From the NCBI GenBank assembly GCA_025617745.1, contig CM046856.1:33660208-33724207 (forward strand): a DNA stretch of 64,000 bases. The letters are read 5' to 3'. The notes beneath the pieces were generated by a model. It was not told the DNA's origin, searched no databases, and worked only from the letters and a program-made list of their open reading frames with translations. Origin of the DNA: Heliocidaris erythrogramma. Its lineage: Eukaryota > Echinodermata > Echinoidea > Camarodonta > Echinometridae. The position numbers and the translations under genes were made by a program. Positions 1 through 64,000 of this stretch are shown in pieces; position 1 is the first letter of the stretch; every line of letters starts with the position of its first letter.

Positions 1-473
1 GGAGAATTTTATTTTTAATGCATTTGGAGAGAGTTACTTTGGTAAAAATTAATGCCTGAAACACAAATAAAGAAGAACCATTTATAAACCTGTGTGTGAT
101 TGTAATGCAGACAAGAGCAATATAATGGAACTTCTTTATAGAGAATACCATTTTGATACCCTCTCATCATAACAAGGTAATTTTCCATTCCCTGTTGTTT
201 GTATTCTTTCGTTTTTGAGCCCTCATATATCAAAATTATATTTTAGGAAATTAGATGCCTAATCCTCTTGGTCTCGAGAAGTTTCTTTGAGCAGGGCTTC
301 CCTGAAATTATTTGTAATACCAAGAATCAAAAGTTAAATGTGACATGTTAAATGTGAAAACTTAAGCCGCTTTGAAGATTACAGAGAGATCACCAAGCTA
401 TGGACTTATCTTCTATAGGTTTGATATAATTCAGACAGTGGTATTATATATTCATATTTGGGTTTTTCTATAG
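1..473. other. Non-coding, probable intron upstream of the WASHC2-like exon
   Basis: No coding frame or repeat was recognised. The stretch ends in a T-rich tract and TATAG just before position 474, which serves as the acceptor of the next exon. It is read as intron on that basis only. Confidence 0.4.
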
Positions 474-616
474 ATCAGTTAAAAGTCAGAGCTCAAGCCT
501 TTTTGGAGAAGAAGACTCCGATGATGAACTCTTTAAGACTGAGAAAGTTGATGCTGATGAGGCAGACAGTGATCTCTTCTCCCCTAGTCCTCACCATGTC
601 CCATCAAGCACCAAGG
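474..616 (+). CDS. WASHC2-like: Internal exon of a FAM21/WASHC2-like WASH-complex subunit
   Basis: A 143-nt open segment is bordered by an acceptor (TTTTTCTATAG) and a donor (G/GTATGTG). In the frame whose codons begin at 475 it reads SVKSQ, then SSLFGEEDSDDELFKTEK, then an acidic stretch and SDLFSPSPHH. The pattern L-F, acidic run, L-F is the LFa motif repeated in the long disordered tail of FAM21/WASHC2. In that family these motifs bind VPS35 of retromer and bring the actin-nucleating WASH complex to endosomes. Human FAM21 has very similar repeats. The exon begins with the third base of a codon and ends with the first base of the next. Neighbouring exons were not found. Another disordered protein rich in LF-acidic motifs is the main alternative. 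The family call rests on motif resemblance, not on an alignment. Confidence 0.55.
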
Positions 617-693
617 GTATGTGAAACTGGTCACCAGTCAAAGCTTCATAATCATTCGTGAAAATGGTGTGATTAGTGTGTTGTGTGTCTAAT

Positions 694-867
694 GGGGTGT
701 TGCAAGAAAGTTGCGATTGATTGCAAGTTGCAACTGATCGGTACTGACCAATCAAAATCATTGTTGCAAGCGCATCTTCTTGAATGGGCAGACCCTGAAC
801 CATTCAGAATGGATGTTCTAATTTGGTTTACAATTTGCAATTGATTGCAACTTTCTTGCAACACCCC
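694..867. mobile_element. Palindromic MITE (GGGGTGTTGCAAGAAA ends)
   Basis: The left end GGGGTGTTGCAAGAAAGTTG is answered by the inverted right end CAACTTTCTTGCAACACCCC. The inverted arms are about 40 bp and the element about 174 bp, with no coding capacity. It lies just after the donor of the WASHC2-like exon, so it sits in that intron. The transposase family was not determined. Confidence 0.8.
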
Positions 868-2203
868 ATAAGTGTATTTTTGTTTGCGGGACAATTTTCC
901 ATGATTTTGTAATTATATTAATCGGAGGGATCCAATAAACAATAAAACAATAGCCTTTTTCAGTATTAGGTTTGCCTTTGAATTAAAGTTTGTGCACATC
1001 AAGTTTGTATTCTGTGAAACTGTGCTCTATTCATTTTTATATACTACTGGAAACATCTGCTCACGTTACGTAGATCCATAAAATGGGCCCTTTGTAGAGA
1101 AATTTGATATTGATTTATTTGCTTAGCTGTTGAACAAAGTAGGTTTTCTATGGATATTGCAGTCATTATACATGGGCTTATACTTAGAATGGGTGACTGT
1201 ACTTTTTCTCATGATGTGCTGTAAATGATTTTTATTCGAGAACAATTATCACCATTTGCAGAAATCCTCTCACAGATTTTGGAGTGTAGTAAATTTTTGG
1301 TTTGATGATTGGAAAGTTAATCATAAAGGGCATGTAAACTATACTATTCTCCACTGTATATGTTGCTCAATATGGGAGCACATTTAGAGGAAGAAGAAAA
1401 AGAAGAAGAAGTAAATGAAGAAGAAGAATATAAAAAAATGAAGAAAAAGAAGACAAAGTGCCTCAGTTCTCTCCGACCATGCAACTATAAGCTCATGATA
1501 CATGGGCAGTGAGAAATTAGCCTAGGCCAAAAGATGATGCAGTTGATGATAATGATGTTGTTATTATGAGGATGATAATGATTATAGTGATGATGACTCT
1601 GATGATAACGGTCATGATCACAACTATGATGATGATGATGATGCTGATGATGACATTGCTACACTGAATGATGCTTGTGATAAAAGAGATTTTTTTCTTG
1701 CTATAAAAATTATGCACAACCTCAATATGCATGTGTGATGGATCATGGTGTGATACAAATTGATTCATACAATCCAAATTTACCATATTCAATTTTGAAA
1801 AATATGATGGCAAACTGACTTTGCACCGAAGCTAAGTCTTACAGCTACTAGCACAAGCACATCCAAGCACTCTGAACATTTCTAGAAAAACCCTTTGGAA
1901 ACAAGGTGAGTAAACATTTTTTATTCCTTGTTTATTTGTAAACAGTCTGTATTAATTTGTAAACAGTTTCTATTAATTGGTAAACAGTTTGTATTAATGT
2001 TAGAGTATAGTGCTCATGTGACTATTGTTATATTTGGCAGGAGTCCCACTGCTTCACTATCAGTCACATCTGTAAGATTACACATCCTGTAGAGTGCTTA
2101 TCTAGCTTAGTCCATGGGTCAAGTAGTTGGCCTACATTGTTTTGCTTCGTTACTAGTCTAGTGAAGTTGTTCATTGTAAAAAGTATCAGATACATGTTTA
2201 TCA
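868..2203. other. Non-coding stretch with GAA- and GAT-rich tracts
   Basis: No gene was recognised. About 1388-1455 is a GAA/AAG-rich purine tract. About 1525-1650 is a degenerate GAT-rich tract whose complement gives an isoleucine-rich frame that is not a credible protein. Three near repeats of TTGTAAACAGT(T/C)T lie at about 1937-1993. Confidence 0.5.
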
Positions 2204-2775
2204 GGGCCAGTATTCAGTTTAATACTTGCATTAAGTCAGCATTTAACTGAGCATTTAGCATAGTTAAGTAAAATGGCTTAGGCCTAAGTCTTATTTTAGA
2301 TCACAGCTAAGTATTGTACTTTAATAGCAAGGCAATTTTAGGCCAAAATACTATTTGCAGTTGTGACATCACGAACCCAATTTGCAAAATTATGTGCATG
2401 ACACATTAAAACATTCACTCTTAGTTTTGCTTGTGCAAATTATATAGTGCTCTGCATGACAATTGTCAGCCAATCACATGCTTGCTAATTGGCTTAAAGG
2501 GCTGGTCACATTTGTCCGATAACAAGATTTTCAGTTAAAGGTATACCCTAAAGTGTTTATACGTGAGAGTATGCTTGTGTATAGGTCGGGTGTAGGGTGG
2601 GCCTTTAATGAAGAATGTTGTTATCGTTATCGTTATCGGACAAATGTGACCAGTCCTTTACTATGATAGCCAGCTTTCTTAGACTTAGCTAGATAAAATA
2701 ATATATCATCTAAGCCCAAAACTGAGTAAAGTACTTTTGTATCTGACTTAGGTGTTAAGGTGAATATACTGGCCT
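2204..2775. mobile_element. Palindromic MITE (GGGCCAGTATTC ends) interrupted by another MITE
   Basis: The left end GGGCCAGTATTCAGTTTAA and the right end, which on the other strand reads GGCCAGTATATTCACCTTAA, are imperfect inverted repeats. They continue inward through matching TTAAGTCAG and AGCTAAGT blocks. A second palindrome at 2495-2660 breaks the right side of the structure. No coding capacity was seen. The divergence of the arms suggests this is the older of the two elements. Confidence 0.65.
2495..2660. mobile_element. Palindromic MITE nested inside the 2204-2775 element
   Basis: The ends AGGGCTGGTCACATTTGTCC and GGACAAATGTGACCAGTCCT are inverted repeats of about 27 bp. The left flank is TTAA and the right flank TTAC, which fits a TTAA target with one later change. 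A short GTTATC run lies inside the right arm. Confidence 0.8.
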
Positions 2776-4438
2776 AGATGTTTAACCTGACTAGATTTTC
2801 AAGCCTGTAGTGTAGTCTGTCTACTTTATACCATTATGGAAATTGTATAGACCTAAAAGGATACTTATCTTTATGTCCTGATAATCTTTGCTCTATATAG
2901 ATTAGACAAGCCTTTAGTTGGTGCCCTAGAAAACTGTGTGTCATCTCATAATTTCTTTATTTATTGAGTTATCGCCCCGTTTTCAAATCCTTTCTCTTCA
3001 TATCACCAGTCAAAGGTGCTTTGAATGCACATTCCGGAACTGTAATTTGTTGACGCTTCCTGTTCCTTTTGTGTACGTACCAGCCCGCACTGCATAATTG
3101 TAATTGCATGAATAAATAATGGTGCCAGTGAAAAGAGGTATTTCCTGTGACAGCTCTCAAATTGGTTTGGAGTCCTGTGATATTGGCCTTGTAACTGTCC
3201 AGTTGACAGATGATTATAGTACCTCCTTAATAATTCATAAACTCTAATCGAAATTATGGATTCCAAACAAAACATTCCAGTTTTCTCATTCACTGTACAC
3301 ATTGATTGGTGGTGGGCCTTGCAATGCTTATACATGTACATTTACATGTATTTACATTTTTACAATTATAATGATAGTAATAATAATAATAGTAATACCG
3401 GTAATAATAATGTTTATAAGTGTGAATAAAACGAGGGGACACTAGCATCATTTCTCGAAAAATACAATTCAAATTTACGAGGCCACAGATTAGGGGGAGG
3501 GTGTCGGAGGGTGTCCTATCATCTTTTTTTCTCATCCCTTTCCCCTTCTTCCTTTATTTTTCTCTCTTTCTTTTTCATCTTTTTTTAATCTTCATTTGAT
3601 GGGGGGGGGGGGGGGAGGCACCTGGCCCCTGGCCCCTGTTCCCACTGTAGCTACACCATTTAACAACAATATTCTGTTCGTTTGCAGTGCGGGTTTTAAT
3701 ATAACGTCCCTAAGAGCTTTGGAAATCATCACCTCAGCTTTAGCTAAGGCAGCCGTTATTTGTAGATTGATGTCTTGCCAAAGGATTGGGTGATGGGGCA
3801 AGGGGTCGAACATTGTACCCTGTATTCCAAAGTCCGATGGCTTATCAGAAATCTTAATTCAAAACAATTCAATGGTTATATTCACATTCTGAACAAAAGA
3901 GGACAAGAAATGTCAAAATGCCAAAAATATCTGAAAAGGAACTTGATTTTAGTAAAGAAGTTGCATGTTAAAATTAATTGAGGTCTATTATTGGAGTGCT
4001 CCTCTAACATGAAATCAAATTACCTTCTTCTAATGGCAGAAAAAATCATTAATTTCCGGCGTGTCCATGGAAGCGAGTTTTAACATTACAATAGTGGCTA
4101 ATCTTGAAATTTGCTTAGACTTTTCATTTATATTTTAGTAAAATATTATAACATTTGTTATGGTTAAGCTTTAGAGGAACTATTGATTGAAGGTCATTTT
4201 AATAGATTGCTTTTCCATCCTTTCAGTGACATGGTATAGCTTTTTGGCATCAGTTCAAGTAATGTAATTTATCTGTACATTCCCAGGGCACCTCTTTTGA
4301 TGAATGAAAAATTTGCAGTTGTAAAGTAAAAAAAAAATCCAAGATTAATTATAGCAAATATAGAAATTAAAGTCAAGAAAACATTTAGGTAAGGAGAACA
4401 TTAAGCATGCTGTATATCTCAGTAGACCCATTTCATGA
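2776..4438. other. Non-coding stretch with ATA-rich tract and G run
   Basis: No gene was recognised. About 3369-3410 is an AATAATAAT-type tract. From 3601 there is a run of about 15 G. Short open frames at 3592-3981 on both strands lack splice context or recognisable motifs. Confidence 0.5.
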
Positions 4439-4780
4439 TGCATCTAACTTGTCATGATGCTTTCCACTGTAAACTAGTACATCAACTAGTACACCTAATT
4501 ATATTAATGATGTTCATTAGGACAGCCTTTTCCCCATTCTAAAAAGCTGATGGAAATTGAAGTAATAATTGTCAATTTGTAATCATGTTACCATGCTACC
4601 CCCATGCATGTAGCTTGTCACGACACTATACTTTCTACTGTAAACTAGTACATCCAGGAGTGCTGTAATAACATGATTACCTGGTTATATTAATGATGTT
4701 CTTTAGGCCAACCTTTTTTCCCGTGCTGAAAAGCTGATGGAAATTGAAGCCCTAATTGCCAATGCTTAATCATGCTACCT
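4439..4780. repeat. Two-copy tandem duplication, period about 166 bp
   Basis: Unit 1 (4439-4604) and unit 2 (4605-4780) share in order TGCAT(C/G)TA(A/G)CTTGTCA, CTGTAAACTAGTACATC, TATATTAATGATGTTC, AAAGCTGATGGAAATTGAAG and AATCATG(T/C)TACC. Substitutions and small indels show that the duplication is old. It is not coding. Confidence 0.75.
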
Positions 4781-4825
4781 GCAGTTGTAAAATCATCGCA
4801 TGAATGGCTTTATGTTTGTATTAGA

Positions 4826-4887
4826 GAGAGAGAGAGAGAGAGAGATAGAGAGATAGATAGATAGAGAGATAGAGAGAGAGAGAGAGA
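4826..4887. repeat. (GA)n / (GATA)n microsatellite
   Basis: An almost uninterrupted GAGAGA tract carries a few GATA units in the middle. Confidence 0.95.
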
Positions 4888-4950
4888 ATACAGCCATCCT
4901 CTTTGGCAATTCTATTTTTCACTAACTCCGCAGTCCTAAATCAATTAGTG

Positions 4951-5328
4951 AATTGATGCGTTATTCCGCCAAGGGCAGACACTATATAATATTTCAAACC
5001 AATATTTTTTACTTTAGAAAATGGCAATACAAAGCAGTAATAGGGGAGTATATGATCATAATTATCTTTACATTTTCTGCTCTTCCTGTAACCCAGCCTA
5101 AATATATGATTATTAAATTGAGGCATTATTCCATTCAGGCCAAACCCATTGTCCCGCCATGGGGAGACACTGTATAATATTTCAGACGAATATTTCTTAC
5201 TTTAGAAGATGGCAGTACAAAAGAGTAATATTGGCAAGTACATGATAATAATTATCTTTACAGTTTCTGCTCTTCCATTACTCCAGCCTTCAAATGATTA
5301 TTGAATTGAGGCATTAATCCATTCAGAG
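4951..5328. repeat. Second tandem duplication, period about 165-180 bp, with a partial third copy
   Basis: Unit A (4951-5114), unit B (5115-5297) and a stub of unit C (5298-5328) each start with TTGA(T/G)GC(G/A)TTA. A and B share GACACT(A/G)TATAATATTTCA, AATATTT(T/C)TTACTTTAGAA, ATAATTATCTTTACA and TTTCTGCTCTTCC. The unit differs from the one at 4439-4780. The short open frames here are by-products of the repeat. Confidence 0.75.
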
Positions 5329-6654
5329 TAGACCATATTTTTGATATTTAAAACATTGGTACCACAAAACCCAAAGAGATAGATCTAAAAGGTATAATTT
5401 ATCATTTTCAAGTAAAAATGAAAGTGTCTGAGTTTTGTTTAAGATCTATGCTAAAGTATGTGCAATAGTGGAAGTATTCAGAATTGACGTGTTTAAGAGA
5501 CATTTGCCTTGGAATCTTCCATTTTTCAAAGTGATTTTCGTCAACTTCCATCTTCTAGAAAAACACAATTATTACTGTTTGTTTTTTCTTGGTTATCTTT
5601 TCATTCATAAAGCTTTGGATTGGTTTAGCCTCATAGCCTTAAAAAGGTCACTCGCACTTTCAATTCTAATCAAGTACTTGTAATATCAAATGCAATTTAA
5701 AACCTATTCATTGTTACTTTCAATTAGTGCTCTATTGTATTTTACCAGATAAAAGAAATAATGAGAATTCCATATTTGTATAGTGTTTTAAGTCAATATC
5801 ATATTATTTGTGTTTAATCAGAGAGAATAAACATACAGTTGTTGTTCGGAATAAGAAAAGGGCAGTTAGATTGCCTATTACATGCATATATTCATCGCAG
5901 AACAATGTTTACTCTCTCCTGTACCTGCACTTGTTAATTGTAGATGGTTATTCAAAGTGAATAATGACTTTCTACCCCAGAGACACGATCGTAATATGAC
6001 ACGATTCTTCATTTGTGATAAAACTAAAAATAATTGGCAATATTACTGACTACACATTTTATGATGAGATGATTACTTTGGAGCCCAGAATTCGACATTA
6101 TTTGTTATATCATTGTCCTTGACTGAGTCTATTGCCCTAACATTTGCAGTTTATTGGATCGAGAATTATCAAATTGATAGTACGCTAGAGTGTGTGCCGC
6201 GAATATGCATCAAAATTAACTACCCAATTCCAAATAACTTTTAAATAGAAAATAATTGTCCTCTGACATTGTGGATTTGATGCTGCTAGTGATCTGTGAC
6301 TACTTTTTAATGGGAATTTCTGTCTGCTTTGCAAATAAAAAAGTAGCTTTTTTGCAATAGGTATGGAATGCATTATAAAATGTGATCATTTCTCTGCATG
6401 ATTAGTATGCATTTTCTGGCATGCTGGTATATTTCACATATATGTAGATATGAATAGCTCAGACATACATTTTTCCACGTCTGTTATATGTAGGGCCTAT
6501 AGATGTATACAACAATATCATATCAGTATGCCATATTGTATTGTTTGTCTTTTAATGAATCCCACAAAATGGCAGTGTGCCAAATGCTTCGGAGTATTCA
6601 GCCTAGAGATATGCCCCTCTCTATTTTCCCATTGTTTTTTTAATGTTTGTTTTA
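5329..6654. other. Non-coding stretch without recognised features
   Basis: AT-rich sequence. No long open frame, splice-bounded coding segment or inverted repeat was noticed. Confidence 0.4.
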
Positions 6655-7010
6655 ATATCATCATCAGTATTGTCACCCTGGACACCACAATTACTATCAC
6701 CCTAAAAACTATCACCACCGTTACAACATTGAGGCCACAACGTACGGTGGCAATCACAGCTGCTACCATTATATCGTTACCAGCTACACCTTCTATCACA
6801 ACAAAACCTTCAATATCACCACCATTAAAACCACCACCACCACCACCACCAACATATTATTATTTACACTTCTAAAAGCACCACTAACAATTACCGTCAC
6901 CATCACCATCACCACCCATGACATCATCATCATCATCATCATCATCATCACAGCCACTAGCTGTTCATCCTGAACACCAACACCACCACCTCAGCTGTAT
7001 AGACACCCCA
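6655..7010. repeat. Degenerate ACC/ATC triplet-rich tract
   Basis: The tract mixes ACC, ATC and CCA units, with a pure CCA block near 6831-6851 and a CAT block near 6923-6951. Its threonine- and proline-rich frames come from the repeat. Confidence 0.85.
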
Positions 7011-7087
7011 ATACCACCCAACCTGTATCAACAACACTACAATTAATTTGCCATCTTCACTATCTCCAATGAAACAACAACTATTTA

Positions 7088-7384
7088 GTTAGTAAACGAA
7101 GAAGCTTGACTGGGGAGGAATTTTTTTTTTTAAATTTGTAAACAAATCTTTCGGCATATTACTCCCAGTGTTAAAGATCGTATGCTCGATCTGTAATGAA
7201 AAACACAAGTCAGAAAAAATTGGAACCAGCGGGATTCGAACCTGTCATCTACTGCTTGCCGGGCAGCGACTTAACCACCAGGCTATTCTGGTTCACGGCC
7301 AAGTCACGACGAACTAGAATCAAATACCCAAGATCCTCTTCTTTCTGACTCATTAATATTCAAACGGTCCGCCGTGGAACAATG
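7088..7384 (-). repeat. SINE-like unit 1 of the array
   Basis: The unit is 297 bp. Its tRNA-like segment is at 7221-7296 (-). Read on the minus strand, that segment has 7-bp acceptor-like ends GAACCAG and CTGGTTC, an A-box-like TAGCCTGGTGG and the B box GGTTCGAATCC. A CTGC/GCAG stem encloses CCGGCAA, so position 33 is C, not U. The T-stem pairs poorly, so a working tRNA is unlikely. Confidence 0.8.
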
Positions 7385-7680
7385 GTTAGTAGACGAAGAA
7401 GCTTGACTGGGGAGGAATTTTTTTTTAATTTGTAAACAAATCTTTCGGCATATTACTCCCAGTGTTAAAGATCGTATGCTCGATCTGTAATGAAAAACAC
7501 AAGTCAGAAAAAAAATTGGAACCAGCGGGATTCGAACCTGTCATCTACTGCTTGCCGGGCAGCGACTTAACCACCAGGCTATTCTGGTTCACGGCCAAGT
7601 CACGACGAACTAGAATCAAATACCCAAGATCCTCTTCTTTCTGACTCATTAATATTCAAACGGTCCGCCGTGGAACAATG
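7385..7680 (-). repeat. SINE-like unit 2 of the array
   Basis: The unit is 296 bp and almost identical to unit 1. It has AGTAGACG where the other units have AGTAAACG, and slightly different A and T run lengths. Its tRNA-like segment is at 7517-7592 (-). Confidence 0.8.
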
Positions 7681-7973
7681 GTTAGTAAACGAAGAAGCTT
7701 GACTGGGGAGGAATTTTTTTTAATTTGTAAACAAATCTTTCGGCATATTACTCCCAGTGTTAAAGATCGTATGCTCGATCTGTAATGAAAAACACAAGTC
7801 AGAAAAAATTGGAACCAGCGGGATTCGAACCTGTCATCTACTGCTTGCCGGGCAGCGACTTAACCACCAGGCTATTCTGGTTCACGGCCAAGTCACGACG
7901 AACTAGAATCAAATACCCAAGATCCTCTTCTTTCTGACTCATTAATATTCAAACGGTCCGCCGTGGAACAATG
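7681..7973 (-). repeat. SINE-like unit 3 of the array
   Basis: The unit is 293 bp and nearly identical to its neighbours. Its tRNA-like segment is at 7810-7885 (-). Confidence 0.8.
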
Positions 7974-8257
7974 GTTAGTAAACGAAGAAGCTTGACTGGG
8001 GAGGATTTTTTTTTAATTTGTAAACAAATCTTTCGGCATATTACTCCCAGTGTTAAAGATCGTATGCTCGATCTGTAATGAAAAACACAAGTCAGAAAAA
8101 ATTGGAACCAGCGGGATTCGAACCTGTCATCTACTGCTTGCCGGGCAGCGACTTAACCACCAGGCTATTCTGGTTCACGGCCAAGTCACGACGAACTAGA
8201 ATCAAATACCCAAGATCCTCTTCTTTCTGACTCATTAATATTCAAACGGTCCGCCGT
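7974..8257 (-). repeat. SINE-like unit 4, joined to the inverted unit
   Basis: Its tRNA-like segment is at 8103-8178 (-). The unit stops at CCGCCGTG and runs straight into the sense copy. The bases CCGTG are common to both partners, which suggests a microhomology junction. Confidence 0.8.
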
Positions 8258-8431
8258 GAACCAGAATAGCCTGGTGGTTAAGTCGCTGCCCGGCAAGCAG
8301 TAGATGACAGGTTCGAATCCCGCTGGTTCCAATTTTTTCTGACTTGTGTTTTTCATTACAGATCGAGCATACGATCTTTAACACTGGGAGTAATATGCCG
8401 AAAGATTTGTTTACAAATTAAAAAAAAAAAA
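8254..8431 (+). mobile_element. Sense SINE-like unit with poly-A tail
   Basis: It begins with the tRNA-like segment at 8256-8331 (+) and continues through the tail seen inverted in the array. It ends in a run of A immediately before the right target-site duplication. The B box GGTTCGAATCC is intact, so a pol III type 2 promoter of the SINE kind is plausible. Compared with the full repeat unit it lacks the segment upstream of the tRNA-like part. Confidence 0.75.
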
Positions 8432-8445
8432 CAACTATTTAGTTA

Positions 8446-8525
8446 TATTAATCTTTTATTATTTCATGTAATTACTCATATACTGGGATCCTTGATAATT
8501 CTTTATTTTCCATGTTGTTTTACAG
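8446..8525. other. Non-coding sequence up to a possible acceptor
   Basis: AT-rich sequence ending in a T-rich tract and TTTTACAG, a good-looking acceptor for the next entry. Confidence 0.35.
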
Positions 8526-8576
8526 ATGGCTCTGTACGTGCCACCAGCTTGATCCAATAGGCAGGGAGACCAAATG
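8526..8576 (+). CDS. Possible 51-nt exon, identity unknown
   Basis: The segment is flanked by TTTTACAG and GTAAGTTC, both close to splice consensus. One frame is open throughout and reads WLCTCHQLDPIGRETK. If it were joined directly to the WASHC2-like exon at 474-616, the frame would read DGSVRATSLIQ and then stop. Either the two are not consecutive exons or this one ends an alternative transcript. It could also be a non-coding exon. The splice signals are the main support. Confidence 0.25.
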
Positions 8577-9834
8577 GTAAGTTCAAGCATTTGAGACATT
8601 ATCTTAAAAGGAAGAACCACAAATTCTGGATTGCATAACTTTCATGATAATTTGATAACGAAATATATATGAAAATGAGCACCGGATTACACTAATATCT
8701 GTTTATTTTGTGATGGGTTTTATATGAATAATCACACTCACAGACATGCAAGTATGTCTCCACTTACTTATACAATCCGGGTTGACCAGTGGTATGTGAT
8801 GGTCTGTAAACTTTTGTATGGCAGTAGACGAGGCATTTCTTATGCTCTCGGGTGTAGTAAGTGATAGGATTTAGTCCTTAATTTAGTCCATGATAGGACT
8901 ACATGCAGTCCTTGAAATGTACTGAAAGCCATTGTATAAACTCCTGTTGGAACTGCATAAAGGCATTTAAGCACTGTACATAAATTATTTTTGATTGTCA
9001 GTTCTTAGTAGTTTTCACCCTGTCTCCGGACTTAGTAACAGACAAAACAGGGGGCACCATTTTCTTTCTCCTGTCTGACTGATTTGTTAAGAATACGATT
9101 CTACTTGGTTGGTCACGTGATGTGTGCAGTCAGCCGTGACTGATCCTACGTTTCCTTCCAATGAAGCTCCAATCGAGGAGACTATTCACGAAGGATGTGC
9201 CTGGGTAATCAGCCATGCTCGGAACAGGGTAGCACATTTAATTGTCTTCTCAGATATTCATGGATATTCATGCCAAATTTGGCTCGGGACAAAGACTTTC
9301 CCCTGCGCTCTTTCCAGCCAGTTTTTTAAAATAAATTTTTCAGTTTTTGGCCTTGACATTATCTACTCTTTCAAGAGTTGGTTTAGCTGTGGAGAATGTG
9401 AATAAAACCGGCCAGTGAATGTGTGTGAGTGGTATGCAAACAAGGAGCCGTTTCATTTTAGATTAATTCGATTAGTTAGATTAAATTGGTTAAAAATGAT
9501 CATGTTGACATTCTGGTATGGATAGTCTCTCTCGATTCAGATATAAGTGCATACCTAGTATAGGATTCCTCGAAATGCTCTTTGTGCTGTATGAGACTGC
9601 TGGCGCTAAAAGCCAGGGTATTAATTTCTACTTTGGAAGTCTATATATAGAGGCAATAACGATATGCACTAAAATACTATTATATATTACCCTCATATAC
9701 TACTACTGTTATTATCATTATCCTCTCCATGAACACCATCATTATGACTCCCATCTTCACCATTATTATCACTTAAGTTAAAATACTGCCACCATCTCCA
9801 GATTCTATCACTATCAAAAATTTTACGTTTAGTA
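8577..9834. other. Non-coding stretch with a weak possible exon
   Basis: At about 9130-9205, after GTGTGCAG, a frame reads SAVTDPTFPSNEAPIEET, but the possible donor GGTAATC is weak. No domain was recognised, so no exon is annotated. Confidence 0.3.
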
Positions 9835-10116
9835 TACCATCATTTACAAAAGTTTAAGACCACTATTCCAAAACGCAATAAGTCAAAGAAAGAGAAAAAA
9901 AACAAAAACACTTATTTTTCAGACATACAATTATTTTCATGGCATAACCTATATGTATCATAATTATGAACTATAGGCTTGTACCATTACTCTTGTGCTA
10001 CTGATCACTGTAGTAAACATGTTATGTAATCATTCAATGAGACAAAAGAAAGTATTCCAAATTATTGAAATACCCACAAATCCCGAGGTGGTTTTAAACT
10101 TTTGCAAATGCTGGTA
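9835..10116. mobile_element. Tc1/mariner-type MITE with TA target
   Basis: The left end CCATCATTTACAAAAGTTTA and the right end, which on the other strand reads CCAGCATTTGCAAAAGTTTA, extend to about 28 bp of inverted repeat including GACCAC/AACCAC. TA dinucleotides flank both sides. The element is about 280 bp with no transposase. The TA flanks and terminal-repeat length fit a non-autonomous Tc1/mariner element. Confidence 0.75.
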
Positions 10117-10122
10117 TAAACA

Positions 10123-10545
10123 ATGACAATTACCCCGTTGTTATTACACCCCATCCATGCTATCAAATCATCACCACATCAATCTCCACCACTACCACTA
10201 CCACCACCCCCACCACTACCGCAACCACCACAACCACCACCACCGCCACCAACGTTTACACAGTCGCCACACCCCTTTCTCACCACCGCCTATGTCTTTA
10301 TCACTATCATTAAGTCATTATTATCTTTGCCGATACTTCACCGTATGTACCACTGCCACCATTACCACCACCATCATCACCATCCCCATCACCACTACCG
10401 CTGCCGCCACCTTAACCACCACCATTATCATCATAAAACCCCACCATTATCATTATAAAACCCATCCCAATAACCCCATTGTCACAACCATCAATATTAC
10501 CTCCATGATACCACTATCACCGTCACACAATTATTATACCATCCA
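10123..10545. repeat. CCA/CAT/ATC triplet-rich tract
   Basis: A long degenerate run of CCA, ACC and ATC units. It produces histidine- and proline-rich frames in all three phases of the plus strand, as expected from a satellite and not from a gene. Confidence 0.9.
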
Positions 10546-12434
10546 TAGTAGATGTGAACATAGTGTTCAATTAGTGCATTGCCCTATTGGAGCAGAAACA
10601 TTTATTTTTTACTGGTTATTGATAAACTTATTCAAAATACATAAGGGGTTTTCCTGCACAGTTTCTTATTATTGAGTAGACCTGCTTGTCATATATATTT
10701 CTGTCATAATGGTCTAATTATCTAATGGTCTAATGGTCTAACGCAAGCGTTCCGCCTACCGCATTGAAAGCATCCTTAAAGTAAACATCGATCTCTCTTT
10801 CGTAACGAACATTTTCGATGTTCGCTTGCACTTTCAGAAAAGGCTAGAAAAGGCCTAGCGAGCCACACATTGTAAAGAATATTCTGGAAAAAGAGTCTCC
10901 CATAGGAAGAGACTTTTCCTAGAACTGAGGGAGATTCTTCTCAAGGTCGTTTGAAAGCCTGCAAGCGTCAGGTTGCCTGTCACATAATGGGATCGCATCA
11001 AAATGAATTCTTGTCCCCACATAGTCCCCCTTCTCATCATGAGCATTAATGGGAGTGTGTTTCATCCGATCCTGGAGGATAATAGCGTGGAGACAGTGAG
11101 GTTAAACCAAATCAAAGAGATTTGTTCCCTGTAAGACCAACGATTACTAGGCAAGCCGTAAATAAGGCAGCTGAAGACAGAAGGTTATGGAGTACCTCCG
11201 TCTCAAGATCCATCACATTACCACCCAACTATGGGACATAGATAGATAGATACGTGAGTATTCCCCGTCACGAACAGGAGGAACTATAGGAAAAGAATGT
11301 TCTTCAAGCGTATCCCAAGACAACTCAACCATACCGCTCACAAAATAAATAAAGCTTTTCCCCCGAGTTGAAAAAAAACGTCCTGTTCACTTATGTCATA
11401 TAGATTCTCTGTTTTTCCCTCATTTGGGGGAATGGTTGACTGCTTTTCTTGTCTCAGTCTTCTCCCAGTTCAAGACCCTCTGTTAATACTATTCCGCTTC
11501 CCCGAGGTGCAGTGCACATCTGTTAAGATTTCTGTCTATATGTCGTAGCTAATGAGAAGTGGAAAGTGAACGTGACAATATCCCACTGTCAAACACGTTT
11601 CTCTTCTAAGCCCCCTGTTTGATGAGGAACTGTTGGACTGACACCTCTAATGTTAATATGATTAATGTAATAGGATCATTCAGTGTCAACAAAACGAGGA
11701 TTGTTAGGTATGTTGTAAAAGTCTTGCGAGTTCCGAACTTTACGGCTGAGTAATGATGATTGGGCTCTCATGTGTCTACAAACTTTTGCCAAACATACCA
11801 CCAGACATATTTACACGGTAATAAGTCTGGTGAACTTAGGTTGAACTTCATTTTAACGAGAACGAAAACAAAATATGATATATGACATAGCCCTTTCCCT
11901 CCTAACACCCCGAAGAATAACTTTGCATAAATATCATGAATAATCTATGCGGAGCTATGTAGTCATATTTCAATTCAGTGCGTTCTTTCTCACATTGTGC
12001 CAATCCTGTTGTCAAGTATTCATACTGTAATGGATGTTTTTTTTTGGTTCTTGCCTCAATGGTTAGACATGGATGTGTCGTGGCGTTAAATCGGCCTCAA
12101 TTTCCACATACATTTCTACTTTAATGAATTTCATGTAAAAATGATTATGTTAATGATGCACTCATGTACTTTGGACTTTCACCAATCTGCTTGTATGATC
12201 TTTCTGATTTCTTTCAGAACAACTTGCTAAAATAAGGTTGTATATCTCTTTAACCTCGTCAATTTTCTCTTGCCACGAAAATCTGACCATTGTAAGGCTA
12301 AAGACTGAAGATTTTTTAAACACTCGATGTGGCTTTATTTAAGATCAGACGCGAAAACAGTTCCTGTGGCATCTGTCTGAACATGGCTTCTTTTCAGCTA
12401 TTTGAAATAACCTCTGCTCGATGACAACACATCG
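10546..12434. other. Non-coding stretch without recognised genes
   Basis: Three close copies of TAATGGTC lie near 10716-10740. A possible acceptor at about 12220 (TTTCTTTCAG) has no supporting coding frame after it. No element ends were recognised. Confidence 0.4.
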
Positions 12435-12847
12435 TACACTGTAAAAAAAAATAATTGTAAAACTACAGGTTTTTGGGGCCCTTGAAATTACACGTTATTT
12501 CCGTTATTTCAATTTAACAGTCTTTTCCCTGTAAAACAACAGTAAGTTTGTTGGTTTACCACAAACCAGCATATATTTACATGCAATCGCCGGACATAAA
12601 ACACTGTTAATTTTTTCCCCTCATACTTAAACAAGTTACCGTGTTAAATTACAAATCGTTTCTATGGTTCCGTTTTAATTTACATAGATTTTCCTGTTAG
12701 AAAATTAAAGTTTGTACTATTTAACAAATACATGTATGACTGTATACAGTTTCCTGTTATACGGAAACCTGTTATTTTACATGTACTGTGGAAAAACTGA
12801 CTCCCAGGAAATTTCTGTGAAAAAACGGCAATCTTGTTTACAGTGTA
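12435..12847. mobile_element. MITE with TACACTGTAAA ends
   Basis: The left end TACACTGTAAA and the right end TTTACAGTGTA are inverted. The 413-bp interior has several short CCTGTTA and TAACAG blocks and no coding frame. The ends resemble those of the element at 16789-16986. The superfamily was not determined. Confidence 0.6.
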
Positions 12848-14185
12848 TATGTAGGGTTTGCTTCCTCTACTATAAAGACAGCCATGTGAATCAGTTATTT
12901 AACCACAACAGATCGAAGAATATTCTTATTCAACACAAAGTGCTTTATAAACTCTTCCCCTTGTCATGCGTGTTGTAGTATGTTTTTTTTCAAGATGCAG
13001 TTTCTCGAATCATGATCAGTTTACACACTGCGCTCAAAGTCACATGCAAGTGAAGATTGGTGTATCGATTGAACCTGAGCCAGAGGCTGGCTGAGAGGAA
13101 ATAGAACAATCTATTCCTCGTTGGCTATTTAAACATTTTAAATGCGTTTAGTATAAAGGTTCAGGCGTGTCGGATAAGGGGCATTCTTTCGACAGTTGCC
13201 CTCAATAATTGAGACAGAGAGAAGAAATTTCATTTTTGTCCCCCTCAATAAATCATGATAGATCAGACCAATGGGGTATACTATGGGGCACATGAAGTAA
13301 GACATGTAAGATATAGGCGAATCATTTACCCCAGAATAGAACAGCTTCGTTTCAATCGAGGTACAGGTCATTACTTAGTAGAAGGTGCTTGAAAACCCCT
13401 CGTATGGTTATTTTCTCAGGATGTTCAGGTCATTGGCCACCTTTTAGTGATTTACCCTGCTCTCATTTCTGTTCTGCATTATTTGGCCTGTTGTTTTGTA
13501 TTGTGAAAAATAAAGTTCCCCCTTTTTCCCTACATTGTACGTATATGCTGCTTTAAAACCCTGTACTCTTTTCATGATATTACATCTACACATTTTAGAA
13601 ACACACTTTTGACCCCTTCCTTAAGACTTGGACGTTTGCAGTCCTTTTTTTCCCCTTAAATTTTCTCTCCTTCTACCCCAGCTCTAAATCATACAAACCG
13701 TCTTTTATGCATTTTCTCACGTTCTCATCTTTATCTTCGCTCCCTCTCTCTTCCTCCATTCTTTCCCCGTTCCATCTGTCTTACCCCCAAATTAGCAATT
13801 TCTGTAAATACCCAAATATACGACATAATTTATGTATTAATTATCAGCCAGATTTTACAATAGTTTTAATACGTCCAATCATTCACATTGACGATTGTCC
13901 CGCAGATTTCGAAGCAGAGAACTTTTAGAATTGAATAATAATCACAGTGAAAGAATTAATGCAACGTAAGCAGTGCATCAAACCCAGTAAGATATTCATA
14001 GTTGCATCTAATTTCCATGCAACCGACTCTGAATATATAGTTCAGAGGCATGATGTGGTCAGTTGTCCTGATGCACTTGTAATCTGACATCGAAGTGACC
14101 AAGATTTTAAAATATCTCAAGAACCATTTGAGGGATGAACTTACAACTTGTAAATAGTATACATTACCATGGGGAGGTGCAGCCA
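12848..14185. other. Non-coding stretch without recognised features
   Basis: A pyrimidine-rich part lies at about 13600-13790. Short open frames have no motif, splice context or composition that supports coding. Confidence 0.4.
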
Positions 14186-15245
14186 ATCCGCAGGTCCCCA
14201 AAAAGTGCGCTATTTTATTTCCAGTTCTGCCTGACTATGAATACATAATGAGCAAGAACAGCCAGGAACATCTTATTTGCAAACTATTGAATAGATTACT
14301 TATCATTCACCAATTTCCATAAGTTATGCATCAAATAAAAGAAGAGGGATCAGAGATTTGTGACATGCTTTTGTTGTTTTCAAAATAAAAGACGAAATTG
14401 GTAAAAAATGGTGTTCCTTTTATGACAAAAAATGGAAATGAAATGAAATATAAATCTGGCCTAAACTACCATAGTTTTATTGTGAGCCAGGGCAAATTTG
14501 ACATGAGCGTAAAGGGCATTTTCTGTACTTTCCAAAGACTGAAATAACATTAATGTGCACTTCATGACAGGGTCAGGATCCAGCAATATGTAACCAATGT
14601 ACACACTTTGTCTTTAAAAAAGTCAATTCCAGCATTCCGATTGGTTACCACCACGCAAGATGTTTTCTCACAGCCTGGCAACAGCTATGCGCATGTTTGC
14701 GCAAGGATGAAGCAACAGGTTGCGCATTGTTTCATTCAACGCGCACTTGGTTACAGATGGCTTGCTTGCCAATCACAGGGCTAAGATTCTATGGTTTTGA
14801 CCATGGTCTTGACAACGGATGATCTGCGGCTGAATATTGCTGGATCCTGACTCTGTCATAAATCTATGGATGTTTTGAATGTAACGATGAAAAAGATGAG
14901 ATTCCAGCGCTTCCATACATATGTGTCTTGATGGCGGCTCATATACTTTTTATATGTCTTTTAACAACTTGAAATCTTGTGAAAAAAAGGCTTTTGTATG
15001 ACTATTTCATCAGTTATTTTAAACAACTTATTTCTAAAATTCTGACTAAAACAAAATATCCCTGTGTTGGTAAACTATTCATTTATTTTTGGAGAAAGTC
15101 TAATGAGCATAGCATTTATATTTATTTAAGAACATAACTTTAAAGATGACCATGCGATACAGCCGACTGGGTGCAGGGAGAGAGTCCACTTCGGGCACTG
15201 GAAATAAAATGCGCGACTTTTGCTCATTTGCATACGACCTGCGGT
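14186..15245. mobile_element. Possible 1-kb element with degraded terminal inverted repeats
   Basis: CCGCAGGTC near 14190 and GACCTGCGG near 15236 are inverted. Next to them GCTATTTTATTTCCAGT (about 14208) is matched in inverse by ACTGGAAATAAAATGCGC (about 15196). The space between them contains another MITE at 14564-14860. An old element disrupted by a later one is the simplest reading. The arms are short and diverged. Confidence 0.4.
14564..14860. mobile_element. MITE with ATGACAGGGTCAGGATCC ends
   Basis: The left end ATGACAGGGTCAGGATCCAG and the right end CTGGATCCTGACTCTGTCAT are inverted repeats of about 26 bp with one mismatch. The interior (about 245 bp) is GC-richer than the flanks and has inverted GTAACCAA/TTGGTTAC and ATTGG/CCAAT blocks. 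No coding frame was seen. Confidence 0.8.
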
Positions 15246-15346
15246 CTGACTGTCTGATATAATTAGATTTGGAGTCATTCGGTCAAATGCCTGTCACTTG
15301 AGTAAGTATGCATAGAATACTGAGGTTGGTGGTCCTTTTGGGGGTA

Positions 15347-15632
15347 CCCGTTTTTCCGAAGGGTCCTTCATAATTCCGACGGTTCGTAATTCCGAAATAG
15401 GATTCATAATTCTGAACATTTGATGCATTACTCCGAAGGTTCGTAATTCCGAAAATGAAAAAGGTTCGTAATTCCGAAAATGCAATAGAGTCCTACATAA
15501 CTTTCGGCATTACGAACCTTCGGAAATATGAACCCTTTTTCATTTTCGGAATTATGAACCCTGTTTCATTTTCGGAATTATGAACCGTCGGAGTTACCAA
15601 CCTTCCGACAAACGAACCTTCGGAAAAAACGA
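15347..15632. repeat. Hairpin-forming array of short TTCGTAATTCCGAA repeats
   Basis: The left half repeats GGTTCGTAATTCCGAA-like units, with CATAATTCCGA and GCATTACTCCGA variants. The right half repeats the inverse, TTCGGAATTATGAACC. The outer parts CGTTTTTCCGAAGG and CCTTCGGAAAAAACG are also inverted. The whole can fold into one long imperfect hairpin. It resembles the array at 20201-20472 in design but not in sequence. Confidence 0.8.
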
Positions 15633-16422
15633 CTTGTAACCGTCCTTTCATCGCGATATCTATAGAATCCAGTCCAATTTTATCCACAATGTAGCCAGAG
15701 ATAACTCAATTTCCTTGTAGTTTCAGCACCCTGTAGATATAGTATTAGACACTATTATAAATGCTCACAGAGAAGATGTCCTGATTAGTGATGGACAAAA
15801 TGAGAAATTCAGACGGATGCGTAGAAATATGAAAATGAAGTAGAGAAAGAAGAATTAATTGAAACCTATATAGAAAAGAGACAATTGATGAGGGCCAAAT
15901 TACAAGGTGTTATGAGAGGAACGTAGACAAAAATATAGAACCTGATTACATAAAAGAGAGAGAGAGAGAGAGAGAAAGAAAGAGAAACGGTGGTTAGATG
16001 GAAATTCAATATAAGATTAACGAATCTAAGGTAGATAAAATACTTATCCACTGTAACAAGAGAGAGTGATGAAGAGATTAGGGCTACTTTCTCAATGGAA
16101 TTACGATATTTCTTATATTACGAAAATTATATTTCTTATGAATGTAATGAATTCAGTAGCTGTCCTATAGGAGCATTAACCGAATTTCAAAAACCATATT
16201 TAGTCATTACCAACAGGAGCAGCTGCGTGAAACTGTATATTTGATAATCCCAGATGCATGTGTCATATACGCGGGAAACGTGTGTTACCATTAAAAATAC
16301 ATATAGGGGACTGAAATGTGTGTGAAAAGATGCTCGAAACTAAAGGACAACATTCGTGTTTATTATCATAATAAGAATGAAGGATCGACAATTTTGTAAA
16401 AGAAATTATTTTTGAATTGTAG
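15633..16422. other. Non-coding stretch with a (GA)n tract
   Basis: A GAGAGA tract lies at about 15954-15981. Otherwise nothing was recognised. Confidence 0.4.
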
Positions 16423-16468
16423 ATTTTGATTCATGGTAATGAGAGAACGGATGGCATCGTTGATATTG
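16423..16468 (+). CDS. Possible 46-nt exon, identity unknown
   Basis: The segment lies between TTGAATTGTAG and GGTAAGGC, acceptable splice borders. It is open in a frame reading ILIHGNERTDGIVDI. It is short and has no recognised family, so chance is a serious alternative. Confidence 0.15.
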
Positions 16469-16788
16469 GTAAGGCTTATGCAATTTTATTTCATTTGTGT
16501 TTAGAGGACTCAGTATTTTTCGACTGTTTTAATGATGTATTGTTTCATGATGACTGCATTCTGGAAGGATCTCCAAAGAGTTTTTCTCCTTCAGTCTTTC
16601 TCTTTCTCAATCTCTCTTTCGTTTTACTCCTCCTCTTCGTCATAGCTCTTGTTTCTTTCTATCGTTTTCAATATAATATCTCCTTTTTTATCTTGCTCTT
16701 TGATTATGAATTGATTCATATAATGATGTAAAATTATTTAAGTGCAATATCGCTTTGTCGTTGTGATGTATGTTTTACTGTCGTATTG

Positions 16789-16986
16789 TAACACCGTAAA
16801 AAATAAAAAGTTTTGGCCGTTTTTCTGTTAATACGGTTTTAATGATGTATTGTGAAATGGCAGGAAAATTAGAAATTTTCCTGCCATTTCACAAGAAAAA
16901 ATACCGTATTAACAGAAAAACGGCCAAAACTTGTAATTTTACAAGTAAAAAAACCTGTTAATCTACAGTTATTTTTTTACAGTGTA
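16789..16986. mobile_element. Foldback MITE with ACACCGTAAAAA ends and an internal long hairpin
   Basis: The ends ACACCGTAAAAAATAA and TTATTTTTTTACAGTGT are inverted. Inside, GTTTTGGCCGTTTTTCTGTT and AACAGAAAAACGGCCAAAAC pair exactly, as do GAAATGGCAGGAAAAT and ATTTTCCTGCCATTTC. The result is a hairpin with a very small loop near 16870. No coding frame was seen. Confidence 0.8.
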
Positions 16987-19578
16987 TGTTGTGTTCTATG
17001 TGAGGGAGCTGAATACCTGAGGGCAACAATGATTAAATTCACTTATTCAGCTCCCGTCAAACATTGTACCCTTTCTGTTGATTTGTGTTGATTGATAAAT
17101 AAAATAAAATATTAATAATCATTATTATATTTTTCTCGACCCCCATTCCGCTTTTTTTTTTTTTTTTTTTTTTTTTTGGGGGGGGGGGGGGGGGAGGGGC
17201 GTACTTGGGGCTTGATAAACCTGAAAGCTGACAGTTACCAGGGGAGGTGTCACGAAGCTCAAAACTGATCGTAAAATTGATCTGATTGATTTTTTTAAAG
17301 ACACTAATACCACGACCAATTCAGTTTGTCCTACATTCAAAATCGATTTAGTATATAAGTTGAGCTATACGATTTCATATTTCGTATTTAAAATAGTTAT
17401 CGAATGCGGGGGTGTCCTCCATTAAAGAAAGACAAGCGGTGCTAATCGATAATGCTTAGTTTTAAATCAGAATATTATGTTATGAAATATATAGTAATAA
17501 AAAAAACCAATCTGAATTCCTTCGCGGTTTGCACGCCTATCGTAAATCATGCCCATGAGGCAATGGACTTTTAAGGCGTTTTATGGTACGGTCCAGCTGT
17601 ACAAGGCTAAGCGGCGCCATATTTGAGTGTCGTCCATTTGTGAACAGTCTGCTATAATAGTAGATATTGGGCGAATGTAAGTCCAAAAGATTTACAAGTA
17701 GATAGCAAGGTTATCAAGTGAATACAATGTCATATCCAATAAAGTATTCCATTAAAAAAAGGGGGGATTGGATATTAATTAGAGCGGAAAACATCTTGTC
17801 CATGTTAATATACCCAGGGCGCAAAAACAAATATCATTCGTCCGGCATGTTTTGTAATTGGATGGATAGCACTATCCACATATTTTAACAAGGAAGTTGG
17901 CCGCCATTTCTAAAAAAAATAGTCACATTAAAAAGAGATGACATGTCATGCCTAAAGTTTTTTTTGTGTTGATATCCAGTATCCAAAAATTAATTATACA
18001 GGTTTTAAACACATACGTAGTCATACACATTATTGTACTCAACACATCTTTTAATTGGTTATTGCATGAACTGCATTTTTATGCCGATAATGAATACATG
18101 AGAATGTATGGATCTGTTTGGGATAATTGATCAATTTCAAATTATATAATCGTTAATATTGCAAGCGGATATGCATTTTGATTTGAATAAAGCCTTGCAG
18201 GATATCGTTTTAAAGTCTATTTTCACTAATCGTCGTATTATTTCTTCTCTGCTTGCAGTCAAGGACATCTTTTAAAGAATCAGAATTTGTTTGTTTTCGC
18301 TTGTCATCCCCCTTATCTCTGATGCTTTCATATAAGAAATATGACCACCGTTACAAACTAGGCAATAATGTTTCCCATGGAGGTTGGCCGCCGTTTCCAA
18401 AATGGCGTGACTGTTTTTTTATATCTACTAGAATAGGGAAAGGAAGCGAAATATGTAATCAATCATTTTGCGCAAGAGGAAGAAGACGACATATTAAGAA
18501 GAAAGATTTAGCCGCAAGCTTGCTTTTGACCACCATGGATCGTTTATAAAGAAAACACGGCTTTATTGCTTCAGTGGTGTTTTTGGTTTTCTGCAGCTCT
18601 GTAACTATTTTTGGAGAGATTTGTTGTGTTCGCTTCGCGGACTTCCCCTCCCCACAGGGGTACAGAACAAGGGCAGACGAAATTGTCGAGGTTACTGACA
18701 TTTACTTAAGAGAGGAATACATATGCTGCTTGCATGCTTCAATATATAGATGTCTTAAGCTTCATACCATCGAGCCCTCCAAAGCAATTAGGACGATTTA
18801 GTTCGACCATTAAGCATGCGTCTCGATTGTCATAACTGACAGTTCGACAAAGGCAATTCATTCTTCTATTACTGACCAAAAATTAGATTTTAGATTCCAA
18901 AAGATTTCTCTTTTCTTAATTTTTGACACGATTATGTGAATATTAGATTATTATATGTTAAAAGGGACTATTATTGACAATTTTTGTGATATCTCATTAT
19001 TTCAAAATACATAGGCAGGATAGGTAATTATCCTGCCTTTGCTTTCAATTTTATTTCGAAGCTATCTCTTGATAGTGACACAATTTATCCGTAGGTTGCG
19101 AAACGGGTAATCATGCACGATTGAAATGGATAGAAAGAGGCTATGTTTCCGCGATTTTCGGTGCTGCTCAGCTTTGATGGGTTTTCGAAAATAGAAATGT
19201 CAAAAGGTTTAAAGTATCAAATTATCGAGGGCTCTTCCGGCCCCGTTGACATTCTGGATTCTGGATACATTTTAACGAATTGACATACAATGTGACTTGT
19301 AACGAAGTAATTGTCTTAAAAGATAAAGAAAAATGCAAGTTAGAAGAGCTGGAGGGAACAATTGGCGGTGAACGAGGTTGAGACAGGGGAAAGAGGGGGT
19401 AAGGCAAGTTGTTTATAATTAGACGGGACTTTCACGACTCTAAAGATCATACTGAAGAGATTACAAAAAGTGACAGACAGATGGTCAGCGATCGGTATTA
19501 AAAGAGATCTTTCCGTAATAGTTGTCATGGTATGACATGGTCTAGACACCTACCCTTCGGGTATGGGCTACTAACATC
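16987..19578. other. Non-coding stretch with a T/G homopolymer block and diverged dispersed repeats
   Basis: About 17151-17194 is a T run followed by a G run. About 17086-17120 is an AATAAAATA tail-like tract. The motif GTTGGCCGCC(A/G)TTTC occurs near 17895 and again near 18384, which suggests two diverged copies of one repeat. Open frames at 18253-18801 overlap this repeat and are not considered genes. Confidence 0.4.
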
Positions 19579-19727
19579 TGGGGCCCCGTTTTATAAAACT
19601 TGTCATCAATGACAAGTTGGAATAACTGTTATAAGCTACTGAAATCCTTGCATCGGATTGGCTGAGAGCAACTTTGTCGGTAAATGTCACCGACAAGACA
19701 CTTGATGAAACACCCCCCCCCCCCCCG
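19579..19727. mobile_element. Palindromic MITE of the TTATAAGCTACTGAAATC family, copy 1
   Basis: The left end GGGGCCCCGTTTTATAAAAC leads to the family core ACTGTTATAAGCTACTGAAA and GATTGGCTGAGAGCAA. The right part CTTGATGAAACA runs into a C homopolymer where the usual end would be. This is one of four copies in the window. Confidence 0.8.
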
Positions 19728-20072
19728 ATGCCCGTCTGTTGAGATCGTTTCTGACTGTATGCTTGTAGATTAGATAACCATGTCATAAGCAGTTTATCCA
19801 TAACGTTGTCTCGCAAATAGTTTAGATCTGCAGAATGAAAGGACTGGAAACATATCTTAATATAATCACATTGCATTTTGCCATTTACCATGGCATTTCC
19901 CTATTTTCTTTCTTTCTTTCTTTTTCTATTGTCACATTCTCATATCTCACTTTATTTTATCTGTTGTTATACTTTTTTTTGTCCAATGTACTTTTGGAAT
20001 GTTTCTGATTAACTTTGAAATAAATTATATTCACAATATAATTCCCATTGAATTGGATTGAAATTGAATCGA
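19728..20072 (+). mobile_element. Possible 3' tail of a LINE with a TTGAA-type tail
   Basis: About 19905-20072 is T-rich and then has GAAATAAATTATATTC followed by degenerate TTGAATTGGATTGAAATTG repeats. That is the look of a LINE 3' untranslated end. No protein remnant was identified in front of it, so the call is tentative. Confidence 0.3.
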
Positions 20073-20200
20073 CCGTTCGGCACATTCAGTTCCCCCTTTT
20101 TTGGAGGGGGTGGAAGGGGGTGTTTGCTTAATACCAATAAACTTTTCTTTGTAACGTAAGAAAATGGCTTAATAACCGTTGGAGGTTTCTCGGGGGGTCC

Positions 20201-20472
20201 GCTTGCTATTCATAAGGCCGCTATTCATAGAAAACCGCTATTCATTTAACACGCGTTATGAATAGCGGTCCTCATGAATACGCGTTATGAATAGTGGTCC
20301 TTAAGAGTGGAGGTCCTTTTGAATAGCGAGGTAATTTGTCTATGGTTTGCTCGCTATTCATAAAGACCGCTATTCATACAAAACCGCTATTCATTTAGTC
20401 ACGCGTTATGGATAGCGGTCCTTATGAATAAGTGGTCCTTATGAATAGCGGTCCTTATGACTAGCGAGGTTA
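20201..20472. repeat. Hairpin-forming array of GCTATTCAT repeats
   Basis: CCGCTATTCAT units in the left part of each half are answered by ATGAATAGCGG units in the right part. There are two such palindromic halves (about 20201-20335 and 20348-20472), each with a central ACGCGTTATG. The design is like the 15347-15632 array. Confidence 0.8.
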
Positions 20473-21084
20473 CCCCTTCTCAGGTACGCGTATAGCTCTA
20501 CTCACTTCTGATTTGTATCGATTTTAATGCATCGACCACACATCTCTAATGGTGATTCTAAATATTCTAAGGAACGCTACTTCACATTTTACCCATCCAT
20601 TTCAGTTATCCCGTTTTCATGTCTTTTATATCAATGCTTGAAATATTTTCTTGACAGATTCACCAAGTTGCCGCGCGTGTTTGTTCGGCGTTAAATGTTG
20701 TGTTGATATGGTCGTTAATCTTGTGTCGGATTAGCAGTGCATTTTAAGATTCAATTCTTTGCATTTTCATCCCCACGCATTCCACCTCATTTGAACTTCA
20801 CCTTATCCCCCTATATCCCTTCAAATGTGTATTCTATCTCGTGATTATATTGTTTCATTACTTTGCATTTTTCTTGTTGACTGTTAACATTAGTAAATGA
20901 CTCTACACGTATCTATGTGTCATGCATGTGAATGAAATAAATTTCCTCTTATTATTTACGGATAATTAAAAAAATGAACTAAATTGAATTGAATAAGATT
21001 GAATTTTCGTTTTATATGATATCAATGATAATAATAGAGTATTTTTGTCAATCGCATTATACCTTTGTAAAAGGTCTCAACACG
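20473..21084. other. Non-coding stretch with LINE-tail-like AT-rich sequence
   Basis: About 20930-21005 carries GAAATAAATTTCC and then TTGAATTGAATAAGATTGAA, again like a LINE 3' tail. About 21070-21090 has CGCTATATAAGTGATT, which resembles the tail of the SINE at 22986-23265. Confidence 0.35.
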
Positions 21085-22101
21085 CTATATAAGTGATTTA
21101 TTCTTGGTCTTAGGGGAACTGCGTTGAATTGGTTTCAGTCTTATCTTGATGGCTGGTCAGCACAAGTCGACATAGATGGGGAACTTTCAGATCCAACCAT
21201 TTCTAGGTTTGGTTTACCCCAGGGCTCAGTTGTAGGTCCCACTGGTTTCACAGTTTATATTCTCCCAGTTGGCGACATCGCCCGGTACCATAATGTTTCG
21301 TATCATGTTTATGCTGATGACATTCAGTTGTATGTAGCATTTGATCCTAAAATTCCTGGGGAACTGGATAAGGCCATGTTTTCACTACAATCTTATATAT
21401 CAGATATAAGGAACTGGCTGACAGCAAATAAGTTAAAACTCAATGATAGTAAAACTGAATTTTTCATTGCTGCATCACCATACAATTACAAAAATTTGCC
21501 AGATTTAACACTGTCAGTTGGTGAAGTTTCTATACATCCATCGGATTCAATAAGGAATCTGGGTGCCTTTTTTGATGTTAACATGACTATTTACACACAT
21601 TAACAATGTTTGCCGCAGTGTGATTTTTCATTTGAGGAACATATCTAGGATTCGTAAATTTATTGATCAAACTACTTGTCATCATGCTGTAAGGTCACTT
21701 ATTCTTTCCAGACTAGACTATTGTAACTATTGTAATGGGCTTCTTTCCTCTATACCAAAATCTCATGTAAACCGTCTACTTCCCAACCTTTACTTCGTTC
21801 CCTTCACTGGCTGCCCATTCAAAAACGTATCATCTTCAAATTAGTTCTTTATGTTTATAAATATCTCAGTAACCAGGCTCCAGGGTACCTATCTGAATGC
21901 TTAACTGTATATACACCTAGTAGAAATCTCAGATCCTCAAATCATAACCTTCAGCTCAGCTACCCAATGACCCGAAATTTGTCAGGTGATAGGACTTTCA
22001 CAGTTACTGCATCGAGGCTATGGAATAATCTCCCCTTGACCATTAGACAGTCAGCATCCATAAAGACCTTTAAAAAAGCTGTGAAATCATATTTATTTTA
22101 A
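21085..22101 (+). mobile_element. 5'-truncated CR1/L2/Jockey-group LINE, degraded reverse transcriptase
   Basis: The remnant starts inside the reverse transcriptase, around a G-L-R-G-T-A-L-N-W-F stretch. It keeps LPQGSVVGP and the catalytic box YADD at 21310-21321. It runs to a typical C-terminal end, LWNNLPLTIRQSASIKTF, with a stop near 22100. It is dead: a frameshift lies near 21600 where a stop (TAA at 21601-21603) interrupts the frame, a 9-base duplication near 21725 doubles the C-N-Y motif, and about 20 codons are missing before LLRSLHWLPIQKR near 21790. The endonuclease and 5' part are absent. No poly-A tail or clear target-site duplication was found. Confidence 0.85.
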
Positions 22102-22985
22102 ATCCGCTATCAAACTTTGTAACAGGTACATTCATTACATTTTGTCTCCATAAAACTACCTGGTAGTTTCCCACATGGACGATTGAAGAGTTTTCTGATT
22201 TATGTTTATATAAAAAAATATAATATGTTCTATAATTTAAATATTTTGTAAACGCTCCGAAAACCCACTGACACTAATATTTGATATGTGCTCATGAATG
22301 TCACGTAATCATTATTCAATTATGCACTAATGGTGCATTCCATGATATCCAGGTGGAAGTATTCTTTTTAAAGGGGGAAACAAAAGCTATTCATGAGGCA
22401 CCTCTATCACTCCCAGAGTTATTTTTCTGAAGTGCACATAAAGGGACCCTCCATGTCTAAAATATCTGTGGATATTTGGGGTCATTTGTACCATGTGCTA
22501 ACTACGAACTGGTCTATTATAGCCTTGTCTTTTCATGTGGTGGTAGTATTTGCTAGGTATAAACATGGGTAATATACGTAAACATTGATAATTTCTTGGG
22601 AACGATTATGATGATTTAGGGTGATAATGATTCCCGTTGCCTTGCGAGAGAAGCACATTTTTTATTGCTTATTGGGTTAAAGAAAAAATCATAAGGTTAT
22701 GAGTTATGAAGGCCATCTACTGAAATTTCAGCGTACACACTATATTCATGTCTCTATTTCATATATTTTTTTTCAGATTAGTTTTCTTAAAACTTGAAAG
22801 GTGATAAAGATATGCAAATGCATGCATTCTAATTAAGATGAAAATCACACAGCATAACAGTACATTGACGATTGGCGCATTGGCGATATTAAATTGAACA
22901 AATGAGCAGGGTGGAATAGATACATTATGACTTTACATGCAGTTGGTAAATATTGTAAGTAATTAGAGGTATAGCTTATTAAAGA
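22102..22985. other. Non-coding stretch; the first part may be LINE 3' sequence
   Basis: The first 150 bases or so after the LINE stop may be its 3' untranslated region, but no tail marks the end. The rest shows nothing recognisable. Confidence 0.35.
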
Positions 22986-23265
22986 TATTTTGGTCTAGTG
23001 GATAAGTCACTAGACTGCGGATCACAAGGTATGGGGTTCCCATCCACAGCACTGACGTGCATTGACAAGACATTAATCGGAATTTTCCACACTTGACCTA
23101 GGTGAAGTAAAATGGGTACCGGTGGGAATTAATTCCTTAAATCTTCAGTGTTTTAATTATATAGGGAAGTTGAGCAGGGGTAATAATAAAAAAAATCTTT
23201 TTGGAAGCTGATATTGGTAAATAAGTGATATGCGCTATACAAGAACTGAGTATAATTATTATTAG
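22986..23265 (+). mobile_element. tRNA-derived SINE
   Basis: An A-box-like TCTAGTGGATAAG (22994-23006) and a B-box-like GGTTCCCATCC (23035-23045) are spaced as in a tRNA promoter. A tRNA-unrelated body follows, with AAAATGGGTACCGGTGGGAA. It ends in GCGCTATACAAGAACTGAG and an ATT-rich tail. The tail resembles LINE ends elsewhere in the window, as expected for a SINE mobilised by a partner LINE. The tRNA cloverleaf is degraded. Confidence 0.75.
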
Positions 23266-23569
23266 GTCATTATTCAATGTTTTCAGGAAGGAAATCAATT
23301 GATTGATTGATTCATTATTATGACAATTGATGCAGGAAAACAAAGTAACAGAAATGAGGTAATATCATGAACTTTAAAAGTTGAAATATGCCTAATCTCA
23401 TTTAATTATTAGACAAATTAATTTGTTTCATTTTCCTCTGCTTGCGGACTTACGTATTTGTTTTATTTGTAAATGGAAGTTGATTGTTTTATGTATTACA
23501 AAATTTAATCAATAAGCACCACATATTTCTTATTAGTTGCTTCACTTGATGAAGAAGGTTTACCTTCAG
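23266..23569. other. Non-coding stretch before a possible exon
   Basis: AT-rich sequence with a short ATTGATTGATTG run near 23298-23311. No repeat ends were recognised. Confidence 0.35.
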
Positions 23570-23642
23570 CGTTTTACACAGAGTGCATGAATGTCTTCAT
23601 CCGTGATCGATCCCACGCCCGACCTACATCTGCCTACACCAA
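23570..23642 (+). CDS. Possible exon, identity unknown
   Basis: The segment lies between TTACCTTCAG and GTAAGATG. Its frame is open and reads FYTECMNVFIRDRSHARP, then TSAYTK. The frame also stays open upstream to about 23509 (SLDEEGLPSA precedes it). If it is not spliced at 23643, it stops at TAA 23644-23646. The mixed charged and polar composition is protein-like. No family was recognised, and the acceptor has a weak pyrimidine tract. Confidence 0.3.
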
Positions 23643-24525
23643 GTAAGATGCTGTTCATGGGAGACAGACATTAAGGTAATCGATTGTGCTTTCGAGGGTT
23701 ATTCAAAGGCTTTGGGTTTGCGCCACAGGCCTTCCGTCTATGATGCTTTTTTTTTGCTGTGTATAGGTACCTTGGATATTCCATGTAACGGAATAATTCC
23801 TAGGTAATGCTGTCCTGGTATCAGCCGTGTATTAGAGTCCTGATATCATCTGACTCCCATTGGCTGTTCATAAACTTATCATTTTAATTGATGCTCCTGT
23901 CCCCTCATCCATGACGCCTTTGAATTCCTTCACACTCGGTTCTGCCGTTCACAATAACACCCCCTCCCCTAGTGACTAGCAGTGAACTATTCCATTAATT
24001 GATACAACCTGTAAAAACAACCAAAATTATGAGAATGATAGGCAGTGAATTTCCCCTTGTAGTCGAATCTGTACCAAGTGTACGCCTAACCTATTTCTCA
24101 TGTCGGTAGAAGGGATGATGGCTTCTTTCACCTGGAAATTGATCTCTGTATACCGGGAGTCTGACTTCCAGACTCCTGTCCTCTTTTCAAAATACCAAAA
24201 TCGATAGCTTAATACATTCTCGTTTACCAATTTTCTATCACTTTTTAGGGAGTTCCGAAAACAATTGTCTAAGGACAGATGTTTTGAATTCCCTCTAGGA
24301 TCGAAAGAGCATGAAAGAGTAAGGTATTATATTTTTGTATTCTTATTTCGGAAAGCTGAATGCGACTAAGTCATGCGAAACTCATTGGAAATTAGCCAAT
24401 CTAAGCAAGGATCTTCAAGAGCTGGAGTCACATCTAGCTCATTCCCTTTGAACCATGTTCGATTCCGCTAGGAAAAATACGTCAGGCATGTGCTTAACTG
24501 GATCTTCCTTGCAAATAAGAAGACA
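23643..24525. other. Non-coding stretch up to the L1-like insertion
   Basis: No gene was recognised. The methionine at 24455 and the first 23 codons of the long open frame belong to this flank, because the candidate target-site duplication AAATAAGAAGACA ends at 24525. Confidence 0.5.
24513..24525. repeat. Left target-site duplication of the L1-like element
   Basis: AAATAAGAAGACA here is repeated at 27282-27294, directly after the poly-A tail. The 3' end of the primed bottom strand would be TTATTT, which suits annealing to poly-A. Confidence 0.65.
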
Positions 24526-27112
24526 GACTGAGAACGGCATTATCACAGATGCAAAGCGTATTCTTGAAGAGGAAAGGTCCTTTTATTCTCATTTGTATTC
24601 ATCAAATAGTAACACGGGTGACACCTCTTTTGCCTCTTTAGATAACTTGAATTTACCAATGTTAGATTCAAATGATAATAGTAATTTGGGGGGACAAATA
24701 TCGGAAAAGGAATGTTATGAAACTATTTTAACTTTTGCAACTGATAAATCGCCAGGGTCAGATGGCCTTCCCATTGAATTTTACAAAGTCTTTTGGTCGG
24801 AAATAAAACAATTGTTATGTTCTGTATACAATAAAAGTTTTGGGGATAAATCCCTTCCATACTCTATGCGGAGAAGCGTAATTTTTTTGTTACCAAAGAA
24901 AGGCAAAAACCTGTTATCTCTTAAAAACTGGCGCCCGATATCACTACTCAACTGTGATTATAAAATCTTAGCAAAACTTCTTTCTCTACGGATTAAGAAG
25001 GTCCTACCTAAATTGATAAGTGATGACCAATATGGTTTCCTGAAAGGTCGTTTCATTGGAGAAAATATACGCTTATTTATCGATATGCGAAATTTTTGTA
25101 AGACGCACAATGTTAAGGGCGTGGCCTTGAGTATCGACTTTGAAAAGGCCTTCGATATGATTGATTGGGAATTTTTAAATTATGCTCTGAATATTTTTGG
25201 TTTCGATCAGCCATTTATCCACTGGGTCAAAGTGTTATATTTCAAGATAGAGGGTTGCGTAATTAACAATGGATTTTCTTCAAAGCCTTTTGAAATTCAA
25301 CGCGGAGTGAGACAAGGTTGTCCATTATCGCCGTATTTATTCATTATTGCTGTCGAGCTTCTTGGTTGTTTAATTCGACAAAACGATCAAATTAGAGGCC
25401 TGAAGGTGCATGGTACAGAGGTTAAAATTTGTCAATACGCAGACGATACATCCATATTTCTAGAGCCTGATGAAGCAAATGTTGAATGTTGTGTTAAAGT
25501 GTTGGATAAATTTAAAGACATGTCAGGTTTGAAAATCAATATTGAAAAATGTAATGTTATAAGATTTGGAAACTTTACAGATATTTTATGTCATGACATT
25601 CCATTTACTTGGCCTACGGATTATTTCATGTATTTGGGCGTAAAAATTCCTCTTAGTGAACGCCATAGTTTATATGACCTTAATTTCAAACCCAAACTCG
25701 AAGAAATAAGAACAATCTTAAATATTTGGAGTTGTAGAACTTTAACTTTGTATGGCAAAATTGTCATCATAAAATCCATGATTATTCCCAAACTTATATA
25801 TCTTCTGTGCATTATACCAAGTCCACCTAAGTCGTTTTTTGTGGAGGTTCAACAATTATTGTTTAGGTTTTTATGGAACAATAAGATCGATAAGATCAAA
25901 CGGTCTTTGCTTTACAATGAATACGATGAGGGCGGTTTGAAAATGCCACATTTATTATCTTTTGATCGTGCTATGAAAATTACATGGGTTAAAAGGTACC
26001 AAGATGAAGGTAATAGGAGCAAATGGAAAGTATTTTTTAGAATGGCTCTCAAAAACATTGGTGGTGATAACTTTATCAAGTGGAATCTTTCATGTGATCA
26101 TCTGTTATTTGTTGAAAGCACCGATCCATTCTGGAACGATGTTCTTTCGGCCTGGAGTCATTATAAGTACTACAATCCAGTTAAGTTCAAGGAAATTATT
26201 TCACAACCGCTGTGGTTTAACTCCCATATATTGATAGATGGTAAACCAGTTTTTGTTAAAAGGTGGTTTGAATCCAACTTGATTTATGTAAGAGACATTT
26301 TAACTGACGATGGTGCCTTTATGTCATTTGATCAAGTGTTACAGAAATATAATTCAGAATCTTTCTTGACATACTTTTCCATATTATCTGCAATTCCTAA
26401 ACAATGGAAAGACATCATAAGACGAGGTGACTTTATGAATGAAGACTTATTATCAAATCAACCTGATGATAATGTGGATAAGTTTTTGAAACAAAAAAAA
26501 GTTTCTAAATTTTGTTACTTACTTTTCCTCAAAAGTTATAGAATTCCAATTTCAGAAACAGATCAACAAAACAAATGGCAAATTGATTTATCACTGGATT
26601 TGTGTAATTCTCTCGTATGGAAATCTCGTTTCGCTTTGATTTACAAGTCATCTATAGACAATAAGATGAGGAATTTTCAATTTAAGTTCATTCACCGGAA
26701 AATCGCGACGCAACTTTTTTTGTGCAAAATAGGTATAAGTGAAACTTCCTTTTGTAATTTTTGTGAATCTTGTCCACAATCATTAATTCATTTATTTCTG
26801 AGATGCAACATTGTGACACTATTCTGGAACGAAATCGTTACGTGGCTTAGAAGCAAAAATATCCGCCAGTGTATGTTGTCTGATGAGGAAATTTGTTTTG
26901 GAACTTTAATTCTTGATCAGTTTTACTTCATAAATACTATTATACTCCAAGCCAAATATTTCATTTATTCATGCAAAGTTCAGAACACTGTTCCTTTGTT
27001 TAAAGTCTTTATATATTCACTTAAACAATTAGAAAGAACAGAACGTATCATTGCCTTTAAAAAGAATCGATTAGAATTTCATGAAAAAAAATGGCAAGCC
27101 CTAAAACGCTAG
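24526..27112 (+). CDS. L1/Tx1-like ORF2 remnant: reverse transcriptase and CCHC tail
   Basis: The frame is open from ATG 24455, but its first 23 codons are flanking DNA, leaving about 861 element codons (family ORF2 is usually about 1250). In order, with residues counted from 24455: SPGSDGLPIEFY near 105, LPKKGKNLLSLKNWRPISLL near 150, SIDFEKAFDMIDW near 228, RGVRQGCPLSPYLF near 290, the catalytic YADD at 328-331 (25436-25447) and FMYLGVKI near 390. A Cys-X2-Cys-X8-His-X4-Cys knuckle lies at 767-784. In full-length elements this protein copies the element RNA at a nicked target. The YADD box and C-terminal knuckle place it in the L1/Tx1 group. The subfamily is not known. Confidence 0.9.
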
Positions 27113-27251
27113 ACGATTTTCAGATTATGTATAATGCAATATCATTCTTTGTTTATATATCAGACAAGTGCTCAAAATCAGTTTATCTTTCATGATCTGT
27201 ACTTATTCATGTTCATTTGCATGTAACTATCTATGATAAAGTGAATTGTGA

Positions 27252-27257
27252 AATAAA
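27252..27257 (+). terminator. Polyadenylation signal of the L1-like element
   Basis: AATAAA lies 7 bases before the start of the A run at 27264. Confidence 0.75.
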
Positions 27258-27281
27258 TATTTGAAAAAAAAAAAAAAAAAA

Positions 27282-27294
27282 AAATAAGAAGACA
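27282..27294. repeat. Right target-site duplication of the L1-like element
   Basis: AAATAAGAAGACA matches 24513-24525. Its first three A overlap the poly-A tail, so the firm part is 10 bases. Confidence 0.65.
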
Positions 27295-28091
27295 AAAGAT
27301 TCCAGCCTGGCTGCAAACTTATGGGCCATTTTCAAAGGGAAATATGTTTTTATAGTGATAATTACCTTTCGCTATCACAAGTCTGATGAGCAGTCCACAG
27401 TGCTTACCTTTACTGGGGGCAAGCGAAAAGAAATTGTACAAAATTTCCTAATATATGAATCAAAATTGCGCGTCTGGGCATGTGTGGGCACTAATCTGAC
27501 ACAAAACATCATAATTCACTGTACTTGGAACAATTGGAGTTTTTATTTTCGTTTGCAGGGAGTAATCGGCAGAGTGTCAAATTGGGGTTTTGGGATTGTA
27601 AAATTTTATTTTTTCCACAAATTGAAACTACTATCATACAATATAGCCAAATTTCTGGACACAAGTAGGCTTTTGAATTCATATTTTATCGTATGTTAAA
27701 ATTTCACTTTGCTTATTCAAATAAAAAGTGAAATACTCTGGAGATTTCAGTTGTGACAAAAATCACTACTCAAGCTTTCCCATGAAGTTGGCGGCAACAG
27801 CGTACCTGTATATTCTTTTGTGCATCCTTAGAAAGGGGCAGCTGCTTGAGATAATTTGTTGCCAACTGGGACTCCAGCTTTCGAAGCTCCTTGATCTAAG
27901 TAATGAAGTTATGAAAATAATGTGTGTGTATGGGTGCGTTTTAGCATGTAAGTGAGAGAAATAATATGGAAAAGGAGAATATACAGAGATGAAGGCAGAC
28001 AAAGAGAGACGAAGCGTTCAAAGTGAGAGAGAAAGAGAGAGAGGGAATGGGCAGAAAACGAGAAAGCATTCGTATAAGCATGGTTTAGTTT
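27295..28091. other. Non-coding stretch without recognised genes
   Basis: Short open frames (for example 27355-27699) have no motif. A GAGA-rich part lies near 28022-28042. Confidence 0.4.
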
Positions 28092-28305
28092 GGGGTGTTT
28101 CACAACGAGTTAAGTTTGACTTAAAAATCATGCGTAAGTGCCAATGCGCATACGATATTAAACGCGTAATCTCATTGGTAGATTACCCAATAGCGCGCGT
28201 CCCCTGAGCATGATCTGACCAATGCGGTGATGTGTCATATACCGCACACAACTAGGAATTTAAGTGCGACTGTTAGTCAAACTTAACTCTTTGTGAAACA
28301 CCCCC
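28092..28305. mobile_element. Palindromic MITE (GGGGTGTTTCACAA ends)
   Basis: The left end GGGGTGTTTCACAACGAGTT and right end AACTCTTTGTGAAACACCCC extend inward through AAGTTTGACT/AGTCAAACTT, giving inverted arms of about 30 bp. The interior is CpG-rich with GCGCGCG and no coding frame. Confidence 0.85.
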
Positions 28306-29350
28306 TAGACACATATTTTCTTTAAATCATGTCATAGGAGATAGTAATGAATTTTCTTCCCGATTTTATCTTACATAAATGACTGGAATACTCTAGAGTC
28401 CTAGAGGAGCGATATCATCGGCATGTAAATGGATAAACATTCTGTCATTTTACTAATTCCTGGACAATAACCAAAAAAAAAAAAAAAAGGATCTTTACCT
28501 TAAAGGCAGAAGAGGGTAATTTTAAGGGCTCTTTATTTTATTTGGAACCAGCATGGTGTGGGGCAATTACGATTTACTGACTGCCCCTTGCTCAGGTTGT
28601 TTTTATGGTTTATGTCAGTCATTTATCTAAAAACCACCCCTGCCATTTGAAATTACATTAGTCTCTGTCATTTCACTTTGACAATGACTTATTACTGTCA
28701 CTGAACAGCAGCATTTGTTTACAACGAAAGCTGAGACTAAATTAGTTTTATGTGAAGGTCACATTGACTAATTAATCTACAAAATTATAATTACCTTTTG
28801 AACAACAGCGAACAAATAGGACATTTTAGGTCAATTGACTAAAAATACATTATAAAGTAGAACTAAATTTTGAGTCATGATAGAACAGCGTTTCTCCTAT
28901 GAATGGATTTCTATTATTTTTTGGAATTGCTGTTTACGAGGTATTATACATAAATGCTCTCATTTTTCGTCTTCGTAGTATGTAACATTGTTGTTATTGA
29001 ATCAATTAGAAATTACTTATAACCTGCTGAAATCTGTTAAACATAAAATGTCATCGATAACTATAAAAAAAACTGATATGGTCTGGTGTTGGAAAAAAAA
29101 TTGTCGAAAATATGGCAATGGACGAGCAGGTTTTCATATGCTAGGTGGGGTGTATAGCATTTTAAATGGCTTTTAAAGTAAAGATGTCATATCTGATTCT
29201 GTAGTAATCTCTGCACCAAGCGTTGGTTTTATGTGTGTAAGCTTGTCTGATGGCCTTTAAAGTGTCTCACGTAATTGTAGGGATCTTCGTGCTTGCCAAC
29301 CCTCTTATAATTACAGCGTCTTCCCCTATTCACCATTTTGTGCGACACAT
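28306..29350. other. Non-coding stretch without recognised features
   Basis: An A run lies at about 28472-28488. No open frame or element end was recognised. Confidence 0.4.
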
Positions 29351-29530
29351 AGTCCGGCGACCCGGTCCGGCGACTATTGCTCCGCTGTCTATATCCTACG
29401 CTAAACGAATTCCTAACCTCAACCCTGGAACATAGCTATACCTAACCCTAACCTAAAACTAACCCTAACTCTATATCATTGAGGAAATAAATCCCGGAGA
29501 AATTGCCGCCGGAGCAACTGTCGGAACACC
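29351..29530. mobile_element. Foldback repeat with telomere-like CCTAA units inside
   Basis: GTCCGGCGACTATTGCTCCG on the left and CGGAGCAACTGTCGGAAC on the right are imperfect inverted repeats. A second GTCCGGCGAC lies just before the left one. The centre (about 29415-29473) holds CCTAACCCTAACC and AACCCTAACT units, which resemble degenerate animal telomere repeats. No coding frame was seen. Confidence 0.5.
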
Positions 29531-32292
29531 CTATTTACTACGATTTTTAATTATTTATATGTCCTCTTTTCTATTTCTTGCTTTCAGTCTAGTTCTTCTC
29601 TTCAAGTCTACTCCATTTTAATTCCACCCTATCCTTATCCTTTATTTGCGGGCCATTGACAGAGAAGTTCAGTTTATGATGAAAAAAGATAGATCCAATG
29701 GCGCTCCCATGAGAAGAAAGCTAAATAATATATTCATGACTGCGGAACCGATGTTGCTATGTCACAAATCTACCCTTAGAGACCCATGGCTATAAACACA
29801 CACTCTCTCTGTCACACACACACGCACATGCTTCCTTGCATTCAGAACAGTGACCGATTGTGGGACGAGCCTTACTCGTAAACTACCTTGTGTGTTATAA
29901 TATGAGAAACAACCCCCCCCCCCCCCAAAAAAAAAAAACAAAAAACAACCAAACAAACAAACAAACAAAACAAAACAAAACAAAACACCAACCAATCAAA
30001 AGCCATAAAAGCCATGTCCTTTTACATGAAAATTGATGTTTCATGCTTCGAATTCCATTCAAAAGGATATTGCTGCGTTTGTACCAAATTTAAAAGAAAT
30101 CTTGGATAATGCAGTGAAGCCTACAAAGTAACTTTAAATCTACATGATCTAATGATGCTTTTAGATTCTAGACACTTATGACGGTTTGGGGGATAGAGGG
30201 TAACACCTTCACAAGAAAGTAACGTGTGCAAATAGTAGACTTGGAGTGATATCACATCACCAGTCTTTGCTCAAAGTCTTTGCTCGAGATCTCAATTTCC
30301 TGCATCTGCTTCCTTGGTGGAATGTTTATTGTAGGCAACACTGATAAGGTTCGTTAACCTTTACCAAGTTGACACTGAAAGTGGGGAAAGTGTTGGGTTT
30401 CACTGGATAGTATAAATTCAGAACATTCACGAAGATTTATTCTTTGGTACAATATTGCGATGTAGGTCGGAACAAAAGGCATTTGTACTTGTTAGTGGGA
30501 AGGCGGAATTTCTCCATAGATATAGCAGCATTTAAATTGTGATAAACTGTCCCTTCAGATCATCTATCAAGGCATTTTACATTTACTGTGATGTACTAGT
30601 CATGGTATTATTGTGCGAGTCATATGATTCCCATTATCATTACCCGACATATTTGTTCTTCCCATGGTAATTCGGATGACATTTACAACTGTCTGGGATG
30701 TTGCTTGTGAAAAATCTTTAGCAACCCCATTGAAATCTCTCACTGTATGTTTAAAGAGGATCTAAAATTTACTTTATGACTGGCGATTTACTACTTGGGA
30801 ATGTAATGCCCTCATGATTGAAAAATGATACGATCTTCGTACTTTACAATACAAGGATTAAGGAGTATTCGTTTCCCATTAGGCCTCATTGATTAGATTT
30901 GGAACTACTGTATATCAAGTCTAATGTCATTCACGCGAGCCAGGTAGGATACCGGGACAAATTTGATCCCTAAAAGTCTCGCCGTGCTTCAAAAAGGACA
31001 GGTAACATAATTATGATATTCCATGAATTGAGAAAAAAAATGCCCTGAATATGAAAGTACATTCATCCCTTTTCAAAGCCCAGATAGTGTGTAATAACGT
31101 GCATGCAAAATAATAATGAAATAACTTGTGGAGTCAAACAAGAAATGTATAGAAGTCATAATGTTGAACATGCGATTCCCTAGGGGAAATTTGTTGAAAG
31201 CTGAACCTCTGCTTAATTATCTCTACCGACATTTAGTACACCAGAGCATCGCATTGCACCAATTAAATATAACGGTATAAGATAATAATGAATAGAAATT
31301 GAGATGATTAATATTCACTCCTTCGGCTGATTTAAATTTCCTAGTTTACTCACAAAAGTAAGGTTTCTAAAAAGAGGTTTATTTTGCCTGTTGTGCATGA
31401 TTTTGAAAGGGTGTTTTATAGTCATGATGTATGAATTTTCTCTTTCTTGCGCATTGTAACCAATTTATCATTGCAAGTTTTCTTTGTATTGTAGAATTAA
31501 AATATGGATCGAATACAGGGTAAAAGTAAGTTAATTTTCATGACAATGTTAAATGTTGATTATCATGTTCATGGATTTATTGGTGCTTGCAAATCCCATT
31601 AAATAATGATATCAGATATCATTTGGAAAGAATGTGAAATCTTGTCATTTTGGAACTGTTTCAATTACGAACCAATGGTTCTTGAACGGAAGATTAGTAG
31701 GTCTCATCATGCGCTGAATTAGAGATAAATTACACTTGGAAGTTAAGGTACTAACGTTAAATGTTTCTCTTACATATAGATCTATCTGTCAGAATTCTGT
31801 ACAATTTTTATTATAAAGAAGTAAATCAATATGTAATATGAAGTTTATTCCGAAGGCCTTTAAGGACATTGTTATAGCGATAGATATCCATTCCACCAAA
31901 AAAAAGAGCATTTTTTTTTCAAAAGCCTCGAAATTGCCTTACATGTAAAGAATCATGTAAAACGAATGAGTGCGCAGACATGATTTTTTTTCATACAGTT
32001 ACTTGTTAAAATAATTATCAGGAATAACAAAAAAATAGGCAGTTGCGGAAAATTAAAGAAATCCTTGTTCAGTTTCAAGTTAAATATTAGGTGCTGGCAT
32101 AGGGATCCTCATCATACTTTTTGTTTTTATGATCCATCTCAAAAAATGAAATTTTAATGATTGTTCATGAAAAAAAAAAAAAAAATTCATATACACGTTA
32201 GCTGGGTTGGAAGTACAAACCAGTGAGCTTTCATTTATACCATGTATACAGTGCATCCCAGAAAAAACAAAACAAAACAAAACAAAAACGAA
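29531..32292. other. Non-coding stretch with homopolymer blocks
   Basis: About 29912-29992 is a C run, an A run and then CAAA/CAAAA units. GTCTTTGCTC is repeated in tandem near 30262-30284. An A run lies at 32168-32184 and AAAAC units near 32263-32287. No gene was recognised. Confidence 0.4.
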
Positions 32293-32545
32293 TCTCTAAA
32301 ACAAAGGGTTACTGTTGGCTAACTGAACTGTACAAAATTTAATTCTTTGCTTTTCACAAAGCAGAAATAATATGCTTTCAAGTGATACCTTGTTTGCATG
32401 AGAAAATACACACTTCAAAGGTTGGCGGTACCAAAATCTGGCACAACTGGGTTTTTACTAGTCATTTTCAAAACGATGGGGCTCGGTAAGGCATGTACGG
32501 ATGGATGCCAACAAGGTATCACTTGATAATCCTTTGTTTTAGAAT
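32293..32545. mobile_element. Possible foldback element with asymmetric arms
   Basis: The left arm has TCTAAAACAAAGGGTTA and, after about 65 extra bases, TCAAGTGATACCTTGTTTGC. The right arm has the inverse of both side by side, CAACAAGGTATCACTTGA and TAATCCTTTGTTTTAGA. An insertion in the left arm or a deletion in the right arm explains the difference. Confidence 0.55.
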
Positions 32546-34735
32546 TTTTTTGTGAGACGCCGCATATAGCCTTTATACAATGATCATTTGATTTGGCGGC
32601 ATATAATCGGCGCCACAGACGGGGATAGGGGGTGGGGTCATCCCTATCACTATAAGCCTTACCCGAGGGCCTGCCCTTTACACATATTAGTGATGATAAA
32701 AATTGCGTAGTATTCAATACTGTTTGTAAAGTGTCAAATTTTCACCTTTAATTTTTTTTTACAACGGTTGGATGTTGTTCATGGCGTAGTTGCATCTTTG
32801 GGGCACTGTACTATGAAAACAGAAACCGGCGCTTTGTTGGTCGTGTCTTTTCGGCCATGCCAAATGAAATCATACTCTATATTGGCGGCATGAGCCTGAT
32901 CGTAAATGTGTATCAAGCATCCCGCCGTGAGGCATGCAGGTGTCAATAAATTTTTGAGGAGACGGTACCCGTTAAAACGAAAATAATATTGAAGAAATTA
33001 TCATTATACATTAACACGTGGAGATGGTTATTGCAGATTCACCCCTTTTCCTTATTGAAGTATTTAGGATTTCGTGTGTGCGTGTGAGTGTGTGTACACA
33101 TTCTATGTATTTCCTTTTGTTAAACTTTCAGTTGGTATCATCTATTGGCTAGAACGTTATCCAGTTCAGTTTTATATTCGCTCGTCATTTTAAACAGTGT
33201 TTATTCGGGTGTAGAATGTACTTTGTATAGTGCAAAGATGACTATTTCCACCCAAGATTTTCTTCTAGTAGCCCTATGTTGATGTTTAATTACATATCTG
33301 TGGCTGCTGTGAAGTTCATATTTTTCTAATGTGATTTTGCGGGTCTTATTGGATGGCATTCGCTTTGAGGGTGCCTGTTCACTTTGGGTTTGACCGAAGG
33401 AAGTATGAAAATGGCTAATAAATTTATTTGAAACGATCTGCCTATTTCTGTTCCATGGTGTTTCACATTTTCTTTTGTACTTGAAATGCAGTCGAAAGTG
33501 AGTATCGAAACAGAAGTCATTACACGATATGCAACGTGACAAAATTTGGACGTTGTTTTGAAAAATAGACATCTCGACAGGTGACCTTAACAGCCATCAT
33601 TTTATTGCAAGTCATTTGAATGGTGCAACTATTCACAATGATTTAATTTCAAATTCAAACGTATAAAGATTACTGAATACTAGATAGAAAATGTTTTTCA
33701 TTGTCACTATTATAAGCCATGTTGTCAAAGACGATTGTACACAGTGATAAAGATGATTGACTATGCATGTATAGACATAACAGCGTTTTAAAGAGAGAAG
33801 ATAGGAAGAGAGAGGGAAAGAAAAAAGAGAGATAAGAGGAAGGGCAGTGGATTCGGGGGTAGTGGAGGAATCGGAGAGAGAATAATTGAAAAAAAAAATA
33901 CCCTTTTAAATGATCATACGTTTGATTCCTCATCATGACCAAGTAATGAATTTTCAATAATTAATTGATAATATTTGAGATATTGTACTTAGTAACGTGT
34001 TTTCTTCTAATTTTGACCTTGCACATGAAAGCTGATTAGGATACGAAGTAATGAGCTTTTTAATTGGTCTATTATGAATGATTGTTCGTAAAACATATTG
34101 CTTATTCTGATTGTGACCTTGCACTCAGCAAACTGAAAGCAAACATGGGAAGCAAATAATTAGAAGCAAACTTAACGCACAAGTTAGATCAGAATAGCTC
34201 GTTATAATACTATATTGCCTTTATGGCCTTGATGGCCCAAGCTCGGTTAATGTCCTTTCAGTCCTTGAATACTGTGAAAGGATATTTTTTCGCGCGATCA
34301 GATTGAGACAAGATTAAGCCGTCATGTTTGACCAATGGACCTTAGTACATGACATCCCTTTCCATCAACCCAACACTCCTTTATAATTACCGTCTTCTAT
34401 TTCTTCTTATGTGCAAGGTATCAAAAGGTTGAGGTTCTCTTTTCCCCACTATAATTACCGTCGTGTTCTGCGAATGAAGAGATTGAGGTGCTCTTTTGTT
34501 TTCTTGTTAGAATCACCGGATATAAAACTCATATTTATAGTTAGTGATGTGTGAATGACAGCACACGAGAGAGAGAGAGAGAGAGCGAAGGAAGAATGAG
34601 AGGGAGTGAGAGATTTTTTTTTTTTTTTTTTGGGGGGGGGGGGGACGGGAGGAAAGAAGGGAAGAGAAAAACGATGGTAAAGTAAAGAGAGATGAGTCAC
34701 TTGAAAGGAAGGGAAACAAAAGGTAATAATAGTCG
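32546..34735. other. Non-coding stretch; a minus-strand open frame has no family
   Basis: A 123-codon minus-strand frame (33201-33572) is cysteine- and histidine-bearing at its start but has no recognisable domain or splice context. It is not called a gene. A GA tract lies at about 34566-34586, followed by a T run and a G run at 34615-34645. Confidence 0.35.
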
Positions 34736-36101
34736 AGGAGCCTGTCCCGAAATAGTCACCCCATTTTACCCATAATTTGACCCTGTAAAGTTACTTAGAC
34801 CATCTAAGTCATTGACAAAAAATGCCGTCGGGATGGGGTGTCAGACGGCCACTAAAAATTTGGGTAAACTTTTTTCCTTTGAAGCCCAGGGACGAAATTA
34901 TGTCAGAAGGAAGAGCTATGGATGTCCATTCCAAAAATATAAAAACTGACAAAGTTGTCCATCAGAAGGGGGGGGGGGGTCAGTCCCCCTGAAATGAAAT
35001 CCCCAAAGTGCCCTTAGTCAACGCTCTGGCCCCCTAATGCTCTGTATGTAAAGGAAACCATTTTCTTACTTTCTATGATTATTCAAAAGCGTTTTATTCA
35101 AATTCAAATTCAAATTTTCAAAGAATAATATTGAGCAAAATAATCTTGTTGAGGCGCAATTTAGTGTTAGTTGGTCTTTTGATTAATAAGTTATTAAATT
35201 ATAAAAAAAAGATATTGCTTTCTAAAAAGTATCCAAAAATGTTTTCATGATTATGTAAACACACCCATTGTCCACCTTCACCTGTTTGACAAGGCATAAT
35301 AGAGTGCTTTTCAGGTATCTCTGGTATGTGACTGCCAGGCTGAAATGTACTATGCATGATACTCCTCTATTATGCCTTGTCAGATGGTCAATAGGTGTAT
35401 TTACACAATCCTGACAATATGTTTGGCTACTTTTGAGAAAGCAATACATTTTCACAATTTAATAACTTATTAATGAAATGACCAGTTGACACCAAATTGC
35501 ACCTCAAGAAAGTCAGTATACTCATCATTATATTATGCAAATTTGAATTGAATTGAATAAAACGCTTTTTAGATATTTCATTTCATTACATTTGTTTATC
35601 ATAGTCAGAAGGTAAGTAAAATGTATTTTTCTTTACATACTTTTGGGGGCAAAGCGTTGTCAAAGGGCACTTTGGGGTTTTCTTTTCAAGGGGTCCGACG
35701 GCATCTTCTCGATAGACAATTTTGTCAGTTTTTATATTTTTGGAATGTACATCCAATAGCTCTTCCTTCTGACAAAATTGGTCCCTGGGCTTTAAGGGAA
35801 AAAAATTTACCCCAATTTTTAGGGGCTGTCTGACGCCCCATCCCGACGGAAATTTTTGTCAGTATTTTGTGTTTTGTATTGTCCAGTCATACTACTTCAT
35901 ATTGACAAAGTTTGGTGTATGGCGAAGATGGGGTGAAATCGACCCGACTTTCGGGTCTCTTTTGGGGGCTCTGAGGGCTAAACCCGGCGGCTATACGGTC
36001 AGGTTGACAACCTTTTTTGTCAATGACTTAGATGGTCTAAGTAACTTTACTGGGTCAAATATCATGGGTAAAATGGAATGAATATTTCGGGACAGGTTCC
36101 T
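34736..36101. mobile_element. 1.37-kb palindromic foldback element
   Basis: The ends AGGAGCCTGTCCCGAAATA and TATTTCGGGACAGGTTCCT are inverted. Pairing continues the whole way to the centre near 35335 (GGCATAATAGAG and CTCTATTATGCC). Arms are about 600-765 bp. The right arm has about 150 bp more than the left (about 35860-36010), between two copies of a TTGACA(A)-type motif, so the left arm probably lost it. Both arms contain a TTCAAATTCAA or TTGAATTGAA run near the middle. The open frames here are by-products of the arms. No transposase was recognised. Confidence 0.85.
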
Positions 36102-38652
36102 GGCCTATAAGGAAAATAACCGTATAAGTGGCAGGAGAGAGAAAAATCCCGTCCAGATTCAAAGCAACATTTGCAGTGAAATTGATTTACAGAACGCTAT
36201 GTACAAGCGGTATGACATATTTTACGTAAAATGAATAGTATGATTAGTGTAGTTTTATGATTAAAAAATGATTTCAAAATTAGAGGTTTATGGGAGAGAG
36301 AGACAGAGAGATACGAGAAAATGAATATGAATTGTGAGGGGAGCAGTTGACAAACCAGAACAAATCAAAAGAGACAGTGAAAAGATAGGAATCTGTAAAT
36401 ATGTAAAGATTATATGAAGCAGTATTTCAGAGAAACAAGTTTTTAAAAAATGGAGAGAATGACAGAAGAAAGTGGATGTAATGTGAAAGTAAACATAAAC
36501 TAAAAAATAAACGGTGAAAAAGAGGAAAATTTTAAGGGATGCATTCAGAGGAAAATGGGTTGAAATAGAGTTGGCAATTGCAGACGAAGTAAATAGAGAG
36601 AGAGAGAGAAAGAAAAAAAAGCAGACAACAAAATCTCACCTTAAACAGAAATGGAGATAGATATGAAAATAGCCGTAGCAAAGTGCAATAGCTATTTAAC
36701 GGCCGGTTGCAGACTATCTGATCGTCATTTTTTTCATATTGGATGAAATGACTTGAAGACCTTGTATACAGTTGTATTTGCACTCGTTTGTTTGGAAGCC
36801 CACGAATGCTTGAGCCTACATGCTTATCAACAAACATAGATAACAGATCCATCAGAAACTCATTACTTGGTTAATCCAGCCATCATGCATTTCTCACGAG
36901 AGAAATATACTTTGACTGTATTCGTGGCCGAAGCAATGCGACCATCCGATTTTGTAGCAAATATTATATGCAATTACTTTTTCAACCAGCTAAAAGCAGT
37001 TTTTGCTTAGACATGATTTCACAGCTTCACTGTAATTACATATTAAACATCTATTTCCATAGTTTGTTCCGGACTTGGAATCACGAAGGTCTCCATTTTC
37101 ATGTAGAGGACAACATGTATTCATTGACAAACACGACATTTTGAATTGTAAATTGAAGAGGAAGATAAAGCAATTTGCTTAAAGTCATGACTTTGTGGTT
37201 AAAGAGTGAGTTTCATAAAAAAAAAAAAAACAACGGACAAGTCTGTCTTGTAGACTCATTTAGAGTTATGAAGAGACAACTGTATAATTACATATTAAAC
37301 ACACACACACACACATACACACTCACATTGAACGTGGAAGGCAAAAAGATTAAGAAATAAATTCGTTAAAGCACGAAAAGTGATTTTGGTGATAAGGTGC
37401 TCATTTCCTGTCTACTATAGATAAAGGATATTCTATACTTGCGTTGTGCACGCTTGTGTGCCTTTGTAAAGTCATGTTCATATGATATCATGGATTACAA
37501 TTAATGTACTTTCCACCATGCATCGATTTCGTGTTCAGAATTAGCTAGTGAGATTAATAGATTACATGCAGGTGACAAGCATACTTATTCTGTAGCTGAT
37601 ATGTTTATTGCTCATCGACTAGAATACTCAATGATGAATCAACAAAGGAGAAATGTTTTTTTTATCCACTATCATAAATGAACAAGTTGAAGTCAACAAT
37701 GTTCCTTTGAATGCAAGCTGAGTAATTGAGAGAAAAAATCTGTACCGGGACAACTCATATGATATTTCATTCAGTTGTACACCCGGCAAAAATGAAAGTG
37801 GGCACTATTTATAATTAAGATTTTCAAATAAATATTTAATATAAAGTCATCTTTCATGTATCAAAGTAAACATGAAATAATCATGTTATAGATGACATGC
37901 AATTAAAATCATACAATTCATGCATGAGTGAGCATAGTCAATTAACAATAAATGAGTATCAAAAAGAAACTTGCAAAAATGGGGCATCTAGCCATTTTTA
38001 ATGTTGATGAGCATTCCATCTTGTAGAGTCAAATTAAAACGATGAAAAACACAATCACGAGAAACATCTAAATTTGCATGTCAAAACCATACAGTCCTGA
38101 GACTACAGTTGACATCCATAGCTCAATCTTCCTCAATGTTTCTTATTCTTTGATTTCAATGTCGAACAAGAATGTCTTACAGATGCTCATGTACCTGTTC
38201 ATTAACATTTGAATGGCTACTTTAGGGACCGCGGTACCGGGGGGGGGGGGGGCTGTAGCCCCCACTTTTTTCAGTAAACACGTGCAAACGTATGGCAGTG
38301 CAAAATGTGGTATACACGCAGCCCCCCATTAAGCCCCTCCACTTTCCAAGACGTTCCGCGGCGCCTGTACTTGCTGCAATATTTTCAAATTTCTTAATCA
38401 GACCTTCCAAAGGTTTATCGAATTCAAGCGTGAATGTTCAAAACTTGATCTTAATTGATGTTGGTAGAGTATTCATTTTTCCTTAATTAAGTGTATATTT
38501 TATATATATTTATTTTGACGGTTTATATAACAAAAAATAGAACAATAAAGTGTGTCCACTTTTATTTTTGTTGCGTGTATGTAAAGCGGAATAAATGGAG
38601 ACACAAAAATGATAGGAAAAATAAAACAGTAACCAGTGAACATGATACAAAT
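36102..38652. other. Non-coding stretch with GA- and CA-rich microsatellites
   Basis: GA-rich purine sequence spans about 36290-36620. A (CA)n tract lies at about 37300-37324. A G run at about 38238-38251 sits beside GGGACCGCGGTACCGG. No gene was recognised. Confidence 0.4.
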
Positions 38653-38781
38653 TGGCCCGAATTCACAAAGTAAATATTGGATTAATACTTTTTATTGCAT
38701 ATATGGCATAAATTAAACAAGGTTATCCAAATTCAACGCTTGGAAACATTTGAAGTAATGATTATTATCAATTATAAAGCC

Positions 38782-39215
38782 AGTCAGACCCAACTCCGTA
38801 ATACCGAGCACAGGTATAAACTCCGAAAACGGCGTATAGAACAAGATGAATATAGAGCCCTCATCGTTCAGTGCTAGGCAGTGTGTACAAAAGGCATGGG
38901 GCAAATCGTGCAGTGTCGACCTGCTGTTGATAATATATTTTTCAAAAATAATGCTGCGGATATATTTATTTCAAATGTTTGTCATTTGAAATTCACTTCA
39001 TATGACGAATCATTCAAAGATTTTGAAGATAATTGGCACGCAGCATTATTTTTGAAAAATATATTATCAACAGCAGGTCGACACTGTACGATTTTCCCCA
39101 TGCCTTTTGTACACACTGCCTCGCACTGAACGATGAGGGCTCTATATTCATCTTGTTCTATACGCCGTTTTCGGAGTATATACCTGTGCTCGGTAATACG
39201 GAGTTGGGTCTGACT
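38782..39215. mobile_element. Foldback element with AGTCAGACCCAACTCC ends
   Basis: The left end AGTCAGACCCAACTCCGTAA and right end TTACGGAGTTGGGTCTGACT are inverted. Arms of about 180 bp are nearly identical, including CGACCTGCTGTTGATAATAT and its inverse. The central spacer is about 80 bp. Overlapping open frames on both strands mirror each other because of the palindrome and are not genes. Confidence 0.85.
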
Positions 39216-39789
39216 TAAAGCTGTAAAATACAGCGCTCGATATAGCAGCTGAAGAGCTCCTCGAACGCTGCTGAGATGTGTGACGACACACCAGGGGCCA
39301 GTCCTGTCTAAGCAGACGATGCCCCATAACATCTTACACATTTTTCAGTGCCTGTTTTGTCATCTCCTCTTCACTTATTTCTCTTACTTGACTAGCGTCA
39401 GTCAGTAATGTTAGTCTGTTGGCTCACTCTTAATTTCGTGTATGGTATTATTTTGATGAAACTTGCAGCGTTAAAAAATAAAAGAATCAGTCACTTGTAA
39501 ACAAAATAAGACGCCATTGTATTTTCAGCTGATTGCACTGCAGGGGCATGTTCGGCGTTTCAAGAGGGAACGAATACCATCCGTGCTATTATTCGGAGGG
39601 CTTTTCAATTTGAAAATGGGGTTTATTTCAGTTTATTTCATTGATCATTAACCCTTCTGTGTATTTACAATCAAACAGATTTAGTTATCAGAATCAGTTT
39701 CACTTTCCATTTTAGAATGGTGTGAAATAAGGTCATGTTTAAATATACCAAACTCTTTATAATTTGATAAATAATTGCATTGCAATTAC
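39216..39789. other. Non-coding spacer between two foldbacks
   Basis: Nothing recognised apart from AT-rich sequence. Confidence 0.4.
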
Positions 39790-40426
39790 AGGTCCCCAGA
39801 AATCCAAATGCAAGTTGATTTCTGTTGGTGTGCGGGGATGCATACAACTCATATTTTGTTATTAAAACATCTAAATATGTTTCGTAGATTTTTGAATATT
39901 TTTTGAAATATTTTTTTCCAACCTCTTGTAAGCTCCACCCCAAAAAATAGCTCCAGATCTTATTCCTGAGATGACATCATCTGTCAATCATTAGTGAGCT
40001 AAGGAGAGAAAGTGATATGTAGCTTTTCCAGAGATAACCATCTGTTCTAATACACCATACAATGCTTACATAGGAGTTGCTATGCCAGACATGCTGTAGC
40101 ATCACCACGAAAAGAAGGGTAATGAGGAGGTATTGTTTGAAAGCATGCAATTCTATTGTGAGCATGTGCTGAGCTGGGGGAAGTTACATTCCACTCTGTA
40201 TTGTAGAATGTTAGTATGGCTGACTAATGATTGACAGATGATGTCATCTCAGGAATAAGATCTGGAGCTTTTTTTTAGGGTGGAGCTTAAGAGGTTGGGA
40301 AAAAATATTTCAAAAAATATTTAAAAATCTATGAAACATCTTTAGATGTTTTAATAACAAAATATGAGTTGTATGCATGCCCGCACATCAACAGAAATTA
40401 ACTTGCATTTGGATTTCTGGGGACCT
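39790..40426. mobile_element. Foldback element with AGGTCCCCAGAAATCC ends
   Basis: The left end AGGTCCCCAGAAATCCAAAT and right end ATTTGGATTTCTGGGGACCT begin inverted arms of about 230 bp, including GATCTTATTCCTGAGATGAC and its inverse. The loop is about 180 bp. Flanks are TTAC on the left and TTAA on the right, which fits a TTAA target with one change. Confidence 0.85.
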
Positions 40427-40822
40427 TTAAGTTCATTCCTTATAGGACGTCGTCTGCTTATTAAGCAGGATCGATCCCCAGTGTGACGACATCAAAACAT
40501 CGCTATATTTCTGGCGAATCCTCGGATATTCCAGATGCTTAAAAGAGCTATTATTTATGTTGTTTTTATAATCATCAGATACGCAGGTGACATAAAACTT
40601 ATACGATTGCCATCTGTATCTAGTGCCATCTAGTGATACATTAATTGCCATATTTGTGATTTTCTTATAATGTGATCTTTAAGCGTACGTGCGCACGTAA
40701 TCCGATCCAATCATATATTTTCTCTCAGCGCGTGCATGGGCAATGCGCGCTTATTTACGCTTATTTTAGTAGGGAGGTTTAAACCATGGTAGTTTGAACC
40801 TCCTTTGTGAATTCGGGCCATT

Positions 40823-43800
40823 TTGTTTAAGTTACGTACTTACATTTAATCTAGACCCCTATCTTTGAAAATTTAGGCATAATTATTGTTAGTACGGGGA
40901 TTACCGAGTATGCCGACATCTGCAATTGATTATGTATTTTTGAAAGCTCTAATGTGCCGTTTGATAATGTTTTCTCACGCAATAATATGTTGTTTAGTAA
41001 TGTATCGTTACATGCAAGTAGAATATTTTGAGACGAATAATAACTCGTCACAACTATTATGCATTAGATTGATCTTAAATCTTTGGAAACAGATATATAG
41101 ATTCGATTATTCACATTGACACCATGTTCAGACCTGAACATATTTTTCACCCCATAAGAGTCAAGGAAAAAAGAGGACAAAGTATAAGTGGAAAAAATAT
41201 ATATACTGATATAGCCTCAAATTGATATTCACCTGGAGAAGCACGCTTCCTTTATTGAATGATCCATATTTTGCTGACTGATATCATACACAGATTGTCA
41301 CCTATGTTGTGAGATTGACATGGATTTATAAATTTAATTTAAACACGTAGCATCAATAATTTTCTCCATTACTACTGTCATCGATAATTGTGAAGACTGG
41401 TGTGCTCCTCATACGCTACGTGATTCTCATACGCTACGTGATTAATGCGTCGTATTAAAAAAAAAGGAATATATGACGTACCGCAAAGCGATATACCTTA
41501 TGAATACATCTGTTTTGTATAATGCTTCAATTATGACATGATGGCTAATTGAAATGTTGAAGGTGTGAACAAAACATTTACAAACTGATTATACCTTGTT
41601 AGCATAGTTATGGTAATTATAGAATCGTGAGGGATGTCTGCGTGGTAAAGCAATCAAAGAATTTGTGGCATTTCTGTGTATATTTATCGCACATGAAAGG
41701 CTTGTCACCGTTTTGGATGTCGGCGTGGATATGTAACTTTGATGTTCATGTCCAATCTTTTCAGAACATGATCGGAAACAATTGTCCTAGTTATGGTAAT
41801 TTTAGAATCATGAAAGGCATCTGGTAAAACAATCGCAAAATTTACTAATGATGTTACCATGTGAGAGAAAAGAAGGTTGATTGGAAAGGGTAGCGAACTT
41901 TATACACTCTGAGAGGTGAACGAATGATTTGTAGCATTGTTATTCATTAAAGATTTGAAAGATTATGGTTTTGAAGAGAACTGACAGAAAGATTATGGAA
42001 TGATTCGAAGAGAACTGATACAAACTCAGAAATTTTACAATACATTCCTTACCAAAATTCTCCTGGCGTCTCGAGATGAATTATGCAAGTGGATGGTTCA
42101 GAATGGGTGGTAACGGAATTACGCAGCCCGTTTTGCTATGCATTTACATTACGTGGTAAAATAATTATCAACAGTAATATAGGTGAAATTAACTCTAGCA
42201 ATATGTGCTGATTTTCCTGTGCAGAATTGCATTCGGTTGCTTGGAATAAGAAAATGAGATCGAAATCCGAATAAGGAGGTTAATACATTTGATCAGGACA
42301 ATGCGAAATCTTTATTTATATATTTTATCTTTAAAATTTATGTAATAATATCTACAGATAGCACAGAATATGCAAAGAACAAATATGGGATTTCTTTTTT
42401 TTTAATTCTGCCATTTATCTACCAACAATCACCCCCTATAATAATGCCCCTTTGACACCAACGATAGCGACATCAGAACGACAAGAAACCGAACAAAAAT
42501 GTACATTACACCGAATGACCAGGAATCAGTCGGTTTTGTAGTGCGACTGAACTATTATCCCAGTTCTACATTATATAGGCCTATTATTTCTTGTCTGAAG
42601 AAACATGAGTTTGACCATATAGTGTACTTCCGCAAACTTTAAATATTATCATAGACAGCTGAACGCCGTACCTATTTCGTTCATCGTGTTTTTTTTTCTA
42701 ATTAAGAAATGTACTGTACGATTAAAACAAATAATCAAAGTTTCACGATTGTCAGCTTGCACTTGATAACATTTGTCGTAACACTTCGATGTTCGTTTAC
42801 AGAAAAATTGCAATTTTAAAGAGAGAATCAGTTATATATAATTTTTATATAGTTGTGATAGCATGAATGAAAGTTCCGCAGCATTATGCTTTATGATGTT
42901 CGTAGATATACGATGAATTTGTTCAATTACATGCAACCCCTTGTTGAGGCTCGTGTTCGAATTTTAGAAAAATATACAGAATATCTGTAGATGTCTATTT
43001 TCAGGTAATACTGCAAATTTTATGGAGCCATATACAAGAGTTATGAACCATTTCGCCTCGTCTTGTCTTATGAATTAAAGCAGGTCATGAAATCAACAAT
43101 ATAAATTTTATTTGAAGTACGGATCGCACATTTTCTCACGTACAAAACGCAGGGCCACATTGTGCATGTCAGACAATGTCATCACCTCCTTATTCAGGAT
43201 GTTTGAGAGAGCCGTTAATCTTATATTGTTATTCTTGCTTTATAAACGAAGAATCATGATGGATTCCAGTGTTGCTATTTTGACCGCTATTAATTTCTCT
43301 GTATTCTAATTGGACGTATGTTTGTCATGTTGTCCCTCATTATTTTGTCAGCGAACATGAAATGAATTATACTTACCGTAACGTTCGACTGTATATTAAA
43401 TAGATGCCGGATAGTTCATATTTGATGCTTGAAAGGGTTTTAGAAGATGTTAATAGACTTCGCTCACATTACAACACACTGATACTACATTAGCATGTTT
43501 GACTTTTTGTCAAGAGCTGTTTGTCGATCTGAAATTTTTTTTTTCTTCCATATATGACGTTCGATCAAATTACAACCATATTTTTTTGTCACCAGTATTT
43601 TTTTTAGTGTGATAGCAGTCCTTTTTTTTTGCTCTCTATTTAATATGCTGTCTGCATTAGATGTTGATGTACTGCAATTGAAGTTTATGCTTGCTTCTTG
43701 TCGTTGAAAAGGTTGTACAATTTACGGTTTCTCATTTTTTACCAGGATATGTTTTTAAAAATTCCAATGTAAAATGACCACTCAGATACTGCCCCCAGAA

Positions 43801-44414
43801 CCACCCAAAATAATGACGCCCTCATAGACAATCACACGTCTATGATAATTGCTGCATTCTTACGGTTCGGGTGATTTTCAGTGTGAGCCGGGAGTTTGGA
43901 TAAAAATTGTCTTATATTTGTAGAGGGAATGTCATGCGCAGATAAAGGTCATTTGTGCCGAGTACAATTGACCTTTATACCCTGTCATTTTGTATTCACC
44001 ACGATGCGCACACCAGTATGATTTTACACGTGGAATTAGTAGCGCGTCCACCAAAACAAATGCGCGTGCGCTTTAGAAATCGGGGTCATTTCAGGGTCAT
44101 ATGCACGTTCCAAGAACTACTATAATTAACGAACTGGCTTATTGTCCTAGAGATGTACCTTTCCTTATAGGTCTTGTTCTGTATGGTATAGTTAGCTATT
44201 GTTTCGCGGGGGGGGGGGGGGGGGGGGGATGGGGAAGGATATCTCTATTACAGTGGAATAAAAATGTGGATCTATCTTAGAGTTGTATGATGTGTGTATT
44301 TATCATTTGATATTTAAAAATCTAAACTGAATGCAATACAAAAACAAATTGTGGTGAAATTGATAAAACATGTACCTGTTTTATGGACCATATCTGTACA
44401 AGTGGTAGCACGGT
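40823..44414. other. Non-coding stretch with small direct duplications
   Basis: CTCATACGCTACGTGATT is repeated in tandem at about 41407-41443. A block with AGTTATGGTAATT, AGAATC and AA(G/A)CAATC(A/G)(A/C)A occurs near 41606-41655 and again near 41789-41838, an old direct duplication of about 185-bp period. Another short duplication with AAAGATTATGG and GAAGAGAACTGA lies at about 41960-42020. A G run lies at about 44208-44228. Confidence 0.45.
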
Positions 44415-44625
44415 GCCCTGTTGACTGTGGTACATTGGTGAGGGCTCTTGACTCGCAAACGGGAGGTCCCGGGTTCGATCCTCGCCCGGGGCTTCATCCT
44501 TGGACAAGGTGTTTTGGCCAGATTGGTCCCTCTCGTCCCAGGTGTAAAATTGGGTCGAGAGATAATTTTAACATGCGTTGAATTTTCCTCGGCTGTGATG
44601 TTGATGTATGAATTAACGTATACGT
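44415..44625 (+). mobile_element. tRNA-derived SINE, second type
   Basis: An A-box-like TGGTACATTGG (44428-44438) is followed by the B box GGTTCGATCC (44472-44481), which lies in a well-paired arm CCCGGGTTCGATCCTCG. CTTCATCCTTGGACAAGGTG and CCCAGGTGTAAAATTGGGTC follow, a tRNA-unrelated body. The 3' end is uncertain. It differs from the SINE at 22986 and from the array at 7077. Confidence 0.65.
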
Positions 44626-45684
44626 TATCGTATCAAGTTACGTAACTTTTGGACCGGACTTTCAGAAAAGGGATCGCTCAAATTTCGATGAAGAAATAAT
44701 TACGTCCATTTACTTGTATAAAGAAAAAGACAGAGCGAGAGTATAGGCTTGGGAATCTTTTAATCATTGTGATGATTATTTTTGCAATATATTCACAAAT
44801 AACTTTACGATATTCACAGGCGCACAATCATTCAGCAGTGTTGACGCAGCTGGCTAAATAATGTGTCTTCATCTGTCCTCAGATTCAAGTAAGTCATGTC
44901 ATTTCCGCCTGCCTTATCGTGATGTGGTTCTGGAGGCCCCATGTCTGAATGGATAGATTTCTATTCCAAATGTCAAATTACATTATACATGCCATTCATA
45001 TACTTACGATAATCATTATATGAAGTATTTCACGCCAGAATTTTTGTTACGAGAAGGAAAATTAATATGACTTATGTTGGTTAAGCCTGGCACTTCCTGC
45101 GGTATAGACATTAAGTAGTCACTCATTTGAACAAAAGCAGAGACCACTTATTGTGAATGAGAGTAATTCAGACTTCTGAAACAGCACCATTTCAATGTAC
45201 TACCGAAAGCCCAGATGGACAGCGAAGCGGGGAAAATAATTATTTACACAATGAGACGACAACCAGACATAGGAATACGTAGTCATGATTCAGTGTATGC
45301 CAAAAATACCAGTAACGACGCAATGAAGTCATTTTTATTTGCGGAGCAGGTGCATGAATACCTGGCTATAATGTAGAATCATGACGATAACTTTCTGCGG
45401 AATGCTCTTTGATGTTGTTATTAATAAGAGCAATTAACATGATTAATGTAATTTACTCCTATACTCTTACAAGGTGTTGTAGATGAGTGTATTGATAATT
45501 CTTGTTTGTCGGAGCAGACCAGGAAAGGGATAAAGAGAGAAAGAAAGGGAATAAAGAGAAACCCTGACAAAGGAAATGAAAAAAATTAAGGGCAGAAGAC
45601 TTGGAAACATATTTTTAAATTGCATTATGAACTTGAAATTAATGCAAGTAGGGAATAAGGAAAGTGGAATAGAAGGGAGGTATA
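44626..45684. other. Non-coding stretch without recognised features
   Basis: No coding frame, element end or notable repeat was seen. Confidence 0.4.
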
Positions 45685-45862
45685 GTGATAAATGAAAAAG
45701 AAAGTGAGAAAGAAAAAAGATCAACAGAGAGAGAGAGAGAACAGAAAGATCAACAGAGAGATAGAAAAAAAATGAAAGATCAACAGAGAGAGAGAGAGAG
45801 AAAAGAAATATCAACAGAGAAAGAGGCAGAGAGAAAGAGAGAAAGAGACATCAACATGAATG
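45685..45862. repeat. GA-rich minisatellite with GATCAACAGAGAGA units
   Basis: About five units of 35-50 bp each start with (A)GATCAACAGAGAGAGA or a variant (ATATCAACAGAG, ACATCAACATG) and continue with GAAA-rich sequence. The frame rich in Glu, Lys and Arg here is a product of the repeat. Confidence 0.8.
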
Positions 45863-47408
45863 ATGATGCAGGCTTTGGCCGTGTACGAGCAATGAAATGT
45901 GTCATTCGTCGCATATACCATAAATGGTATTTGTCATTACTTCTTACTTATTTCTTACGTAAGTAAACAGTTTGCTTCTCGTATACTTCCCGCTCCATGT
46001 CCCCATTATACCAGTATAGCTTATAAGCTAATTGAGATGTTAATGCAATTTGGAAAACGGTAATACGTGTGATGCTAACTATTAGTGCAAATATGACTTT
46101 CATGAAAATCCACAACATAATGTACATCATAATCTATCGAAGTGCAATATCATGATCGAGAGCATGGTTTCTTGATATCAAAGTTTGAGCTTGTAATCAT
46201 CTTCCTTTTTCCTTAATCCTCATGATCCTAGGATGTATTTATTATTTTCAAGATAATGTGTTCATCTAATAAAGTATATTTCTAGCAGCCACATGTCTGC
46301 ATTTGGCTATTTTTCTCCTTTTATAAGATATACTGAGTACATTGTAGCTCTCTTAACTCTCAAACCCTGTTTGTGAAGAGAAAATTTTTAAAGAATTAAC
46401 TTTATACATTTCATTCAAATATCCCTACTGTCTCCCCAACACCTTTGTTAAAGCACAGACCTTATGACATGTCTAAATACCCTTTTCCATAAATATCTTC
46501 CTATAACATACGCTTTCCTTAAGGAGTATCTATATCTCACAAAATGTTAATCATTTTATTTGCAGTCTGAAAATTTAGATCATCTTATAAATAAGATGTC
46601 CTGCTTTTATGATATGAGGTCTAAATAAAGTTAAGAGTAGATTGTATGAAAAGAAAAAAATGTATATCTTTGTCCCATAGCTCAAAATTTAGGTCAACCG
46701 TATTAAGGACGGAAAGAAAGGTCATCAATTTTTAATGCTTCATTAATGCAATACATCGTGATCATTATGCATTGAGGACATTGATTCGTAATGGATACTG
46801 GTCATAGGGTGTGAAAGTCATTACAGGACTAGTGAGGAGAATGTTTGAATTATGATTCGTTTCTCTACATCATAAGGAAAGAGGCAGACGAAAAAAATGT
46901 GATGCTTTTCAGAGCATTATACCGCTGGAAGCTGTGCAAAAACTAGGCAAAATTTTGTATAAATTACCGATGTCGTTGCCACTGTTCGCGAGAACTATTC
47001 CTGAACTTGAGAGCAGAAAGAGTCTCGCGTCCCATTTTGATTTTTGTATGATTTTATTCATACTGTTTATAAAATGGAAACTAAAGTTAGGATAAAGTCC
47101 TGATAGGTTTATCATGGTCTGGGCTATATTTACCATTTTTTGTGATCACATAGCATTCATATTTCATGCACGTGGGAATTATGAACCTGAATTTTCAACT
47201 CAGGTTTTCAGCTTTTATTGCATCTCATTGCAACCAATTATAAGAACCAAATGCTATACTAAGTGGATATCATTCCTAATAAAGGCATATACTTTCTAAA
47301 TCCTCCATTTCTCCAGTGTACTTTGTGAATTATGTTTAAAGCATCCTTGTCGTAAGGCGTGTTATTTCCGGTTACTATAGTTACAACATGTTGCTATTCC
47401 CAACGTTC
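45863..47408. other. Non-coding stretch without recognised features
   Basis: AT-rich sequence. Short open frames lack motifs. CTTACGTAAG near 45955 is a small palindrome only. Confidence 0.4.
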
Positions 47409-48669
47409 TTAAAGGAGAATGAAAGTCAAAACATTGTAATCAAGCGTTTACAAACTAAAATTGTACTTGTTTGAATGATCCAAACATGTCAAAAATCTGA
47501 TGTACCATATTTGAGTAAATTCAATCTTAAAACATGAACTTGCGACGATCTGGCACGGACATGGGCGCCGCCATGTTATGCGGAAAGTGACGAAATTGCG
47601 CTATAGTGTGTGATTGGCTCTTACCATTCATAGCTATCATTCAAAATGATGTCTCTACTAAACGTGTACAAAATATAATTTAAAGCAGATCTGTATCTAA
47701 AAATATTGAAAAACTGTAATTTACGTATTTAAAATGAAATAAAAATAGTGATAACAATACAATTTATTTTACACTGATCTTTAGATTATGAACTAGACCT
47801 GTTTACAGATAATTGTATATGCATACCTTTTTGACAAAGGTTGCTAATGACAAGTCCATAGCTTGCATACCAGAGCATGCCCAACGTAGCAACAACTAAT
47901 GTATGCAAGCTGGATTTCAAGTGTATTTATAGTAGTAGGTGAATGGAATAACTCATCACTAGGTCCTCGGAGAAAAAAACATCCATACAGACTATGAACA
48001 CGATGACAAAGAAGCGGACAAAATATACAGCTCCTCATTGTACCCTCCACAATTGTTCTGGTAACAAAAGAACATCCCTTCATTGCTATTGTATAAAATA
48101 AGTAGAACAGGTGAATATGCATTTGACATCTGTTCCACATACTTTTACATAATAGCAGTGGAGGGATGTTCTATTGTCTACCAGAGCAAGTGTGAGAGGT
48201 ACAATGAGGAGCTGTATATTTTGTCCGCTTCTTTGTTCGCCATGTTCATAGTGACATTTGAAACATTAAGAAACAGGTCTATTTGATAATCTAAAGATCA
48301 GTGTAAAATTAATTGTATTGTTGTTATCACTATTTTTATTTCATTTTAAATACGTAAATTACAGTTTTTCAATATTTTTAGATACAGATCTGCTTTAAAT
48401 TATATTTTGTACACGTTTTGTAGAGACATCATTTTGAATGATAGCTATGAATGGTAACAGCCAATCACACACTATAGCGCAATTTCGTCACTTTCTGCAT
48501 AACATGGCGGCGCCCATGTCCGTGCCAGATCGTCGCAAGTCAATGTTTTAAGATTGAATTTACTCAAATATGGTACATCAGATTTTTGACATGTTTGGAT
48601 CATTCAAACAAGTACAATTTTAGTTTGTAAACGCTTGATTACAATGTTTTGACTTTCATTCTCCTTTAA
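47409..48669. mobile_element. 1.25-kb palindromic element flanked by TTAA
   Basis: TTAA at 47409-47412 and 48666-48669 flank inverted arms of about 390 bp that begin AGGAGAATGAAAGTCAAAAC and end GTTTTGACTTTCATTCTCCT. The arms stay closely matched through GATCTGGCACGGACATGG and AAGCAGATCTGTATCTAAAA. The loop contains another palindrome (47991-48252). The TTAA target suggests piggyBac-type transposition, although no transposase is present. Confidence 0.8.
47991..48252. mobile_element. Smaller palindromic MITE in the loop of the 1.25-kb palindrome, copy 1
   Basis: ACTATGAACACGATGACAAA on the left and the inverse-like TTTGTTCGCCATGTTCATAGT on the right pair imperfectly. Inner blocks AAGAAGCGGACAAAATATAC and GTACAATGAGGAGCTGTATA are also paired. 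A second copy lies at 48884-49119. Confidence 0.75.
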
Positions 48670-48883
48670 TTCCCGTAGTTTATTACTTATATCCCTGCAT
48701 TTAAATAATGTTCAGATAAATGAGCCTTACCAGATGTCATTGGGGACTATTGGAAAATTTGGTGAAATTGTTTTTGAATTACGAGCCTTCAGAACATTAA
48801 GCATAATTGGTTTTGGATTTCAATCAAGAACACTACGTATTTTAGAATAATTATCCAAGCGCCAGATGTGCCATATCTTCTTT
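48670..48883. other. Non-coding spacer
   Basis: Short spacer between two related palindromes. Nothing else was recognised. Confidence 0.4.
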
Positions 48884-49119
48884 CACTATGAACATGACGA
48901 ACAAAGAAGCGGACAATTTATGCTGCTCCTCATTGTACCCTTCACAATTGCACTGGTTAACAAAAGAACATCCATTCATTGCTATCCTGTAAAAATATGT
49001 AGAACAGGTGTCACATAATAGCAGTGAAGGGATGTCGTTTTGTTTACTAGAGCTATTGTGGAGGGTACAATGAGGAGCTGCATAAATTGTCCGCTCTCTT
49101 TGTCACCGTGTTCGTAGTG
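48884..49119. mobile_element. Smaller palindromic MITE, copy 2
   Basis: The ends CACTATGAACATGACGAACA and the inverse-like GTGTTCGTAGTG, with inner blocks AAGAAGCGGACAATTTATG and CATAAATTGTCCGC, match copy 1 over most of its length. The copies differ by small indels, so they are separate and old. Confidence 0.75.
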
Positions 49120-49600
49120 TTTATATGTGAATGGGGATCAGGAAATGACTTCTGATGGCTTCGTCGTTAAGTTTAAACTAGTTTACGTTGTATTGGCAAT
49201 CAACTGGAGCTTGAATGTTGCGAAGTCACGTGTTGGGAATACCGCGAAATGACGTTTCTTCTCCACATGGGAATTCACAGCTGATGTTCGCGTCAAGCCG
49301 CAAGATGAATGTTTGGATGTATGTAAACATGACAAGAGAGAAAGAGAGGGCTTACCTTAAAGTTTGTCATCTAGAGTTAGCCATGTGTCATTCATGCAAA
49401 GCTGATTGAGCCACAAGCTGTATATTGGTTTATGGGAAACAGCTTACAACCCTCCTACCCACGACTATACACCGTACGTTTTCAAGAAAAAATAAACGAA
49501 ATTACCTTTCATTGAAAAGGCGATGATTTGCTGATGTACACTGATGGAGCGAATCAAGCTATCATGAAAACCATTAAATGGGTCATGCTAGTCATTATAC
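49120..49600. other. Non-coding stretch without recognised features
   Basis: No open frame with recognisable content and no element ends. Confidence 0.4.
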
Positions 49601-49763
49601 AAATGATGCACAGGTTGGAGTGGGTCGGTAGGAATTGTGTACACAAGGTACCTCTGAATTGTCTGAACCCACGAGGCGCAGCCGAGTGGGTTTCGGACAA
49701 AATTCAGAGGTACCGAGGGTACACAATTCCTACCGACCCACGAAAAATACCTGTGCATCATCT
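49601..49763. mobile_element. Short palindromic MITE
   Basis: AAATGATGCACAGGT and ACCTGTGCATCATCT form the ends. GTGGGTCGGTAGGAATTGTG is matched exactly in inverse by CACAATTCCTACCGACCCAC, and CAAGGTACCTCTGAATT by AATTCAGAGGTACC. The loop is near 49683 (GGCGCAGCC). Open frames on both strands mirror each other. Confidence 0.85.
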
Positions 49764-49832
49764 GTTTTATAGAATGGGTAAAAAAAAAAGTGAAAATCAA
49801 ACTTTTTCCCAATCATGCATCCAGTGAAAGTG

Positions 49833-49940
49833 AGCCATGCGTCTGGTAAAAAAATTTACCGGACGCATGGCTGAAATTTACCGGACGCATGGCTAAATTT
49901 ACCGGACGCATGGCTCAAATTTACCGGACGCATGGCACTG
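49833..49940. repeat. 21-bp minisatellite (AAATTTACCGGACGCATGGCT)x4 with an inverted leading unit
   Basis: Four direct units of about 20-21 bp (49851-49937) contain TTTACCGGACGCATGGC. Just before them AGCCATGCGTCTGGTAAA is the inverse of the unit, so the block can fold back. There is no leader or spacer sequence of CRISPR kind. Confidence 0.85.
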
Positions 49941-50544
49941 GTAAATCATTTCCATGCATCATAAATGGATTTGGGAAGTGTTTACGGGAAATTCAATGTG
50001 TTGTCTTCACGAGCACATCAGCAAGAGTTCTTAGTATATGCGGAACATTTTTGTTTTTGATACTTGTAGCTTTCTGCTACCACCTTTTCTCCGGAGAGCC
50101 AAGCTAATATATAATTTACTTAAAGACGCTGTGAATAGATAGTTTTGGTCAGGAGAAAAAGGACATGTAAGCACGATGTACATATATTTTCGTTTTCAGT
50201 ATCTATGAGAATATGACATTGTTAATATTGTTATTGCACTGTAAGGTGAAAAAGATTCATTGATATGAAAATGGTTGATATTGCTATGGAAAACATTCAC
50301 AACACATAATGCACAAACATTATTTCTTTATGCCTACGTTAATACATTTTGTAAACGCTGTGATATAGTTGTACTATGGAGAGGGTACTAAATGCTAGTT
50401 ATTATTTTTATTATTATCATTATTATCATCATTATCATTATTATCATTAGCGTCAATTGGAGTTGGTATTAAATCGTTACATTCGACTATTTTGAATGTA
50501 ATTCATCCCACTCTTAAAAGGATACTCAACCGCAGATTGTGGAC
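49941..50544. other. Non-coding stretch with ATT/ATC tract
   Basis: An ATTATTATC-rich tract spans about 50400-50450. Otherwise nothing was recognised. Confidence 0.4.
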
Positions 50545-50815
50545 GTTTTAATGCCGCGAGAGGGCACCGTGATCGTTACCTGGTCATGCCGTTGCCCCTC
50601 GGAGAGCAAACCTCGGATAGACTGGTCGCCGCACAAACATGTACGCTCCAGCTGAGCTCGAGCTCTCGTGCGAGATTCGGTCGGCTTCGTGCAGTCGAAA
50701 TGTAATCCCACTTAGTCCAACGGACGCGTTCGACGCACAAACTTTGTGTACGAGTGAATGGGGCTTACGCAATCCTGACTTTCCCCACAGCCGCCCGGTT
50801 GCGTATCCCTTTAAT
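50545..50815. promoter_or_regulatory. CpG-rich island in AT-rich surroundings, function unknown
   Basis: This stretch has many CG dinucleotides (CCGCGAG, GTCGCCGCAC, CGTGCGAG, GGACGCGTTCGACGC, GCCGCCCGG) and is clearly GC-richer than its neighbours. Open frames cross it on both strands (87 codons plus, 120 codons minus) but show no known domain. It could be a promoter, a first exon or a piece of an old GC-rich repeat. Confidence 0.3.
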
Positions 50816-52964
50816 AGGATGAATCTTTTTCTAGAAGATAGATGCCTCCGCTTTAAAAAGATCAAATATAACAGATCAAAAAGTCCTACATTCAGAAGTT
50901 GAACTGATTCTATCTCTTTTGAAAAGCAGGTGACGAGGGCTGACAAGAGTTGTGTGTTTCAATAATTACAACGAAAAATACGTTAATTTGAAATTTATAC
51001 TGTAACCAAAGAATTTAAGTCCCTGTTCAGCAGGTTTTTCTTGCGTCTCATGATGTTTATTTTGTGACCCGTCGGGCGTTTTGGCAATTTCGAGTCGAAT
51101 TGTTCTTCGGAAAGCTATGTGAACTAATTAATTGCATGACGTATCTTGACAGGAGATTAGGTGTCGGATCTGTTGCTCGAACGAATTCTTATCAAATTAT
51201 TTCCAGCAAGCGGTAGTAATCGTCAATAAAAAGTTACCAAAAAAAAATATTTGTGGTTGAGGAATTTCGTTACATGCTGATAGCGTTCAACAAGAATTCA
51301 TGCCAGTCATTGTAAATTATCTTCACCAATCCATTAAGATACTGTCCACTGACTTCGTTTTCCTTTTTGCAGACATGTATCGTAGCCTACTTATTGCCTG
51401 AACCTCACGCTATGTCTAAATACCCTCTACAAAGAAAGTGTGATGAGATCGATATTCAGAAGGGCCGTGATGTGACCACACTAAGTTGTAGATCGGACAC
51501 TTTCAGTTGTTAGAATACAATCTTTAGGATTTTTTTCATCCAGAAAGTAAAATAGTGAGGTATAATATTGTCTAACAGCAGCTAGCTTAAAGACCACAAA
51601 CATGTTGACTATTACTTTTTCATCCTTTGCAATGGGAAACATCGTTGACAATGTTGAATACAGGTCTAAAGACTCTGTTCAATGGCCTACGATCATTGTA
51701 CATAAAATTATAGGGAGTAATGCGGCCAAGGACGTAGAATTATGTCCTTTCCACCTTACCGACACCATTTCCAATATGTAGGACAATTATTAGACCATGA
51801 TTATTTCTGGAATGAGGAATCACCTGTCACTATACTTATTTGATATCCAGTAAAATGTGGTACACTTCGTCATCCGTGCATACATGTTATTCAACGTTTT
51901 GCATTATGGTTTATATAATACTGATGTCTTTCTTTCCGCCAACCCTTTCATCGCAGGAATTATTTTTAAGGGCGAAATTGATCACATTTTGTTCTTCAAA
52001 TTGGCAACAAAAAATATGTATTTTTTTAAATGCTACATGGTTCTAATAAATGTAATGTCTTTGGAAACAACATACATGGTTAGGCACTTTGTATAAAAGT
52101 TTTTAAAAAAATGACAAAAGAATGATTTTGAACATCTCAGTGTGTTGCCAATTTAAGGATTTTCAAGCTTATTCTCACTTTTAAACTTCCTGGCATCAAA
52201 CGGAATATGGTCATGTAACAAAAATGGACACAATGTGTGTAGAAATTTTGCTCTTTCTACTCATGCATCTGGTATATATTTTAGGGCTCTAAATCAAAAG
52301 TTATTGGGCCAAACCACAAAATGTGGTCAGTTGTCTCGAAAGGGTTAAGTTCCTACAGAGTTTGGTTTGTAGGTTAGATGAGAATATCCATGTACTTTGA
52401 AATGAATGTTCGAAAGTTTGACAGCTGATTTTATGATTTTTTATCATTCCGCAGTTCAAATCGCCGTTTTTTGTGTTATAACGAAATGCTGTTTGACTCT
52501 AGATCCATGGGGGTAAAATGCTATTTGATCAATGAAGTATTTTTATTTTTTGATGTTCTGCACAGCGTCTTCAGGTTCAGTATCAATATTGTGACTAAGC
52601 CAAGAAACTTACACCAAACATGTTCCATAACTTTGTTACCTCACATGTCACTTGAATTTTATCCTGCGTGAATTATTTGTATCCCAGTCCTATAGTAAGA
52701 AAGAGATAAAAGAAAATTGTAAAGTACAATATTTCTCAAAATATTTTATGCTACCCTCTAGTGATTGTCGGATATTTAGAATGCTTGATTCATGCTCAAA
52801 CATTTTTACAATCAGCACGTGGATATAGCTTGGTTGACCCGTCTGTTCCAGAGCAACCCTTTGTCTGTTTATCACATATGACATTGGCACAGTAGGAGTT
52901 GATAAGTTTTTTATTCGGGGAAAGGCAGAGTTTATTTCAAGTCCCGTGGAAACAACGCAAAAAA
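50816..52964. other. Non-coding stretch without recognised features
   Basis: No coding frame with motif support and no repeat ends were seen. Confidence 0.35.
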
Positions 52965-53085
52965 TACTACTACTACTACTAATAATGTTGGTTCTTTTAT
53001 AGCGCTCATGTCCGCCACGTCGTGACGCTCCTGGCGCTTCAACGTTATTACCCCTGTCATAGCGAAGAAATGCAGCGGAGCCCAC
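52965..53085 (-). mobile_element. 3' fragment of a LINE or SINE, minus strand
   Basis: Read on the minus strand, GGACATGAGCGCTATAAAAG is followed by AACCAACATTATTAG and a run of TAG/TAGTAG repeats. This resembles the GCGCTATA(C/T)AAGAAC... ATTATT tail of the SINE at 22986-23265. Only the tail end is present. Confidence 0.5.
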
Positions 53086-53685
53086 AGACCTTTCAAAGTG
53101 TCGTTTTATGTTTTATTATGCTTGGAAAACGATTTTTTTTTTGGTCAAGTTGCTATCATAAACTGGAAAGCAGTAATTTGATTTGTGATTTCCGTTTCTC
53201 TGATTGATGAAATGGAAAATTAACCCGGGTGGCCAGTTACTTTGAGTGAAATAAGAAATCTTATTCGAAATAGTGAGTGTAACACTGTTGAAGTGTTGAA
53301 TTAATTGCAATATCAAAATTCAAGTATTAACCGTTTTGTATGCACGACTGTAAGTTATTTTCCATGGCCCTGCATACAAACGTGAGAACACTGAATCGTA
53401 ATCGTAAGTTATTTTGTGTACAAAAGAAAATGGTTGGAATAAAATGAATTCCACGACAGACCTGAATATGTTCTGTGCTCCTTTGACAACGATTTGTACC
53501 GCCCAGTCGTACCGCATTTATTCCTCTCTTGAAATCTCGTGAAGTGAAGTGGAAGGACTGGTATATCCTCTTTATTCTCAGCTCTACATGTTCGTGAAGT
53601 CAGCTAGTCTTTATAACCAGTCTCTACTATTTTCGTTTAATGTGTTGATGCTGATATCTATTTCTACTTGATTGGTAAGGCAACA
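53086..53685. other. Non-coding stretch without recognised genes
   Basis: Nothing convincing. TTTTGTATGCA and TGCATACAAA near 53334 and 53370 form only a small inverted pair. Confidence 0.35.
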
Positions 53686-53834
53686 TGGGCCCGTTTCATA
53701 GAACTTGTTATCAGTAACAACTGCCGCATTTCTATGACAAATTTTCTCTCCGCCAATCAGATGCAAGGATTTCAGTAGCTTATAACAGTTATTACAGTTT
53801 GTTATTGATAACAAGTTTTATGAAACAGGGCCCA
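53686..53834. mobile_element. Palindromic MITE of the TTATAAGCTACTGAAATC family, copy 2 (inverse orientation)
   Basis: The ends TGGGCCCGTTTCATAGAACT and AAGTTTTATGAAACAGGGCCCA are inverted. The core appears in inverse: CCAATCAGATGCAAGGATTT, then CAGTAGCTTATAACAGTT. Confidence 0.85.
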
Positions 53835-56216
53835 GATACATTTGAGGAAATATGGGTTTTGCACCTTTGAGCCATGGCGAGTAGGCTTGGTAATTACGTA
53901 TCGAATTGGTTTCGACCCTAGGACTCCTCGTACACACACAACTGCTTTATTTGCTTAGCCAATATGCCAGTTCCTTATGTAGATATGCAAAAAAATGTGG
54001 ACATGTAAGACAACAGAAATAAAAAATAAGCTGATTATATTTGATTAAGTTAAAGTTTTTTTGTTGTATCTAATCTACAAATGCAGATTTATGAGATTAA
54101 AGTGTGTGTTTTTGCATGATCTTGAACTGCAAATCATATTAGTTTTTTTTAGTTCTTGCAGAGAAAATGTCAATTTTGGCTAAAATTCAATAATATGTTA
54201 GGCCAAAATGATAAAATGATCTAGTATTGGTCCATTCAGATTCTTAAAAAAATTAGCATAATTTTTTAAAGAGTTTTTTCATGGTCATTGTTTCATCCTG
54301 CCCACCTGAGAGTTGGTGGTAAAATGGGCACCTGATTCAAATAATGAAATTGTAATAATAGAACTGTTAAAAAGCGGAGGAAGAGCTGTTTAATAGCGAA
54401 GCTGTATTTAAAGCAAGATATGCACAATTTTTTAGAGAGTTTATAAAATTTAGAAAGAGCAAAAAATCCACTTTTAACAGACGAGATGATTGTTATCTTG
54501 CTCAACACTATCCAATGGACAATATACAATATCTATGAATTCGTTTCCTGCACAATTCGACCACCAGAAAGAAACCTTTATTCCTACAATGGCAAAATAT
54601 ATCATCAAGGCAAGAAAACAGCGGATGCTAATTTTCGAAATAAATTGTTAAGGACAACATCAATTTGGACGAACATTATACTGTGATTCATTAGGGTTTA
54701 ATTATACATTTCTTTAAATAATATACGTCAAAGTGACCACTTTGTGGGTTAGTTAAGAGCACAGATCGTGTAGACTAGCTAATAGTGATGCAGTGCAGCG
54801 ACACAAATTTCAATTTGACAATTCTTCTGGCTGTTAGGTCGCCAATCTACGCGTAGGTGAAGATAGGGAGATGATATGTCCATGTGAGGACAGCCAGTTT
54901 AGTCAAGCGAGTTTGAGAATTATATGCTTTTAAACGTTTCCTGTTCAAGCAAGGTGACGTCACAGTACGACATGCATGCAACGAGTCAGATGCAGATCTG
55001 TTTTACCATTTTGCAGTCTATTATAAAACAAAATATTGATGTACAATGTAAATTAAGTTTCATAATAAATACAAAATACCATTTGAAGGTGAATAGGTAC
55101 ATTCTGGGGAGTTGTATAAATTGCCATCGCTGTAAGAGTAGCAGCAAAGAAGACTGACAGAGATCAGATGCATACTCAAGAGTTTTCATCTTCAGATAAA
55201 TCATGAACCGCCTTAACTGTTAAAAGAAAAAAGATGAATAATTAAAAAAAAAAACTTTATAACGAAAAGAAGATGGAGATGGATTTAAAAAAATACCTAC
55301 TATATGCACAAAAAGGTGAAAAGGAAATACATGTCTATATGCATTGGGGCATAAGTTAATTTTTGTGACCTTTCTGTAGCAAAATGCAGAGCTGGGAACA
55401 AAAATATAAGGAGATATAGAGAAATGTGAAGATGTAATACAGAAAAAAAGTTATTTAGAAAGGCAAGAAAAGGGTTCAACGGAAATGCCCAATCGATGAT
55501 TTATTCCCAAGTTACTTGTATCATTTCTTTTTTTTATTTTGACAGCTGCATGTGACATTAATGAAAATCAAATGGCTGAGATTTTGAATGGCATTTTTTT
55601 TAAAACTCACCTGTTTCGTGAAGCAATTTTTTTCTCTAAAGAATAGCTGATTTGCGCTTAGATCGGCGTTCCATAGTCCCGTAAGTATACTCCAGGTCAG
55701 ATACCCGAAGCATGTTGGATGACATTTTGAAATGTTCAAGAGGGTGAGGAGTACTTTAAAAGTATATTAAATTTGTCAGGCATTCCATTCTCGTTTTATT
55801 ATTGCAACATGGAACATAGCAGGAATGTATGTTGAAAGTGATTGATCTTGAAATGCGTTCATATTTCAAGTATAGCTACAAATAATTCTAAAACTTTTTC
55901 CAAGTATTGATTTCACATGTTTGTGTAGTCCTATGTACCCATGTTCGATGCTTTTCACTTTTAGAAATATTGATTTTTTAAAATACAATTATAATAATCC
56001 CTAAACTTACATATTGAAACATTCAACATTCATAACTTTTGAACATATTCTTTAACGGTGCATTGGCATAATCTGTACTCCCATTACCTGTAATGCATTT
56101 AAGGATTATATTCAAGCAGAAGACTCACCTTCCCCAACCACAGCACATGTTCACATCGATTCATCTATATATCTTTTTGACATTCTTCGTCTAACTTTGC
56201 CTCATCATGGACTACT
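53835..56216. other. Non-coding stretch without recognised features
   Basis: AT-rich sequence with A and T runs. Short open frames lack motifs. Confidence 0.35.
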
Positions 56217-56354
56217 GGGGAGCGTTTCATCAAGCGTTTTGTCAGTGATTTTTACTGACAAATTTGCTCTCACCCAATCGGATGCAAGGATTTCAGTAGC
56301 TTATAACAGTTGTCGGTAAAAATCACTGACAGAACGCTTGATGAAATGCTCCCC
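56217..56354. mobile_element. Palindromic MITE of the TTATAAGCTACTGAAATC family, copy 3
   Basis: The ends GGGGAGCGTTTCATCAAGCG and CGCTTGATGAAATGCTCCCC are inverted. The core is in inverse orientation: CCAATCGGATGCAAGGATTT, CAGTAGCTTATAACAGTT. Inverted GTCAGTGATTTTTACTGAC blocks lie inside. Confidence 0.85.
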
Positions 56355-59041
56355 TGATGTAACACCCTCTCTATCTCGCGACGTTGTACTGCTAGAAAGA
56401 ATATTCAATTTCTAATTTGAAGCTTCTCTGTATCAGGGTTGGTTTAATTCAGCTCCTTGCTGAAATTGATTCGAGTGTCTCAAATCATTCTGAATTAGGA
56501 ATAACAGGCTTCTCTAGTTTGGGGAACGTCGTGTTTTTATTTCTAAATGTCATCAAGAACTCAATTTGTCTCGTCAGAGCTATTTATCTAGGGACAACGT
56601 CTCCTGTATAGGTTGTATCTCCGGTTGTTGTGTCTCCTTGCAATAGGCGTACGTCACTCCATGTAGGTACGTGACTCCACACACTTCCCTGTACTATTCA
56701 ATAGGATCATGCCTCTGTTATTCTTGAACGTAACATCAATAACTTATATTTGATTGTACTAAAAACGACGTACGGTACAGCAGAGCTCTATTGAATGACA
56801 GTATTAACGTTAGTATGAATGGCCAATTTGTCAGTATGTTTTTGAACTATTGATTTCATTAATTTGGGCGTTTTAAATTTGGAAAAAGATGCCATTGTCA
56901 ATGAAAACATATTTGTCTTACTACCAACGTGACTTCACTTACATTCTTGAATCTGGATTTAGATTAAATTTCATGAACGATGTGTACTTTGTATATTTTT
57001 CAAAACGTTTCAAAGCTTCTCTCAATTTCACCCTGATTCTGTTGTACTCGAGGTGAATAGCTTAAGTACGTTTCTCCCTTTGGCTTACCTATGTTTTTCA
57101 TTATCTTCAGACTCACAGAACAGACATGTTAGTAAAATTACATAGAGAATTATTATTTTCTTTGGATGTGTTGTAGCAATTCTTCATTGGTAATGCACTG
57201 AATCCTTAATTTTCAAGACACATTGTCATCAATTAACCATGTTTGTGACAGTTATCTAATATTTGACAGGCGAGTTTTAGCAGCGAATGTTCACGGACTA
57301 ACATATTTCAAATGCAGGTATGCAAACTTTGCAGGTATGCAAACTTTGTGGATGTACCTTGGTAAATTTATGTTCTCTTTTCCTTCTTGGTTATTTCGCA
57401 TTTCAAACTACTGACACTACCTTTTGGCTAATGTTTGAGGAGCACTGAAGGATTTTAGAGTCATATTGATTAAACGTTAAGGTATGGTTTATTGGTTTCG
57501 CTAGTGAAATAAATTTAGATTTCATTTTTTTAGTCACAAAGTTGTGAAAGCTAATATTCTAATTTAACATAATATTATACCAATGTTAAGATGTACGTCT
57601 TGTGAATGGACCTCAAAATAATATCAAGAAGGGACACGTATTGAAAAGGCAAACGATATATTTCAAAATGAACAGTTTTGGGAAACATTTAAACACGAAA
57701 AATAGTTTCATTTTATATTACGATAAAAGCATATTGATTTTGTCAAACTCTCAAAGTCGATGCATTTGGAAGAAAATTTGTCCACCTCAATTACTGTGTT
57801 GAATTTCAGAAAAAAACTATTTTGACGTCACTTTCCAAAGACAGGGTCTTCTTAAAGATGTCTTCTGAGTATGTGTGAATAAATGGCTAATCTTTAAGGT
57901 CACGCTCTCTCTATCTATCCTCAAAGGTTGTCCTACCGAAGTGGAAAATTGTGTGTCATGGGTGAAGTTGATGAAATTACTTTTCTCACCTCCGGATAAT
58001 TGAACATCAAGTGGGTAGATTGAAGCGGCCCAAATCTGACTGCTTCCACTAGAAAAAAAAAAACCAACGAGGAGAGGGAGAGAGTTGAAAAGACATGGCA
58101 AGATAAAACTGGAAGCGCTGTCACTCAGGAGCATATGTGTATTTGTCTTTGGAAACATAATCACAAAAAGTTAAATAAAGTTTACGTCGGTCAGTGATTG
58201 ATGATGTGACGTTAATGACTATCTTGCAAACGATATGAAAGCTTTTGTGGGGGAAAGGAAGGCTTTTCCATATCGCCAAGACTTTAGAGAAATCAACTCA
58301 AGTGTAATTTCACTACCCTGCTGTATATTCCATAGAACCATATTGTTTGGATTACGTTCGAAATGTTCACACATTTCAATATGCAATGGACAAGGCTTTA
58401 ATTGTTAGGTTGATTTTTTTCGAATGTCCTTGTTCGTGTCAATATGCATTTTGGAGAACGGCAGTTTTTGATCGTGTAATTAAATGTTGAAAATAGAGAG
58501 ATAAATAACTTCTACTTTTGAGGAAATCCGACCTTTTATACTTCACGTTTTAAAACCTCTAATTTGTTTTTAACATTTTTCAAAATGAACATGGCAATTT
58601 CAGGGACTTCTAGAGTAGCCAGTATTTATAATTTAATGTTATGTGTTATAGGTGTGTATATTTCAAATTTTATTTATTCATTTATTTTTTTGTATTTTTT
58701 TTTTGTGTGGGGGGGGGGGGGCAGGTAATGTCATCATGCGGCTTTTCATCTCACCTTTCTGAAATCATTTTAATTAACGTTTGTTTCCTTGATTTAGAGA
58801 GTTCAAATATGAAATGAATATGTGCGTTTTTTAAAACAGTATTAAGATTCTTCATGAAAGACTTAAAAATCAAATATAAATATCAAAGAAAACAACGTAA
58901 AATATTATGTAAATACAAATACCGTTGTCATGAGAATACAAAATTAGAGTCTAACTTAAATCTCAACTCATCATTATGCATTCTACTCATATCTATTAAA
59001 GATATGAAATAAAGATATTAACATGTAGCATTCTAAGGTCT
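56355..59041. other. Non-coding stretch; small tandem duplication and T/G run
   Basis: GCAGGTATGCAAACTTTG is duplicated in tandem at about 57314-57349. A T run and then a G run lie at about 58690-58722. Open frames such as 57817-58164 (minus) have no recognised family. Confidence 0.4.
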
Positions 59042-59180
59042 AGGGAGCGTTTCATCAAGCGTTTTGTCAGTGATTTTTACCAACAACTGTTATAAGCTAC
59101 TGAAATCATTGCATCTGATTGGCTGAGAGCAAATTTGTCAGTAAAAATCACTGACAAGACACTTGATGAAACGCTCCCCA
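59042..59180. mobile_element. Palindromic MITE of the TTATAAGCTACTGAAATC family, copy 4
   Basis: The ends GGGAGCGTTTCATCAAGCG and ACACTTGATGAAACGCTCCC are inverted. The core is in direct orientation: ACTGTTATAAGCTACTGAAA, GATTGGCTGAGAGCAAA. The terminal arms match copy 3 closely, so copies 3 and 4 form a subfamily. Confidence 0.85.
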
Positions 59181-59616
59181 GGACTTATTTTTTCTGTAAA
59201 AGGATATAAAATGTACATTGGTTATTATCTTTCTTAAATAAAGAAAACAAATATGGATGGTAATGTGTTAAGGTGAAAATATATTTATATACGCCCAAAG
59301 AACTGCCACATTTAAAGAATATAAAAGCCAAAGAAGAGGAAGGGATTATTTCATGAATTAAAGAACGTAGGTAATAGAGAAATTATCCTGTTTGCATTAA
59401 TATTTTATGCAATGAGTCTTAGATAAAGGACCCTTATAGAGAGTGGGAATATGACTGCGAAAGAATCAGTCATAGTGCAAATCTCTGAAAATTCGTGAAA
59501 GGAATAATCATGAATGCGTTTCAAAATTCTTCCTGACATCGGACGTGAGAAATGGCATGACCGCTTCAAACGCCAGTTCGGTGTTTTGAAGTCATGAGAG
59601 AGAGACAGAGAGAGAG

Positions 59617-59652
<36 letters not shown>

Positions 59653-60118
59653 TATGTTGGCAAGATTTAACCTCACCAACTTAAAACTTCAAAATCAAGA
59701 GCTTACTGATTGATGATTCGTTTTAAGTTTCACTTAACAAACTCGACGTCTTCAATTATGCTGATGTAGACACGTTGACGTATTTGCTTGAACGAAGTGA
59801 CATATCGAATTAAAAAAGCTTTTTTTTTTACTTCCACATGACGCTTCACGTCTCAGCTATATGAAGTGCAAACATATAAAAGTTGGTAATTTACTAATTT
59901 GTTTCCAGTTCATTTCAGGTGAGCTCTACGTGAAGAATAGTTGATACTGTCGTCGCACATTTATTTCTTACACAGCAATGATTTGTTTCCTATTCGCCAA
60001 ATGTGAAATTCTTATATTGAAAAAAAAATACAAAAGATGAAAATGAACGCAAAAATAGCAAGGAGTAAGATGACATAAATTCTTTTAAAAAGAGATTGAA
60101 ACATGAGTTTATAAGAAA
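59181..60118. other. Non-coding stretch with a (GA)n microsatellite
   Basis: A GAGAGA tract spans about 59597-59649. Otherwise nothing was recognised. Confidence 0.45.
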
Positions 60119-60334
60119 TACAGCCCTGGAAAAAAATATTAGACCAAGCTTCTGTAATAAGGGTACTATAATATGCAAACAAAATTATAAAAATGATTTG
60201 TCTTTGTATTTCATTGAATGATTACCAAATTCCAGCAATTATACCTTGCTTTTATGATATTTTATTTCCTTCTTACCACAAAAATAACACTATCAGTAAC
60301 CATTTTTGGTCTAATAATTTTTTTCATGGCTGTA
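60119..60334. mobile_element. Tc1/mariner-type MITE with ACAGCC(A/C)TG ends and TA target
   Basis: CAGCCCTGGAAAAAAATATT and, from the other strand, CAGCCATGAAAAAAATTATT begin the two ends, both followed by AGACCAA. TA lies at 60119-60120 and 60333-60334. The 212-bp body has no coding frame. The ends and TA duplication fit the Tc1/mariner superfamily. Confidence 0.85.
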
Positions 60335-60536
60335 GATAAATGGGATAGCAGCAAGAGGAAGGGATGAAGTATGGTACAAACTGGGAAAGGATGAACAGAA
60401 ACAGAATTACCTGAGAACGAATTAGAAATTACAGAAGATTAGTGGGTAAAAAATATATGGTTAGTGCTACATCTTTATTCAAAGTATAATGTTTGCTTCT
60501 CATGCATCAAGGATTGATTTTTTTTCTGTCTCCTAG
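60335..60536. other. Non-coding sequence ending in a strong possible acceptor
   Basis: It ends in a T-rich tract, CTGTCTCCTAG, well suited as a splice acceptor. Confidence 0.35.
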
Positions 60537-60714
60537 AATTCACTTTCGTCATAGACGTTCTCGTGCAATGTCTCTCCAATTTGAGCAAAGATTAATAATT
60601 AGCCCCTCCTTTATTAAAACATTTACTCCAACTCAGACCATGCTCGGACCCTTATCCTCAGCGGAAGCATCAGGGCAGCCTGAGGCGACGGCTTACCAAA
60701 CAGGGCCTCTTTAG
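60537..60714 (+). CDS. Possible terminal exon, identity unknown
   Basis: After a strong pyrimidine tract and CTAG, a frame runs open for 59 codons to TAG at 60712-60714. It reads IHFRHRRSRAMSLQFEQR near the start and SSAEASGQPEATAYQTGPL at the end. The low-complexity C-terminal composition is protein-like. No family was recognised and no polyadenylation signal was clearly seen downstream. A chance frame remains possible. Confidence 0.25.
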
Positions 60715-61487
60715 TGTCATGGCCGCATTCCCATAAACTAAGATGACACTTGCTATTTCCGCAGATCAGGACTAAATCCCATTCAGATCAATCACGATGG
60801 CTGGAGGTATGTCCTCAGTGATGCCTCATGAAAAGATGGTATATTCCCTCATCTCTTGTTGAGGTATGTGTGGTAGAGGGCCAACCGAGGACAGGGAAGT
60901 ACTTGGGAGAGGAATATTGTTAACTCATTGTAAACGAGGGATCCCTCTATCAGGGCTATGGAATAAGTCAATTTAGTAGTCAACGGGTTAACATTACCTG
61001 TAATCATTATTGAGCTATGAACGATAAGAAAATATTTTTTACCGTCATGAGGAATTTAGAAGCAGCTTCCGTCATGAAATCATATACAGATAGTTCAGAT
61101 TGCAATAATTCAAATCTATGGGAGAAAAACAAGAAATGCTACTTGATGCGATGGAGCAGAGCCTATCAGAATGATCAGAATTGTATTCTAAAGGTTAAAT
61201 GTGAAAGCTAAAACGATACAGAACATGTGATTAGGTATTCCGAGTGATCCCTCGCCATACGAAGGACAACATTTACATCTGTGCGGACTTTTAATTGCTT
61301 TTGTGCCTCTATCAACACCTCCTATTATCATGGATACAAAGTGTGTGAACTACTAGGAAAAGTTTTCTCGTTTATTTGTGCATATTTTCATATTGCATCC
61401 ACAGTTCATTTTAGGTCCTTGAACTGTTAAAATATATGTCCATAAAAATAGAACGACTATAGAGATTCCCCATTACATCTATCTATC
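60715..61487. other. Non-coding stretch without recognised features
   Basis: No coding frame with motif support and no repeat ends. Confidence 0.35.
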
Positions 61488-61790
61488 ATGGTACCTTCTC
61501 CCGTTTCGGAGGTTGATTGCGACATTCCCCCACACATCTCTGCCGTTCTAGTGCACTCTTGCAGTGCCTTCCACTCCATGTCCTAATGTTCTCTTCCCAG
61601 TTGATTCTCGACTTCCCTCTTGGTCTTTAGTATCTTCTTTCCCTTCCAACATACCTTTCAAGAGACTCTTTTGTCTTTTGACGTGACCAAAATAGTTTGC
61701 CTTTCTAGTCGCATCAGGATAGGTTGTTTAAGCCCTGCCATTTGCAATATTTCATTGTTAGTTTTCATCCACTACTACCAAGTGATATAA
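61488..61790 (-). mobile_element. 3' remnant of a non-LTR retrotransposon, minus strand
   Basis: The minus strand, read across frame breaks, shows the usual last part of an endonuclease-reverse transcriptase protein: a segment like KRQTILVTSKDK, then K-K-T-K-D-Q-E-G, and finally W-K-A-L-Q-E-C-T-R-T-A-E and a short end with GTMI. A few GATA units follow (CATCTATCTATC on the plus strand), like an RTE- or I-type microsatellite tail. Several frameshifts are needed to follow it, so it is old. The clade is uncertain. Confidence 0.55.
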
Positions 61791-62439
61791 AAACTGAAAT
61801 TGTAGTTTATGACTCATGGGAGGGGGGGGGGGGGGGAAGGGGCTAAACTGTTGTGTAGGGTAACATCACCGTATCAAGGATTTGTGATAGAAAACTACAA
61901 TTCTGCGTTCCGGCGTGACGTCATTTTCCTAACGACGACCCCAGTAACGTCTCAGTGGCTGACAACACGGCCCGCTTGAGCGTCGTACTTAGTTGACTGC
62001 GGTCCCACAAGTAGTATTTGCCTGCAGTAAATCCATTGCATTTTATTTCTATGCACTTAGAACGACTCTCACACAGCGAAAATCATCGGAAATTCACTCC
62101 TGGCAGGATAACCTCATACTTGTAGGAGTGGTTGATGTCATATTCAGGGAATTCAAAAAAAATATAAACAAACTGTCACAAAACTGAGTAGGTGGGACTG
62201 TACAAAGTCCCATACCGTAACGATACGATACTGTGAACAGCTGCATGAGCGAGTTTTTGTTTTTGGTTCCCGTGACACATTTTCTGTCTTTGAAATTTCT
62301 ATAGATATATTGGTAAATATATATATACATATTTATATATAAGACTGAAGCTAAATATCAGCAAGATATGTACTTATTATGAAATAATCCGAACAAATGA
62401 TCCGAACTTATTTCGTCGGTTCCCAGCGTTTGTTGTTAT
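61791..62439. other. Non-coding stretch with a G run
   Basis: A G run lies at about 61822-61838. About 62304-62340 is AT-rich with TATATATACATA. No gene was recognised. Confidence 0.4.
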
Positions 62440-63144
62440 CTGGATCACAACAACTTTTAATTCACCATGTACATAAGATTTTTTACTCTAATGCAGATCA
62501 CTATATTTCAAATAATTTTACTCGCTCTTCAAGTGTTCATAGGCATGACACTAGAAATAGTCAATTTAATTTCGTAGTGCCTAAGCGGAAAGGTAAAATT
62601 GGAAATTCTTTTTATTTTAACGGTATTCTTTTCTGGAATTCCCTCCCAAATCATGTTAAGTCAGTTAAGAATTTTTTACATTTTAAAAGGGTATTGAAGC
62701 ATCATTTGAAAAATGTGTCTACTCCATAACTATATTTCTCCTCTCCTTTTTGTAGCTCAGATGGTTTTTTCCAATATTATTTGACTTATGTAACCAACGT
62801 TTATTATCGATAGTTTCATTATGATTTTCTGTATATAGTTTTTTCCGTTGAGTAAGTCTTGTTTTCACATTTATGTAATCTTCGCCTACTTTATAAAAAA
62901 TGTTATGTTTTATTTTGCTACTTTTAATTAGTACATTCTTATTACTTGTCGTACGTGTACGATAGTCTTGTAGCCGTACTAATGTGTTTTCTTAGTGTAT
63001 TTTTTAATCAGTTATTTAGGTAAGGACCCCATTGGAAATAAGCCATTTCGGCTTTCATGGGCTATCCTGTCATGGTACCTGGTTATGTTTGTATTGCAAT
63101 ATACCTGACGAATAAAATCAAATCAAAATCAAATCAAATCAAAT
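62440..63144 (+). mobile_element. 5'-truncated LINE 3' end with AAATC-type tail
   Basis: An open frame (from 62397, stop at 62727-62729) ends in the usual C-terminal block of CR1/RTE-like LINEs. HDTRNSQFNFVVPKRKGKIG is followed by SFYFNGILFWNSLPNHVK and HFKRVLKHHLKN. A 3' untranslated region of about 385 bp follows, then AATAAAATC and tandem (AAATC)n units at 63113-63146. The reverse transcriptase core is missing. Confidence 0.8.
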
Positions 63145-63147
63145 CAA

Positions 63148-63222
63148 TTTTTCCTGCCGATTTCGATCGCGTTTACCCATTTTCACCATCTTTCGCGGTA
63201 TTTAACGCGATCAGGAAAAATA
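63148..63222. repeat. Short inverted repeat after the LINE tail
   Basis: ATTTTTCCTGCCGATTTCGATCGCG and CGCGATCAGGAAAAAT are partly inverted, with TTTCGCGG between them. This is a small hairpin of unknown meaning. Confidence 0.4.
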
Positions 63223-64000
63223 TAAAATGAAAGAGATTATCCTTGCATAATATTGTGGTTGTGACAACCTATGGCACATCAAATTTTCGGCATTTTGATG
63301 AATAAAAGAATAACTCATTATTGCCACAAAACCAAAATGCGTGCAAAGTCAATGTGTTGCTACGCGTTGCCAAGCTATTGTTTTCACCCAGCGGCTGCCA
63401 TCAAGACGAACGTTCCCGTCCGGAACGGAGATGTCGCTGAAAATGTTGCATGGAAATGAGTCATTGTAAAGATAGAAGTATTCGACTGAGATATCGTTTA
63501 AATGGTGGTTATTTCTAACTCTTCATAGGAATATTGCGAGCCCTTCCGCACGTCAGAAAGAAGTCATCATTGTATACGTTTCCCTTTTTGCTTATACAGG
63601 AAACACCTTAGTTTAATATGCTGATTTGTCAAGAGAAAGTTCTACACCAAGTCTCTGCAATGCACCTCACAAAATATAGTACGTCCAATGAGAGCCAGAA
63701 AGGCGTTATTTCGCAGAGTTAACACATTTCTGGCTCTCAACAGACAATACGTGCGAAGAGTTTGAACGTCACGAACTTATCTTCATAAGACATTCTGCCC
63801 ATTGATGCAGCCATTCAAGAGTCTGGAGTCTCGAATATAATGCTTATGTACTCTTTGTATATGGGCATGTGCGGTATTCTTTTGTCAAAACCATACGGCA
63901 CTATTTTGAACCTTTAGTATTCACACAGCATCTTTGGTATACAAAAGCTTGTACCTATATGCGTGAAAATAGAGTGTCAACTCTACTGAGACCTGTGTGC
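63223..64000. other. Non-coding stretch without recognised features
   Basis: TCTGGCTCTCA near 63729 is the inverse of TGAGAGCCAGA near 63689, a small hairpin with CAGAAAGGCG in its loop. No gene was recognised. Confidence 0.35.

Follow-up and report, generated by a model that had tools for sequence, protein, structure and literature searches.

The window, by which we mean the whole stretch of 64,000 nucleotides of Heliocidaris erythrogramma DNA that was analysed, contains at positions 7076 to 8445 a block of SINE units in which an antisense arm is followed by a sense arm. Its features are as follows.

7076..7091, no strand: left target-site duplication, AACAACTATTTAGTTA, 16 bp, the last 4 nt of which (GTTA) also match the unit
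7088..8258, minus strand: antisense arm (B arm), 4.0 units with a period of 293 bp
7088-7294, minus strand: outer partial unit of the B arm, from unit position 203 (site B) down to 1
7295..7590, minus strand: first full unit of the B arm
7591..7883, minus strand: second full unit of the B arm
7884..8176, minus strand: third full unit of the B arm
up to 8258, minus strand: final 82 bp of the B arm, unit positions 293-212
7519-7590, 7812-7883 and 8105-8176, minus strand: copies of the tRNA-like head
8253..8258, no strand: inversion joint, a 6-nt microhomology (GCCGTG) common to both arms
8258..8428, plus strand: sense arm (A arm), a partial copy covering unit positions 1-171, with an A-run at its end
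8258..8329, plus strand: tRNA-like head of the sense arm, with a 7-bp acceptor stem
8430..8445, no strand: right target-site duplication, an exact second copy of AACAACTATTTAGTTA, 16 bp

The unit is a non-coding, tRNA-like SINE of 293 bp, numbered here from the first base of the tRNA-like head, with the A-run at about 162-171 and a leader at 172-293. By model comparison the head appears only weakly tRNA-like: the best model of the tRNA clan was tRNA-Sec, with 19.4 bits (E 0.65) against a cut-off of 47 bits, and ARAGORN found no tRNA. In unit coordinates the block ends at 203 on the left and at 171 on the right; because GTTA is common to the left edge and the duplication, the edge of the unit can be placed only to within 4 nt. 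An earlier note, made from the letters of this DNA, had placed a 15-bp duplication outside the whole block, which was borne out, the duplication being exact and 16 bp long. Matches to its 15-mer (up to 2 mismatches) occur in the window only at the two block edges; as a control, at least 2 such matches were found in 3 of 100 shuffles. The layout described in the note, with four inverted units on the left and a sense copy with an A-run on the right, also stands, but the A-run is not solely a terminal tail: it is present inside every complete unit too, where 122 bp more of the unit follow. That one duplication encloses the entire block can be read directly from the sequence. The best explanation of the block is a single retrotransposition event of a non-coding, tRNA-headed element, which we regard, jointly with the full mechanism discussed below, as probable.

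A search of the genome for the unit, as proposed in the note, revealed tandem multimers at many other loci. The assembly comprises 1,064,227,859 bases in 26 contigs, with the window on contig C4 at 33660208-33724207. Its contig C24 (12,905 bases) carries COX1; a 501-bp stretch, translated in five codes, has the look of a canonical COX1 when the echinoderm code is used (AAA as N, ATA as I), as would suit an echinoderm or, less probably, a hemichordate. In the whole assembly, exact copies of a body marker (33 nt), a tail-segment marker (23 nt) and a leader marker (30 nt) numbered 6,862, 5,370 and 4,758, respectively, and the reversed-pattern control gave 0 matches for each of the three. Querying with the SINE body by itself gave no matches, probably owing to the abundance of its words. 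The counts peak just upstream of start site A and are lowest farthest from both start sites, a gradient between markers of different lengths in which stand-alone bodies may raise the body count. An unselected sample, made up of the first 100 matches per marker, restricted to C1:1-17.5 Mb and not picked by array similarity, yielded 82 clusters, 31 of them minus-then-plus, 27 plus only, 24 minus only and 0 plus-then-minus, arms without a marker going unseen. Single-marker clusters made up 30 of the 82, in 21 clusters one marker recurs on the same strand at a distance of 275-320 bp, and extrapolation gives about 5,000 clusters genome-wide. The note had expected tandem SINE multimers with an inverted terminus to be unusual; in this genome the structure is not, clusters with both strands making up 31 of 82 in 17.5 Mb of unselected sequence. 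The layout of the block is a common pattern of this SINE family, not a local oddity, and a second subfamily, about 95% identical, has the same anatomy (subfamilies U and V).

Loci were fetched from 30 places among the matches listed (our own window included), from 12 new places derived from 14 matches, and from 22 of the 34 new places among the matches listed in a third search, the first and third sets being biased towards full units. Blocks shorter than 60 bp, and those lying within 40 bp of where a fetched piece ended, were left out; of the 70 that were counted, 12 are on the plus strand only and 8 on the minus strand only, and all 50 two-armed blocks are minus-then-plus. In 48 of the 70 the block as a whole is enclosed by a duplication, versus 1 of 150 mismatched pairs; the other 22 are without a clear duplication.

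Several other arrangements were seen in passing. Loci L053 and L057 (C21:1133263 and C21:5202118) contain the same insertion and duplication twice, in inverted order, and L065 and L066, both on C20, are two arrays with a common right flank; both cases are probably later segmental duplications. At C2:51768822-51782753, units of the second subfamily are present on one strand over about 14 kb, a length that corresponds to roughly 48 units. Diverged tandem repeats of about 170 bp adjoin two arrays (L025:872-1473 and L050:2425-3609), and at L029:3475-3669 a SINE body stands alone; it begins near unit 272 and ends in an ATT-rich tail, and differs in this from the units within arrays. When the window and the loci fetched at that point were scanned for further tandem repeats of the bipolar kind, 9 rows from outside the family came up, among which a second strand appeared solely in 4 overlapping rows of one L035 repeat, with an internal match of 51-60 bp.

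The outer ends of the arms fall at two places in the unit. With a duplication counted as present at a score of 9 or more, the duplicate loci L057 and L066 removed, and edges classed as A (unit 138-176) or B (190-218) by ranges set after viewing the data, 40 of 41 two-armed blocks with a duplication have one arm starting from A (unit ~163) and the other from B (~202). The remaining block is B/other, and neither A/A nor B/B occurs. After overlap removal the start positions range from 133 to 171 for A and from 194 to 207 for B. The eight two-armed blocks without a duplication comprise 2 A/B, 1 B/B, 4 B/other and 1 A/other; one-armed blocks without a duplication number 13 (L066 dropped). The six one-armed blocks with a duplication start mostly from B (5 B, 1 A), which suggests (n=6) that B is primed before A.

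Duplications of the 40 A/B blocks measure 9-18 bp (mean 13.7, one mismatch permitted), and their flanks show a roughly symmetric tendency towards AAAC|duplication|GTTT: C is the last base before the duplication in 20 of 40 blocks, and G, T and T follow it in 18, 28 and 25 of 40, respectively. Each of the two cut strands thus has a tendency to read |GTTT. On average the duplication overlaps the unit by 4.1 nt at B and by 4.0 nt at A, values that stand without a null and that the aligner can stretch. GTTTAC with A/T-rich sequence is found in both start regions, at unit positions of about 194-203 (GTTTACTAAC) and 151-160 (GTTTACAAAT); spotted by eye, it is a possible common recognition motif.

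By their anatomy, with arms on opposite strands inside one duplication, these insertions would have arisen by cutting and extension of both target strands. The earlier note had called the block a footprint of twin priming, and part of that description holds: both target strands appear to be primed on sense RNA, and the cDNAs are joined by microhomology. Joints between the arms overlap by at least 2 nt in 33 of 49 cases, compared with 16% of 20,000 random joins, and 9 of the 49 contain inserted bases. Twin priming is known as an occasional event in L1 retrotransposition, and the inverted segment, the microhomology at the joint, the A-run at one edge and the duplication would all be expected if a LINE of the L1 type had made the insertions by ordinary twin priming; LINE-type reverse transcriptases are also present in the window. 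However, the variable internal second priming site of LINE-1 twin priming was not observed, the starts being confined to two short regions and used once each (40 of 41, with 0 A/A and 0 B/B); moreover, B is situated 3' of the A-run, which several of the A ends precede, and the flanks are without the TTTT/AA target of L1. Ordinary twin priming by a LINE is therefore rated as improbable, and the A/B starts and the AAAC|duplication|GTTT flanks fit a Penelope-like process better.

The two arms of a block carry the same genotype. Across 46 two-armed blocks, the arms agree in 233 of 235 SNP comparisons (null mean 0.82) and in 19 of 24 comparisons of A-run length (null 0.37), each with p 0.0002, the lowest value that 5,000 shuffles allow; at site 259 the T variant of L018 escaped the pattern, and the comparison there rests on G units. 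For subfamily U alone the agreement is 198/199 for SNPs (null 0.87) and 18/22 for A-runs (null 0.31), while the nine blocks of subfamily V, which offer almost no variation to work with, gave no signal (33/34 versus a null of 0.96; A-runs 1/2). Individual variants, and likewise lengths of the A-run, can be followed through both arms: C102T is present in 6/6 and 6/6 covering units of the two arms of L014, and T195C in 6/6 and 20/20 of those of L020. The variants of the 22 loci with at least 5 units comprise 82 singletons, including 27 indels, 10 that are fixed, that is, present in 85% or more of the units, and 8 that are intermediate; among the last, L031 site 68 lies inside a later local duplication, and two others are variants of 4 out of 5 units.

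These patterns bear on the alternatives that the earlier note had left side by side, namely a multi-unit RNA template or amplification after insertion; a template that yields more than one unit is upheld, but growth after insertion is disfavoured by the predominance of singletons and by the genotype common to both arms. The corresponding scenario, in which a short twin-primed insertion later grew by unequal crossing-over, can point to L031:6251-7718, where a 931-bp piece comprising the array end and flank was repeated in tandem after insertion. Stepwise growth, however, should leave many variants common to some units but not to others, against the 8 intermediate and 82 singleton variants found, and it conflicts with the 233 of 235 concordant comparisons, which makes it very improbable.

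A variant carried by every unit of both arms implies a one-unit bottleneck at insertion, and repeated copying of a small circle supplies such a bottleneck; an RNA circle is thus, as far as can be judged from the sequences, most likely the template. We propose that an enzyme, probably a dimer, would cut both strands at an AAAC/GTTT-like dyad, that each 3' end would act as a primer for reverse transcription of one and the same sense RNA, at A in one case and at B in the other, and that both polymerases would travel in the same direction on a single 293-nt RNA circle, completing as many as about 20 laps. Such laps would leave two antisense cDNAs on opposite strands. In the sequences, the 3' ends of the arms point outward, and the unit position of the junction between the arms varies, usually with a short microhomology there. 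The enzyme would be that of a Penelope-like element (PLE), with a GIY-YIG endonuclease and a telomerase-like reverse transcriptase. In this full reading (Penelope-type, two-strand, circular template), which is held with moderate confidence, two-strand priming at two sites is the best-supported part, whereas the circularity and the Penelope helper are features that we infer.

The same two-strand priming might instead have used a long linear RNA transcribed from a tandem genomic array. Multi-copy mRNA is a scenario proposed for PLE in the available text of PMC11167929, and a tandem transcript of uniform units could look like a circle. Four arrays (L011, L018, L028 and L031) are mixed with respect to a diagnostic site, and L012 differs in 1 of 8 units; mixed arrays do not fit a single one-unit circle and need template switching, a multi-unit template or gene conversion. 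Their periodicity, judged by eye, is not decisive. At site 111 of L031, the first five units inward from the outer end have T,T,C,T,T in both arms, and the arms differ at the sixth; this, too, favours a linear template. On the other hand, a copy never exceeds the number of units in its source transcript and splits into two arms, so that by this reasoning arrays should shrink; yet the L018 block extends over 9,115 bp with 33 unit segments, the maximum observed, and single arms reach 5,894 bp. The variants present in all covering units of both arms in L014 and L020 likewise need a one-unit bottleneck. A linear template thus seems unlikely, though it retains a substantial chance.

The lengths of A and B arms are similar (Wilcoxon p 0.41) and uncorrelated (Spearman 0.19, p 0.23, n 42). 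The inner ends of the arms are distributed unevenly over the unit (KS p 1e-4 and 0.03), and they pile up at unit 120-139, a range picked after viewing the data, in 15 of 49 and 10 of 49 cases where 3.3 would be expected. This range lies just 3' of a predicted hairpin at about unit 103-120; the pile-up could be due to reverse transcriptase arriving from the 3' side and stopping, or to easier annealing of the cDNAs. It would also suit snap-back, in which the cDNA folds on a palindrome and primes itself, as proposed for Penelope elements in the available text of PMC3846280. Snap-back should, however, produce mirror-image arms with the same end, whereas the arms of L030 measure 43 and 2,499 bp, arm lengths are uncorrelated, and one end is A and the other B in 40 of 41 blocks; it is hardly credible as the source of these arrays. 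Growth after insertion and snap-back self-priming were thus both tested and disfavoured, on the grounds of arm agreement, A/B ends, singletons and uncorrelated lengths.

Folded as a circle, the sense unit is predicted to be rod-like, with an energy of -81.3 kcal/mol compared to -64.9 +/- 4.9 for 100 shuffles (z -3.3). The hammerhead core CTGANGA is absent from both strands of the unit, Rfam at E<=1 gave no ribozyme match over window positions 6800-8800, and at gathering level Rfam gave no match in the 12 sources examined. The two-site priming and the putative circle can be combined into a wider proposal, offered more tentatively and at somewhat less than an even chance: a SINE-like element with a circular-RNA life cycle and a Penelope-like enzyme, the dimer of which, on one circle, would prime A and B once each, the polymerases chasing one another and leaving bipolar rolling-circle arrays. 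Closure of the circle would perhaps be achieved by tRNA-processing enzymes acting on the tRNA-like domain, not by a ribozyme.

The suggestion of a Penelope-like enzyme comes from two starts about 39 nt apart and extension of both strands, which together form the described Penelope signature. According to the available text of PMC11167929, PLE protein extends both strands, reverse transcription begins at two adjacent internal sites, and the stretch between the two starts forms a genomic tail of 30-40 bp; further steps of PLE insertion are described there as still to be validated. The A-B spacing observed here agrees with such a 30-40 nt tail. By its anatomy the mechanism is Penelope-like. In this genome, GIY-YIG matches above the cut-off numbered 121 among 150 scored of 1,721 candidates, with open frames of up to 974 aa, save one of 2,415 aa. 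The family was also matched in 12 of 14 control genomes, so that the domain by itself is no proof of PLE. Among six pairs of neighbouring GIY-YIG matches within 12 kb, five are minus-plus, one is plus-plus and none is plus-minus, and the neighbours include a minus-plus-plus group on C3. A candidate 5' region of 601 bp (L076), placed by guess upstream of a GIY-YIG match on C4 and presumably encoding a PLE-like N-terminus, had no Pfam hit; compared with the unit, this region, the sole candidate so examined, has longest common words of 8-9 nt.

Likenesses to PLE, including Poseidon of Anolis (PMC11167929) and Penelope of Adineta (PMC3846280), extend, in the available parts of these papers, to head-to-head inverted and direct tandem copies, a duplication round the whole, a tail of 30-40 nt between two starts, extension of both strands and AT-rich targets (here by inspection). 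Terminal repeats inverted head to head, copies in tandem and a 31-bp tail that may be present or absent are described in the available text of PMC3846280. In contrast, the present element is about 293 nt long, non-coding, tRNA-headed and without a hammerhead, it forms arrays of up to tens of units, and nearly all its two-armed insertions combine A and B, whereas the available text of PMC11167929 reports no strand difference in start site. Metazoan retrozymes, as far as the available text of PMC7229834 and PMC7761336 extends, are similar in their tandem units (150-450 bp) and duplications, and their circular RNA is proposed there to be reverse-transcribed into multi-unit tandem cDNA. They differ in possessing a type I hammerhead, which the element lacks, and in circles shown there by northern blot, whereas here the circle is something we infer; bipolar arrays are not described for retrozymes in the available text of the two papers, and that of PMC7229834 does not use the words inverted, opposite or head-to-head.

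Transfer RNA-derived SINEs are short, non-coding elements with a tRNA-like head and an A-run, and they are moved by LINEs. The present element resembles them in being short and non-coding, in its weakly tRNA-like head, in its A-run and in its dispersed copies with duplications; it departs from them in having the head inside a circularly permuted unit, a T6 run after the head, and insertions that are often multi-lap and two-armed. In the literature as covered by titles and opening lines, most subscription journals being outside reach, such bipolar, circle-like SINE arrays were not described, and within the same coverage no SINE was presented as moved by a Penelope enzyme. The arrays suggest that a SINE can be so moved. 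The completion of PLE insertion is unsettled according to the available text of PMC11167929, and the retrozyme papers (PMC7229834, PMC7761336), in their available text, propose reverse transcription of circles without footprints of this kind. The SINE family provides thousands of short, often near-identical insertions whose start sites, joints, duplications and two arms are readable to the base, so that the two-site, two-strand Penelope model and rolling-circle retrotransposition become directly testable.

Elsewhere in the window, open frames with RVT_1 domains, one of them with zf-RVT, lie at 24452-27112 and 21097-21603 and are LINE-like, and long inverted repeats at 34729-36108 and 47409-49119 are possibly fold-back elements.
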